A stretch of DNA of 64,000 nucleotides from Rhizophagus irregularis (Eukaryota > Glomeromycota > Glomeromycetes > Glomerales > Glomeraceae): positions 434,001 to 498,000 of the forward strand of contig NC_089436.1 of NCBI RefSeq assembly GCF_026210795.1. The letters are read 5' to 3'. A program made the position numbers and the translations under genes. Below are positions 1 to 64,000 of this stretch, in pieces; position 1 is the first letter of the stretch; the number at the start of each line of letters is the position of its first letter. The notes beneath the pieces were generated by a model that saw only the letters and a list, made by a program, of their open reading frames with translations, did no database searches and was not told the DNA's origin.

Positions 1-410
1 AGAAATAAAAAAAGGGAATTTTTTTTTATATTTTTAAATATTTTTTATATCTTATCAATTATAAAGTTCGCAATCATAATTAAACTCTGTTCAATAATGC
101 CAGTCTCTAACGTAGGGTAGATGATAATAACTATACGTAAGGGTTTTGACAACACTAACACTAAATCTTCGACTAATTATATTCATATGATTTTCCATAA
201 TGGTAAAAATCCTCAGGTCATAAAATTCAAAGCATAACATGATACAACATATAATTTTTATTTAGTACAGATAATAATACTCATATGATGGTAATTAATC
301 ACCTAGCTGAGTTCATATGATTTAGCAAAATACTCTTTTTAAAAATAATCGAAATTTTTTTTTTTTACAAATTTTCTTTTAAATAAATACTAGTCTGGAG
401 CGAAAAACTA

Positions 411-492
411 AAATCTGCGATTTCATTGGGTGACGATCACGTGGCAGACAGAGAAATTCACGTGATCGTTTTTTTTTCCGCAGATCCGGATA
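411..492. repeat. Short hairpin element with CACGTGATC arms
   Basis: Two arms face each other: ATCTGCG...ACGATCACGTG on the left and the reverse complement of ATCTGCGG...ACGATCACGTG on the right. This looks like a small MITE or MITE remnant. The TCACGTG core recurs in several other elements of the window. I see nothing else in bases 1-770 beyond AT-rich sequence. Confidence 0.4.
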
Positions 493-770
493 TTTTAGTA
501 CAAACTTTGAAATAATAATAAATTTACAAAGAAAATAGTATTCAAATTACAAGTTTTAAACTTTTCTAACGTTTATTTTTTTCAAACAATTTTTTTGCCG
601 TTAATCATAAATAAAATCATATTACTTTGTAAACCGGTTACAACTTACAACCCGATTAAAAAGAGTTTAATACATTTTCCTTCCCGTTAAAACTTTTTTT
701 TTAAAAAAAAAAAATATTAAAACATATCAACACAATTTCTTTCAAAATTAAGTCAAAATTATTGAAAGAC

Positions 771-2013
771 AATGAATATATTATGATATCAAAAATTGAA
801 TTTGGAGAAGATACTAATGTGAAATTTTTTCGTGCACATGAATATTTTGTGTTGTCGTTATCCATATTTACGTTCAAATAAAAAAGAATAGCGATAATGT
901 TTTAGCTCATTTTAAATTATCGAATATATCGCCTGATATCTTTTAAATTATTTTAAAGTAAAAAAAATTATATAACATCTTAATGAATTTACCATAACCT
1001 TAAACTGTTTTAAGTTTTTAAAAATAATTGTTTATAATAAAGGTATATTTATGGCGGTATCCTTTCATTGGATAAACTAGACGCTTCAGATGTTCTTAAG
1101 TTCCTACTAAGAACTAATCGATTATTTACAAAATTATTTAATTTAAAATGAATCTCAATGGATGGAACAACATTTTGAACTTGTTCACAGAACAAGCTTT
1201 CAATTTACTTCTCTAACAGTAATTCAACAATTCTGTACGAATTTGATGGCAAAATTTCTGGATAAAATATTTAACTCGATTTCACATCAATTCCTAAAAA
1301 ATCTTTAGTTCAACTTATTAAAAGAAATAATTTACAAATGATGTTTGGGGTATCGCACAAGAAAATACTTTACAACATTGTTTACCATTTATTAGATTAA
1401 AATATCAATTTTATGAAGAATGATTAAATTCTCAGATAGCGAACCAAATGACAACATATCACTTCCTAGAAATATTTATAGTGATGAAAATCATTATTAA
1501 TTTAATAAATATTGTTTCAATTATTTCAAGATGGATCGATAAAGTGGATGTTTATCATAGAGTTTCTCATTTCAGAGAATTTTATTTACCATATAAACTT
1601 GAATTGTTACTAAGAGGAAGTCGAGATGGATTTACACCTAAAAAATTTCATACTTTATGTAATAATAAATTAAATACTGTCACCTTTATTAAAAGGGACG
1701 CAAGAGATTATTGGTGGATATAATCCTTTAAAATGGGAATCTTCCGAAACTTGGGGTGAAACTAAAGATAGTTTTTATTTACTTTTAAAAATAAGAATAA
1801 CCTGTAATTATTAGTTAAGTAAAAAGTATACATTTTGCAGTATTTAATAGCAAGGGCCATATTTTGGCCATGATTTTATTATACGGGCTTCCAAAGAGTC
1901 CTCAAACTATGATGAATTTCACTGTAAAAATATTTATTATGAAAAAAGATTAAGAGATACCACAGATACATTCTTAGCAGAAGATTATGAAGTATATCAA
2001 ATTATTAGGAAAT
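771..2013 (+). pseudogene. BTB-BACK-TLDc protein, decayed
   Basis: Translating the plus strand in shifting frames recovers, in order, a BTB end (YIYGGILSLDKLDASDVLKF near 1030-1105), a BACK-like stretch with conserved FTSLTVIQQFC-type wording near 1200-1380, and a TLDc domain from about 1590. The TLDc part contains LLLRGSRDGFTPKKFH, then GGYNPLKWES, WGETKDSF, and finishes with RDTTDTFLAEDYEVYQII near 1950-2013. Several frameshifts and stops break the frame, so no intact protein is possible. BTB-TLDc genes are a large family in Rhizophagus-type genomes; proteins of this shape are thought to act as cullin-3 adaptors, but this copy is dead. The order and spacing of all three domains make the assignment fairly safe; the exact 5' end is not clear. 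Confidence 0.75.
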
Positions 2014-4840
2014 AAACTGCATACAATAAAATAAATTTTATTAAAAATTAAATTATATTATTCATTAAAATTTTGTTTATTTGTCAATTCATTTGTTTGT
2101 GAAAAATTAATAATTAATTTCTTTCATCAATATTTAAAATGTTTAATTCTTAACAAACTTTAATAAATAAATGAATGAAATGCTTTTTTATAAAGAAATA
2201 TTATTTAAAATATTACCGGACTGCTACGCTACACACACTTGTTAATATTAGAGAAATTAGGACTGATAGCTTCAAACCCAATAATTACCAAATAAAGTCT
2301 CTGAAATTTATTAAAAATTTATGCTTTTATTAAATTATTCTTATAGAGTGCATGAGCAGTTTCTCTCTTTATTTAATCTTTAAACAAAATTTAAGAAAAA
2401 TTTCTCATCATAAAAAAAATATCATATGAGATAAGATATTTTCTAAACTCACAGTATCGATGAGGCGGACGAGCTGAATAAAACTTTGCACTTTCGGTTA
2501 TTGATATACTGTAGTAGGTAATTCTGTGTAAACAATTTGTGGTGATTTGTATTTAAATTCCAATTTATATTTCATAATAAAGAGTCTTGCAAATTAAAAA
2601 AAAGTGTATTATTATTACTGTATGATGATATTTTATTTTTATAAGAGTACATTAAATTATCAGATATTACCCAATCATCTCAAATTCTATTATTTGAATA
2701 ATGTGGAAGAAACTATAAAAAAAAAAGAAAAGTTCTTAGTATTGTTAAAAGACAAAATACTAATTTATTACTTCCATGATAGGAGTCATGGCAGTTATAT
2801 GATGGCTTAATTGAAAAATTCATGAGGCGCATAATGGCATAAGTATAATAAAGTAATAATAATTTTCATAAGCTGGTATTAATTTTTTGAGAAGCAACTT
2901 CCAGGCGTTATGTTCAATTTCTTGCAAAAAAAATCAGAAAACTTTGACTTCTAACCTAGGAAATTAATAAACGATCAATCTGATGGCTCAAGAATTTTTT
3001 CTTAGAATAATTAACAAACAAATTTTGATACTCACAGTGTACACTTGTGAAATAAAGTCGAGATCAGTGTTTTTTATGTTCTTTGCGGAAGTGCAGCCCT
3101 AGATATTAGTCGCACAAATTGATCTGTGAGTTGTTGGTCGAATTTCTAGTATAATATGATAAAAAAAATGGAAAAAAGACAAACAATAAAAAATAAAATA
3201 AATATAATTATAAATATAAAATGAAAATAAAATAAAAAAATACGAAAAAAATGAACAAAAAAATAATAAAGAAAATGATATAAAATATGGACGTTCCACG
3301 GCATCCCCATAAGAAGATAATTTTCATATGATAACAGAGAAAATTCGATTATCTATGTTAAAGTAGCTTGTTAAAAGGAAACGTTGTGAAATTTTTCTAA
3401 CGTAGTTTTTTATAAAATCTGAAAACTCAAAGGAAGGCCAATGTAAATGTTACTTTTTTTTGCAACACAAACTAATACAATTACGCGTATTCCCTTAGTA
3501 CTGTACTTTAGAGATTAAAACCACTGTTCAAACAATATCTTCAATTTTGATCAATCAATAAAATCAATATCGAGATCAATAGCTTGAGCATACCCTATTT
3601 GTATTATATTTTTTTGAAAGTTTCAAGCATCAATAATTTTTTTATATTGAAAACTCATTTTTGTTATAAAAATAAAAAATAACATGAAATGATTAATCAC
3701 TTACTCTTCATTAGTAAAATAGTGTTATATTATTTTTCATCAGATAACTTTTATATCTGATGAAAAAAAAAATAATAATAAATTATTGTCTTTGCTACAA
3801 TGATAGGATAATTTGCAGAAAGAAATTATCATTATTGTATAAAAGATAATATTTATTAATTGCACTTTTAGTGTATAATACATTTACCGATAAAAAAGTG
3901 AAAAAAAACGTTACCAAGTCAAAAATGTCATTCAAAACCTCCTTGATTTTTTTAATTAATGCTCCCTAAGGAAATTTGCATCTCTTTTAATAAAGCCTGC
4001 AGAATTATGTATACTGCGAAAATTTCAATGAAAATAATTGTGTAATTAATTCCTATATCTGTTCTGAGACAAATTTGGTCATCAGTAATAATAAGTGATG
4101 TATATAATAATATATTTTTGGTAGCTTACCGTAGTATGTTTGCCCGTTAAATTGTTAAATCGGTATTATCAGTATTACTATTAACAACACATCCATAAAT
4201 TACAATGTCTTATTATGTTTCCAAAAGTGTATATCCGAATATCAGCTATAAAAATAATAAAAATAACTCAAACTTGTTATTAGTTATCAATAGTATTAAT
4301 AATATTTGTAAAAATATAAGTCAATAAAAGTTTCAGTCAATAATATCGTGCATACGACTGATCTGAAATGATATAAATAAACATAAAATTTATTAAATAA
4401 ATTTTCAAATATAATTATTGTATACTTTGAAAATCATCTAAAATCATCTGTTATTAGTAAAGTGATCGTCAAACGAAGATTTTGAAAGAAAATTAAGGAA
4501 ATTAAGGGCAAATAATATAAATAATAATGGACTAATCCAATTGAACGCAATCACAACATACTGGAATCACCACTTAAAGCAATAATATTTTTAATCTTAG
4601 TGGTAAATGATTCAGTTTATTCATAATTAGTATCTCTAGTATAACCATTAACTATAAAAAAGAAAAAAGATAAATGCGTGATATATAATGTTCTTAATTT
4701 TCAAATTAATTATTTACCAAATATTATTCCTTTTAAAATTGAGGATTCTTCATTCTACTGGTGATTGTAAATCTCTGCATTCACCTATTAGAGAAAGAAA
4801 AATTATTAATAGTGTGCTAAATTTTATTTAATCATAAAGA
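2014..4840. other. AT-rich intergenic DNA, no gene recognised
   Basis: Only short, low-complexity reading frames are present. I found no splice-consistent gene, no RNA gene and no clear element ends. The stretch follows a dead TLDc gene and leads into transposon-derived sequence. Confidence 0.5.
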
Positions 4841-5230
4841 AGACATAGCCAATTCCTCCTTTAGAATTAGCAGACTTTACTAACAACAAAGTAGGATGTT
4901 ATCTGCTTGAGTTGGTTATCAAGTGAACAAAAGAAATAAAAAAAAATAAAAAAAAGAAAAAAAAAGAAAAAAAAGGGGAATAAAAAAAATAAAAATAAAA
5001 ATAAAAAAAAAAAAAGCAGGTAATTTCAAAGGAATTACCCACTTTGCTCGCCCTTACCCAACTCAAACAAATAAATCCAGTACCCTCCTAAGTAAAATTT
5101 GTGAACTCCCCGACTCAATGAGTTATCCGTTCTAATTTTGACTTAGGAAGTTACCCACTTTGCAAATAAAAAAATACACACCTCTTTTAAAGTCTCCTAA
5201 CTATTTTACACACGTCTAGTAAACTGGCAA
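4841..5230. repeat. Dispersed repeat with AGAATTAGCAGAC word
   Basis: A block around 4848-4875 (GCCAATTCCTC...AGAATTAGCAGAC) recurs in diverged form at 53386-53425, so it is a dispersed repeat, probably an element end. The rest is purine-rich tract (4930-5014) and sequence in which the word TTACCCACTTTGC occurs twice (near 5035 and 5152). No coding potential was recognised before the transposase relic at 5239. Confidence 0.4.
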
Positions 5231-5234
5231 TACT

Positions 5235-6010
5235 CCATTCAGAGAGCTTTCGTCTGTTGCCTAATGCTGTTGGATGGCCACTCTAACACTACTGAAACAT
5301 TTTCCTTAAGAAAGGCTTTTGCAAGACGGCTGGTATCATTGTCTTGTTGGAAGCACCAACGATCACCAAGCATCTGGAAGATCTCAGGAATATGTGTACG
5401 AAGAATTTCCACATAAAATTTGGCGTTCATAATTTGTTTAAAACAAAATAATTTTGTTTTTCCTTTCGCGCAAAAACCACCTCACGCCATAATCTTCGTA
5501 CAATCTTTAGACATACGCCAAACCGGTCTTTCTCTTTTATACCATCATTCAACGGTGTTTCTAAAGAGTTGAAAAGCAGTTTCATCGGTAAAAATAGTTT
5601 ATCCCATCGGTTATTAATATGTTTCCACTCCACACGTTTTACCTTGAGTGTTTTGGTCAGCATAGGGGTTGTTTTAGGCGTCTTTTTACATAAACAATAC
5701 TTGAAAGATGCCTTCCAACGGTTCTATACGATACTTCTATGCCTATATTTTCTAATTTTCTTGCCAAAGTTCTTGTGGAAAGAGATGTATCATGCCTTTA
5801 CATATTGACCAAGCGCACGGGAGACATTTGTGGTAATCTTTTTGGGTCTCAGCATGCTTTATAGTCCCATTTTCTTTTTATTTTTTTATATTATCGTAAA
5901 TAGTGAACTTTGGGATGTTTGTTAACCTATGTAATTCTTTTACATTATGAATACCGTTATTCCATAAATGTAATAAGACTTCACAAGACGTTTTTTTATT
6001 TGAAGAAGAC
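5235..6010 (-). pseudogene. Tc1/mariner-type transposase relic
   Basis: Read on the minus strand this is a Tc1-like transposase in fragments. The 5' part (about 5890-6005) gives a helix-turn-helix style stretch with LHLWNNGIHNVKELHRLTNIP. The middle (5427-5663) contains RVEWKHINNRWDKLF, matching the part of DDE transposases just before and at the second acidic region. The 3' part (5239-5430) holds WCFQQDNDTSR, the region of the conserved QQDN motif, then LEWPSNS, the WPS motif upstream of the final acidic residue. The sequence is frame-shifted between parts and stops before a complete third catalytic region. It is dead. I could not define terminal inverted repeats or a TA duplication around it. 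Confidence 0.75.
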
Positions 6011-7079
6011 AATAATTTTCTTGCGAAAGGAAAGGTGTAGGTAAACACAAAGGTTGTTAAACGTAAAACCCATATTATTTATTATTTGTTATGTTCGGAC
6101 TCTAGGGAATAACGTTCTGAAAAAGGGGAGTATTTTTTTTTTTTTTTGGAGAAACTGATGGTATATATATATGTTGAGAGTATATATATACTTGTAAAAG
6201 TAAAAAATCGTGACTCGCGACTTGTGAGTAAAAAATAATTATATCTCATGTGATTCTGCAATTGATGATGTGCGGAGCTTGTATATTGCGCCTATCAATA
6301 TTATCGATGTATAGTATATTAGGTATCAGTTTTTAATAGTTATAGTTTTAGTTGTTAGTTGTATTAATACGTAAATATATTTAAAAATTCTCATTATATT
6401 TAAGTGGCTTAGTGATTAAAATAGTATAATTTTATGTCCGACATGATTATTTTAAATATTGTGTGAATAAGTGTGGGAATACAGTGATGAAATCATCTAA
6501 ATTTTTTGATTTACAATTTTTTATATAGAATTATAATATTTAATTCTCCATGTATACGTCATGATTGACATTATCAAAATTAAGATCCCGAAATCTATAA
6601 CTCTAATACAACCGTTCATCAATCAAATACGCGTAGGATACAATAATCTATAATAGTATACCTACGCCACTGGTATTTAAACACTAAGAATAGAGTAGCG
6701 TCCCTTAGTTAGTAATTTGAATAATATCATTTTATTAACACTTTAAATAAATTATTATATTATTATACAGTTGATTATTCGTAAAAATTTATTTATTGCA
6801 ATGTAGCGACTAGCGAGTAACGAGTAGTACCTTGAATTGAGAACCAAAATTAAAGTCGTTCAAATTCACAAAGATCTTAAATTTAGACGAAATGCGAATA
6901 ACAATAAATGAATTAAATGTCATTAAGTCATATCTTGGTATCATTTTTTTTCATATCTAATCATAAGAAGCCAATTTACTTTTTCACCAAATTAACCCAT
7001 GATTAAAAATCTTCTATTTAAAAAAGAAAAGAAAGAAATGAAACTAATATCAATTCTTTAACTAAAAGTAAAATAAAAA
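6011..7079. other. AT-rich DNA with a TA-rich palindrome, no gene
   Basis: The stretch after the Tc1 relic holds a poly-T run (6131-6147) and a small palindrome of TATATATA arms near 6162-6192. It may contain the missing transposon end, but I could not match ends on both sides. Nothing coding was recognised. Confidence 0.4.
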
Positions 7080-7094
7080 ATTTTACGCTTCCCG

Positions 7095-7570
7095 CCTATC
7101 TCTAGTATCATGTTCCACAAAAATCCAAGGAGCACGATGTTCCTAGAAAAATAAGAAAAATTAATGTGTTTCTTAAAATAATAAAAAAATCCTCATCCTC
7201 CCCGCTCACCTCCATTACCGGCATTCCAGAAAATTCAAGGAGCCTGACGTTCCTAAAAAAAATAAAAAGAAACATCAATATGTTTCTATAAAATAATAAA
7301 AAATTCCTTACTCCCACTTACTTCCAGCATCGATGTTCCAAAAATCCAAAGAGCCTCGTGAGCCTCGTGTTCCTAGAAAAATAAAAAAGAAACATTTAAT
7401 GTATTTTTAAAATAATAAAACAAAATCCTCACCCTCCCGCTTACCTTCAGTACCAGCGTATCAGAAAAATTCAAGCAGCCTAAAATAAAAAAAAAGAAAC
7501 ATTTTAAAATATTTTCTATAAAATAACATTCTCCACTTACCTCCAGCCACAAAATACAAGTACCTAAAAA
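7095..7570 (-). repeat. Mini-exon cassette array A (about 110-bp units)
   Basis: Five related units run on the minus strand. Each has a T-rich tract ending in AG, a short conserved block, then a donor-like signal. Blocks bounded by these signals are 7541-7563, 7445-7479, 7322-7372 and 7210-7252, with donors GTAAGTGG, GTAAGCGG, GTAAGTGG and GTGAGCGG; a fifth near 7142 has lost its donor GT. The blocks share wording such as CTCCTTGAATTTTCTGG and read as variants of an LLEFxG peptide in one frame. Block lengths (23, 35, 51, 43, 43) are not all multiples of three, so an open spliced frame is not assured. The array could be part of a fast-evolving multi-exon gene, a spliced non-coding RNA, or a decayed repeat. 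Confidence 0.55.
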
Positions 7571-7639
7571 ATAAAAGAAAATAAAGAAAAAAATGAGTCT
7601 TGATGTCCGAAATAATATTCCGAAGTCCGAAGTCCGAAC

Positions 7640-7829
7640 TTAAAAAATTATTTTTTTTAAAAAAAAAAAGACCGACGATCCTTGAAAAGACCACGGTCTA
7701 GTCTACGGTCCTTATAAAGACCGCCGGGTCATAGGTCACGTGATAAAGGACGGAAGACTGCGGTCCTACACTGATACGGTCCGGTCCGTCTTTTTAGAGT
7801 GCCTTTCAGGACCGTTAACCATCTTTATT
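7640..7829. mobile_element. hAT-like MITE fragment (GGTCC/GACCG family)
   Basis: The block is full of GACCG/CGGTC words and ends in CCATCTTTA, the inverted form of the TAAAGATGG start of the intact 315-bp element at 50698-51012. The word GGTCCGGTCCGTCTTTT is shared with that copy. The left end is degenerate, merging into A/T runs. A GTCACGTGAT motif sits inside at 7735. Confidence 0.6.
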
Positions 7830-8840
7830 AGCAAGTGATTTTAAAATTATTAAAATCGATATCAAGTATCAAAATTCTACTCTTCCTTATAGAATTCTAT
7901 CAAAAGATATTCAATTCGCTAGACACTTCGTGGCGAACGATTCTAATTTTCTTTTAATAAAGGATCATTTTTATCAATTTGTTTTGTAATTAATTGAATG
8001 GGAAAGTCAGGGATATCATCCTTGAGTGTTTCGTTACAAACTAACTAAAACAAACGAAATAAAATATTTCGCGTCTTATTTCGCTTCTTTGAAACATTGT
8101 TAATAATAGATCAGAAAAATCAACAAATCAATTTGATTCTTTTGATCATTAACATATTTTTTCTAGATCGAAGTGACTGGAAAATCAACCAATCAATTAA
8201 AGTATATTTTACTAAAAAAAATGAAAATTTTCATTAAAAGGCTTAAAGAATATAAAATCGGTAAAAATCATGCATAGAAGCTTGATATTAACTTGTTGGA
8301 ATTTGGTAATACTAATTAGATAATTGAAAAAAGAAATTATATTTCACAAGTCACCGAATTTACAGAATTGAACATTCTGAAGTCTGCAAACTTCAAGTGA
8401 AATTAATAATCTGCATAAGATGAAGAGCGAATATTCGAATGGAATTAAATTATTATCTCAAAATCGAATTTTAACAAACGAAAAAAAAGTTTTCAGGAAG
8501 AAATCAAAAAGTTGAATGGACAACTGCGACAATATAATGATTGTAAAGAAGCCGGTAATTCAAAAAAGGAAGTGTTACAAAACAAAAATCATCTCAAATT
8601 GATGTATCATAGGTCTTATTGAGCATAGAATCTTTTATTTTCTGAGAAGAATAGGTTTCATAGTGAAAATAACAAGATACTATCAACGAAAAGGATAACG
8701 AAAATAAAAAGTTAAACAGTAAGATCAGGGAACTCCATCTAATTATTATTTTCGAAAAAAATAAGGTTGAAGAACTCTTAGTTAAGATCAGTAAATTAAT
8801 GTATATGTATGAGAAATTCTTAATAATTTTTAAGTAGCAG
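7830..8840 (+). pseudogene. Coiled-coil protein relic
   Basis: Plus-strand translation with frame changes gives stretches such as KYQNSTLPYRILSKDIQFAR near 7860-7930 and, from about 8490, a Lys/Glu/Asn-rich helical run (FQEEIKKLNGQLRQYNDC, then VEELLVKISKLMYMYEKF near 8765-8820). The heptad-like pattern indicates a coiled coil. Frameshifts and stops make it non-functional. I do not recognise the family. Confidence 0.4.
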
Positions 8841-10314
8841 AAATGATTCTAAGACGTAAATAATTATGTCCTCCTTTGAATTACGATTTATATAATGACT
8901 CTCAGTCCTATAAATAATTTGAATTGTGTAACATTGAAAAGTGTGATATTCTTGCGGTTCGTATTTATTAACTGACTACGATAACCAATCTTTAAACTAA
9001 TTTTAATGGATTAATACTAACAAAAAAAAGTATATTTGCGATCATTTCCGCTCTCTTAGTTACCACGACTAACCATTTCTATAATAATATTTTTTTTTAT
9101 TTTTCAGTTTTTACCGTAAAAACCGAAACTATCTTTTTAGCTTTTTAGTCTTTTTTTTTAATAATTTTTTTATCTTTTTGTTAACCAAATTTTTCTTATT
9201 CTTTTTTTTTTGTTTTTTATTGGATTTTTTTAGGATTTTTTTTTTAATCGGAATTTACCTTTTTTTTAACCCAAAAAAATATAGTTTATTCTTGTTTATT
9301 AAGATTGTTTTTTTCAATATTATTTCTGAATAATAAATTTGAGTGAAATGTTTTTTTTTTTGGTATTAACGAATTTTTTTTTAGTGAGATTGTATTAATT
9401 ATATAGATACATAACAATATTAATAATTTTGTATTGATAAATCTATATAACTAAAAAAACTATGTAACTAAAACTGTCTCTCTAAATATTTGAATTGTGT
9501 AACTTGAAATCCCATGCTATAATTAAAATCCGTGACATGCCTCCGCCTGAATCAACTTTCTTTTTCGTTTTTTTTTTCAAACTGAAAAAAATTTTTTTCT
9601 GCCTTTCTTCTTTCGGTTTAAGGCCGATTTTTTATATTATTTTTTTTTAGACTGTATTGTTATTTATTATTTATTTTAAAAAAATTTTTTTTTTCACTCT
9701 TTTTTGACCGAATTATTGTCCTTTTTTTTCGGAATTTTTTTTGGTACTTATTTTTTTCAGATTCCTTTTTTTTCGGAAATTTCTCTTTTTTTGAACCGAT
9801 TTCTTTATTTCTTTCTTATCCTTTTCTTCCCCCAAATTTTTTTAATTTTTTTTTTGTCATTTTTTTTATTAAATAAAAAAATAAAATATTAATATGTATA
9901 TTAAATATATTTACAAAATTATTATTTTTTTAAAAAAAATCAATACATGTAGGTAAATTGACCAAAAGCTTTCAATTAAATTGAACGCTGGATAAATAGT
10001 TTGATTTTCAAATTCATAAAATCAATATTATAACCAAATATATATCCGAAATTCTATCAATTTTTATTGATAATTATTTTTTCACAATTCCTAATTAATC
10101 CAAATTTCATTCTACACTCAAAAGTCAAATCATTAATGTAAATAACTACATTATTATAAATATAATTTAATACATATTATTTTATTATTTTTTGTTGACT
10201 AATTATTACCATATTAAATTCCTAATTATAAACAAAAAACTACTGTAACCATTTTTAATTTACTCAGTATTGCATTATAATACCAAATTTTTCTATTTAA
10301 ACAAACTCATTGGT
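8841..10314. other. T-rich low-complexity DNA, likely Helitron interior
   Basis: Long T runs with interspersed A dominate 9050-9900. The word AATTTGAATTGTGTAAC occurs at about 8918 and in near-identical form at about 9488, suggesting a repeated or duplicated element start. No gene was recognised. The stretch ends in the Helitron-type 3' terminus. Confidence 0.4.
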
Positions 10315-10343
10315 CCCGGTGCAAAGCAACGGGTGACTGCTAG
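10315..10343 (+). mobile_element. Helitron-type 3' terminus
   Basis: A CCCG...CGGG hairpin (10315-10333, loop GTGCAAAGCAA) is followed by TGACTG and then CTAG, with T next. Helitrons characteristically end in a short hairpin a few bases before CTRR and insert 5' of a T. The 5' end (TC) was not located, so the size is unknown; the AT-rich block to the left is the likely interior. A diverged second copy of the hairpin lies near 35585. Confidence 0.65.
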
Positions 10344-10823
10344 TATGTAATTAAGCAAATATCAGTCATAAGAATTTTAATTTTTTATTTATATTATATA
10401 ACACTAATTTATATAAATGCTACTATTTTGAATCCCTTTTCAATTTGGATTTATTGTAATAAAACTAATATTGGTACAAAAAGATTTTTACTCACAACCA
10501 AAAATTTTACGGTTGAAAAAAGGACAAAAATTATATGAAAGTTAAAAAAAATTAATAACTTGAGCCTCTCTTTATTAAAACCAATTTTTTTTTCATTCTT
10601 TTATAATAATTTATTTTTACACCTATATGAAGTTTTATTTAGAAAATAGGGTTTTATCGAACTACAACAATAAGTTGAAATATTTTGGAAAAACGATAAT
10701 AAACAAGAGTATTAAGCATTGTTACAATAAAGCTCTATACAACTTTTTTTTGACGAAAAAGTGGAACCTATAAGAACCATAAAGTGATAATTTTATGACA
10801 GCTTCGGGTGGCGCAGTAATAAG
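10344..10823. other. AT-rich DNA, nothing recognised
   Basis: No open frame of interest, no element ends and no RNA gene were seen between the Helitron end and the MITE. Confidence 0.4.
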
Positions 10824-10831
10824 AGAACTCA

Positions 10832-11070
10832 CAACTACCCCAGCCGCACCGGCAAAATTTTGCACACAGGGCCGCATTACGGCGTTATGCACTAACACGT
10901 GAAAATAAACAGTGACGAATAAGTAGTGATGAATAAGGGTTTACCTGCTCGAAAAAAACAAGTCCCTCAGATAAATATAAACAGTGAAACTCGGATGGGG
11001 TGTGACGATGTGATGAATAAAAAGCGATCACGTGACTGTGCAAAAATTGCCGTTGCGACTGGGCTAGTTG
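10832..11070. mobile_element. 239-bp hAT-type MITE
   Basis: An exact 8-bp duplication AGAACTCA flanks the element (10824-10831 and 11071-11078). The ends are inverted: CAACTACCCCAGCCGCACC on the left and the reverse complement of CAACTAGCCCAGTCGCAAC on the right. The interior (ACAAGTCCCTCAGATAAATA, then GTGTGACGATGTGAT) is shared with the MITE at 52827-53057, which has its own 8-bp duplication. Eight-base duplications with short inverted repeats are typical of hAT elements. A TCACGTGA site is present near the right end. The plus-strand reading frame beginning at 10926 starts inside this MITE. Confidence 0.8.
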
Positions 11071-11273
11071 AGAACTCACATCAAAAATTTGATAAAGCCA
11101 ATATTGAAAGACTATATGGGCCTGATGCCATCATGGATGATAGACCACTTAAACGACGCGCCAATGATAATGGCAATTTAGATACACATCACGGTCATCA
11201 TAAAGACAAAAAGGTTTGTATGTTGTCCACCCTGAAGGGATTGGAAAAGAGTTCGTCTATTCGTACTATTTAA
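11071..11273 (+). other. Open stretch of unknown nature beside the MITE
   Basis: The frame running out of the MITE continues as about 65 residues with ERLYGPDAIMDDRPLKRRAN and a His-rich HHGHHKDKK segment, ending at 11273. This part is less AT-rich than its surroundings and could be an exon of an old gene or element. There is no valid start outside the MITE: in the pre-insertion sequence the same frame meets stops at once. I do not recognise it. Confidence 0.25.
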
Positions 11274-12303
11274 GTACTTGTTACTTCGTTTTAATTTTAT
11301 AGATTTATAGATATAGTTTCTATTTGTACATGCTTATTAGCATTTTGGTTCTTTTATTTTTCGTTATTTTTTTTAACAACTTAAAATAGTGTAAATCATT
11401 CCACCTCTTACAGTATTCACAGGTGGCAACCCTATGGGTTGAAAGGAAAATACGGATTGGTGCTTGACATTTAATTGTTTTTTCTTCTTTATCTTCGGAT
11501 ACTGTTCCTTTGTTGGTAGTAGCATAGGATTAGACTAGTCTGCCCTTTAAATAGAAGTTTGGATCCGTTCTGTAATGGATGATAGCAAGAAGTAAAATTA
11601 AATCCCTTTCGAGGGTATATATCCTGTTTAATTGTCTATCCAACTTCACATAAAATAAAATAAATAACTCACATCAAAAATAGTGGAAAGGTAAAATACG
11701 TAGAAAGAACGAATGAGATTTAGTAAAAATGAGGTGATTTATTTAATTGATGGTGAAACGGCACCTGCAGATTTTCTTGCAGATCCTCAGACAAAATAAA
11801 TTGTCCTACGGTTTCAGTGTAAACTATGGGGCTTTTTAGAATTATGGGCTGTATATTGTTTAGTTCAACAAAAAATTTTAAAATAATCTGTATGTTGCCG
11901 ATCTGTGAAATACTTCATATGAAAAAGATTTTTGTAGTAGTTATTTTCAAATAATTTTTAGAGTAATATTTACGTAAATGTATTCGTCTTACGTCTAAGT
12001 CGTTGAAGTCTATTGTACATCAGCAAAGAGAATATATTAAATCTTGTTTTATTTTTATCACATAAAAGAGAGATATATAAAAATTAGGACAAATATCATA
12101 TGATCAATGATCTGCTTGCATATTTTTTTTGTGCAATTGTTGCATGATTGACATCGATTTCAACCATATTGGAAACAATATTTAAAATTTTACATTGTGT
12201 AGAGGTAAAACATTATAAATATATAAAAAATATAACACGAAGTTTAGCGCTTTGAAATTTTTTTTTTTAAAAAAAACTAAATAAATTAATGAAAGAATAA
12301 ATA
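11274..12303. other. Intergenic; possible LTR-like block and kinase promoter
   Basis: Bases 11400-11650 are more complex than average and contain CTTTAAATAGAAGTTTGG, an LTR or promoter-like sequence, but no matching second copy or clear target duplication. The 3' 100 bases (TATA-like ATTATAAATATATAA near 12212) lead into the kinase gene at 12304 and are the likely core promoter. Confidence 0.3.
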
Positions 12304-15300
12304 ATGTTATATCATTACGAATTGTGTAACAAATGTGGTGAAGATTATGTAAATGACACATACTATGGTATTCGTATAATTGAAAGATGGTGGTGTAGAT
12401 CATGTCTAATAAATAATTTAAAGAATAACTTTACAAAATGGACAAGTGGCAATAAAGAAATTGATGATTTCATTCAAAAACAGCAATTAAATTTTAAATA
12501 TTCTCATAATCTAATAATTGAATGGATACCATATAATCAATTTATTTATGTTAAAAAATTAGAAAAAAATGTTGATAATGCTGTTACTATATATTCAGCA
12601 TTATGGAATAATGGTTCATTACATTATGATATTAGTCAAGAGGAATTAACAAGAAAACCTAATATAAAAGTTGTATTAAAATGTTTAAACAACTCTCGAA
12701 ATATAATTGATGAAATTCTAATTAAGGTATGAAGTATTATTTATATGTTTAATTCAAATAATTTAATATACATAATAAACTTTTTTATATTTAATAGAAT
12801 ATAACATATTATATGTATGGGATATCTCAACACCCGGATACAAAAGATTACATCATTGTTTTACAAGATATATATTGTGAAAAATGTACAAGAGTATATA
12901 ATAAATGGTGTAAGCCATGTTACAGAAATTATTTTATAAATGAATTTAAAAACTGGACCAGTGGAAATGAAATAATTGATGATATCATTAAAAAAGTACA
13001 ATTGAAAATTATACCTAATGATATAGTAGTTGAATGGATACCTTTTAATCAATTTATCAATATTAAAGAAATAGAAAAAGTTGATGACAATACTACTATA
13101 TATTCAGCAATTTGGAATAATGGCCCATTGTATTATAATACCAATATAAAGGAATGGATAAGAAATCCTAATATAAAAGTTGCATTAAAATGTTTTAATG
13201 ATTCACAAGATATTATTGATGAATTACTTAGTAAGGTATGAGAATTATTTGTAAATTTAACTTAAATGTTTAATATAATAACTTTATTTATATTTAATAG
13301 GCTGAAAAATATAAAAAATCCTGTACTAGATTAAGTAGATTACATGAATTATATGGAATATCACAAAACCCAGATACAGAAAAATATATCATTGTTCAAG
13401 ATAAATATTGTGGAAAATGTGGTGAAAAATATACAAATGAATGTATTAAATGGTGTAGACCATGTCACATAAATTATTTTGAAAATGTGTGGACCAGTGG
13501 AAATGAAATAATTGATGATATCATTTTAAAAATGCAATTAGAAAATAGTTATTATAAAATAGTTGAATGGATACCATTTAATCAATTTATTAATATTAAA
13601 GAAATGGTAAAAGTTAATGATAAAACTATATATTCAGCATTGTGGAGTAACGGCTTATTATATTATAATAAATATAAAAAGAAATGGATGAGAGATCCTA
13701 ATTTAAAAGTCACAATAAAATGTTTTAACAATTCACAAAATATTATTGATGTATTACTTGATAAGGTATGGATTATTTACAAATTTAACTCAAGTACTTT
13801 AAATAAATAACTTTATTTATATTTAATAGGGTAAAAATTACAAAATTTATGGAATATCTCAAAACCCAAATACAAAAGAATACATTATTGTTTTAGAAAA
13901 TCGATTATATGAAAATGTATTGTGTCAGACATATCACAAAAATTATTTAAAAAATAATTTTACAAAATGGACAAGTGGAAATGAAAAAATTGATATTTTT
14001 ATTCAAAAATTACAATTAACAGTTGATAAAAATGATAGAAATATATGTGAGTGGATACCATACAATCAGTTTGTTAATATTAAAGAAATTGAAAAAAATG
14101 ATTTACTTACAATACATTCAGCTATATGGAATGATAGTCCATTTTATTATAATTCTATTAAAGAGGAAATAATAAGAAAACCTAAAAAAGTTACATATAC
14201 TACATTAAATAAATCACAAAATATGATTGATGATTTTCTTAATAAGGTATAAAAATCATTTTAAGTTTGATTCAAATTCTTTTCTTTTATTATAATAATT
14301 TATTTACATTAAACAGGTTAAAGATATACTGATGATTAACAATCGTGAAGTATATGATAGATCCTCTATTTTTTGTAAGTATTGTTCTTTAATGTGTGGA
14401 ATATCTCAAAATCCAGATACAGGAAATTATATCATAGTTTCACAGGATGAATATTGTGAAAAATGCAGTAAGCAATATACAAACATACATAATAAATGGT
14501 GTTTATGTCAAACAAATTGGAGTGGAAATAAAGAAATTGATGATTTAATTCAAGAAATACAATTAAAAAAAAATTATTATAATAAAGCTGAATGGATACC
14601 ATACAATCAGTTTATTAATATTAAAGAAATTGCAAAAGATAATAACAATGCTACTATTATATATTCAGCAATATGGAAGAATGGTCCATTATCATACATT
14701 AATAATTAATGGATAAGAAACTCTTATTATACAAGTGTTATATTAAAATATTTGGATATTAATGAATTTACCAGCAAGGTATGACAGTTATTTATAAGTT
14801 TAATTTAAATAATTTTAAATAATAGACATTTATACTTATTAATATATATAGGATAATTATCACAACATATATGGAATATCTCAAAATCCAGATGCCAAAG
14901 AATATATCATGGTTTTATCAAATTATAAATATTGTGAAAAATGTGGTGAATGGTATACAGATCAAAATGATATTTATAAATGGTGTAAGCCATGTTGCAT
15001 AAATTATTTTAACAATGAGTTTAAAAACTGGACCAGTGGAAATGAAATGATTGATAATTTTATTTTAGGAATGCAATTAAAAATCAATAATCGTAAGGAT
15101 AAAATAGTTGAGTGGATACCATACAATCAATTTATTAACATCAAAGAAATAGCAAAAAATAATAATAATGCTACCATTATATATTCAGCAATATGGATAA
15201 ATGGTCCATTAAAATTTGATTTTATTTATAAATCATATAAAAGAAAATGTTATAAAAGAGTTATATTAAGCTGCTTAACATTAGATATCAATGAATTTTC

Positions 15301-17661
15301 CAATAAGGTATGGAATTTTTTACATACTAACTTAAACATTTTATTTCAAATAATCATTTATTTATATTTATAGATTAATAATTATAAAGGTATATATGGA
15401 ATATCACAAAATCCAGATACAAAAAATTATTTTATAGTTTTAAATAATATCCCATGGTTAATTTTACAAAATAATTTTACAAATTTAAGTGGAAATAAAA
15501 TAATTGATGATTTTATTCAAGAAATGCAATTAAAAATTAATAATTGGACTCATATAATAGTTGAATGGATACCACATACTGATATTACAAAAATTGAGAA
15601 AATTGTTAATAATGCATATTCAGCTATATGGAAAAATGGTCCACTATATTATAGATATGATAAAAAGGAATGGATAAGACATTCTAATAAAAAAGTTATA
15701 TTAAATTCCTTAGCATCAGATATTAAGAAATTTCTTAATAAGGTATAAAAATTATTTGTAAATTTAATAACTTAAATATTCAAAGAAAATAACTAACTTA
15801 TTTGTAATTTATTAGGCTAAAAAATATAATAGTATATATGGAATAACTCAAAATCCATATACAAATGATTATATTTTAGTTCTTCAAAATAGGAATTGTA
15901 AAAAATGTGGTAAACCATATAGTGATTTAAAAAATAAATGGTGTGAGTTATGTGAAATAAATTATATACGAAATAATTTTGCAAATTGGAGTGGAAATGA
16001 AAAAATTGATAATTTTATTCAAGAAAAGCAAATAAAGATAAATGTTTTTAATGATATAGTAGTTGAATGGATACCATACAATCAGTTTATTAATATTGAA
16101 AAAATTGAAAAAGTTGGTGATAATATTACTATTATCTATTCAGCAATATGGAAGAATGGTCCATTATATTATGAAAAAAATAGAAAGGAATGGATAAGGA
16201 ATTCTTATGAAGAAGTTGTATTAAAATGCTTAACATTAGATATCAATGAATTTTTTATTGAGGTATGAAAGTTATTTACATCTAGCTTAAATATTTTACT
16301 TTAAATAATAATTTTATTTATATTTAATAGGCTAACAATTATAATGATATATACGGAATGTCTCAAAATCCAAATACAAACAATTATATTTTAGTTTTTC
16401 AAAATAATCAGTGTTGTAATAGATGTTACAAACTATATAGTACTGATATGACTGGTTTAGGAGGGAAATGTTGTAATTCATGCCAAATAAATTATATACA
16501 TAATAATTTGACAAATTGGAGTGAAAACCAAAAAATTAATGATTTTGTTCGAGAAATGCATTTGAAAATTAATAATTATGAAGATATAATATTTGAATGG
16601 ATACCATACAATCAGTTTGATTATATTGAAGTAATTGGTAAAGGTGGTTTCGCTACAATATATTCAGCAATATGGAAGGATGGTCCATTAAAATGTAATT
16701 ATGATAAGATATATAAAAGAGATGTTAATTATAAAGAGGTTGCATTAAAAAGTATAGATAAATCACATAATAAAATTAATGAATTTTTAAATGAGGTATG
16801 AAATTTTTAAATTTTAAAATAATTATTTAATATATTGATTTTTTTTTTATGTTTATATAGGTAAAAGCATATTCAATTAAATGTAATATTTATAATAGTA
16901 TTCTTAAAATATATGGAATATCTCAAAATCCTATTACAAAAAATTATATTATAGTTCTTCAATATGCAAAATATGGAAGTATTAATAATTGGATGCATTA
17001 TTTCTATAAAGATTTTGATTGTCATGTTAAATATGAATTACTTTCAAATATATATAGTGGTCTTATAAAAATTCATGAAAACCAGATGGTTCATCGTGAT
17101 TTTCATATAGGAAATATTTTAGTTAGTAATGATAAGTATATTGGAACTATTCCTTTAGGTATATATATTTCAGATATGGGATTATGTGGAGAAGTTGGTA
17201 ATAAAAATGAAACAAAAATTTATGGAGTTATGCCTTATGTAGCTCCTGAAGTATTAAGAGGCAAGCCTTATACTCAAGCAGCAGATATATATAGTTTTGG
17301 TATGGTTATGTATTATATTATAACTGGAAGACAACCTTTTGAAAATCGTACACATGATAGTTTATTAGCATTAGATATATGTAATGGAATTAGACCTGAA
17401 GTACCTGAAATACCTGAATTGAAATCAAATCGGTATATTAATCTAATGAAAAAATGTTGGGATTCAAATCCAGATAATAGACCAAATGTTTTTTCAATAA
17501 GTATATATTGTTTGACAGATGAAATTGAAAAAGCAGAAAAATATCTACTTAGAGAATATAAGGAAAGCAGCCAATTAACTATTACTCATTCACAAGCTAT
17601 TTACACATCTCGGTTACTTAATCCTTATACAGAAGGACTTGCATTTGATTTTACAGAGTAA
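12304..17661 (+). CDS. Kinase with nine tandem zinc-knuckle/N-lobe exons
   Basis: Ten exons, all joined in phase 0: 12304-12726, 12798-13235, 13301-13765, 13830-14246, 14317-14778, 14852-15307, 15374-15742, 15816-16262, 16331-16795, 16861-17661. Donors are GTAT(G/A), acceptors TAG or CAG, introns 64-73 bp. Exons 1-9 each encode a CxxC...CxxC knuckle, WTSGN linker, EWIPYNQF and a kinase N-lobe (TIYSAIWxNGPL...VALK...FLNK). From exon 2 each starts with the YGISQNPDTKxYIIVL hinge region. Exon 10 supplies the C-lobe: HRDFHIGNIL (Asp at 17098), SDMGLCG replacing DFG, APE at 17242. Only unit 9 has a proper glycine loop (GKGGFA, 16637) with VALK. Exon 5 contains one in-frame TAA at 14707, where the aligned codon in sister units is GAA. 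Summed length is 4743 nt. TKL-type fungal kinase is the best class; substrate unknown. The gene could be functional if exon 5 is skipped, otherwise a pseudogene. Confidence 0.8.
14707..14709 (+). other. In-frame TAA in kinase exon 5
   Basis: Codon 131 of exon 5 is TAA directly before TGGATAAGAAA. Exons 2, 7 and 8 have GAATGGATAAGA at the same place, so a single G-to-T change explains the stop. Because the exon has 462 bases and phase-0 borders, removing it by exon skipping would restore the frame. Confidence 0.8.
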
Positions 17662-18118
17662 ATTATATACACTTAAATCTTTTTATTTTCAACTTTCTAT
17701 TAATAAGAAACTTGTTAAAATTTTAAAATATCAATAGAGAAAAATGGAATTACAAGAATTATCACTTATTTTTTGCTTATCATAACAATATATTTTATTT
17801 ATTTTTATATTTATTTTTATAAAATATTAAATATGAATTTCATTATATTTTGTTTAATACTGATTAATTGATTATAGAGTATGTGTAAACTTTTTTACAT
17901 AAATAAAATCAGTTTGTAATTGAGCAATAAAATTAACACAGTTTTTGAAATGAGACTTTTTGTTGTTATGCATCATCAATTATTCCACTTTTTGTGGCTT
18001 ATTATCCTAATAATTGGTGGCTACAAATAAAACTTTTCATATTTATTTTATTTATTTTTTTAATTGATAAAAGTATTTCTTTATTAGTAAAATGTAGAAG
18101 AACATATTACATATTTAA
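17662..18118. other. 3' flank of kinase gene, left TTAA of the transposon
   Basis: AT-rich sequence with AATAAA-like words (for example near 17904 and 17928) that may serve the kinase transcript. It ends with TTAA at 18115-18118, the left copy of the transposon target duplication. No gene was seen. Confidence 0.4.
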
Positions 18119-18221
18119 GGGACAGATCGGCACTCAATGAGAGAAAATGATCAGCAAACTATAATTAATTTAATGGGTTTCGTAATTAATAAAAAAAAAA
18201 TTTTTGGAATTTTGCGTTCTT

Positions 18222-18230
18222 TACTATATA
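18222..18230 (+). promoter_or_regulatory. TATA-like box of the transposase gene
   Basis: CTATATAAA lies only 10 bases before the first ATG at 18241. That is close for a TATA box, so either transcripts have almost no leader or translation starts downstream (for example at the internal Met of MSVNCC). Confidence 0.35.
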
Positions 18231-18240
18231 AACTGCCTCA

Positions 18241-20399
18241 ATGAGCAAAACAAAACAGTATGAAGTAACCCTTCTGGCCAAGGGAATTATTTCAGAAGAT
18301 TTACACTATGGAATACATGCACGAAATTGGTGGGAACCATGCAAATTTGCTCAAACCAACTTTAATCCAATACCTTACCGACTATTTATGTCTGTTAATT
18401 GTTGTCTTAACAGTAAAAATTTTGCAATAACAATTCTTAATGATGGGCAAACACAAAATCCATGTTTCCGTTGTGTTTGTGATGGTAAAGATTCTGGAAT
18501 TCAAGCGTCAGCGAATGCAGCTATTAATAACATGTACGTACAAATTTTTGGTAATAAAACAACAAAGTATTCAGGATTAATTGTTATGGGATTTGATAAT
18601 GAAGCAATTGTTCGTGAGTTAGTAGCTGATGTTTCATTTGTTCCAATATTTATTCGTTTAGATAAAATAATAATTGTGGTTAGTAAAATTGGTGTTTCAT
18701 CTCGTGAAGGATATTATGGTGCCAGTCCAGGATATTTTTCTACACTTATAACAAAATATGCAGGCAAACAATCACTTTTTGTACAATCCATAGAAGATGA
18801 ATGTAGTTTAGACATTTATAATGAAGGTGTTAAATTATACCATAATAAGAATACTACACCTAATAAAATTTGGGAAACTATTGATATTCACAAAAAATAT
18901 GATGGAGTGGCTTTATTCGGAATTACTGATCCATATATTCAACAAAAATTGGAAGAACTGAATAAATTAGAAAAAAGTAAATTAGAAAAGAGTAAAAATT
19001 TAATCACTTGTACAAGTGATAATTGGGAAAATATTGATATATTGAATCTTATATTTGAGCAAAATATAAAAAAATGTAAAATTGCTACTAGTACATTTTT
19101 AGATTGGTCAAACTTATTTACAAATTGGTATAAACAAACTAATACAATAATTCAATTTCCCACAATTTTATTTCAAATTTATCCAAATAATTACCAATTC
19201 CAAGAAAAAGAATTAAACGCGTGGCGAGCAATGTTTTGTGCCGCTGGTTGTACCAATATCACTCCACTTGTAAAAAAAAAGCATATAATTGAATTTTGGA
19301 CAAAAGCATCAGATCCTTCGTCTGATAGGGATAATCTAGTAAAACTTTTTGAATCAGGAATGTTATTGGTAATGGAAAAGAAATCTCAACCTAATAGCGA
19401 AAGTGAAAAAATTTGGGAAAGTTTACAAAAAGCTTTAGAAGCAAATAAAAGAGGAGTTGATGGAAAAGTTAGGATTCTTTCAATAATTGCTGAAAATTTT
19501 ACATATAAAAAACTCAATGAGAAGTTTGGGGTAAAGTTAAAAATTATATTTATTGAATTTATTATAAATAAATCTTAAAAATAACTAAATACTTACATAT
19601 AGGTAGGAAATAATATAATTAATTCTGCACGAAAATATGCAAGACTTAATGGACCAGGAGCACCAAGCCTAATAAAACCAAAAGAACTGTTAAACAAATG
19701 TCTGAAATTAAAGAAAAGCAAATTTTAATGTTTTTTCAAGATCAAAGTATAGTTACGCAAAGTTCTTACCAGGTGGATAAGAATGGATCACCAATATTAT
19801 ATATGCGTGATCAAAAAATCAAACTGTGGAAAAAATTTGAAGAAACTTTTCCTAATGGTATGAAAAAGACATCATTTTTGGGCCGATTAGCAAATTGTAA
19901 TAATATCAAATATCGGAATGATATGGGTGGACTTTGCCTTACCTGTAATGAATATGGCTATACTCCATTTGAGTCTTTAATAGCTATTGCACACAATACA
20001 TTTTCACAAAAAGATCAGTTAGTAAGTAAAATTTTTAATAAACAAATTATTTTAGTTTGAAAATATTATAATTTACCTTTTATTAATATTTTTAGAATAA
20101 TGCATTGCGAAAAATTGACACTTTAAAGCGTCACTTGCGTCGTGGTTATGAAAGAGAATTGGCGGTTAATGCTGATGGTACAACACAACATAATCTCTGT
20201 ATTTCTCATTGTTTACCATATGCCTTTGGAAAATGTTTGGAAAAACATAAGTCACGATGCTCAGAGTGTGATAAATTTTTTGAATTTTTTGAATTTATGC
20301 ACCTACATGTAAATGAAGATCAGCAGCTTTTTTAGAAGAAATAAAAGAACATTTGCAGTATTTCTTAGCCCATACAACACGAAAAGTATACTTGAATGC
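18241..20399 (+). pseudogene. Transposase-like gene, N-terminal half
   Basis: Exon 1 (18241-19530, 430 codons, phase 0, donor GTAAAG) starts MSKTKQYEVTLLAKG, includes YSGLIVMGFDNEAIVRELV and EGYYGASPGYFSTL, and ends RILSIIAENFTYKKLNEKFG, which with exon 2 (from 19603, NNIINSARKYARLNGPG) looks like a helix-turn-helix. A one-base frame change near 19686 separates this from KQMSEIKEKQILMFFQDQ onwards. That frame runs to 20021 (donor GTAAGT). Exon 3 starts at 20096 (NNALRKIDTLKRHLRRGYER) and has a Cys/His cluster (HNLCISHCLPYAFGKC, then HKSRCSEC) that may bind zinc. A T6 run at 20328 shifts frame again before EEIKEHLQYFLAHTTRKVYL, where the insertion starts. The first exon is intact; the whole is not. 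Confidence 0.7.
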
Positions 20400-20845
20400 T
20401 TAATTCTTTACAGAAACTAATAAATTTGAAACGACTAAGCCGCGAATGTGCCACAATTTTGCCACCTATCTGTGGCGGTAAAATCACAATGATTACGTTA
20501 CTTTTTACTTAACATAGCCGCAGCAGTTCGTATCAAATGGTTAGGTAGAGTACTGGTAGAGTATACATTAAGTAGTCATAGCGAATTAAAGTTATAATTA
20601 GGTAGAGACTACGCAGAAACTACATTACAATTAAGCAATAATTTATATACATAATTGTCACAATATGACAATAAAATCAAATATTATATTAAACACATTA
20701 CTATACATCTATATTAAAGTTCTTATACAAAAAGTAAAATTTTAGTCCAACGGCATTTTTCATTTGCCCTTTGCTCATTCGTTAAAGTAAATAATTTAAA
20801 TAAAAAAATAACTTTCATCTAAACATCTAAAGAACTGAAGATCCA

Positions 20846-22773
20846 TCTAAAAAGAATAAAAAATGAAATTGTTAGCGTAATTAAAAAGTTTAAGCAGATA
20901 AATGGTTCGTTAAAGAATAATTAAAAACTGTTAATATCCTACCATATTCCCACACATCCAAATAGTCAAAAAGCCAAGCTGTCTACAAAAAAATAAATGC
21001 AACGTTAGTAATCATTTCATTAAAAGGACTAAAAAACAACCTCCTCTTTCTTACCGAGTTTCCACACGTCCAAATACTCCAAGAAGAACTGACTGTTTAC
21101 AAAAAAGAATAAATGAAACATTAGTGAATGTTTCGTTAAAATAGATTAAAAAATTCCAGCTCTCTACCAAAATTCATGCGTCCAGAAAAATTGGCTGTCT
21201 AAAAAAAAGAATAAAAATGAAATGTAACTTTCGTTAAATGTTAAAATAAAAAATTCAAGAAAGATTGCTGAAATACCCACTAAAATTCCATGATTGTACG
21301 CATCCTAGTATCCGAAAAACTAGTCGCCTATAAAATAAAAAAATATAACGAAACATTAGTAAGTTTCGTCAAAATAAAAAATAAAAAAGAAACCCACCAA
21401 GGAATATGCTCCAGAAAATTCAACAAAAAATCCAGGCTTCGAACGTCTAAAAAGAATGAATAAAATGTTAAAAAATTTTTCATTGAAAGAAATATATTAA
21501 TTAAATCCTTTCCTTACTGAACTCCCACATGTCCAAAAAAACTTAAAAAAAAAGAAAATTAGTATATAAATGAAAAAAATCAAAAATCGATAAAGATAAA
21601 AATACCTACCTAAGAGAGCACCATTCACATAATCAAAGTGCCAAAGACCCGCTAAAAAAAATAAAAATGAAATAATCGTCAGATTACTTTTGGAACCAGT
21701 TTCCTGCAAAATAAAGAAAATGTTAGGTAATGTTATTTTATAAAAAAAAAAACTTAATATATTTAAGTAGTTTTCAAAACATTCTGAATACTTGCTTGGG
21801 ATTTAATTTTTTTAAATCTTTGAATCGAAGGGAGCTATGCTTCAAAATCGGACCTGGATTCCTACATAATAAAAAAAATTAATGAATAATTTTTTTTATA
21901 AAAAATAATAAAAAAAAAACATAACAAAATGTTAGTAACCATTTCGTTAAAGAATTAAAAAAGTAACCTTCTCACCCCTTAACGAGTTTTCCATGTGTCC
22001 GAATACTCCAAAGAATTGGCTGTCTAAAGAATACTGTAAACAAAACATTAGTGATCGTTTTGCTCATTTCGTTAAACAAATAATGAAGAAAAAAAAATAG
22101 CTTACCTTTCTCCAATAATGTGTCAGAACCCGAAGAGCAAACCATCTAAAAAAAGGAAGAAAAAGAAACATTAGTAGCTGTTTCGTTGTCTCGTTAAAAG
22201 TAAATAACTAAAAAAAACCCTCACCATTAATTAATACAAAAAATAAAATAATTTTTCTTGCCATGCGATTTATCTCATGCATAATTGCTTGTTCATTAGC
22301 ATCAGTTTCACTAACAAAATTTTGCAGATGATCTCGTACTTGTTCATTGAAATCAGATAAATTTATTAATCAAAATTACGCATATCGATATTCAATATTA
22401 AGAGTATGATTATTAATCGAAATAATTTCAAATATCTGAAAATAAAAACCATCTACAAAAGAAAAAAAAAGAATGAACCGTTAAAACTGTTTGTTAGAAT
22501 TTAAAAAAAAAGAAAAAAAATTACCAAAAATTTTTCGTCCTTCTTTGTGTTCCAAAGATCCAAAAGTATCAACTGTTAAAATGAACGCGTATTCCTAAAG
22601 ACTAGAAATAAAAAGAAGGAAATAAAATTTTCGTTAAAAACCAATTTTTTTTAATAAACTTTTATTCTTTTTAATTTTAAAAGTCACCAAGTCGTCACAT
22701 CCGTTAGCCGCCTAAAATGAAACTCTCTTACCAAACCCTATAAGCGTCCAAAGGCCAAAATGAAGGTAAAAGC
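20846..22773 (-). repeat. Mini-exon cassette array B (about 15 units)
   Basis: On the minus strand a series of short blocks is bounded by T-rich AG acceptors and GT donors. The blocks are 22732-22773, 22688-22711, 22525-22572, 22106-22145, 21976-22023, 21688-21703, 21610-21651, 21518-21541, 21398-21446, 21277-21327, 21168-21198, 21055-21092 and 20943-20982, with less certain ones near 21792-21863 and 20846. Donors include GTAAGA, GTAAGC, GTAAGG, GTGAG and GTAGGT. Many blocks share the words CTTGGAGTATTTGGAC or TTTGGACATGTGG, and the spacers share a palindrome-like ACATTAGT...TTTCGTTAAA. Repeat plus splice signals suggest duplicated exon-intron units. Block lengths vary and reading frames are not all open, so coding status is unresolved. 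Confidence 0.55.
22253..22362 (-). pseudogene. Coding-like exon fragment inside array B
   Basis: One minus-strand stretch between cassettes reads as a clean peptide, NLSDFNEQVRDHLQNFVSET followed by DANEQAIMHEINRMARK. Just upstream the frame is interrupted by stops, while IFEIISINNHTLNIEYRYA (near 22380-22440, after a CAG acceptor) is open in another frame. It may be a larger exon of the gene that owns the cassettes, now damaged. Family not recognised. Confidence 0.35.
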
Positions 22774-22794
22774 CTATAGGTAACTAAAGCCTAT

Positions 22795-23060
22795 ATAAGA
22801 AAAGAAATTAGAAAAAAAAAGTGAGAGAAAAGGGGAAGGAATTTAAGAGTGTGAAAGGGAAGTGAAAGGGAAGTGAAAGGCCAAAAGGGTGAGTGAAAGT
22901 GAAAGAAAAAGAACGTATAAAAGTGTAAGGAAAGAACATGTAAAAGTAAAGGAGAAAGGAATAAGGACAGAATGAAGGAAAAGAAAAAGAAAGAACAAGG
23001 GAAAGGGAAATAAGAAAGGGAAAGAGTAGAAGAAAGCAAGGAAATGGAAAAGAGGAAATT
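22795..23060. repeat. Purine-rich tract
   Basis: About 260 bases of G/A-rich sequence built from GAAAGGGAA and GTGAAAG words. Any long frame here is an artefact of composition. Confidence 0.6.
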
Positions 23061-23467
23061 ATAAAAAACTAACGAAAAAAAAGATTAAGCTTAATTAAAC
23101 TGCAGTTTGCAGATCATTCAAATCATTAATATTCGAAATAAACTTTAGTTTCTTTCCATACACGCTCTCTTTACACTCTAACTCGAAACTTTTTTTAATT
23201 TTTTTCTTTTAAAGTTTTTCAAATCGAAAACTTTTTTTTTAATTTTTATTTATTTATTTTTTTTTATTTTTTATCCTACTTTACGTATATCCTTCTCCTC
23301 CTAAATATGAAAAGGAAGAAAAAAAGCAAGGCTCCACCCACCTTAAAGCCCACCTAAATACGAAAGGGAAAAAATAAAGTACTCACCACCCTCTTAAATA
23401 TGAAAAGGGAAAATCGTATCCACCTATCTACTTTTTATTACATTCTGGATTTTTTAATATAAGGTTC

Positions 23468-23560
23468 TTAGAGATCATAAGCTTTCTCACCAGCTGGTAA
23501 AGTGTATGAATTTCTTTAATTCACAAAGAAAGCCTTGCTAAAGTCATCTTTAGTGTAGGC
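23468..23560 (-). pseudogene. C-terminal coding fragment, unknown family
   Basis: The minus strand reads AYTKDDFSKAFFVN, one stop codon, then RNSYTLPAGEKAYDL and a terminal TAA. The peptide looks like real protein rather than AT noise. It is too short to name. Confidence 0.3.
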
Positions 23561-23744
23561 CTAGTAATACATTGCCTTAATTGAGCGTGGCTATGAAGTT
23601 TATGATTATCAGTTTATAATTCTCGTTACATTTAGTATATATTTCTTATATTTTAATTACACAATTTATTTTACTATATATTTAATTGTAATGATATAAT
23701 GCAAATTATCAAAGTAAGACAAAATTTAATAAATTATATAAATA

Positions 23745-23975
23745 AGAAAAAATGTTATTAATAATACATTTTTACAAAAAAAATTATTTTATAATACATT
23801 TGTATAAAAAAATTTATTTTATAATAAATACATTTTTACGAGAAAAAAATTTATTTTATAATACTTTTTATGAAAAAAAATTATTTTATAATACATTTTT
23901 ACGAAAAAAATTTATTTTATAAGTACATTTTTACGAAAAATTTTATTTTATAATAAATATTAATAAAATTATTAA
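23745..23975. repeat. 36-bp AT minisatellite
   Basis: About six diverged copies of a unit of the form AATACATTTTTACGAAAA followed by AAATTTATTTTAT. Confidence 0.7.
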
Positions 23976-24249
23976 AAATAAAATTATATTATATTACATA
24001 TATCAATATTTTCAATTTCATCATTATTTGTGCGGTTTGATGGTTAACGAATTTTTTATGTGATTTTTGGAAATTATAATAATTATAGCTTCCATTAATA
24101 AAACCGTGGATAAATTGCAGCTAAATCGCTGCCTATCGTATTACAATAAAATAAATATGGCAGAACTGCTGTGACGTTGACACCTATTGGCCACTAATAA
24201 GTGATAATTATGTAGCTGCTCCGCTCCAGATATACGAGTTTCAGTAAAG

Positions 24250-25691
24250 TTTAAAGCTACATTGGCCAATCTTGATGAGAATGGTGCATTATTTATTGCT
24301 GATTACAAGATGAGAATTTTGCCAAGATCTGCTAGGGAAACTAAAGCAGAATTTTTTGGCAAACGTGGCTGGACTCTTCACACAATCCTAGTTTTTACAA
24401 AAAAAAATAATTGTGCAGAGTTAGATATACGAGCTTATGATCACTGGTCAACTGACACCAAGCAGGATGCTTGGTTTACTGCCTCCTCATTTGAAGCTGT
24501 TTTTGAAACAATAAAAAATAAACCAAAATGGATTAGAATAATTTCAGATAATGGGGCACATTACCATTCATCAGAACTTATGGCTATAGTTTCACATTGG
24601 AATGAATGGTATCAAATTGAGGTTCGTGATTGGCAATTTCTTGAACCGGGTGAAGCTAAAACAACCATTGATTCCCATCACGCTGCAGTAAGTACTATTG
24701 TTATAAAGCTATTGCAATAAATTTCACATTAAAATTACCTTTTTTTTAGATTTCTCATTCAATCAAATGATATATTTGGATTGGATATGATATTCGTGAT
24801 GGAGAGGATATAGTGGAAGCAGTTAAACATTTATCTGGTACATCACTGGCAAATTTAGAACCAAATCGAAGTCAATTTGGACCTGAAGATGAAAATTCAA
24901 ATAATGTTAGCAAAAAAGAACTAAATACAAAACCAAACGTCAAAACAATAAAAGGTATTTCAAATTTGTTTTACTGGAAATGGCCAATTTCTGGTGAAAT
25001 GATAGGTTATATATGTGCACGATCACTCCCACATTTTGGTCCATGGAATAATTTTTCTCCTTCTGCAATTACCAATCTTTGCACCAAACCAATTGTTCGT
25101 CCCCATCCAAAGATTTCTGAACAAACTGAACCTGAATCATCTTGGAAAATTCCTCTGCTAGGTAATCAATTGAAATAAATGTCTTTTTTCATAAACATAT
25201 TTGACTAATAATGTATTTTATAGATATAAATTCAACCAGTATATCAGAATTTATGGATAATAATAATAGTAGTGATGAATTAGAAGATGTAAGGTAAATA
25301 AACGTGTAGCTTAAACAAACATAACAAACATAATTGAAAATTATAATCTTACATTTTTTTGCGTTGAATTAGTTCTGTTGATGCGAATTTTCAATTTTCC
25401 ATGGGATGGGCATTAAAAAGCAATCAAAAACTAGGAGGGAAAGGAAAAGGAAAAAGAATGAAAAAGAAAGTAAAAGAGTTGTTGAAAAGTTTTTTTTTGA
25501 ATGGAAACCTCAATCAAAAGGATAAAATGTCAGCAAATGAGATGTATAATGAACTACTGATATTTGTTGAATCTGGAGAGTTAGAAGCCGAAGATATTCC
25601 TAAGATAGCAACAATACAAAACTGGATTTCAACTTATACACGAACATTCAAAGAACAAGCTACAGAAAATATGGTAAACAACGCACCATAA
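24250..25691 (+). pseudogene. Transposase-like gene, catalytic C-terminal half
   Basis: Exons as read: to 24687 (donor GTAAGT), 24750-25161, 25224-25293, 25373-25691. The first carries three candidate acidic residues: Asp of IADYKMRILP at 24301, Asp of ISDNGAHYH at 24547 and Glu of PGEAKTTIDSHHA at 24652. The spacing is 82 and 35 residues, which fits a DDE/RNase H-fold transposase. The second exon opens ISHSIK followed by TGA at 24768 where an Arg codon (CGA) is expected, then GYDIRDGEDIVEAVKHLSGT. The last exon ends with a Lys-rich stretch (KGKGKRMKKKVKELL) and a helical tail (EDIPKIATIQNWISTYTRTF). The gene continues the half at 18241-20399 and is inactive because of the insertion, frameshifts and this stop. 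Confidence 0.7.
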
Positions 25692-26137
25692 TATAGTATA
25701 ATAAGCAGAACTTTGTAAATAATATAAAATATTAGTGATTAAGAACAATATTCAGTATATAAAAGATAAAAAAAATAAAAAAATGAAGCTAAATTAAAAC
25801 TAAATAAAGGGTTAAAAACTAAATAAGAACCAAAATCAGCTCATTTTTGATTGAAATTGTTCAAAAATAAATCATCTAAAATTTGAATCAACCAGAAATT
25901 TATAGCCGAAATCTTGCGTTCCTCCATAGTAAAGTCAAAGATGTGGAACTTTAGCGACGTCAAATTTTGCAAGTGGCTTAGCTAGGATTGATACTATTAA
26001 TTACCATTTTTAAAATTTGTATAACATATCATGTGGTGAGCCGATGACCCGGTAAAAAAGGAGTATTAGCCATTTTTAGCAATGATCTGTGTAAATCAGA
26101 ATTAGTAAATTTCTCTTATTGAGTGACGATCTGTCCC
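25692..26137. other. 3' non-coding end of the TTAA transposon
   Basis: AT-rich non-coding sequence between the transposase stop and the right inverted repeat (26110-26137). Confidence 0.6.
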
Positions 26138-26399
26138 TTAATACAAAAAATACATTGAAATTTAAAAAAACGAACGTTTATACCAAATCTCTCCATACCA
26201 AAATCTTCGTATAATAAATGAAGTAACGGCTAAACTAAACATGCACATTGAACATAAGAATTAACTAAATTACTAATTATTACATTACCCCACGATTTTC
26301 TATCTTTATTTCCTAATCTAAATACGCTATCCTTAACATTTTCTTCTAAATTATTTTTTATCATATTTTTTATCTTTTACTTTGTTTTTTTTTTTTGTT

Positions 26400-27870
26400 T
26401 GCTAATTTATTCCTCTTACCCCTTCATTTTATCTTCATCGCTATCATCTACTCTTTTTTTTTCCTTTTCAAACCTTTTAAAATCCTCATATAAACATCAA
26501 ATATTTCATTTAAAACAGACTTTTGACCTTTCAATTTACAAGCTCGCCACCATTTCTCATTGATCAAACCCTCATGACCTCTCTCAGTAGATTCTCTGGG
26601 TCACAATTGTTGACCTAACTTCCGATATACCAAACAAACACTCTTTAAATTGTTTAACCTTATCAGCATCGAACTCTTTTGTATAGTTAGTTAGAACTTC
26701 GTCAATACTATCTTTAAATATTACAAATTCTGCATCACTAGCGTCATTTTTATCACAAATCCATATACTGTATGTTCACACGTTTCTTCTTCTATCGCAC
26801 AACACGGACATTTCTTATTTGGTATTCCCCATACCTTCCGTGCCCACAACACCTCATAAGTTGGCAAAATTAAAAAAGTTTTACCCTAAAACATCTAATC
26901 GAGGCATCTTTACTATGTTCACATTCCTAGGTGTTGTAACTTCATTGTTGATTAATTTAAACGACACACTCCAATCGATAAGCACATTACTTCCATTTGC
27001 ACTTATAGTATTATAAGTAAGCTCTTTAAACCAGAACCTATACGCTTCTTCTATTGGAATATAATTCCACCTCAAACTATATTCATCTAACAGTATGTTG
27101 TTGAAGTTAATTTCTATTTCCCTTATCGATTGTTTACAATTAACTAACTCTTTTTTTATCGCTTGAATTTTAACGTCCTGCACTGCCCTTTGCGCTCCCT
27201 CTTGCCATCTTTAACCAACATACTAATATTTATTAACTCAAGTATTGTATTTATAAAGTTGAGATAAATATATAATTTGTCATCCAATTCCCTACGCACG
27301 CTCCCAATTTTACTATATTCATATAACCATTCAATAACGTCTAGATCTGTCCTTAAATCTATTTTAACATTGTATGGCAAAATCATAATCACTACCATTA
27401 ATGCCACTGCGTACGCTTTTTTTCTTTTTTCGAGAACTTCAACTTCCTTCGTAATTAAATTTATCTTCATTACTGTTTTTTGGTATAATATCGAACCCAA
27501 AAAAACCATCTAAACACAAATCTTCTACTTTTTGCACCACCGCTCCTACATTTACAATAACCTCTTTATCTATAAACCTTGTCATTTTTTGAAAAACAAG
27601 ATTTTATATGCTTCCTCACTTTCTATAATATAATCCAACCATATCATACAATTTTTAACATTATCGTCGCTATCTCTTTTTCTATGTATACCAAACACTT
27701 CCCCGTGTTAAGTTTTCTATTTATATTGAACTTACAACCTTTACAGTCCATTAAAAACAGAGAATCATAAACCCTAAATTCTTCTCCCGTTTCTTCATGC
27801 ACTACTAAATGTCTACCAATTTCATCATATTTCTTACTTTGCGATTTTTAGTTTTTATACTAAACATATT
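26400..27870 (-). pseudogene. LINE-type retrotransposon 3' part, decayed
   Basis: Minus-strand translation in shifting frames gives, from 5' to 3', a linker (YDEIGRHLVVHEETGEEF, VYDSLFLMDCKGC), an RNase H-like region (CLDGFFGFDIIPKN, then AYAVALMVVIMILPYNVKID and RTDLDVIEWLYEYS in 27156-27509) and a downstream segment. That segment runs through EEAYRFWFKELTYNTIS and MPRLDVLG to a zinc-knuckle CPCCAIEEETCEHTVYGF near 26770-26815. RNase H followed by a Cys/His knuckle after the reverse transcriptase is the layout of several fungal LINEs. No reverse transcriptase core remains in the window. Several frameshifts separate the parts, so it is dead. It adjoins the right end of the TTAA transposon. 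Confidence 0.6.
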
Positions 27871-27880
27871 ATCTCACCCT

Positions 27881-28480
27881 TTTTCCATTCATATTTATTT
27901 TTTAATTCTGAGGAAAAAAACAAATTAAAAACTTATATATTTATATAGTTCATATCATTATTGCAGATTTATGAAATATCCGTTACTTCAATTGATTAAT
28001 TGATTTGAAAAGCTTAATCGCACGTGATACTAATTAAGTACTACAGTAACGTTTTTTATTTTTTAATTTAATTTTAAAAAAACATTCCGCAACGCTTTTT
28101 ATTAGTTAATTTGATTAAAAAAAAGTTAAAACGTTTTTTATTGAAGTCCTACGGTGTAATTTGAAATTTCTTTACTTATTTCCTTCATTATATAATTTGT
28201 CAATAAATAGAAAGAATATTTTATTTATATATAAGTTTAACGAATTAATCATGCAACGTTTTTATTAATTATCAAAAAAAAACGTTGTGGAACTTTTTTT
28301 TTAATTAAATTGACTGATAATAAATGTTTCGCCATGAACCGTTTTTTTTAAATTAAATTGACTAATATAAAACGTTGCGAAACATCTTTTTTTTTAATAA
28401 AAGAATGGTTTCGCAACTTTTTTTTAACTATTTTAATAAAAAATGTTGCAAAAACATTCTTTATTGAATTTTTTTACCAG
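27881..28480. repeat. AT-rich repeats with AACGTT/GCAACG words
   Basis: Several diverged copies of a unit containing AAAACGTTGCGAAAC or its complement alternate with TTAATTAAATTGACT. No coding potential was seen. Confidence 0.45.
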
Positions 28481-28597
28481 GTTCGGTAAACCGTAAACCG
28501 ATACCGAAACCGAAGTTACCGAAACCAATCGGTAAATTTACCAAAAGGTTCAGTTCGGTATTTACCGATACCAATTGGAGCCCTACCTATTTGACCA
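28481..28597. mobile_element. Palindromic GGTAAATACCGA MITE remnant
   Basis: The block is built from CGGTAAACCG, CCGATACCGAAACCG and GGTAAATTTACC words that fold back on themselves and ends with CAATTGGAGCCCTA, a common type of hAT MITE end. The left terminus was not matched. Confidence 0.4.
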
Positions 28598-28830
28598 ATC
28601 GGTCATCAATATGCTATCAATCAGTCATCAGTCGGCATGTGACCAATTGATGACAGATTTAGCTCGGATTAAAAAAGCTCGCTTATAAATATAAAAAAAT
28701 AAAAAATATTAATCCCGATCTGTTACGAATTACGATAAGTAACTACAGTTTTGGTATCGATCATATGACTTAACAATCAGATAATCAATAAAAAAAAAAT
28801 TTTTTTTTTAATTTTTTCTTCTCTTCCCAG

Positions 28831-31020
28831 ACTTAAATTTCGACCAGGACTCCGGAATTGTAAGTTAGAGATCCTAGGAATTTTTTTTAGTTTGGAAACG
28901 TTACTAATGTTCCTTCCTTTAGAAACGTTCTCCTGGACTTGGATTCCGTCGAAATGAAGTAAAAACAGCCTTCTGGACTGGATTTTGGCGAAATGAGATT
29001 TTTTTAGAGTTTCTTTCTTTTTTTTTTATCTGACGTTCTTTTTTTTATTTTTTAGGTTTTCGGTCCTTCCTTGGAATGGAATATGTGGTAGGTATATTTT
29101 GAGCGGGCATGTAGCGTTATGAAATAATATTAACGTCTATTTCCTTTTTTTTTAGATTTTCGGCTTTCTCTCGAAGTGGAATACGACGATAAGTGTTTTT
29201 TGGGTGGGTGTGCGGTTGTGTAATGGCGTTATTAAACAACATTAATGCCTTTTTTTTATTTATTTAGGTTTCCGTACTTCTCTCAAGGTGGAATATGATC
29301 CTATAAAAAAATTGGATACATTTTTTATATAGTTTTTATACAATTTTTTTTCCTTAGAAATAACGTATCATAATAGGATACGGAAAAAGGCACAATTCCG
29401 TATCACTAAAAATATGGTTTGGATACGGAATTTGCACGGAATTCATATGGAATTTACATGATTTGATCACTGATTTTATCACGAAATTTATACGATTTGG
29501 TCACTGAATTTACTATTTGTGTTACAGTTTACTATAATTAAATCTAATTTTACTTTATTAAATTAAATAAAAAATAAAAAATAAACAAAATACAAATACA
29601 TTATGAAAATTCCCTCCTTATTAAGGCCACCTATTGCAATCAAAAGTTCAGGTTCATTTGGAGTCAAACAACCTAAAAAAAACAAAAAGAACGTCTAACT
29701 TAATTGGAAACAAAAACTCCCCTTCATATAGTATCTGCAATCGTCCAAGTCACCAAAGGTCAGCATTCCTACAAAAAAAGAAAGAGAACTCCAAAATGTC
29801 TGACCTACATAAATGAAAAGAATTATGAAGTATCTGATGAAAAAGAAACTAAAACAACAAAATAAATCCAAAACTAACCTACAAAAAAAGAAGACTCTGA
29901 AGCAACAAAACTGAAACAACCTACAAAAAGAAAAGAATCTGAACCCAACTTACAAAAAAAAAAAAAGAAAATTTGAACTGACCTAAAAAAAAGAAAAAAA
30001 TCCTGAACAATCCTACAAAAAGGAAGGACTCCCAAACTGATCTACAAAAAAACTGAATCTTCTCACAAAAAAAATCTGCTGGTCTATGAAATAAAAAAAG
30101 GGATAAATATAAATAAAAAAGAAAGGGGAATAAAGAATAAATCAAAAAAAAATATTTTTTTAAAAAGAGGGTAACGAAGTTAGGAAAGTTAAAAAAAAAT
30201 TTTTTTTTAAAGGAGAGTGATAAAAAAAAAATTTTTAAAGTGAGGTACGAAAAAAAAAATTTTTTTTTTAAAAGGGGGGGTGCCGAAAAAAGAAGAAAAA
30301 TTTAGAAAAAATAACAAAAATAAGACAAGAGAAAAGAGAAGAAAAGGAAAGACAGAAAGGAAGATCGGAAGATCAAACTCATCAAAGTAAGGGTTTATAC
30401 ATATAAAAAACAAAAAACGTATCATAACAAAACAATAAACAATCACGTGATCTCGTGTTATGATACGAGATTTTTGTAAAATTATTTTCTAAAAATATTG
30501 TTTAAAAATTCCGTATACGTTCCGTATGATTAATTTTTTCCGTATACATTAGTTTTTTTAAAAAATGTTCAAAAATGAATTGCTTATTAAATATACGGAA
30601 TTTGTATACGGAATCTATAGAAACGTACATAAAATGTATACAAAACGTATCCTTTCCGTATACATATTTCTTATAGGGTGATAGTAGATATTATTTGGGT
30701 GGGTGTGGTTGTGTAATGGCGTTATTAAACAACATTAACCCTTTTTTTTTATTTATTTAGGTTCCAGCCTTCTCTCAAATATGACGGTAGGTGTTATTTG
30801 GGTTATATAATAGCGTTATTAACAACATCAACGCCCTTTTTTTTTATTTTTTTTAGGTTTCCGGCCTTCTCTCGAAGTGTAATATGACTAGGTGTTATTT
30901 GGGTTGAAATTTTTTTTTCATTTTTATTTAATGAACATTAACCAACGGTCATTTTTACTTTTTATAGGTTCAAGACACCACCAGACACCTAATCAACTCA
31001 AACAATTCAACAAACCAGTC
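28831..31020 (+). repeat. Mini-exon cassette array C (about 105-bp units)
   Basis: On the plus strand blocks follow T-rich AG acceptors and end at GT donors: 28831-28859, 28923-28958, 29056-29091, 29156-29192, one begun at 29268, then after the inserted element 30761-30786, 30857-30891 and one opening at 30968. Block consensus is GTTTCCGGCCTTCTCTCGAA followed by GTGGAATATGAC. The spacers are also conserved (TTATTTGGGTGGGTGTG, GGCGTTATTAAACAACATTA), so exon-like and intron-like parts were duplicated together. Reading frame is not maintained across blocks. Confidence 0.55.
29300..30678. mobile_element. 1.4-kb element with CCTATAA ends in array C
   Basis: The left end is CCTATAAAAAAATTGGATAC; the right end inverted is CCCTATAAGAAATATGTATAC. 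TGAT lies just outside each end (29296-29299, 30679-30682), a likely 4-bp duplication. The element lies inside a cassette of array C, so it inserted after the array formed. The ends are rich in GGATACG/CGTATCC words; the middle (29640-30170) has imperfect CCTACAAAAAAAGAA repeats of roughly 45 bp. No transposase was recognised. Confidence 0.65.
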
Positions 31021-33011
31021 AATCCACTTTATGGAATACTAAGGATCTACCTATAAATAATGAAAGGAAATAAAACGAAAACAACAATGTGAACAGGAAT
31101 ATAGCATTTTATCAAAGAGCAGCAGACTTTAGCACGTCACTTAAGAAATTCCCAATAGAAATTATCATGTGAGTCATAGCACTTACACAAATAGTTCCCA
31201 TTATATACCAACCAGGGAATTTCATACTGAAGACCTTTACACTCTGATTCATAACTTTTGGGTAAAACATTTGATGAATATTGGAACTAGTTCAAAATCT
31301 CAAATCATCCCTTTTACTAATATTTACAAATTACAAGGCTTACAATGAGGATTCCAGCACCTCAGCAAACAACATTAAACGGTTAGATGCAAGACCTAAA
31401 AACATTTACCTAAGACCTTTTATCAAAATTTTGACAAAAGAACAAAGTTAGATATACGATCCATAAAACACTAACCGAGATCGGCACATTCAAACTTGCA
31501 TCTCTTTAGGGCCAGAATTACATAATGTCAGCTGGCATTATTAAAAAAACCAGTGATGTAAGGATTAGCGCAGTAGGCGCAGCATACATTACTTTTATTT
31601 CCCGTGTATTTCGTTGAAAATATTAGGTGGCGTTTTTCTTAGTAGCGCCTGCTATCATTATTATTTTAATATATAAAGCGATTTTTTTTTTAAAAAAAAA
31701 AAATTATCATCAAATTACTTTATCTTAATTAGCAATTCCCGCAAAGTGGTATTCCTTAAACAAGCTCTATTCTACAACATCTTGATCTAGAATATTTTAT
31801 CACTAATATATTCATAGTATAGTGGCGTATTAAATATGAAAAGGATTAGCCAAAAGATTATTGGTCAAATATTACGTATCAATTAGTAATAATTCTATAT
31901 ATCTTATTATTTTATATTAAAGCAAAACAAAGAAACTATATAAGCCAGATTCTGTCAGAAATTGTTTGCTGGAAATTATAACATTGGTAAGTTATTTATA
32001 TCCAAAGAACTACTATTATTATAATATTTATTTGTATCTGTAAATCTTTTATTTCAGTCAAATAATATGATAAAATATATTTTTCACATGTAAATGACAA
32101 TATAAAAAATATCATGCATTTCTCAATAAATTACTATTAGAATACTGTATATTAATAATTTACTATTAAAACAGATTCATCTACGATAAAATCATAAAAT
32201 CTTAAATTTAAATACGTATAATAATTGCTTTAAAATTTGTACAAAATGGTATATTGGAACTTTATTAATATTTATTATTTTCTACTTATGGGAATATCCG
32301 CCACAATTCTTTTTGGGCGAGAATGCGTGATCGATTAATAATATTAGAAACAATTCGTTAAATTGAGTCATCTTTCAGTAGAATAGTTGATGCTTAAGAA
32401 GATAAATATAACATCTTATTACAATAGAAGAGAAATAAATATAAATAACGTTTCACTAGCGAAAATATTTGAAGTTTATTGACAATTATATATTTTAAGA
32501 AAGTATCATCATAGTGAATTAGTTCCAAACTATCATTAAGTGGAACTTGTTTTTGATGATATCATATATTGGTATATACAGTAAAAAATATATGAGAATA
32601 CCATAAAATAACACAATTTTTTTTTTAGAAAAAAAAAATTTATTTCACCATTTCTATTAATTCATCTTTAATAATTTCAACTATTAAGTAATGATTGAGT
32701 TTCTTAATCTGCACCATTTCTTAACAATATAATTTTAATATCTAATACATTGTAAATAAATAGCCAAAAATATATTACAACATTGTAAGATTATTACCAA
32801 TTTATATCGTATATTATACTTATTTGATAAAAGGAATGCTAAATTCCATAAGTTATATTCATCATAGAAAGATAGTATATATTCATGTTGATAAACAATT
32901 TCGAAAAGAACATGTTTAAAGTACTTGTTATAATTCACTGTAATATGATTGAAGACTGATATAAATCAATTATCATAATAGTATGTTAATTAGATATTTA
33001 GTAAAGTAAGA
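31021..33011. other. Intergenic; a core-promoter-like site near 31935
   Basis: CTATATAAG at 31936 is followed about 50 bases later by a GTAAGT donor at 31987 and a TTTCAG acceptor at 32058, which resembles a promoter with a 5' leader intron. I found no convincing coding exon for it. The rest is AT-rich DNA with nothing recognised. Confidence 0.25.
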
Positions 33012-33257
33012 ATGATGCAGTTATGTACATATTTATTAAGTTTTATTTTGTTCAACACCTCCATTAATGAACTCTCTGATGAAGTTCTGGATGTAGACGA
33101 GTAAGATCTTAATTATAGTACTAGTGTATATTGCTTATTTGTTAAAATTATATTTACATTTTTTGATTTTAGATGCATAACGCCACGCCTATCGACAGCG
33201 ACAATACTTTGGGACAATAGCTTGCATGATATTTTTAACATGCATCCCAACTCATGA
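33012..33257 (+). CDS. Candidate small secreted protein, two exons
   Basis: Exon 1 is 33012-33100, exon 2 33173-33257, with a GTAAGA donor and a TTTTAG acceptor in matching phase 2. The 57-residue product begins MMQLCTYLLSFILFNTSINE, a plausible signal peptide. The mature part is acidic (LSDEVLDVDE) and then continues CITPRLSTATILWDNSLHD to the stop, with a single Cys after the signal. I do not recognise it. Short secreted proteins are common effector candidates in mycorrhizal fungi, but the frame is short enough that chance is possible. The second exon opens exactly at a good acceptor and stays open, which is the main support. Confidence 0.35.
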
Positions 33258-34600
33258 TCTTTAACAAATTATTAAAAATTATTCAATTAAAATATGTGAT
33301 AGATATAGATAAAGTTTTTATTAAATTATAATCAAGAAATGGGTATGGCTTAATTCTTTGAGAAAAATGAAGAAAATGAATATTAGCGGTGTAAATTAAA
33401 ATTCTAACAACAACACAGTGCTGGTGACTGAAGAAGAGGGCGTTTACACCTAAACTACTGGTTCTAATTTAAAAATTACAATTATTATTAATAGTAAAGT
33501 TTCAAATCTTAGTTTTGAATTGACATTAATTATTCGACTTGTTACTTAAGAATTTATTATTGCAAGAACAAATAGTTATAGTCATTTATTACCAATTTGC
33601 GCATAGTCATTGGCCGATGTTTGAGACAGTAATGTCAGTGGGAGTAATGAACATAAACTGGACAACAGTGTGAAAAAGTCAATCATATGAGACTTTATCA
33701 AAAAACATTAAAAATCTTAGCCAAAGATAGTTGTATTAATAATATTAATAAAGAGGATACTCAAAACTTGTTTTCCTTTTCAAAAAAAAGTGGTTTACCA
33801 TCACCTTATTATAAGCTGGAGAAAAAAACCATGAATCGAGTCTGTTACAAAAATTTATTTAAGAGAATGGTCATTTATCCAACGCTATCATATGTAATCG
33901 GAAGAATCTTACTAGAAAAGAAAAATGTTCTGGCATATTGTAAGCCGAATGGCTAATAACAATAAGAAAATTATGGCCACATGCACGTTATATAAGAAAT
34001 TTGAATAAACTATGCAGATATTATAGAAATATAGGTCATAAAACTCAGAAGAAATGAATACTAATGTAAACAACTTAAAATCTTCAACATTCAAAGATTG
34101 CAAAGTACAAAATCTGAAAAAATCTGAACACAAAACAAATTATTAGACATTTATGCTATAACTATTAAAATTATATTAACAAAAATTTTTATTATAAATA
34201 ATCAGAGACACGAGAAAAAAATCTTATCCATTATTAAAACTTTTGAAAAAGAATAGAAAGGTCGATAGGATAAAGAATAATATTATTTGACAAGTGGTCT
34301 ATTTGAATTATTGTATAGTTTCAGGTAGAAAATAGCCTAATTTTAATATTTATGCAGTATGTGAAGTTTAATACAACATAGTACAGAATATATAAGTTCG
34401 TTAAATCCAAAATAAAAAAAAAGTTTACTTTTGTTTTTTTAAAAAAAAAAGGTTCTTGAAACAATGACGAGGATATTCATTAGAACAAGATTTAAGATTA
34501 TTAGTAAATGATCCAATATAATACTAATACTAATATTATTTGAAAACTAAACTGTTCAGATTATTTTATTAAAAGAAACTTACGGTTAAACAATTGAAAT
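33258..34600. other. No gene recognised
   Basis: A 90-codon plus-strand frame at 33687-33956 (MRLYQKTLKILAKDSCIN...) has no recognisable domain and no flanking splice signals I would trust. The rest is AT-rich. Confidence 0.3.
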
Positions 34601-34719
34601 TAATATGGTTACTAGATTAGAAGGTTGGCCAAAAATTTCACGCAATATAATGATAAAAAATATATACTACATTTCTGCATTTGTAATAATAAATCTCGCT
34701 CGATTGTTCATAAAAAACA

Positions 34720-35060
34720 CTATTACTATATGTCGAGGGCCGAAAATCAAACTCCAAATAAGATACAATCTCGACATCTATAGTCCTGAAAATTCACTAT
34801 CCCGAAACTTTACCAGGCCTGATCGTTCGGATTTTTTGATCGGATTTTGAGTTGATGTACTGTACGTCATGAATCCACAATGGAGAAGCGCCTCCTCGAT
34901 CGCTACCTGCTCACTAAAGAGCTCAGCTTTTTTGCTCTCCTTTGTATCACTACCTGATATATTATTATATTTTTGGACCAATATATATATATAACTGGAT
35001 GGGCCAATTGGGCCATCCATGAGGAATATTGAAAGTGTAACCCTTTCAGCGATCCCGATT
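34720..35060. repeat. Higher-GC block with near-perfect palindrome
   Basis: The block stands out from its AT-rich surroundings and contains GGATGGGCCAATTGGGCC at 34997, continuing ATCC, a near-palindrome. A minus-strand frame (34778-35020) covers it, but the peptide resembles no family I know. It is more likely a transposon fragment than a gene. Confidence 0.3.
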
Positions 35061-35583
35061 TTGTGTTCTAAAAAAAGAATTTTTAAATAAGCAAAACAAA
35101 CGAGTTAATTGGTTATTGTAAATTTTTGTGATCAGAGATCAGCTAACTCAATTTATAATTTGATCACATGTTTGGATTGGTGGATTGGTTAACTTACGAT
35201 CAAATTAGCCCCGAACGATCAGAAATGAACAGGTTTACAATCTCGAAATTTTAAAAATTCATTACATTAAAATTTACATATAATCTTGATTTATGATTGA
35301 CATTTATAGCATTACTTAACAATTTATAATTTATTATTTCATTATTTCATTTAATATTTAGATTACTCTGATTTTAATTGTGTAACGTGTATCATGTCTC
35401 AGTTAAATTTATTACGAATTTCTATCATAGAATTATGTCATTTTAAATACGTTATGGTAAGGTACGTCGATCATTTTCGTCGGCTATATCATTTTTACAT
35501 AATTCTATCACTAAAATTATGATAAATTAATTAATTTAAAGAAAAATAATATTTTTTGTGTGCACAATTTATTATATGGTTTA

Positions 35584-35601
35584 TCCCGGTGCGAAGCAAC
35601 G
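35584..35601 (+). mobile_element. Degenerate Helitron-like hairpin
   Basis: CCCGGTGCGAAGCAACG matches the hairpin of the Helitron end at 10315 but the trailing CTAG is lost. Confidence 0.35.
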
Positions 35602-35734
35602 TAATTATAATGATATATAACTTTTTTTATTTATTTGTAATACACATTTCTTTAATAACAAATGAAATAAAAATGTTATTACAAAGTACTAATATAAAGA
35701 ATACTTAGTTTGATTAATATAATTACTCTATTTT

Positions 35735-36085
35735 ATTAATATGCGCCTTAACTTTGTAGCACTAACGTTAAGCTACATTATTTCTGAACAATTTCATAAC
35801 CCCTTTATCTACTGATATGCGCCTAATTTTCCGTTGACGTCGTAGCACCACTGTTAAGTTATCATAATAATGCATCCATTTATTGCTGAACAATTTATAA
35901 CCCCTCTATCTAGATTTTGACGTTGTAGCACCACCGTTAAGTTATCATAAATTTATTGCTGAACAATTTACTATAACCCTCTATCTAGATTTTTTTTCTT
36001 TGACGTTGTAACACCACCGTTAAATTACCATGAATTTATTGAACAATTATAATCCATCTTATCTACTAATAACCGAGCAATACAT
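35735..36085. repeat. Tandem repeat of about 95 bp, four copies
   Basis: Units share TTGACGTTGTAGCACCACCG, then TTAAGTTATCAT, ATTGCTGAACAATTTATAAC and CCCTCTATCTAGAT. Spacing shrinks along the array, and a lone fifth fragment (TTTGACGTTGACACCATCGT) lies at 36470. No reading frame spans the array. Confidence 0.7.
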
Positions 36086-36759
36086 ATATAGGTAACAAAA
36101 ATACTACGCAAGGTTTTTTATTAGGATAAAATAAGTAAACTCAATATGTAACTTCACGATTGCCAAAAAACAAGCAATCTAACCATATAACTTTATAATA
36201 TCATATTTTTTTACCAATAATATCATCTTAGCTAAAATTTCCGTCTTGGTAATTTTTTTCATCCCCCATCACTTATGTTAGATGTTATGTAATGTATTAT
36301 TAGATAATATCAAATTTATCCAGAAAGTAAACAATTGTAGCATATGACCTTTTTCAAAAATTCTGCGAAAATAAACAAATGAAAAAGATGACATTAGCAA
36401 AAAATATCATTAATTTTACGTAAACAGCATGTGATATTGTTACCTATACATACTGTATATTGCTCGGGATTTGACGTTGACACCATCGTTAAGATAGTGA
36501 AGATACCATAAGTCCATAATAATACATAAATTTATAATTATATAATATCATAAGTAAAAAGAATAATGAACTGTCGAGTTAATGAATAATAAAATTTCAG
36601 GATTGTAGATTTTTAGGAATAGATCTCGATTATATATACATATATACAGTATATCTTTAATATCTAAAGTCTAAAGTCTTACGTCTTTTTATTTTTTTAT
36701 TTTATTTTTTTTTTGTCGACAAAAATATACATATATGCGTTACCGCACGTACTAAAAAT
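36086..36759. other. AT-rich 3' flank of methyltransferase gene
   Basis: Besides the stray repeat copy at 36470, only AT-rich DNA with a TATATACATATATA cluster at 36635 was seen. Confidence 0.35.
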
Positions 36760-37907
36760 TTATATTTTTTTACCATAAATCATTGTATATTTACAATACA
36801 TTCTAATTGATTTTGTTTCAGTAATGAATTCATCAAATAATTGATTAATCTCTGAATTTGTTATATTCATTTGTTTTGCTAACAAATTCTTTAACGCGCT
36901 TACAGCATTTATCATATTTTGTCCTAATAATGATCCTAATAAAAAGAAAAAAAAATCGTCAAATTTTTTTTGAAAAAAAAAATAAATAATATTATATAAT
37001 AACTTTTACATACCAATTTCACCGTCTAATTCACTTAATGGAAGCGTAATATCATTTTGTTGAATTTCTTGTAATCCATATTTTTTTAGATATCCATGTA
37101 ATCGATCATTAATTGACGGATTCATCGATCTCGCCCTTAATAATCTACTCACTTAAAAAAAAAAATTTAAATAAATTATTTGTAAATTGTAATTTCATTT
37201 TTTTAAAAAATGTAAAAAAAGCAAAAAGATTTTTTTTAAAAAAAAAAAGAAATAAAATATTCTTATATATACATTCATCCATAACTCTCTTGGTGGCAGG
37301 ACCCATATTTTTAAAATATAAATTCGGTTCACATAATTCTAAAAATCCATTTGGTCTAAGTAAATCAACCAAATTTCTTATAACTTTATCATATTGTAAG
37401 TCGGTAAAACATAAAACCATACATCTCATATGTATAAAATCGAATGAATTATGATTAAAGGGTATTCCTTCTAATATATCATTATATATGAAGCGTGTAT
37501 TAGATGGACGAATAGTTGGTAACATAAACGATTGTATTTCTATACCAGTGAATCTAGATTTTGGGTAATCTGATGATACATCAAATACCCACGTTCCAGT
37601 ACCAGACCTATTTTTAATATAATAATATTTTATTATCTGTTATTATCAATTTCACGCTAAAAAGAAAAAAAAATGACAGCTCTAATTAATTAATTAATTA
37701 ATTTACATACCCAACATCCAACACATCAATACCACGTACTAAATCTTGAGAAATTGGAGAAATAAAATTGGAATTACAGCAAATTTTCAATATATGATGT
37801 AATTGTTGTAATCTATCTATTTGTAATTCATCAACTTTAATAATATAATTTCCATCTTTTGATTTTTTAAAGAATAATTTTTTTTTTGTTGAAAACGTAT
37901 TCCCCAT
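36760..37907 (-). CDS. Class I SAM-dependent methyltransferase
   Basis: Four exons on the minus strand: 37907-37711, 37607-37273, 37151-37014, 36935-36760; phases agree and give 281 residues. The start is the ATG at 37907 (MGNTFSTKKK); the upstream TTG is not a likely start. MGNTFS fits an N-myristoylation signal. Exons 1-2 join to form VLDVGSGTGTWVFDV, the SAM-binding motif I, followed by the acidic GIEI of motif II, then FDFIHMRCMVLCFTDL and LLRPNGFLELCEPN (motifs III-IV region). Exon 4 encodes a helical C-terminus ending IRMYCKYTMIYGKKI. The length and layout match the fungal LaeA/UMTA-like Methyltransf_25 group. Substrate unknown; membrane attachment through myristate is an inference. Donors are GTATGT, GTATAT and GTATGT. 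Confidence 0.8.
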
Positions 37908-40500
37908 ATGCAATTATGAAAAGTAAGTAAGATGATGATGATAATAATATCGAGAATAATGATGAAATATAATAATGTAATGATAATAATAATAAGGTAT
38001 TAATATTCTATACAGGAGATAAAGAGAGAATGAAAAAAAAAATCAATTGAATCGAATAATAAAAAAAAATAAATTAAATCGTTTTTTTAAAAGAAAATAT
38101 TATGGGGTAAAAATATAACTTCTTTTTATACAATTTTACAATTTTTTTTTAAAAAAAGTAAAAATCTATTTAAAAAAAAAAAAAATCTATTTAAAAAAAG
38201 ATGTTTCTTAAATAACCACTTTTGTAAGACATTATATGCATTATTTTCTTCTTGAATGAGAAAAAATAAAATAAAATAAAATAAAATAAAATAAAATTTC
38301 TTTGAATCATTTATTCTGTTACACCAAAAGCCCCCCGGATTAACGCTAAAGTATTACGTGGTATTACGGAAGATTAAAAGTTCCGATTAACCAACAGTAA
38401 AATATTAAATTTCTTACATAATCATTAAAATCGGTTAGAAATTTTTTTTACACAAATATATTATTAATAAATTACGTGACCATTCGATGATTGGAGAAAT
38501 TTGATTTTTTAATTATGTCATTTTGAAATCTCTAATTTTTTTTTCCGCCTTGGGCTGTTAGGCTTTCTTTTTACCCCTTAGGCCTTTGGATTATAAATTA
38601 CGTAAATTACATGTAGTTAATAAAAAAAAAAATTTGGTCAAATGATTCATTATTCATAATTATATTTTTATTTTTTTGTAAATGTTTCGTTCTTCAATGG
38701 TTTTATTTTTTTTTTGAACCTGGAAAATGATGACTATACCGAATTTAATTACTGAAACATTTTTTAATCATTAAAATGTAAATAATGATTTCAAACTAGT
38801 ATAAATTCAGACTAATATAAAACTCAAAATACATTTTTGTTTATTAAATTATATTTTATCTTTAAAATAAATATTTTATACGCCATTAAAGCAGGGGCGC
38901 AAATAAGTTACATAATACTATACTTGGTCATTCATTTAATTATTTGTTTAACGAAATAACAAATCAAAAATCAAATTGAAACAAACATCGGAAAATTCGG
39001 AAAATTCGGAGAAGAGCATTACATTGCAAAAGAGAGAGAAAGCTGGGCATTAAGTTTTTTTTTTTACCTTTTTTTTTACCAATAAAATAAGGCGCAGCAA
39101 TTATGCAATTAATAAACTTTATTTTAATATTATACGACGGTCTAAATATGTCATATTTCTTTTTTTTTTAAAAAAAAAATAAAACATCGTTATTTAGGCG
39201 CAATGGAAACAGATACTTTTATAAGTTATTTATAGATTCAAATAGTAAAAATAGTAATAATAATAATAATAATAATAATGTTAATAATGATGATAATGAC
39301 GGACGCCTACATTAATGTCATTAATGTATAATGAATGATTCACTTCACAATGGTAGCGAGTTTAGTAATATTAAAAAGACTTAAATTTGATGATTGTTTA
39401 TAGTTTTATTTAGAAACGAAGGTAGAAATGAAATTATAATTATATGTTATTGGTGATTGAAATACCGACCATCAAATTCTTATCGAGATTATTGTTGAGA
39501 TTGACGGGTCCGTTTATGCATTACTGTGCGAATATAACAATTACGCAAATCTGCATGAACTTACATTTTGATTATTATCATTGTATCAGACATAAAATTA
39601 AACATCCCTAATTGTTTCAAAAATAGTCTTCAAAGAAGTGTTTCTGCATTTCGCAAAAAAAAATAAATAAAAAAAAATAATTATTTACGAACCAGCTCGG
39701 AAATAAAACAAAGAAATAAAATTTACTTATTATGTGTCAGCAGAATTTGAGGATTAAATAATTGAAAACAAATTTGATGATGTAAATAAAGGCGTTTTCG
39801 AAATATTTTTATTTTATTTTATTTTATTTTTTTTTCTCATTCTAAATTAATTATATATGGAAGGAATGGTGAAACATAAATAAATTTGCCATTACTTTAT
39901 GACATAATGCACGTCTAACCAAAATGGAAATTATGCACAAACATGCAATAGGAAAATTCTGATTGGATTTTTAACTTATAAATATACATGCAAGGAATGC
40001 ATTGGCATACATTTCTTATTACTTGATTCTATAATTTTTTATTCTATATGGAAATTTGGACTTGAATTTGGCCAGCATTAATAGATTTGATTGACATTTT
40101 GATTGAAACGTGAATGCACCTAATACTTTTTATGAACGAAAAGTATTTAGGTATTAATGTAAAAATTATTAAATACTATATTTAAAAAAAATAAAACTTT
40201 AATAAGCAAAAAAATATCTATTTTTGGTCAATATGTATGTATCTAATTATATAATATAATATAAATATAAAAATAAAAATTTTATAAAAAAAAATTATTA
40301 CATAGTTTAATTATCGTTAATTAGATATTGGATTTCTTTAATTATCAGATATTTTCTAAAAAAAAAATAAATAAATAAATAAATTTTAATTACCATAAAT
40401 AAAATCCAATTATCGCAATATGAAGAAATTAAAATAAATAAAATTGGCATGAAATAACATTAGATAAAAATCACCAGATTTTTTATCTGGAATATAAGAA
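37908..40500. other. Intergenic AT-rich DNA with microsatellites
   Basis: An (ATAAA)n run lies at about 38266-38297, an (AAT)n run at about 39255-39280 and A/T homopolymers throughout. The first hundred bases are the presumed methyltransferase promoter. No gene was recognised. Confidence 0.45.
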
Positions 40501-40506
40501 TTCCGA

Positions 40507-40680
40507 TTAGTAATTGTTTGTTACTAGTAGTATTTTCCTCGGTATCGGGTATCGCGACATTTTACCGAAAGCTTGGCCTGAGTTATTCATAATGCTGTAT
40601 AATGTTGGCCCTATTTCTGAAACTTTCTTTCGGCGAGTTCCGTCCCTCATATATCGGCTGATCAGCTGATCATTTATTTC
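40507..40680 (-). pseudogene. Short coding-like fragment
   Basis: On the minus strand the segment reads EINDQLISRYMRDGTRRKKV then SEIGPTLYSIMNNSGQAFGK to a stop at 40507. It is more complex than the neighbouring DNA. I do not recognise it; it could equally be transposon DNA. Confidence 0.25.
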
Positions 40681-40687
40681 ATGATAT

Positions 40688-40796
40688 AACGCAAATAACA
40701 CAAAATAACGCAAATAACGCAAATAACGCAAGATAACGCAAATAACGCAAAAATAACGCAAATAACGCAAAACAACGCAAAATAACGCAAAATAAC
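40688..40796. repeat. AATAACGCAA minisatellite
   Basis: About eleven copies of a 9-11 base unit (AAATAACGCA), giving CpG-containing sequence unusual for the region. Confidence 0.8.
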
Positions 40797-41336
40797 TTTT
40801 GTTAGTATTGTATAAAATTTTATAATAAATAATCATAATTTCTTTTCTATATTCTGATTTTTTATATCGTTCTTTCGTTCTTTTGATACAAAATCGTGAT
40901 ATTTATTAAAGCCTATATTTCTTATAGCGTGGTTAAGAGACTCTCTCCTTATAAATGGACGAATAAAAATATAAAATCAAGTTACTTTATTTTAATAGGA
41001 TCGATCCATAATTAAGTTACATGCAAATCCATAGAACATATGGCCTCAAATCCTCGACTTGTTTAATTCCACCGATCATAATGGGCAGATCTAAGGTTTT
41101 TGCATAAAATATGAAAATTTTTTTCTTACATAACAGAAAATTACCAATCATTTGAATGATATTCTTTACAATTAATAATTCTGGTCTGATCAATAAAAAT
41201 TTGGGCAAAAATTATCAAAAAAGGAAAGATTTTTGTAATTATTTTGATTCAAATCGGGAATCATTTTAATAAGATCTACTTATTACATATATTAATGTAA
41301 CATTAAAATTTGATCGTGTTAGGTAAATTAAGTAAA

Positions 41337-41534
41337 ATGCAATCATGTTTTGTACTATTATTGACCCTGAAATTAGTCTTTTTATTAGCAACGAGTTCCT
41401 GGAAAATCGAAAACTTTATTATAAAAAGCAAATGTTACCAAAAAAAAAAAATAAGGAGTGTCACAAATTTATGGAAATTTGAAATTTTTTTGAAAAATAA
41501 TTATTTATCATTCCTAATTGAATTCATATTATAA
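41337..41534 (+). CDS. Possible small secreted or membrane protein
   Basis: A 65-codon frame starts MQSCFVLLLTLKLVFLLATS, a good signal-peptide shape, and continues as a basic, Lys-rich tail with no motif. AT-rich DNA easily yields such frames, so this is a weak candidate. Confidence 0.2.
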   Translation: MQSCFVLLLTLKLVFLLATSSWKIENFIIKSKCYQKKKIRSVTNLWKFEIFLKNNYLSFLIEFIL

Positions 41535-42793
41535 AACTGATAATTTATGAAATCAAGTTATTAACTATATAAATTAACAGTGATATACACTTTGAAAAAG
41601 TTCAAAAATAATTGGACTTCTAATCATTATTATTACTTCTAATTCTAATAAAAATTATTGGAAATTGCCAGTGCATATAAAAAAAATATATACATAAAAC
41701 ACATATATATTGTATGAATACACATATAATATATAAAATAATACGTGTTGAAAAAATTATCAACTTCTATAAAACATTGGAAGTTTCAATGTAAATCACT
41801 CATATGATTGATGATTGATGTGTGTGTATATCAATAAATTAAAAATTAATATCCAGGATACATCAATATGTTTCTAAATAAATTACTATATATTAATTCT
41901 TGGCGTAAATCACTAACAAAGAATTTTTTGTAGATCAAGAAATGTGAAAACTCGTGTAACTGATTGTTTTTTTTCGATTAATTTTTACCTTTACTGTGAA
42001 TGTGAATAAAAATATTATTCACAACTTTAAAGACTTCTATTATCTCCGCTCATACGAAATTTATGCAAGTTTAAATGAAACCAATATCACAAACCAGTGA
42101 ATGGTACTATAAAATATGTAACAAAATTAGACGAATTGAAATTAATGAAATGGTTCGGGAACTCCGCGGATAAAAAATGGACATTTTTTTTCAATCTGAA
42201 AAAATGATCCTAGCAAACAACCATAGTTAATTGTTTGTTTAACGTACCTATCCCCCTCTAGTTTTTTTTAAAAAAAAACCTAAATTTTGATAAACGTACA
42301 ACAACATGAATGTTTAAATGCGTCCCCCTTTAAATTTAAATTATGATTTTCTGAAATTTTCCAAATTTTCTCAAAATTTCCAAAAATCTAATTATGCAAA
42401 CCCCTCAAAACTTTTTCACGTTAAACAAACAATAGCCCTATCACAGGTTCAAAAAATAATTTGTCAAATATCATAAAATATTCGCGAATGAACAAATATC
42501 CGTGAATGAACGTACAACTCATAAAACTAAAAACTTACAAATTAGAATTTTAAATTTTCGTATTTTTCGTTCAAAACTTCAAATGTTTTCTTTTTAACTC
42601 GTAAATTTCAATGATTCAAAATTAGAACAAAGTTGAAAATGTCATGTTGTAAGAAAAGTATTTCAAGACTTTTCTATTTTCTTTGGTTTTGACTTACTCT
42701 TGTTCTTTTTTTGTTGTTGTTACTTTCCTTAATTACTTTTCTTCGATAGAAGAAAAACAAAGTAAGAACATATTTTATTTTCTAAAATAATGA
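41535..42793. other. No gene recognised
   Basis: AT-rich DNA; no convincing exon, RNA gene or repeat boundary was identified. Confidence 0.35.
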
Positions 42794-42895
42794 CCCTATA
42801 AAATTGATCACATACCGGAGTTTTTTTTTGGAATGAAAACTACTAAACTAGAGAAATAATCATTTATCGGAATTTCCCCAGAAAATTTTTATAGG
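42794..42895. mobile_element. 102-bp MITE with CCCTATAA ends
   Basis: Starts CCCTATAAAATTGATCACAT and ends CCAGAAAATTTTTATAGG. The interior GGAATGAAAACTA...TAATCATTTATCGGA is shared with copies at 43207 and 52258. Confidence 0.6.
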
Positions 42896-43206
42896 TTGAT
42901 GTTGAAATTAGTTTGGTAAAATATAAAACTAACGTAGAGATCCGTAAATATTTGCTGGATTATACATGGATAATCGCACGAATCCCATAATACTTAAGAA
43001 TGATTCGTCATCCACAGATCGTTTCACTAATTGAAAACATGAAAATTAGCGGCATTTCTCGATCACGTGATTCGTGGCCGGCATTACAACATTATGCACG
43101 GATACATAACACTACGCGTTCATCAAACTAACATTTGTGATAAATATAATGTGACCATAAAGATATTTACGTTATCTTCTTAATTTTCTCAATTTTCTTT
43201 TCACTG

Positions 43207-43282
43207 CCCTATGAGTTTCTTTCGGAATGAAAATTAGAAATATGATCATTTATCTGAGTTTTTTCAGAATTATTTTATAGGG
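43207..43282. mobile_element. 76-bp MITE, same family
   Basis: Starts CCCTATGAGTTTCTTTCGG and ends ATTATTTTATAGGG; interior GGAATGAAAATTAGAAATAT and GATCATTTATCTGAG match the copies at 42794 and 52258. Confidence 0.55.
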
Positions 43283-43440
43283 CTGGCCTCAAACCATCCT
43301 TTCCTGCTATATGTCCGAGAAATTTCACCAAATTTATATTTCTTTAACTCACAATCATATTCATTTATTTAATACTTTATCAATATGATACATGTGTTCT
43401 TCAAAATTCTTTGAATAAATCATTATATCGTCTAAATATA

Positions 43441-43680
43441 CCCTATAAAAAAAAAAATGTCCGGAAATTGTCGTCGAAAATGTCCAGAAAATGTCCGGGT
43501 GTCCGGGAAATGTCCGGAAATTTCAATATTCAGGACACTTTCCGGACACCAGGCTTGAGCCCTCTTGTACATTTTCCGGAAATTCACAATATCTCGGCGT
43601 CCGGATTATTGCAATGTTCCAGACATTTTCCGAACACCTGGACATTTTCGATGACAACATCCGAACATTCTTTTTATACC
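43441..43680. mobile_element. 240-bp MITE with TGTCCGGA repeats
   Basis: Starts CCCTATAAAAAAAAAAATGT. The right end, inverted, reads GGTATAAAAAGAATGTTCGG, and both arms then run GTCGTCGAAAATGTCCAG or its near match. TGTCCGGAAA words fill the interior. A relative lies at 49216-49431. Confidence 0.6.
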
Positions 43681-43715
43681 ACTACAAATTCTCGAAATTA
43701 GATAAGATTATATGA

Positions 43716-44131
43716 AAAAGATTTATAAATTTAAACTTTTATTTATATAAAATGACAAGTACCATACAACAATTATAACATATAAACTTTATTGTTTACA
43801 CTTAATCATACATAATTTAATTTTAATATCATATGATCCATCGTATTTCTTCTAAAAAAATTTAAGATTTTAAAATCACTACAATTATAGATGAAATTAT
43901 GATGATGGAATTTTTTGAAATCAAGGCTTATTTGACTATATATACACAGTATATATATATATATATATAAAACTTATTGATGAATTTCATTCTTACTATA
44001 TAAAATCATAAAGGATTTGAAGGAGTTATTTAAAATATTTAACGAATATCATATAATTTGAGCAAAACAAAACAAACAATAGATAGAAACAGTATCGCTT
44101 AAAAAGAAAAAAAAAAGTAAATAAACGTTAT
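43716..44131. other. 3' flank of Q/N-rich gene
   Basis: AT-rich DNA with a TA run at about 43951-43970 and AATAA words. No gene was seen. Confidence 0.35.
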
Positions 44132-44926
44132 TTAGTTAAGTAAATGACGACTTAAATAACGTGATAAATGAAGTTTAAGATTTTCTTTTTGATCGGATGT
44201 AAAAGCAAATCGTTCCTGTCCCATGTTTTGATCAAGTTCAACATCATATAATATCTTATTTAAATAATTAGGAGAAGCAATTTTACAAGATATTCGATAA
44301 ATTTGATTATTATATTGTTGTTGGTAATAAAAAGCAAATTCATTTTCTTTTAATTGAGTTGGATTATTTAATAATTGTAAAGAAAGTTTTTCACATTTAA
44401 TATGATAATTTAAAATATCGTTAGGTGGTTGATAGAAAAAATTATTAAGGTGAACTTGTGGATCATTATTTTCCTGATTTTGATGAGAATTTACTTGTAC
44501 AGGAATTTGAATCATTTTTTTAGATAATTTCATGGAAATTCCATATTGATTTGATGCATGGCTATTTTGGTGAGAGGAAATTACATGGTTAACACTGGAA
44601 AATGAGTTAGTTTGTGATAATTGTAACATTTGTTGTGTACTATAATCTTGATAGTTATTATATTGTTGATTTGAATAAACGTTACTATTTGTACAATCTG
44701 CACTCTGTCCAGGATATAATTGAGGTACGGCAAAAGAATTAGGAACTTGAAGAGGTAACTGATAACTAAGTGAGCTATCAGGAGAATCAGGAGAATATTG
44801 CGATGCACCATTCAAAGCACCTTGGCTTTCTTTTCCTGAATATGAATTAGATGAGAAGTTATTATCTTGTAAATTATAAGGAGTGGATATAAATTTCTGT
44901 TGATAATTTTCTGGGTGGGTTGACAT
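44132..44926 (-). CDS. Q/N/S-rich protein, unknown function
   Basis: A single-exon frame of 264 residues. The first 170 are low-complexity, rich in Asn, Gln, Ser and Tyr (for example YSNQQYNNYQDYSTQQMLQL). The last 90 look folded, from NYHIKCEKLSLQLLNNPTQL through ENEFAFYYQQQYNNQIYRIS to LKLHLSRYLSRHLL. The composition of the first part resembles prion-like or transcriptional activation regions. TTATATAAC lies about 17 bases upstream of the ATG and could be the TATA box. I do not recognise the C-terminal domain and cannot assign a role; length and composition bias make it a credible gene. Confidence 0.6.
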   Translation of the reverse strand: MSTHPENYQQKFISTPYNLQDNNFSSNSYSGKESQGALNGASQYSPDSPDSSLSYQLPLQVPNSFAVPQLYPGQSADCTNSNVYSNQQYNNYQDYSTQQMLQLSQTNSFSSVNHVISSHQNSHASNQYGISMKLSKKMIQIPVQVNSHQNQENNDPQVHLNNFFYQPPNDILNYHIKCEKLSLQLLNNPTQLKENEFAFYYQQQYNNQIYRISCKIASPNYLNKILYDVELDQNMGQERFAFTSDQKENLKLHLSRYLSRHLLN

Positions 44927-47244
44927 ATTCAGTACTTTGTTATATAAACGACAAAGACTTTTTTTTTTTATCTATTAATTCGTAATAATAATTTAATGGG
45001 GCTATACATTATGCTATACATTATGGGCCATATATATCTCTTTTTTTAAAAAAAATGAATAAAATGAATAAAAATGGAGAAATGTTAAGCACGATCCCCT
45101 AAAGATGTGCAAAGATGATCTAATTATTTTTTTTTTTTAAAGTATAAAGAAAATCTTCAATATTTCTCAACATGTCTAGAAAATTTGTTAATATATTAAA
45201 AAATATAAATATAAAAGTGATTATCTAATATTTTAAAAAATAATTTAAAAATAATGTAAATCTTTTTATATGAAATGATAGAGCAGGACGATTTCCTTCA
45301 TAATTACTGGTTTAGGTCGTTCAATAAACAGAAACTTTACTCTTTTGAAGAATTCTATAGATTACTAATTATAAGTGATTTATTCGATGCACGTTTTATT
45401 TATCGTTATTTAAAAAAAAAGGTTAATATGTAAATAATTAAACTTTATTATGGACGACCCTATAGGATCATCGCTTTTTGATACTTGTTTAATCAACTAT
45501 TTATTAGGTATGATCTCACAAGCTGATCCGTGTTTATATTCTTGGTAACACGGAATTTAATGAGATTCGTCCAAAAAATCCCAAGGCCCTACTGATGTAA
45601 TATTATTCCGAAATCATGATCCATAAATATTTATTATCGAAAAAATATCAAATAATAATCCTTTATTAGAATAACAAACAAAAACATTAAGTGAAGTGTA
45701 TGTATGATTAGATATGATTAGATATAATTTATATTTAAAAAAAATTACGTTCACAAGTTATAAAAATATATAAATTATTATATTTAATAGGAAAAGATGA
45801 AAAAAAAATTGTCGTCATTTGTTAAATCTATTTCTATCTATGAAAAAAAAAAAATGTTATTAATATAATTAATTAAAAACAAAAACCAATAATATAAAAA
45901 ATGTCGACTAATTTATCCTCAAGTTTTGATTGGTTTACCATTACTTCCAGAAAATTATTAAAGATTTCCATTATTTCCATTATTTATACAAATACCAAGT
46001 TAACATAATGGGTTTTCAATCCTTTTGTGTTTTTTTTATAATGTTAAATTTTGAAACAGTTTTAATTATTAATCTATAAAAAGAAATGTTTCAAATCATG
46101 AATTGATGAATCAATGAAAAATTAATATTCGTATTTTTGATATTATTTCGAAGTTTCTATAAACATTCTCAGGACTCGTGTAAATTATATTCAAACATGA
46201 TTTTTTTCGATGAAAGTTTTCTATGAATTATTTTTCTTTTTATTGGATAAAATCTCATTTTTTTTTTTTAAAAAAAAATATTCATTAAATAACTTTCTAA
46301 CAAACGAATAATATAAAATCTTGGTAAATATTAATAATTACGGTGAAACTTATCATATTCATAATTTTTACAATGAATTGGTTGTTTAAATTTTGTATAT
46401 GATTTTTAATTCTTGTAACTGGATAGATCCGAACTTTTAGATTAGATTATCCTTCTTTATAGAAAGTATTTATTATTGTTCGAAACGATTATTGTTATTG
46501 CCAAGTGACCATATGATCTCATATCGTAACAGTATATGTCATATTATTGTGCACAACTTATATTCGGTGTAGGAAAGATCATGATGCCAAGTATTTTGCT
46601 CAGCGGGATATTTTTAGAAACTATATTGATTGTTGTCATGTGCCACGCAGTGGCACAATGACAGTCGATAATCATTCAACATCGATTTATACTTCGTGCC
46701 TAATAACTGGATTTCATTTGCAAGCGCACATGACCACACAGTTTAAAATGCATCCTGCGGATCGCCGCATCGTCTGAAAAAAAACAAACGTCATATTAAA
46801 TTTACTCGCTCAAATTCTAAAAAAAAAAAATTAACCTTCTATGCCCTGGCTACAAGATTTATTAATTATTATGTTTCATAAGTTTAATATGGTTTCTATT
46901 ATTAAACTTTTTTTTGTGGATTATTCTTTTAAAGCAAAACAAGTATCATTATTGCGTAAAAAGTCTGAAATATGAACTTATTATTCGATCACCGCATCGC
47001 ACGGTCGCACAGATTTGGTCATGCGTCCAAACAATGCTGCAAAAAATACATTTGTAAAATTTCTTGATTGTTTTTTCTCCCACGTCTCTTACGCTCACGA
47101 TGGACTCTTTTCTTATTTTTGATGGCTTCGAGCGCAAGTTTTACATAGTCGATTCATTTGAGCAATTGACTAATTTGGTACTATATTCTTATCTGCATAA
47201 TTGAGAAATCGACAATAATTAATTAACTTTCTTCTATATTTTAG
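44927..47244. other. Intergenic; possible upstream exons at the right end
   Basis: Mostly AT-rich. The stretch 46545-46780 and 46980-47150 is less AT-rich and might hold upstream exons of the gene at 47245. A candidate first exon 47021-47053 (MRPNNAAKNTF, donor GTAAAA) would join in phase 0, but the donor is weak. Confidence 0.25.
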
Positions 47245-48573
47245 TTTCCTTCGCTTGCAGGAGATCCCTTAGTAAAAAAATTTCTTTCCGATATTCACGA
47301 CATTAATTTAGAAAAATCAGTGACAACATTTATTACGAACCTTAATGAAGTTTTAAAATGCTTGGGAAAAGGCGCAATACAAGTATCAAAAATTGTTCTT
47401 CAAACACTAGGAAGGATTTTTAGAATGGTTTGTCACAAAGTTGTGGGGTTACCCATTATTTTATTTCGGAAGATTAAGCAATCCATATGCGATATATACG
47501 ATGAAAGCATTCAACTATTTATTAAAATGTTTAATAAATTACTTGAATGCAAAGAGTTTTTAAAAGAGGTATGATAAATGAATTTTTAATATGGTTGACT
47601 AGTGATTATCATTCTCAATTAACTTAACTTATCCTTTCAAAGGCATATCACCTTTCATTGTCAATTTTGGCTCTTACTTTTACTTTCAGCTCATTGAACG
47701 ATGCTTATACGCAATTTATGCGAGATGATGGCGATCGTATTCCTTTGGACGACAATCAAAAACAAAAGTTTAAGGATTGTCTTGAGCGTTTACAAATCAT
47801 TTTAGAAGATATCTGCAATAATTTGAGTAACATCTGCCAAAATTCGCGTGACAATACAATTTATGTCGAATTTAAGAGTAAATAACGTTTTTTTTATTTC
47901 TTTAACATTACAATATTTTTTATTAACTGAACACAATTAACTTTATATCATTAGATAATCTTGATATTCTCCAAAATCGCCTAGAAGATTTTACGAAATC
48001 TGTGGATTCAATAATCATTGACTTAAAACCCAAAATTCAAAAATTTCAGAGAGAGAAAAAATATAGATGGTTTAAAGCTGGCGCATCAACAGTGTAAGTA
48101 TTATTTGATTGTATTTTTGATTTTACTTCGAAAAAAGTTGACAGACTTCGTAAAATTCTTTTCTCCAGTATCACTATTGCCTCATTTGCTGTAGGTGGTC
48201 CATTATTGAGGGTATGTTATTTCTTTATGATGTTTTGATACAATGAAATTTGTTACAGCAACAGATTATTCTTGTTACCTACACTATACATAATTCTATA
48301 TTTCAGGTTGTTGGTGGAGCATCTGGAGGATACGCAATTTATAATGGCATTAAAATATATAAACTTCATAACATCATTAACGAACATGAACAAGTTCGAG
48401 ATGTTATCAATGACACACAAAAATTCTTAGAAGGAACACGTGATTATATAGATATTATTGACCCGGACGATTTAGAAGATCAATCACAACCACCGATTAT
48501 TCTCGACCAATTTACACACCTCCGTAATGAAGTTAAGAAAATGAGAAGCACATTACCTTCTATTTTTCAATGA
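47245..48573 (+). CDS. Helical protein with glycine-rich membrane hairpin
   Basis: Exons read: 47245-47568 (5' end uncertain), 47643-47877, 47955-48093, 48169-48211, 48307-48573; phases agree and give 335 residues. The N-terminal half is a chain of amphipathic helices (EVLKCLGKGAIQVSKIVLQT, LERLQIILEDICNNLSNICQ). The centre, split over exons 3-5, is hydrophobic and Gly/Ala-rich (KAGASTV, ITIASFAVGGPLLR, VVGGASGGYAIYNGIKI), resembling two membrane helices joined by a turn. A helical acidic tail follows (EHEQVRDVINDTQKFLEG). The shape recalls helical pore or membrane-inserting proteins such as apolipoprotein L, but this is by shape only and I do not recognise the family. Exon 1 probably follows an AG acceptor at 47243; the first in-frame ATG inside it is at 47320. 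Confidence 0.6.
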
Positions 48574-48982
48574 TATCTTACAGAGTATACAACATATTTT
48601 TCTTGAAATTTGAGAGTTTTTAATAAATATAAAGTATGAAATTATGTACTTTCCAATTACTATTATAAATATCTATTTTTTCAATGTAAAGTTCTCAAAA
48701 AAAAAAAAATAATAAGTTTATAGAAGACGTGTAGACGACGTGTGTTTGTTTTTATCAGTTATCAGAACAATAAATTTATTATTACTAAAATAATATGAGT
48801 ATTAAAGGCTACAAGAAATCGAGTCTGCTCTGTAGGAATGCGCAATAAAAAGCGAGCTAATGGAGCAGAATAGTAAATAAGGTCCAGATAGTTATCTTTA
48901 AAATATATATAATCACATGTACAATGTCGCGTTCAGGCTTGAAGGATATACAATTATACATTAGGTTCAACCCAGGTCCTGT
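48574..48982. other. 3' flank, nothing recognised
   Basis: AT-rich sequence with AATAAA-like words soon after the stop at 48573. Confidence 0.35.
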
Positions 48983-49091
48983 CCTATAAAAGATTTTATC
49001 CGTAATTTCTGTAAAAAGTAAACACCCGTGAATATGATACATTTATGGAAATAACATGGGATAAAAAAACATGGAATAAATTTTTATAGGG
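48983..49091. mobile_element. 109-bp MITE with CCTATAA ends
   Basis: Starts CCTATAAAAGATTTTATCC; inverted right end CCCTATAAAAATTTATTCC. The interior shows no similarity to the other families sharing these ends. Confidence 0.5.
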
Positions 49092-49215
49092 AGGATTTAA
49101 ACAAGCGCATTTTAATAAGAAACATTTTTAAAACATGCCTATAAATTTATTTTTTTTAAATACAAATACTGTATGTATGTTATATATAACTTTTAAATAA
49201 TTTCTGTATAATTTT

Positions 49216-49431
49216 TATAGTTAAAAAAAATGTCCAGAAATTGTCCGGATTCCCGGAAAATGTCTGGAATTGAAATTGCAATATTCCGGACGCCAAGATA
49301 TTTCGAATTTCCGGAAAATGTGTCCAGAAAATGTCTACAAAGCTCAGGCCTGATGTCCAGAAAGTAGTAATTTTCTGGACATTTTTCATTTTCCGGTCAT
49401 TTTCGATAATAATAATTTCTTTTTTTATAGG
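49216..49431. mobile_element. MITE with TGTCCGGA repeats, second copy
   Basis: The inverted right end is CCTATAAAAAAAGAAATTAT and the interior has AATGTCCAGAAATTGTCCGG, matching 43441-43680. The left terminus has decayed to TATAGTTAAAAAAAATGTCC. Confidence 0.55.
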
Positions 49432-50023
49432 ATGTATATTAATTTGCGAATTTCTACAAGCACGAAAAACAAGATTTTATTATCAGTTGAAATATAAGAT
49501 AATTTAAAATCAGTCAAGGAAAAAAAATATATATTATTTTATATGATCATTGGCCGATTCCAAAGTATATTCTGGTTTTTGCCGGATATGTGCAATAATT
49601 TATTAATAACAAGGAAAATACTCCCTCGATCGTTATTATAAGTTATTTTTTTTTTTTGACATTAATTCTCACTCGACAATAATCTGTATCTGTAGATGAA
49701 AATAACTTGAAGTCTGAATATATTAAGAAAGGGATAAGTGCCTTTTTTAATTTTTTTTTTTTTTACAGAGAAAAGGAAGATCAGAATTCAAATAGTTCAA
49801 TGACTCTGATGTATGAGGGATATCCTGTTGTACATACATGTTTAGATCGCTTGTAGAAATAGAATAACTTTATATGTATTAGCGTTTATTGCTTTAATAA
49901 ATCATACAAATAAATTAATAATTGAATATCGCAGTTTCATAGTGCTACAATATACTGTACATTCAGTAGGAAAGTATACGAGGATGTGGATGAGCTGGAT
50001 GAGCTCAGGTCGATTATAATAAT
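49432..50023. other. No gene recognised
   Basis: A T-run plus ACAG at 49767 precedes a short frame (EKEDQNSNSSMTLMYEGYPV) that ends at 49856 and could be an isolated 3' exon, but nothing supports it further. Confidence 0.25.
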
Positions 50024-50236
50024 CTATTGACAAATAAATTCTATCGGAGATATGTTTTTTGTTACTTTAAGAGAATTAATTAATTCATTAACAGAATGAT
50101 GAAAATCCACTTTATGAAGAATGAGTAGTTTGCTTGGATCAATACTTTTAAATTGAAATGGCCACCGTTCCTTAATCATGTGCCTAAAAGAGCCAACCCG
50201 TTCATCAGTGGATATCTTATGAAATGTGAATTTCAC
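50024..50236 (-). pseudogene. Crinkler-like N-terminal domain fragment
   Basis: The minus-strand frame reads FTFHKISTDERVGSFRHMIK then ERWPFQFKSIDPSKLLILHK and NELINSLKVTKNISPIEFIC. The order of a charged helix, K-x-x-P-x-F then a D-x-S-K-L-x-I-x-K-V strand matches the ubiquitin-like N-terminal part of crinkler (CRN) proteins, which are numerous in Rhizophagus-type fungi. No typical MITLFC-like start and no downstream effector domain were found, so it is a fragment. The match is from memory of the family pattern. Confidence 0.4.
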
Positions 50237-50559
50237 CTTAATTTATATAATATATAAACTAAGGTTGCTTGCCAAAACCTAGGGGTTTAGTACTGTGAAG
50301 ATATCGTTAAGTAATTATACAGTTTAGGGTAAATTCACCAATCGTATTATAAATCCTATATTAGAATTCAAAGTCAAACAAAACATTATAAAAAGAGATA
50401 CTTACGAAAAATTCGTAAAATTATCCATAATTTATTTTATTTTTGAGTACATCAGTACAGCATTTGTTGTGCGTCGAACAATATTTAATAAATACGTGAC
50501 ACATTTTCGTCCAATCTTTCGGTCATAATGACCATATTGAGCATGACTATTGAATTTGT

Positions 50560-51185
50560 TTTGACGATCAAAATATGCATCTTTCTAGGATCCGTTCAAA
50601 ATCCCGAAACTGAAGGTACATTATCCGACACTCAAAATCCAGAAATGTCAAAATCCTAACTTGTCCTGAATTGTCATAATCCCGAATTGCCATAATCTAA
50701 AGATGGTCATCGGTCCTAGGACTGCCGGTCTTAAGACCGGACCGCGGTCTATCGGTCTTTTCGGTCCTAGCTGTTCCGGCCAGAATTACAAGTATAACAC
50801 AAAAAATTTTTGCGTTACAATGCCAGAACCAGTAAAAATTTTTGCCGGTGGCCAAATTATACTGATCACGTGATTTCAATATTTAGTAATTCCGGCCGAC
50901 ACTATCTGGCCAGAATTAGCCCAGGACCAGTCCTACGCGAGACGGTCCGGTCCGTCTTTTTGGGTGTAGGACCGATAAGACCGCGGTCTTCTAGGACCGA
51001 TGACCATCCTTACCATAATCCTGACACCACATAATACTGGTTTTCTTTCTTTTATTATTAAATTTCAAGATTTTTTTCATCTCGGTATTTTTCATTTCGA
51101 GCTTATGAAGTGTCGGGCTTATGAAATGTCAAGATTGTGGCAATTCGGGATTTTGACATTTCGGGATTTCTTACCAAACCCATCT
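50560..51185. mobile_element. Palindromic MITE with AATCCCGAAATG arms
   Basis: The left arm (AAAATCCCGAAACTGAAG...GTCATAATCCCGAATTGCC) and right arm (inverted GAAATCCCGAAATGTCAAAA, TCCCGAATTGCCACAATC) are near-inverted copies. The intact hAT MITE at 50698-51012 has inserted inside it. Outer borders are approximate. Confidence 0.5.
50698..51012. mobile_element. 315-bp hAT-type MITE with 8-bp duplication
   Basis: CCATAATC is repeated exactly at 50690-50697 and 51013-51020. The ends are TAAAGATGGTCATCGGTCCT and inverted TAAGGATGGTCATCGGTCCT, each followed by a CCGCGGTCTTATCGG-type arm. The interior includes GATCACGTGATTT and CGGCCAGAATTAC. The same family occurs as a fragment at 7640-7829. Confidence 0.85.
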
Positions 51186-52257
51186 TTCTCATTGGGAATT
51201 CTAGTATCTAATAATTTAACTGGTATTTTGAGAACCCTGCTAAAAAAAGTAATAAATTTTTTTTCGGTCTTATGCCACACTAATTCAGTTCATTGTTGAA
51301 ATAATTTTTGTAATTTCTAGGATAACAACCGATTTTGTTATAGTCAAATTTATTTGTAAAAAATTTAACTATCATGTTTTTTTTGAACTCATGTTTCTTG
51401 AAGATAATGCCGGGCAATCTAAATTATTAGATTCCCCATTCTCGTAATCCCGTATCAATTTTTCAAAAATGATAAATTTTATTTTATATATACTGTGTAA
51501 AAGCTTTTTACTTGATGCGTAAAAAAATTTGCCTAAAAAGCATAAAAAAAAATTATAACTTGCTTTAATGTGAGTGAGCTGTTTCTCTTTACTAGACGAA
51601 CTTTCTATTCCTTATACGGGTTCTATGTACCTTTCGTTGTTTTCTTTATTGGCAAATTTCAGAAGACATTCTAGATTCTTTCACAATGATTCAATTAGTG
51701 TTTCGGGCGAAACTTCTGAAACTGGCGAAACTAGTTTCATCACTGAGTACAAAATCCAAAACTGGCGTAGTTTCTGAAGCTGGGCAAAGCTTGCCCAAAC
51801 TTCCGTAACTTCCGTAACTTGACAAAACATACTTTATCCAGTGTTGGCACATGCCAAGATCATATGGCCTCGAAATATGATCTCTGTCATATGACTATAT
51901 GACATATGAGTTATTTTGTATATTAAAAGTACATGACTTTTATACTGTTTATAAAGAGTAAAGTCCAATTTAAAAATTTATTCACGTGCATGATTTTAAT
52001 TTAATTGGTGACTAAATTTATGCATTTACTTCTTGACCCACATAATTAGTCCGAAGTATAATTAGTCCGAAGTGTAATTAGCCCGAAGTGTAACGAAGAA
52101 CCATATACTTCTACACAAAAGTGGCACAAAAATGTCGTATGTCCGTCTGCACGTGACGCTGTAAACTTTAACAGCACTTCGGACTCCAAGTTGATGTCAT
52201 CAGGAGAAGTCCGTAATTTTGCATAGAAAATCAAGACATGTTTATACACAATGCGTT
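51186..52257. other. Repeat-derived intergenic DNA
   Basis: Words such as GAAACTTCTGAAACTGGCGA at 51708 and ACTTCCGTAACTTCCGTAAC at 51801 mark a decayed repeat; its inverted partner (GTTTCGGGC) may lie at 53263. No gene was recognised. Confidence 0.35.
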
Positions 52258-52366
52258 CCCTATAAAAAATTTTTTAGAAAATTGATATGTCGGAGTTTTT
52301 TCGGAATAAAAACTAGAAAATGATCATTTATCGGAGTTTTTCCCAGAAAATTTTTTGTGGTTTAAT
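52258..52366. mobile_element. MITE of the CCCTATAA / TCGGAGTTTTT family
   Basis: Starts CCCTATAAAAAATTTTTTAG; the interior GGAATAAAAACTAGAAAATG and GATCATTTATCGGAGTTTTT matches 42794 and 43207. The right end is degenerate. Confidence 0.5.
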
Positions 52367-52826
52367 TGATAATAAACTTTTTTCACCGTTTTTGCAGCTA
52401 ACATTTATCCAGAAAAAAACAAATACTGTATCGTGTTTGAAGTAAAAGTTTATTATAATAATATAGATAGGTTAATAGATAGTAGTGTTTAAGGAGCACA
52501 CTTACTTATTCCCTTTCGTTTAACTTAATAACAATCAATTGTCACTTTCTTATAATGTCTACAGAAGACTTTACCTTTTTAACTCTTCCCCAAATGCGAC
52601 TCCTAGGCTATAACTACATCAAAAAAAAAGAAAAAATGCTAGTAAGTCCTTGCCGTATCACATTTCAAAAAAAAAATTAAACTTTCATTTTTTAAATTAA
52701 AATGTTTTATCTGGCTGCGAAAAAAGCCAACGAAATTGTTGACACAATTTGAAAAAGTTGCGTTTGGTTGTTTTGTTATGCTAATATATATCTGTGATAA
52801 AATCACATGCTATCATATGACCTATA

Positions 52827-53057
52827 AACTACCCCAACGGCACCCAGAAAATTCTTCGAACTCGGCCGGCGTTAAGCACTGACACGTGATCGAAGAACTT
52901 AGGATGTGATGAATAAAACGTGACAAATAGAATTTCATCTACTTGAAAAAATAAGTCCCTCAGATAAATAAATATAAACAGTGAAACTCGGACAGGGTGT
53001 GACGATGTGATAAATAAAACAGATCACGTGATCGAAGAATTTTTCTGGGTGCTGTTT
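52827..53057. mobile_element. 231-bp hAT-type MITE with 8-bp duplication
   Basis: GACCTATA flanks it at 52819-52826 and 53058-53065. The ends are AACTACCCCAACGGCACCCA and inverted AAACAGCACCCAGAAAAATT. Interior AAGTCCCTCAGATAAATA is shared with 10832-11070, so the two are sister MITEs. Two CACGTGATCG sites lie near the arms. Confidence 0.8.
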
Positions 53058-53065
53058 GACCTATA

Positions 53066-54467
53066 CGACTTATGATTGACTTTGTCATAAGATTCTTAAT
53101 TCTGGCTGACATTATAAATTTAGCCAGAATTACAATTATTATGACAATTTTAGTTTTACAAGTTTCAGAAGTTTCGTTAAGTTTTGGAAATTCTGCAAGT
53201 TTAGACAGTTCCGAAATGGCCGATATCGAAACTTAAAATTGGAGAAACGTTTGGCCAATCGCAGCCCGAAACATTAATTTTAATAAGGAAAAAAGAATGT
53301 ATTTTTAAAATAATAATGTATGTAAATAATACCAACCCAATTTTGTACAGTTATTATCTAGGAAGAAATAATTTCTTTTGAGCAAGAAAGATGTATAGCC
53401 AGTTCCTCATCCAGAATTAGCAGACCTATATAGAAAAAAGGTTACTTCCATAAACTAACAACCATTATTTCTAGAAATCGATTAGAAGGGGTTAATCAAA
53501 ATTTATCCAAGTTATTAGTGAGGAAAGAAGTTAGAAAATAACAACCATCAAATTGTCACCTTGATGATTTACCTAAAAGTTTTTCTAAATATTATCATTG
53601 TTAAACAATTATAAGAAAATAAATCAAATAAATAACAACTAATTTTAATGATTTAATGCTTCTAAATTGTGAATAAAATAGTTTTTTTTTTTGAATTACT
53701 TATCTTTTTAAACATTTGAAAAAATTAATCATATTTTGTGTCATGTGAGAGAAGAGGGTGAAATTAGTAGTTAGACACTTAGATCTTACCTTAAAATTAA
53801 ATTGTATAACTGATTTCAACAAAGATTGATATTAGTAATATTAGTAAATGACTTAATTCGGTAATCATATCATATTTATATCTACCTATTTAACTTATTC
53901 AATAAATTATAGAAATAGTGCTGATATATGGATGTATTAGTTAATTTAGTTATGCGAAGGCGTATAATGATAATGATGTTTTAAATTTCTCATTTGAATT
54001 TTCACATCGTATTGTTAAGAAAGTGCGATAAAAAAATTATTTGAACATTTAATGATCAGTAACTACATTTATTATCTTTATTGATCCAAAAAAAAGTATA
54101 GGAACGCATTTTGAATTTTGCTGGATAATTTCCTTTACTGCTGAATATATGTCTGTTAAAGAAATAATTGTCATACATATATTGAAATTATAATAAATAG
54201 TAATTGACTTGATAAAATTATCATTTGTTACAAATAAAGTAATAAGAAATCTCAGAATGGTAAATAATATTTATTTAATTTAAAATCATACATTCTTGGA
54301 AATTATGCTTATTAAAGCTATAGTACTTATCATAAAAATATTGACAAAGCCGAAAGATTACAACCATCTGTTGTACTCTTTTATTTCGAAGTGAAAATTC
54401 TACTCAAAAATGCGTGTATAAAAATATAAAGAGCATGTTTTAATGCATAGGAAAGTATGTGTAATAC
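53066..54467. other. Intergenic AT-rich DNA
   Basis: Contains the second copy of the AGAATTAGCAGAC repeat word at 53413. The last 200 bases form the 3' flank of the TPR-SET gene. No other gene was seen. Confidence 0.4.
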
Positions 54468-56840
54468 TTATAAAAGCCCTATATTCTTAGCATCTGAAAA
54501 CATTTTTGGCGATAATTTTTTTGCTAAATATAGTGCCTCTTTTCTCCATTTGGTTTCTCCTTCATTAAATTTTCCTCTTATAGATCCTGCTAATTCTTTC
54601 AGTACCACGTCCCACCATTCCTTGGCTTCCTTCATTTGATTGAGTCTAACGTAATGGGATGCAATTTTATAGGCAGCATCGCTAGAGAATTGCGACAATT
54701 GAGCTGTTTTCTCGAAATTGTATATCTCCTTAAATACAAGAAGAGATTGAAGGACATTCCCAGTTCTAACATAAGCTTCTGCCAAATCAGACTTTAATTC
54801 AAATGAATGAAATTCTAGATCCGGATGTTTTCCTCGTAGTTCTTTTAATTCATCGATCAATTTTGTTAATTCTTTTATGGGAGGACTATAATTAGCGCTG
54901 ATAAATGATAATTGCATTCGAGGTTCGAGAGATTTCTCATAAGTTTCAAGAATATTTGCTCGTCGAAGCTTGACTTTCTCTGACTCAGATCTATCCAAGT
55001 TGCAAAGTCTACATGAACAACTTTTTATACCATGTAGTCTAAGAGCGTAAGATCGTACTTCATATGAATTCACTGGACTACAATAATTAAGAATCAACTC
55101 TTTACCACTCAAAATAGGCCGACAAGTTCTTATAAACATCATATCTCCAATAACCAACCGGTCAACATTTATATCAACACATGAGTGATTGATATAAGAT
55201 GGCAAGATCCATAACCCTGCTCCGAGATCTTTAGTTAATCGTTTGTTTTCTTCTGTGTGCCATATATCCCAATGTTCCACCAATTCAAAATAATTATATT
55301 TAATAATTTTTTCGATTCTCCTCACATCAACTGAGCATAATAAATCTCCACCAAGATTTTCTACTTCTGGACCAGCATAAAGCTTATAGACTTCCTGACA
55401 AAGATCTGGATCTACTAAAAGTTTTTGGGCAATGCGTTTCGCTAATTCTGAATGTGTAACTGTATTTATGGTTTTGGATGCAAAATCCATACTTACGTAG
55501 CTTAAGGAAGCCTCATTGCCATACACAACTTCGAATGCCTTAGAAACCATCAAAAGAGTGCCTTCAGGAATGTCTCGTTTGGCAACCAAACCTCTTCCCC
55601 TTTTTTTTACGGGACGAATCTCGATATCATCACTCAGAAAATCTGCATGGTCTAATCTTGGTCCTGTTCCGCAAATCCAATCACCACTGTCTTGATTAAT
55701 TTTAATCTTTTCGCAAAACTCGTCAACAATCTTTGTATAATCATATTTTCCATACCGGCTTTCAGAATCCCATATATTCGCATGTTTTAATAATATTTCA
55801 GTACTTTGTTTGATTGAAGCAGTTGAATCATCGTTACCCACTAGCAGCCTTGAAACCAAATCTTTAAGTATGATTATAGCTTCTTGGTAACGTTTAAGAC
55901 CACAAAGAGCTTTACCTTTGCGAAAAGCTGCTTTCAGGTGGCCGGGTTCATGTTTGAGAGCGATCTCCACATCATTGAGAGTTTTACCAAATTGATTCAA
56001 TCGCAAATATGCCTCTGCACGATTGGCAAGCAAAGTGACATTATGTGGCTCTAGTTTGATACCACTAGTATATTCATCAACGGCTGCAGCAAAATCATTT
56101 GAAATAAAATATTTATTTCCACTTTGTCGAAAATCATCGGCTGATAAAATTTGCTTATCATCAGCTGCCATGACATTGATTTTTTTCTCTTTCATCTTCA
56201 GATTATTGAACCACTTTATATTGTTAAGCAGCTCATTATCGTGATCGATAACAATAACTTCATTAGGATTATCTGAACGAATAACAGGGTCAAAATGAGT
56301 ATTAAGACTAGGCCCATCTGGACTAATTATGACGTCAAAACTGGGGATAAGTTGATAATATGGATTCTTGATCGCAAGTTTGGTACCTATGGGTAGAAAC
56401 TTTGATGCCTCATGAATAGAAAGTACCTTTTTCCGATCTTTGACGGGAATAGCTGATTGTTCAACCCAATTATATAAAGCGATTCGGTCAACATTACCCT
56501 CAGGATCTTCTATGAGCGTAAAAAGGGGGTTCATTTTAACACATCTGTTTATCACTTGACACAATAAAAACTTTCCAGTATGTACTTTATCAATTTCTAA
56601 GCTTTCTATGGATATTCTATTATTTAACTCAAGGTTGATAGAATGTTGAAAATTTTGTCTGTATCCGAATTTGTTGGTTGTGATAAAATGCTGAAATTTT
56701 TCACTACGCATTCGTTCAATTTTATTCAACCATTCTTCATACTCTGCTATCAAAACTTGTCTGCTTTTTCTTTTTTTCATAGAATTTTCCAAGAATTCAT
56801 TCATGGTGCTGTTTAAATTATTAATATTAAAGGTGGCCAT
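54468..56840 (-). CDS. TPR- and SET-domain protein
   Basis: One uninterrupted exon of 790 residues from the ATG at 56840 (MATFNINN). The frame stays open to 56927 but only with a non-ATG start. Residues about 235-331 form TPR repeats (DDFRQSGNKYFISNDFAAAV, ANRAEAYLRLNQFGKTLNDV). The SET domain covers about 407-586, with KKRGRGLVAKRDIPEGTLL, the catalytic-pocket SYINHSCVDIN and GKELILNYC. A post-SET Cys cluster (CSCRLC) follows at about 608, then a helical TPR-like end. This is the layout of fungal SMYD-like TPR-SET proteins, predicted lysine methyltransferases. I see no MYND zinc finger between the SET halves. Flanking genes give no functional hint. The long intact frame suggests a conserved single-copy gene. 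Confidence 0.9.
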   Translation of the reverse strand: MATFNINNLNSTMNEFLENSMKKRKSRQVLIAEYEEWLNKIERMRSEKFQHFITTNKFGYRQNFQHSINLELNNRISIESLEIDKVHTGKFLLCQVINRCVKMNPLFTLIEDPEGNVDRIALYNWVEQSAIPVKDRKKVLSIHEASKFLPIGTKLAIKNPYYQLIPSFDVIISPDGPSLNTHFDPVIRSDNPNEVIVIDHDNELLNNIKWFNNLKMKEKKINVMAADDKQILSADDFRQSGNKYFISNDFAAAVDEYTSGIKLEPHNVTLLANRAEAYLRLNQFGKTLNDVEIALKHEPGHLKAAFRKGKALCGLKRYQEAIIILKDLVSRLLVGNDDSTASIKQSTEILLKHANIWDSESRYGKYDYTKIVDEFCEKIKINQDSGDWICGTGPRLDHADFLSDDIEIRPVKKRGRGLVAKRDIPEGTLLMVSKAFEVVYGNEASLSYVSMDFASKTINTVTHSELAKRIAQKLLVDPDLCQEVYKLYAGPEVENLGGDLLCSVDVRRIEKIIKYNYFELVEHWDIWHTEENKRLTKDLGAGLWILPSYINHSCVDINVDRLVIGDMMFIRTCRPILSGKELILNYCSPVNSYEVRSYALRLHGIKSCSCRLCNLDRSESEKVKLRRANILETYEKSLEPRMQLSFISANYSPPIKELTKLIDELKELRGKHPDLEFHSFELKSDLAEAYVRTGNVLQSLLVFKEIYNFEKTAQLSQFSSDAAYKIASHYVRLNQMKEAKEWWDVVLKELAGSIRGKFNEGETKWRKEALYLAKKLSPKMFSDAKNIGLL

Positions 56841-56927
56841 TTCCTTAAGAGCATACAATAATTTGTCTCTATTAACAAGAAGAGGACCGGTAACAGTTAC
56901 AAAAGGCAAAATTTTGTGGTGATTCAA

Positions 56928-58860
56928 ACCAAATTATACAGTATTTAGGAATAATGATGATATCTCTCGTGTGAGAAAATAGAGAAAAACCATCATCCCA
57001 TTTTAATTAAATAGAAACGCCTTATTTGTAATACAAAATAATCCCTCAAAACACGCATCTTTTTGGAAATTTTGCGTCATCTGTGTAACTCCCGGCAGAA
57101 AAATTCTCGCTTTTATAGCAGGTATGAAATTTACTTATATTTATATTATCATGACGGTATTTATTTAAATTTGTGACTTGAAATTTGAATAGCAATTAGA
57201 AAAAGCCATATACCTCCGTAGGTACGGCTTCGTACAAATTTTACAACGAATTAATTACCAGTAGTAATATTTAAATCAATTCGGAATGTAATAAGGTCAC
57301 ATGGTATTCATTTTTCCCGCGATGATCCCTTCATCCCAGCTAAATTGTTATTATCAGCCTGTATATTTCATTCCTTTTTTCTTTTTTTACAAACTTCTTC
57401 TTCACGCATTCATAATTATAATTAAAATTTTCCTCGTCATATCATCATTTTTTTAATACTGTACATACAGTAATACAGTTCATATGTTTATAATCCCGTT
57501 ATCTTCATTATTTAAACAAGGTTAATGGTATCATTCTGTAAAAATCTTTTTTTAATAACTATTTATGTGACACCACACACGTTTTGCAGTATATCTGCGC
57601 CACAAAAGTATATTCGATGGTTCAATCAAAATCAAGAAGAAACGATCAACTGCGTGATAGTTCTCAGCTTATTCTCTGTTGAAAATTGAATCCGTATCTT
57701 AAGCATTATTATCTAAACATACTTTGGGAAGTGTTGTACTTAATTCACGCAAAAAAAAGATAGAATATTTTGAAATACAGTATGTAGATATAATTTACAA
57801 GCATATGTTAATTTAGTTTAAAATATTACTAAGAAAATTAGTAGATATAATTAATTACAATTCATAATAAAAGGGCGATTATAATCCGAAATAATTTGAG
57901 AATAATATGATATCAGAATATTTTATAATCATTTGTCAACACTTTGTTTTACTTGTTGAATCGGTTAAAATTAAATTTTGAACTTTAAATCTATGATACT
58001 TCTCCATATATATCATTTCTTTAAAACTTAATTCTTTTTATTTATGTCCTAAATATTATTAGCTTTTCATTTATATAACATATATTTATTTGCAAATTTA
58101 TAGTGGTTTTATAAATCATAGTCGGTATACTTCTTATAGTCGACATACTTCTTATATTAAATTCATCTTATTCAAGATAACTTATTAAATTCGACTATTT
58201 TAAAATTTCACACAATCATCCTTGAAAAGAAGTACGAGTCCTTATACTCGTACCGCAAGAGAATATATTTTCGGTTATTAACAATAAGTATATGCCAAAA
58301 AAAAGATCACGTATTTCTTTCGTTTTAGCAAGATAGACACTATTATATCGCATAAAATAAAATTTTGTTCATATATATTATGCAATTATATGATGACCTT
58401 ATTATATAAAATAATCCTTTGTTGTGGCTCTTAGAACCTGATAAACCATTATGACGAAATAAAAATGATTATTTATAAGACATGATTTCTCTAGAATTTA
58501 CCGGCAAAAATTTGGAGATTTCCCAATCCCATAATTTGTGGATTTTTGATAACAATAAAAGTGTATCTTCAGATCACACGTTTTCTGCTCATTAACTGGC
58601 TACGTATTCCTTTTTTTCGAAAGTAATAGTATTTATTATACGAGTGATCAGTTTTTATCAATAAATAGCGGGTTTTGGCGCGACATAATTAGATATTTTT
58701 CAAATTTAAGGAAGGGAGAATTTTTGGCGTAGTAAGTTGGAAGTAATGAACTAGATGAAATACTTATCAATTACTATATAAAAAATTTGTATGAACAAAT
58801 TTATTAAAGATAATATATTATCTACAATAGAATATTCAATAAAATAGACAAATTATAACA
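56928..58860. other. Promoter of TPR-SET gene and AT-rich intergenic DNA
   Basis: The first few hundred bases are the presumed promoter of the minus-strand TPR-SET gene. The rest is AT-rich without recognised genes or element ends. Confidence 0.4.
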
Positions 58861-58970
58861 TCAATTTAAACGTGCGCGTTCCCAGAGAACCAGTCCATTC
58901 ATAAGTTGTACAAGCAAGATTACTGTTGCCGAAACAGCATATAACTGAAAGGTTTGTAAAATCTGCAAAG
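58861..58970 (-). CDS. Possible terminal exon with membrane segment
   Basis: On the minus strand a clean acceptor (CATCCTTTGCAG) is followed by LQTFQLYAVSATVILLVQLM and NGLVLWERARLN, then stop. The peptide contains one hydrophobic helix and a Trp/Arg-rich end. Upstream exons could not be joined with confidence, so this is a partial model. Confidence 0.3.
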
Positions 58971-59680
58971 GATGAAATGTTTTAAATTGCCGATAAAATT
59001 CCTTTGTTGAATAATTTCTTTTTTTTTTTATTATGATTTTAAGACATAATTTTTGATTGTAAATGAAGATTATTTGCTCAATCGTTGATCGCAATTTTTA
59101 TTTGAATTGATCGTGATGATTGAGCAGGATAATTTTGAGTCAAGGAGAATGATAAACTGAAACGCAAAAAAGTCGATACAGACAGGCTGCTATTTTCATC
59201 ACGGAAATTATATTAGGCTCGAAACTTATGGTCAAGCCGTATTTGTCTTAAATTTTCATTAAACTTTACTACACAACAGTATTACACTCATAGTACAAGA
59301 GAAACAATTATACTATGACGCTATGTGGCCAATCTCAATTGAGATTTATAAATATTACGCTTGTATAAATCATCACTGCAATAGAGTCTTATTTTCTTTG
59401 TGAGTCACATGTTTATATTATTATAATATCAGTTATCTTTGGAGCTAAATTAGTCGACGTTTACTTTCTATGAGCGAAGAGAAATATGTCAAAATTATTA
59501 CTGACGATTATTATGTGTAATATTATATAACTATGAACCATAACTGACAAATGCATCATGTTATGTGTGTGCTTGAGTGAAGATAAAAGATTTGATTCTA
59601 ACTGCACAGTCCAAAGAAGATTCTTGAAGAGTACAAGTATTATAAATATAGTTGAAAGAAATTAAAAAATCGAGTGATAA

Positions 59681-60110
59681 ATGAAGCTGAAAGAAAAGTG
59701 TATTTCAGAAGGTCAGCTTATTACCGAATTACTTAAAATACCAATTGATTTGCACGAATTGGTTTATTCTGATTGTGTTATCATATTACTATATTAATGT
59801 ATATTCTTAGTCAATATGAAAATCCTAATCAAATTTAACAAATTTTTATTTTCACATTAAGCAAGATATTTTCATTGTTAGATGGCGCCCCTAAGATTTC
59901 GGTTTAAATCAAATGTATAAGAAAGAGGTCCCATCAATTTCAACAACACTATATTCAAATAATTCGAGAAATACTTATTGATACTTTGTTGGAAAGAATT
60001 ATTAATAAAGATAATTGTGGAGAATTTTTTATTGTGAAACCATTAGGTATCGGGAAAAAAATACATTAAGGATAGCAGAGTGTCCACCGGGATTTGGATT
60101 ATAACAACTG
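59681..60110 (+). pseudogene. Gene relic, unknown family
   Basis: A 38-codon frame (MKLKEKCISEGQLITELLKI...) is followed, after breaks, by QQHYIQIIREILIDTLLERI, CGEFFIVKPLGIGKK and, one frame over, TLRIAECPPGFGL. The pieces read as real protein in consistent order but not in one frame. Family not known to me. Confidence 0.35.
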
Positions 60111-60265
60111 GCTAAATTAATATTTATAATAAAGTGATTTACTTATTATTTATTAAATTTAATAAATAAAATAAGCGATAATACGCAAATACTTCATAAA
60201 AAGAAAGAAAATGTATACAGTTAGAATCATTATACAGAATACCAAAAACATTTTTAAAGCTTATA

Positions 60266-60656
60266 CAGTCGCCACTGGTTATAACGAACCTGTTTGTACC
60301 GAAATCTCGCCGGAATTTCCAAAACCCGATTTTTTATAAATAATTTCACTGGATATAACGAACTTTTATAATAAAGCACTATATAACGCGTCCGAACCAG
60401 CCCTATATATTAGCCATATATCTTCTATAACGAACAGTCATGTGACTATATACTAATCCAGGCCAAATTTATAGTGCCGGCCGGGATTATCAGTAATTTT
60501 TTCGAAAAAAAAATTTAAAATTATAATTCTGGCCAGAACTACAAATTTGGCCTAAATTGTCCAGAAGTTCGGTATATTATATAATGAATTCACTATATAC
60601 CGAACTAACCCTCCTGGAACGGAGGGTTCGTTAATCGTTACATCCAGTGGCAGCTG
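60266..60656. mobile_element. 391-bp MITE with TA duplication (pogo/Tc1-like)
   Basis: The ends are CAGTCGCCACTGGTTATAAC and inverted CAGCTGCCACTGGATGTAAC, each next to TA (60264-60265, 60657-60658). TATAACGAAC and GTTCGGTATA words recur inside. CAGTxxxCACTGG ends with TA duplications are typical of pogo/Tigger-type elements. Confidence 0.75.
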
Positions 60657-62082
60657 TAAATTTTATACCTTTAATTCTCCCAGACTTTGTCCAAAGCATG
60701 CGAAATAAGACTAACAGTTAACATGCAAAAATTTTATATAAAAAAAAATATATTAAATATTATGTCTAAAATAAACCTTTAAATGTTTGTTACAACGTCG
60801 ACTCAAAACTACTGTAAACCAAAAAAATAAGATATTCTTTATTTCACATTCGCCAAAAAACACAAGATATTCGCGAGGTTTTAGAAGTTTTCTCAAAAAT
60901 TTTTAAATAAAAAATCATTTTTTAAGTTAGTTTAGTATTGTGGCTTTTTTAATCATAAGAATTTTATCCCTTTTATGTTAAATATTACGAAAGTTTATAT
61001 TGTACAGAAAATTGGTATTAGGGAGCATTTTTTCTTGGGCATTTACTATATTGTAGATCAATATTCTACCCTTAGGGCGAATAAGCTGGATTGTGCATAA
61101 GAGGATTGGCTTGAAAATTTGAATTTGAAATAAACATTTGATCATATCGGTTTGTGTGCAAAAGTCACAAAATTAAATATGACCGGAATGGTGAAGCGAA
61201 CAGTAGTTCGGATGATTGCTAGATAAAGTTATGTTTCTTTTTTGAAGTATGACTGGATTTTGTGATGTTTTATTACATAAAATAACATGTAAATTAAATT
61301 ATAATTGCGTTAAAATGCTTAACGTGAAATTATGTAATATTATGGATGTGCGACTTATTCATTGAAAATACAATATATGTTTTTTCAAATTAATGTAAGC
61401 TCGTGCGCTGGATTTTTCAACCACATTTTATGAAATGATAAACGTTAATATGACGGTCTACTTATTTTATTTGTTGCAGCATTTAATAAAAAGAATTAGT
61501 GGTAAATAGATTGAAATTGAATTTATTAACTTACAAATATAGGTCAAATAGATTATAAATTCACGTATAAGTAAATTTTATTTTTTTTTATTTTAATAAT
61601 AGTTCGAATTTTTCGGTATGTTAATTTGTATAATAATATTGCTAGAGAAAATATATTTAAATATTTATGTTAAATATAGTATAGTCATAATGAAAAATTT
61701 GTTAAAATAATAAAATATGAATTAATAATTTTTGTATAATATTTTTTTTAATATTTTAGAATTATAAAAAGTCATAAATGGAAATAAATTTTATAAATAT
61801 TGATAAATAATAATAATACAAAGAAGGATTAATAAGAATAATAAGGAATAATTTAGTATCATCTTAACGTAAAAGATGATCACTCCTGTAAACAAAAAAT
61901 GTGAAACAGAAAGTACTTTTACAAATGCATAAAGGCTGAATGTACAGTACAAAGTAGATCATACTAAAAGTTCATAGTTACGCAAACACATTTCGGAGTT
62001 AAGAATCCATTATAATGCATAAAATAGTCATTTTCCACTGCAATTCATAATTTTCCTCTTTACATTAAAAATTTTTGGCTCT
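60657..62082. other. Intergenic DNA and kinase promoter
   Basis: AT-rich DNA without recognised features. The last hundred bases before 62083 are the likely promoter of the kinase gene. Confidence 0.4.
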
Positions 62083-63992
62083 ATGTCTGCTATTCGATAT
62101 GAATCAATTCTTGCTGCAATCCAAAAAGCAAATGAATTAACAGATTATTACGATAATTATAATGATTTAGATACACAACATGAATTTCAAAAACAAATAG
62201 TGCTTGCTGATACATCTCTTACAGAAAATGAAAAAACTGAAGCGATAAGAGAATTAAATAAGATTTATGATCGGAATAAAGTTCTTCATAATGAAGGAAT
62301 AAAAAGGATTTGTGAAAATTGTAACCAAAAATGTTTAGCTACATTATATTGTGAATATTGTGTTCGAAATTATCTAAAAGGGAATTTTCCAAATTGGACA
62401 TCTGGAAATGATGACGTTGATGATTTGATACAAAAATATCAGATGGAATCATTCAGACCTGATAATATAGTTGAATGGATTCCATATAATAATTTACAAA
62501 ATTTTGAATATTTAACAGAAGGTGGATTTTCTGAAATATATACAGCAACTTGGATTGATGGAAAATATGAAGAATGGGATTCTAAAGAAATAAAATTAAA
62601 AAGATTTGGAGATATTAAAATAATACTTAAAAAATTAGGAAATGTTGAAAGTGCAAACCGAAGGTGGTTTGAAGAGGTTTGTAATCAAAGCATTATGAAA
62701 CTTTTTTAACCTTAATTAATAAGCTTTACTGGTATTTTGGCAGGCTAAAACACATTTAACCATAAGCAATAAATGGCCACAATTTGTTCAATGTTTTGGT
62801 TTAACACAAGATCTATCAAATGGAAGTTTTATGCTTGTAATGTATAAAATGGATACGGATTTAAGAAAATATTTGCAACAAACGCACAATCAACTTACAT
62901 GGAAAGAGAAAATTAAGATAGCTTATGGTATAATTCTTGCACTTAGTATTATTCATAGTGAAAATGCAATTCATAGAGATTTACATTCTGGGAATATATT
63001 AAATTTGCAACTAAATCAGAAATGGTATATTAGCGATTTTGGATTTTGTGGTCCTGCTGATAAACCGCTAAATTGTATATTTGGAAACCTTCCGTATATA
63101 GCACCTGAAGTTATTACTGGAAAAGGGTATACTTTTGCATCTGATATTTATAGTTTTGCAATGCTTATGTGGGAAATTTCATCTGGACAACCACCGTTTA
63201 TGAATTATGAACATGATTATATTCTTGCAATAAAAATTATTGATGGTAAAAGACCAAAAATTGTATCAGGAACTCCATTAAGATATGCAAATTTAATGAA
63301 AAAATGTTGGGACGCTGATCCAGTAAGAAGACCTGATATTAATACACTTGTAGGCGAAATTTTTGATATGTATGAAAATAAACTAGACGAATTACCTCAA
63401 CCAAAAGCAAAGGATAAGATGAAAACGACAATACCTCAACCAAAAGCAAAGAATAAGATGAAAACGACAATACCTCAACCAAAAGCAAAGAATAAGATGG
63501 AAACGATAAGTAGCAAGTCGTTTACAAGTAAAATATATAACTTTGAAAATCTTCCTGAACCGAGAAATGCAACAGAAAGTAAGTCATGACTGGCAATTAA
63601 TCCTTTACTAACAACAAAAAATTTTTTTTTATTAATATCTTTCTGAACTTAATTACTTAAACAATATTAGAAGAACAAATAGGTAAAGTCAATGAAATTT
63701 TTGTTTACTTTAACATATATTTGATTATTATTATTGATTCTATAATAATAATGTTCCCTTTATTATTAGCACCATTTTATATTAGTAGATCTTATGACTT
63801 TAGTAGTTCTGATAATAGTGATAATAGTAAGTAATTATTAAATTACCATTAGATTTCATGTAATGAAATATAAAGAACAGACTTTAAAGCTTTATTATAT
63901 CAAATATCTGATTAATATTTCTTTTAGTTTCAAGTAAAAAATTATCGAAAGTATTTAAAAAATTACAGATAAATTCAAAGAATGGCAAGTAA
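62083..63992 (+). CDS. TKL-like protein kinase, intact
   Basis: Exons: 62083-62676, 62744-63578, a 12-base micro-exon 63671-63682, 63770-63826, 63928-63992; phases agree and give 520 residues. The N-terminus is helical (MSAIRYESILAAIQKANELT), then a Cys knuckle (CENCNQKC...CEYC) and WTSGNDDVDDLIQKYQM. The kinase begins EWIPYNN with glycine loop EGGFSEIY and lysine in IILKKL. Exon 2 has HRDLHSGNIL (Asp at 62978), SDFGFCG (63034), APEV (63101) and a CWDADPVRRPD end. Three copies of a 13-residue PQPKAKNKMKTTI unit follow, then an acidic/Ser tail ending SSKKLSKVFKKLQINSKNGK. It is a single-unit relative of the array kinase at 12304-17661. All catalytic motifs are present, so activity is likely; substrate unknown. 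The tail exons are less certain than exons 1-2. Confidence 0.85.
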
Positions 63993-64000
63993 AATATTTA

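What the first reader, a model, noticed from the sequence alone, without database searches (positions are those of the whole stretch)
12304..17661. Kinase gene with nine tandem zinc-knuckle/N-lobe exons before one C-lobe
Seen: nine consecutive phase-0 exons of 369-465 bases encode the same module (CxxC knuckle, WTSGN, EWIPYNQF, TIYSAIWxNGPL, VALK-like strand, FLNK helix), and only the tenth exon supplies HRD, DMG and APE. Established: N-lobe and C-lobe normally occur once each in a kinase. Inference: the gene makes, or made, a protein with a chain of eight surplus N-lobes, which could act as scaffold, decoy or regulatory array, or yields many isoforms by choosing N-lobes. I know of no described kinase of this form.
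Basis: partly seen in the sequence, partly recalled or inferred. Interest (0 to 1): 0.92.

Follow-up and report, generated by a model that had tools for sequence, protein, structure and literature searches.

The report
Kinase genes with repeated half-kinase exons
A symbiotic soil fungus carries many genes in which one kinase that looks functional ends a chain of several copies of only the upper half of a kinase, copies that have mostly lost their ATP-binding residues but keep their shape, an arrangement for which I found no description.

Summary
Two corrections. The repeated exon is out of register with the N-lobe: exons 2-10 all open with strands beta4-beta5, which normally begin the C-lobe exon, so each surplus lobe is completed by the next exon. 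And the gene is not alone: this genome (Rhizophagus irregularis) has at least 78 clusters of two or more such exons, the 26 arrays I assembled each end in one C-lobe, and annotated proteins with 4-14 N-lobes and one C-lobe exist in R. irregularis, R. clarus and Glomus cerebriforme. The last N-lobe keeps Gly loop (22/25 v 9/120 others), VALK (25/25 v 17/120) and alphaC Glu (25/25 v 53/120); 33 other columns are conserved in both. In six related arrays 82-133 nonsense changes were expected in surplus exons, one seen (this window's exon 5; another isolate's copy is open there). Best reading: one live kinase tethered to ATP-less N-lobes acting as a multivalent docking array (function inferred). 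Splicing choice among N-lobes is disfavoured; in-frame passengers remain a serious rival. Ten searches of an open library found no description.

The parts
12304..12726 (+). Exon 1: start, CxxC knuckle, N-lobe beta1-beta3 and start of alphaC; no beta4-beta5; no Gly loop (surplus lobe 1)
   Evidence: reading frame, splice sites; motifs
12798..13235 (+). Exon 2: beta4-beta5 of lobe 1, knuckle, beta1-beta3/alphaC of lobe 2
13301..13765 (+). Exon 3: beta4-beta5 of lobe 2, knuckle, lobe 3
13830..14246 (+). Exon 4: beta4-beta5 of lobe 3, no CxxC pair, lobe 4
14317..14778 (+). Exon 5: beta4-beta5 of lobe 4, knuckle, lobe 5; in-frame stop
14707..14709 (+). In-frame stop codon in exon 5 of this assembly; an annotated copy from another isolate (P0169) is open here
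14852..15307 (+). Exon 6: beta4-beta5 of lobe 5, knuckle, lobe 6
15374..15742 (+). Exon 7: beta4-beta5 of lobe 6, no knuckle cysteines, lobe 7
15816..16262 (+). Exon 8: beta4-beta5 of lobe 7, knuckle, lobe 8; no Gly loop
16331..16795 (+). Exon 9: beta4-beta5 of lobe 8, knuckle, the one N-lobe with Gly loop, VALK and alphaC Glu together
16861..17661 (+). Exon 10: end of alphaC, beta4-beta5 of lobe 9, hinge, C-lobe (HRD, DMG, APE), stop
   Evidence: (Pkinase 1.7e-32, PK_Tyr_Ser-Thr 3.8e-30)

Best explanation
Shown by sequence: the locus is one of a genome-wide class of multi-exon genes whose exons join in frame into one polypeptide of several kinase N-lobes in a row, most with a four-cysteine knuckle, followed by one C-lobe. 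The repeat unit is out of register with the domain (beta4-beta5 of a C-lobe exon fused in frame to the knuckle and beta1-beta3/alphaC of a first exon, phase 0 at both ends), so neighbouring exons together build each lobe. Typically only the last lobe, next to the C-lobe, keeps the full ATP site. Inferred origin: a recombination between codons after beta5 in exon 2 and codons before the knuckle in exon 1 of an ordinary kinase, then unequal exchange. Inferred function: one live kinase at the C-terminus tethered to a chain of ATP-less pseudo-N-lobes that serve as protein-binding surfaces (N-lobe/alphaC contacts of the kind used by RAF/KSR dimers, recalled, plus the knuckles): a multivalent docking or dimerising platform that gathers or gates kinases.
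For: Architecture: of 28 strand-stretches with module hits, 26 hold one C-lobe and none more than one; these 26 arrays have 4-13 module hits before it; 102 of 120 listed annotated proteins are N(2 or more)C with one C. Junctions: 182 of 188 called, 181 of them phase 0. Order: in the AlphaFold2 model of a 6N+C protein (P0084, mean pLDDT 76.8) each lobe reads beta1-beta2-hairpin-beta3-alphaC-beta4-beta5. Selective loss: the only columns at 85% or more in last lobes and under 60% in the others are four Gly-loop residues, the VALK Ala, one Ile and the alphaC Glu, while 33 columns stay conserved in both; the Gly-loop split recurs in R. clarus alone (31/33 v 2/265). In-frame reading: 1 nonsense codon seen v 82-133 expected in surplus exons. 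Constraint: surplus dN/dS mean 0.65 v 0.90 (SD 0.10-0.11) in a neutral simulation. Three arrays equal annotated proteins over their aligned length. Last lobes are nearest to other arrays' last lobes in 24 of 25.
Against: No transcript or protein was seen. Stop-free frames would also follow if surplus exons were passengers, since a stop in them would cut off the kinase. Constraint is modest: two of 15 pairs (AB 0.85, BC 0.89) lie near neutral and the C-lobe itself is 0.79. The window's own copy has a stop in exon 5. The beta3 Lys is still present in 97 of 120 surplus lobes, and in the larger protein set 281 of 878 non-last lobes keep VAxK (96 of 102 last), so ATP loss is inferred. Seven called junctions score poorly and six could not be called. 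One annotated model (P0076) differs from my splicing of the same locus. Full-chain pTM is 0.48, so the arrangement of the lobes is not predicted. No binding partner is known.
Confidence: 0.6

Rival explanations
1. In-frame passengers: the exon unit multiplies by unequal exchange and is tolerated because it is phase-symmetric; surplus lobes fold but have no task beyond not harming the terminal kinase.
For: Copy number varies widely (4-13 module hits, 4-14 N-lobes); 34 of 127 internal modules have their nearest relative in the same array, a sign of recent duplication; constraint among related arrays is modest; several arrays hold frameshifted or stopped modules.
Against: 33 columns are kept at 80% or more (of the residues present) in 147 non-last modules, although modules outside the six closest rows are only 41-66% identical to the queries in most rows; loss is concentrated in the ATP site; positions 4 and 7 are knuckle-less in all six related arrays, so positions are stable and differentiated.
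Confidence: 0.2
2. Isoform choice: alternative splicing joins one chosen N-lobe exon to the C-lobe exon, giving many kinases from one gene.
For: All exon ends in the window are phase 0, so any exon could join exon 10 in frame; 181 of 182 called junctions elsewhere and here are phase 0.
Against: The Gly loop is absent in 111 of 120 and exact VALK in 103 of 120 non-last lobes, so most choices would be dead; annotated proteins include many lobes in series; exons 2-9 used first would carry a stray beta4-beta5.
Confidence: 0.1
3. Cis-acting decoys: surplus lobes compete with the last lobe for the gene's own C-lobe and so hold the kinase off until something pulls them away.
For: Surplus lobes keep the conserved core columns of the N-lobe.
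Against: Nothing here shows contact between surplus lobes and the C-lobe (one search reports no contacts); about half have lost the alphaC Glu; no biochemical data.
Confidence: 0.08
4. Pseudogene or assembly artefact.
For: Stop in exon 5 of the window; in the six related arrays two modules of 54 are frameshifted and were left out, and a third (C10:3842910, position 4) has only a poor downstream junction.
Against: The form recurs in 78 or more clusters on 22 contigs, in R. clarus and G. cerebriforme proteins, and in another isolate (P0169); nonsense depletion.
Confidence: 0.02

Closest known systems
Expanded single-domain kinases of Glomeromycotina (CxxC knuckle + WTSGN + PF07714/PF00069 domain; e.g. 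L057 here and P0279 of Geosiphon)
   Same: Same knuckle and N-lobe motifs; in R. irregularis the frame breaks at the same place in alphaC (intron phase not checked there)
   Different: One N-lobe and one C-lobe; the arrays add N-lobes built from a fused unit
Tandem kinase-pseudokinase proteins (plant family around Yr15, seen only as a title and abstract start in the listing; JAK JH2-JH1, recalled)
   Same: A dead kinase-like part in one chain with a live kinase
   Different: There the dead part is a whole two-lobed domain (recalled); here only N-lobes repeat, up to 14 in the proteins listed, and a single C-lobe serves
RAF/KSR-type N-lobe dimers (recalled; RAF kinases are among the matches)
   Same: Works-like comparison only: N-lobe surfaces as allosteric docking sites
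   Different: No dimer was predicted or tested here
Phase-symmetric tandem exon arrays (Dscam-type, recalled)
   Same: Tandem copies of a 0-0 exon
   Different: Copies appear to be used in series; the unit is out of register with the domain

Membership tests
Eukaryotic protein kinase (terminal N-lobe + C-lobe) | C-lobe with HRD, DFG-like Asp and APE | tested here: met
   Window exon 10 has HRD, DMG, APE and Pfam Pkinase 1.7e-32; over 26 arrays HRD 22 (the other four keep the Asp as HHD or HQD), D[MFL]G 24, APE 26
Eukaryotic protein kinase (terminal N-lobe + C-lobe) | Gly loop, beta3 Lys, alphaC Glu in the N-lobe joined to the C-lobe | tested here: met
   Window exon 9 has all three; last lobes overall 22/25, 25/25, 25/25
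Eukaryotic protein kinase (surplus lobes) | Gly loop and VAxK | tested here: not met
   9/120 and 22/120; none of the 7 surplus window exons scanned matched a kinase family at E up to 1
Tyrosine-kinase-like (TKL) group | Placement in the TKL group by phylogeny | not tested
   Profile matches include RIPK1, TAK1, MLK and Roco4 but also receptor tyrosine kinases; no tree was built
Tandem kinase-pseudokinase | Two complete kinase domains in one chain | tested here: not met
   One C-lobe hit in each of the 26 arrays; 102 of 120 listed proteins have one C, 14 none and 4 two adjacent C hits
Mutually exclusive exon array | Each message holds one copy of the exon | not testable with these tools
   No transcripts held; annotated models include many copies in series
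Four-cysteine zinc knuckle | CxxC...CxxC binding zinc | tested here: inconclusive
   Both CxxC pairs in 96 of 120 non-last and 23 of 25 last lobes; no Pfam zinc family over its cut-off in the nine window exons scanned; metal binding not tested

The most novel reading that the evidence does not exclude
The kinase N-lobe has become a free-standing repeated domain: in Rhizophagus dozens to hundreds of genes make half-kinase chains, each built out of register with its exons, in which up to about 13 ATP-less N-lobes form a multivalent allosteric array for one terminal kinase or for other kinases' C-lobes, a signalling architecture with no counterpart that I found described.
Probability: 0.35. Interest if true: 0.9.

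Novelty: new variant of a known kind. Interest (0 to 1): 0.78.

Why it matters
The kinase expansion of arbuscular mycorrhizal fungi is known (2,533 kinase genes counted in PMC10234402, passages seen; PF07714 the commonest motif of expanded genes in PMC6123716, passages seen), but counts that rest on domain models may not see the surplus lobes: none of the 7 surplus exons scanned matched a Pfam kinase family at E up to 1. If the arrays are real proteins, a good part of this expansion is not more kinases but longer kinases, with a half-domain reused as a repeat. That makes a sharp question testable: what does a kinase N-lobe do without ATP and without a C-lobe of its own, many times over? The exon unit also records how a domain can be amplified out of register and still fold.

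Tried and rejected

Distribution outside Rhizophagus: of 120 listed of 419 hits (candidate lengths about 252-801), proteins of Gigaspora, Ambispora, Acaulospora, Geosiphon, Entrophospora, Funneliformis and Scutellospora appear; the five multi-N-lobe proteins without an inner C-lobe and the one N-C-N-C protein were all Rhizophagus. Longer proteins of other genera were not searched, so absence is not shown.

Papers: ten searches and passages of PMC10234402, PMC6123716, PMC8778642, PMC4771724 and PMC6007072 gave no mention of repeated N-lobes; PMC8401276 held none of the terms asked. The pseudokinase survey cited by PMC10234402 (PMC6997932) is not held and was not read; most subscription journals and all preprints are outside the library.

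Failed or mended steps: the first tiling of loci turned minus-strand pieces wrongly and was redone; the first loop extraction missed its column and was redone. Rows dropped: one search left out two of 28 strand-stretches without a C-lobe hit (C12, a short piece; C2 minus strand, one module). One search scored 145 of 188 module pieces (43 lacked a readable loop or VxxK stretch) and 25 of 26 last modules; the missing one, C10:3430027, reads VGRGGF in its annotated protein P0132. Its loop pattern also misses GKGCF, so 22/25 is a low count. Searches left out two frameshifted modules. One search used 120 of 484 hits, some of them near-copies from different isolates. One search used 172 modules, and its frequencies are among residues present, gaps apart. 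The count (349 modules, 151 clusters, 78 with two or more) merges three searches capped at 150 rows each, copied by hand (450 rows), and is a lower bound.
Full report
What is there. The window lies in a 146.7-Mb genome of 32 contigs. Contig lengths equal those given for R. irregularis OCT59 proteins (5829432, 4919323, 5258217), so the organism is R. irregularis DAOM197198 or a very close copy. At 12304-17661 (+) there are ten exons with introns of 64-73 nt, every intron GTAT...AG and every junction phase 0.

Exons 2 to 10 all start with a short linker and the motif YGISQNPxTxxYIIVLQ. In single-N-lobe kinases of this genome that motif, strands beta4 and beta5, lies with the C-lobe, and the stretch before it holds knuckle, beta1-beta3 and the start of alphaC (for example L057, L065, L067, L068; intron phase not checked there). 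The array unit is therefore beta4-beta5 (from a C-lobe exon) fused in frame to knuckle-beta1-beta3-alphaC (from a first exon). Exon k+1 completes the lobe begun in exon k. The AlphaFold2 model of the annotated relative P0084 (six N-lobes, 1198 aa, 20 sequences, mean pLDDT 76.8, pTM 0.48) shows this order in each unit: two helices, beta1, beta2, a hairpin, beta3, alphaC, beta4, beta5, with alphaC running over the place of the junction as judged by motifs. The surplus parts are thus whole N-lobes, not broken ones. The relative placing of the lobes is not predicted with confidence.

It is a gene class. Three protein searches of the genome, each capped at 150 rows, together give at least 349 module exons in 151 clusters, 78 of them with two or more modules and 49 with three or more, on 22 contigs. 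Of 28 strand-stretches with module hits that I read (the window and fetched loci), 26 have exactly one C-lobe hit, after 4 to 13 module hits, and none has more; the other two are a short piece and a lone module. Some stretches begin inside an array, and frameshifted modules count twice, so these counts are rough. Of 188 junctions, 182 were called, 181 in phase 0, 177 of 60-104 nt, 176 with a GTA donor; seven scored poorly and six could not be called; the finder favours phase 0 somewhat. Three of my spliced proteins equal annotated ones over the aligned part: C14:1109089 with P0174 (897 residues), C26:2312722 with P0180 (980), C6:3708000 with P0175 (1031; my model has one more module in front). 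Others differ: the annotated P0076 shares 83% over 1145 residues with my model of the same C5 locus and leaves out parts of four modules. Sampling 16 C-lobe loci by hand from the Pkinase table, 8 have two or more N-lobes just upstream and 8 have one; the arrays include a second subfamily (KANW instead of SAIW in beta2), one of them degraded (L062). Annotated proteins: of 120 listed (of 484 hits), 102 read as two or more N then one C, with 4 to 14 N; 14 have no C hit and 4 have two adjacent C hits; 37 of the 120 are R. clarus and 3 Glomus cerebriforme by their listed names. P0169 from another R. irregularis isolate is the window gene's counterpart: 98-100% identity in nine of ten exons where aligned (exon 1 only in part; 84% in exon 3), nine N-lobes and one C-lobe, and no stop in exon 5.

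One live lobe per array. In 25 last modules against 120 others: Gly loop 22 v 9, exact VALK 25 v 17, alphaC Glu 25 v 53, beta3 Lys 25 v 97, both CxxC 23 v 96 (Fisher p 6e-16, 3e-17, 3e-8, 0.014, 0.25). These arrays are related, so p values overstate independence. The split appears in R. clarus proteins taken alone (Gly loop 31/33 v 2/265, VAxK 33/34 v 61/269) and in the whole protein set, more weakly for VAxK (Gly loop 84/102 v 20/870, VAxK 96/102 v 281/878, Lys 102/102 v 751/878). Column by column, the positions conserved in last modules (85% or more) and not in the others (under 60%) are three Gly and one Phe of the loop, the Ala of VALK, one Ile and the alphaC Glu; 33 columns are conserved in both (85% and 80% of residues present), among them four Cys, EWIP, GISQ and the Trp of AIW. 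Surplus lobes have mostly shed the nucleotide site and kept the rest. In two C1 arrays the C-lobe has lost its DxG, so a few arrays may be dead throughout.

Are the surplus exons read and constrained? Six arrays (the window; C10:3430027, 3842910, 3865275; C29:2932764, 3047061) share the same nine positions. Among 1243 substitutions in surplus modules, 133 (intron-based spectrum) or 82 (uniform) nonsense codons would be expected and one is seen, in the window's exon 5; two frameshifted modules were left out, and one more has a poor junction. Because a stop here would also cut off the kinase, this shows that the exons are read in series with it, not that they do something. For that, dN/dS of surplus modules averages 0.65 over 15 pairs (range 0.51-0.89), against 0.90 (SD 0.10-0.11) in a neutral simulation with stops forbidden; by medians module 9 is 0.43, surplus positions 0.50-0.78 and the C-lobe 0.79. 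So constraint is real but modest at this depth, and clearer in the conserved columns over all arrays. Positions 4 and 7 lack both CxxC in all six arrays, so positions are stable.

How it most likely works. Shown: gene class, order of parts, typically one ATP-site lobe per chain, in-frame maintenance. Inferred: origin by an out-of-register fusion and later unequal exchange (34 of 127 internal modules are nearest to a module of the same array); loss of ATP binding; and use as a multivalent docking or dimerising chain. N-lobe and alphaC surfaces are docking sites in RAF/KSR and related kinases (recalled). Isoform choice is disfavoured because most choices would be dead; passengers remain a serious rival.

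Known or not. Kinase expansion in R. irregularis is in print (PMC10234402, PMC6123716, passages seen). No paper found by the ten searches named in Tried and rejected describes repeated N-lobes. The proteins themselves are in databases under names such as Rad53p, Mkk2p, Ste20p or protein kinase domain-containing.

Noticed in passing
window 62305-63490 (+): A second kinase of the same broad family with a single N-lobe hit and a C-lobe hit.
   Followed up: no
window 18232-19578 (+): A 448-codon open frame right after the array gene, of no kind that I recognised on reading; not searched.
   Followed up: no
P0076 (annotated protein of the C5:5100500 array): The public gene model joins the knuckle directly to the Gly-loop region in three of six modules and shortens a fourth, relative to my open exons; either internal alternative splicing or a model error.
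   Followed up: no
P0001-P0075: Many single array exons sit in metagenome databases as short proteins, some named ribosomal protein L37AE/L43A, RPABC4/Spt4 or exonuclease V alpha subunit, perhaps because of the CxxC knuckle.
   Followed up: no
P0235 (Ambispora gerdemannii), P0068 and P0071 (Funneliformis caledonium): On reading, partial kinase duplications in which a knuckle follows a cut inside the C-lobe, a different breakpoint from the Rhizophagus unit; these are partial gene models.
   Followed up: partly
P0311 (R. irregularis): Two kinase domains in tandem (N-C-N-C), a plain duplication beside the half-domain arrays.
   Followed up: no
L041 (C2:419500-427500), about 2270-3485: A 1.2-kb gap interrupts an otherwise regular array between modules 3 and 4; insertion or gene boundary not worked out.
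   Followed up: no
L053 and L027 (C1:5203500, C1:5210114): Two arrays whose C-lobe has lost the DxG motif; in one the last Gly loop is also degraded, so the whole gene may be a pseudokinase.
   Followed up: partly
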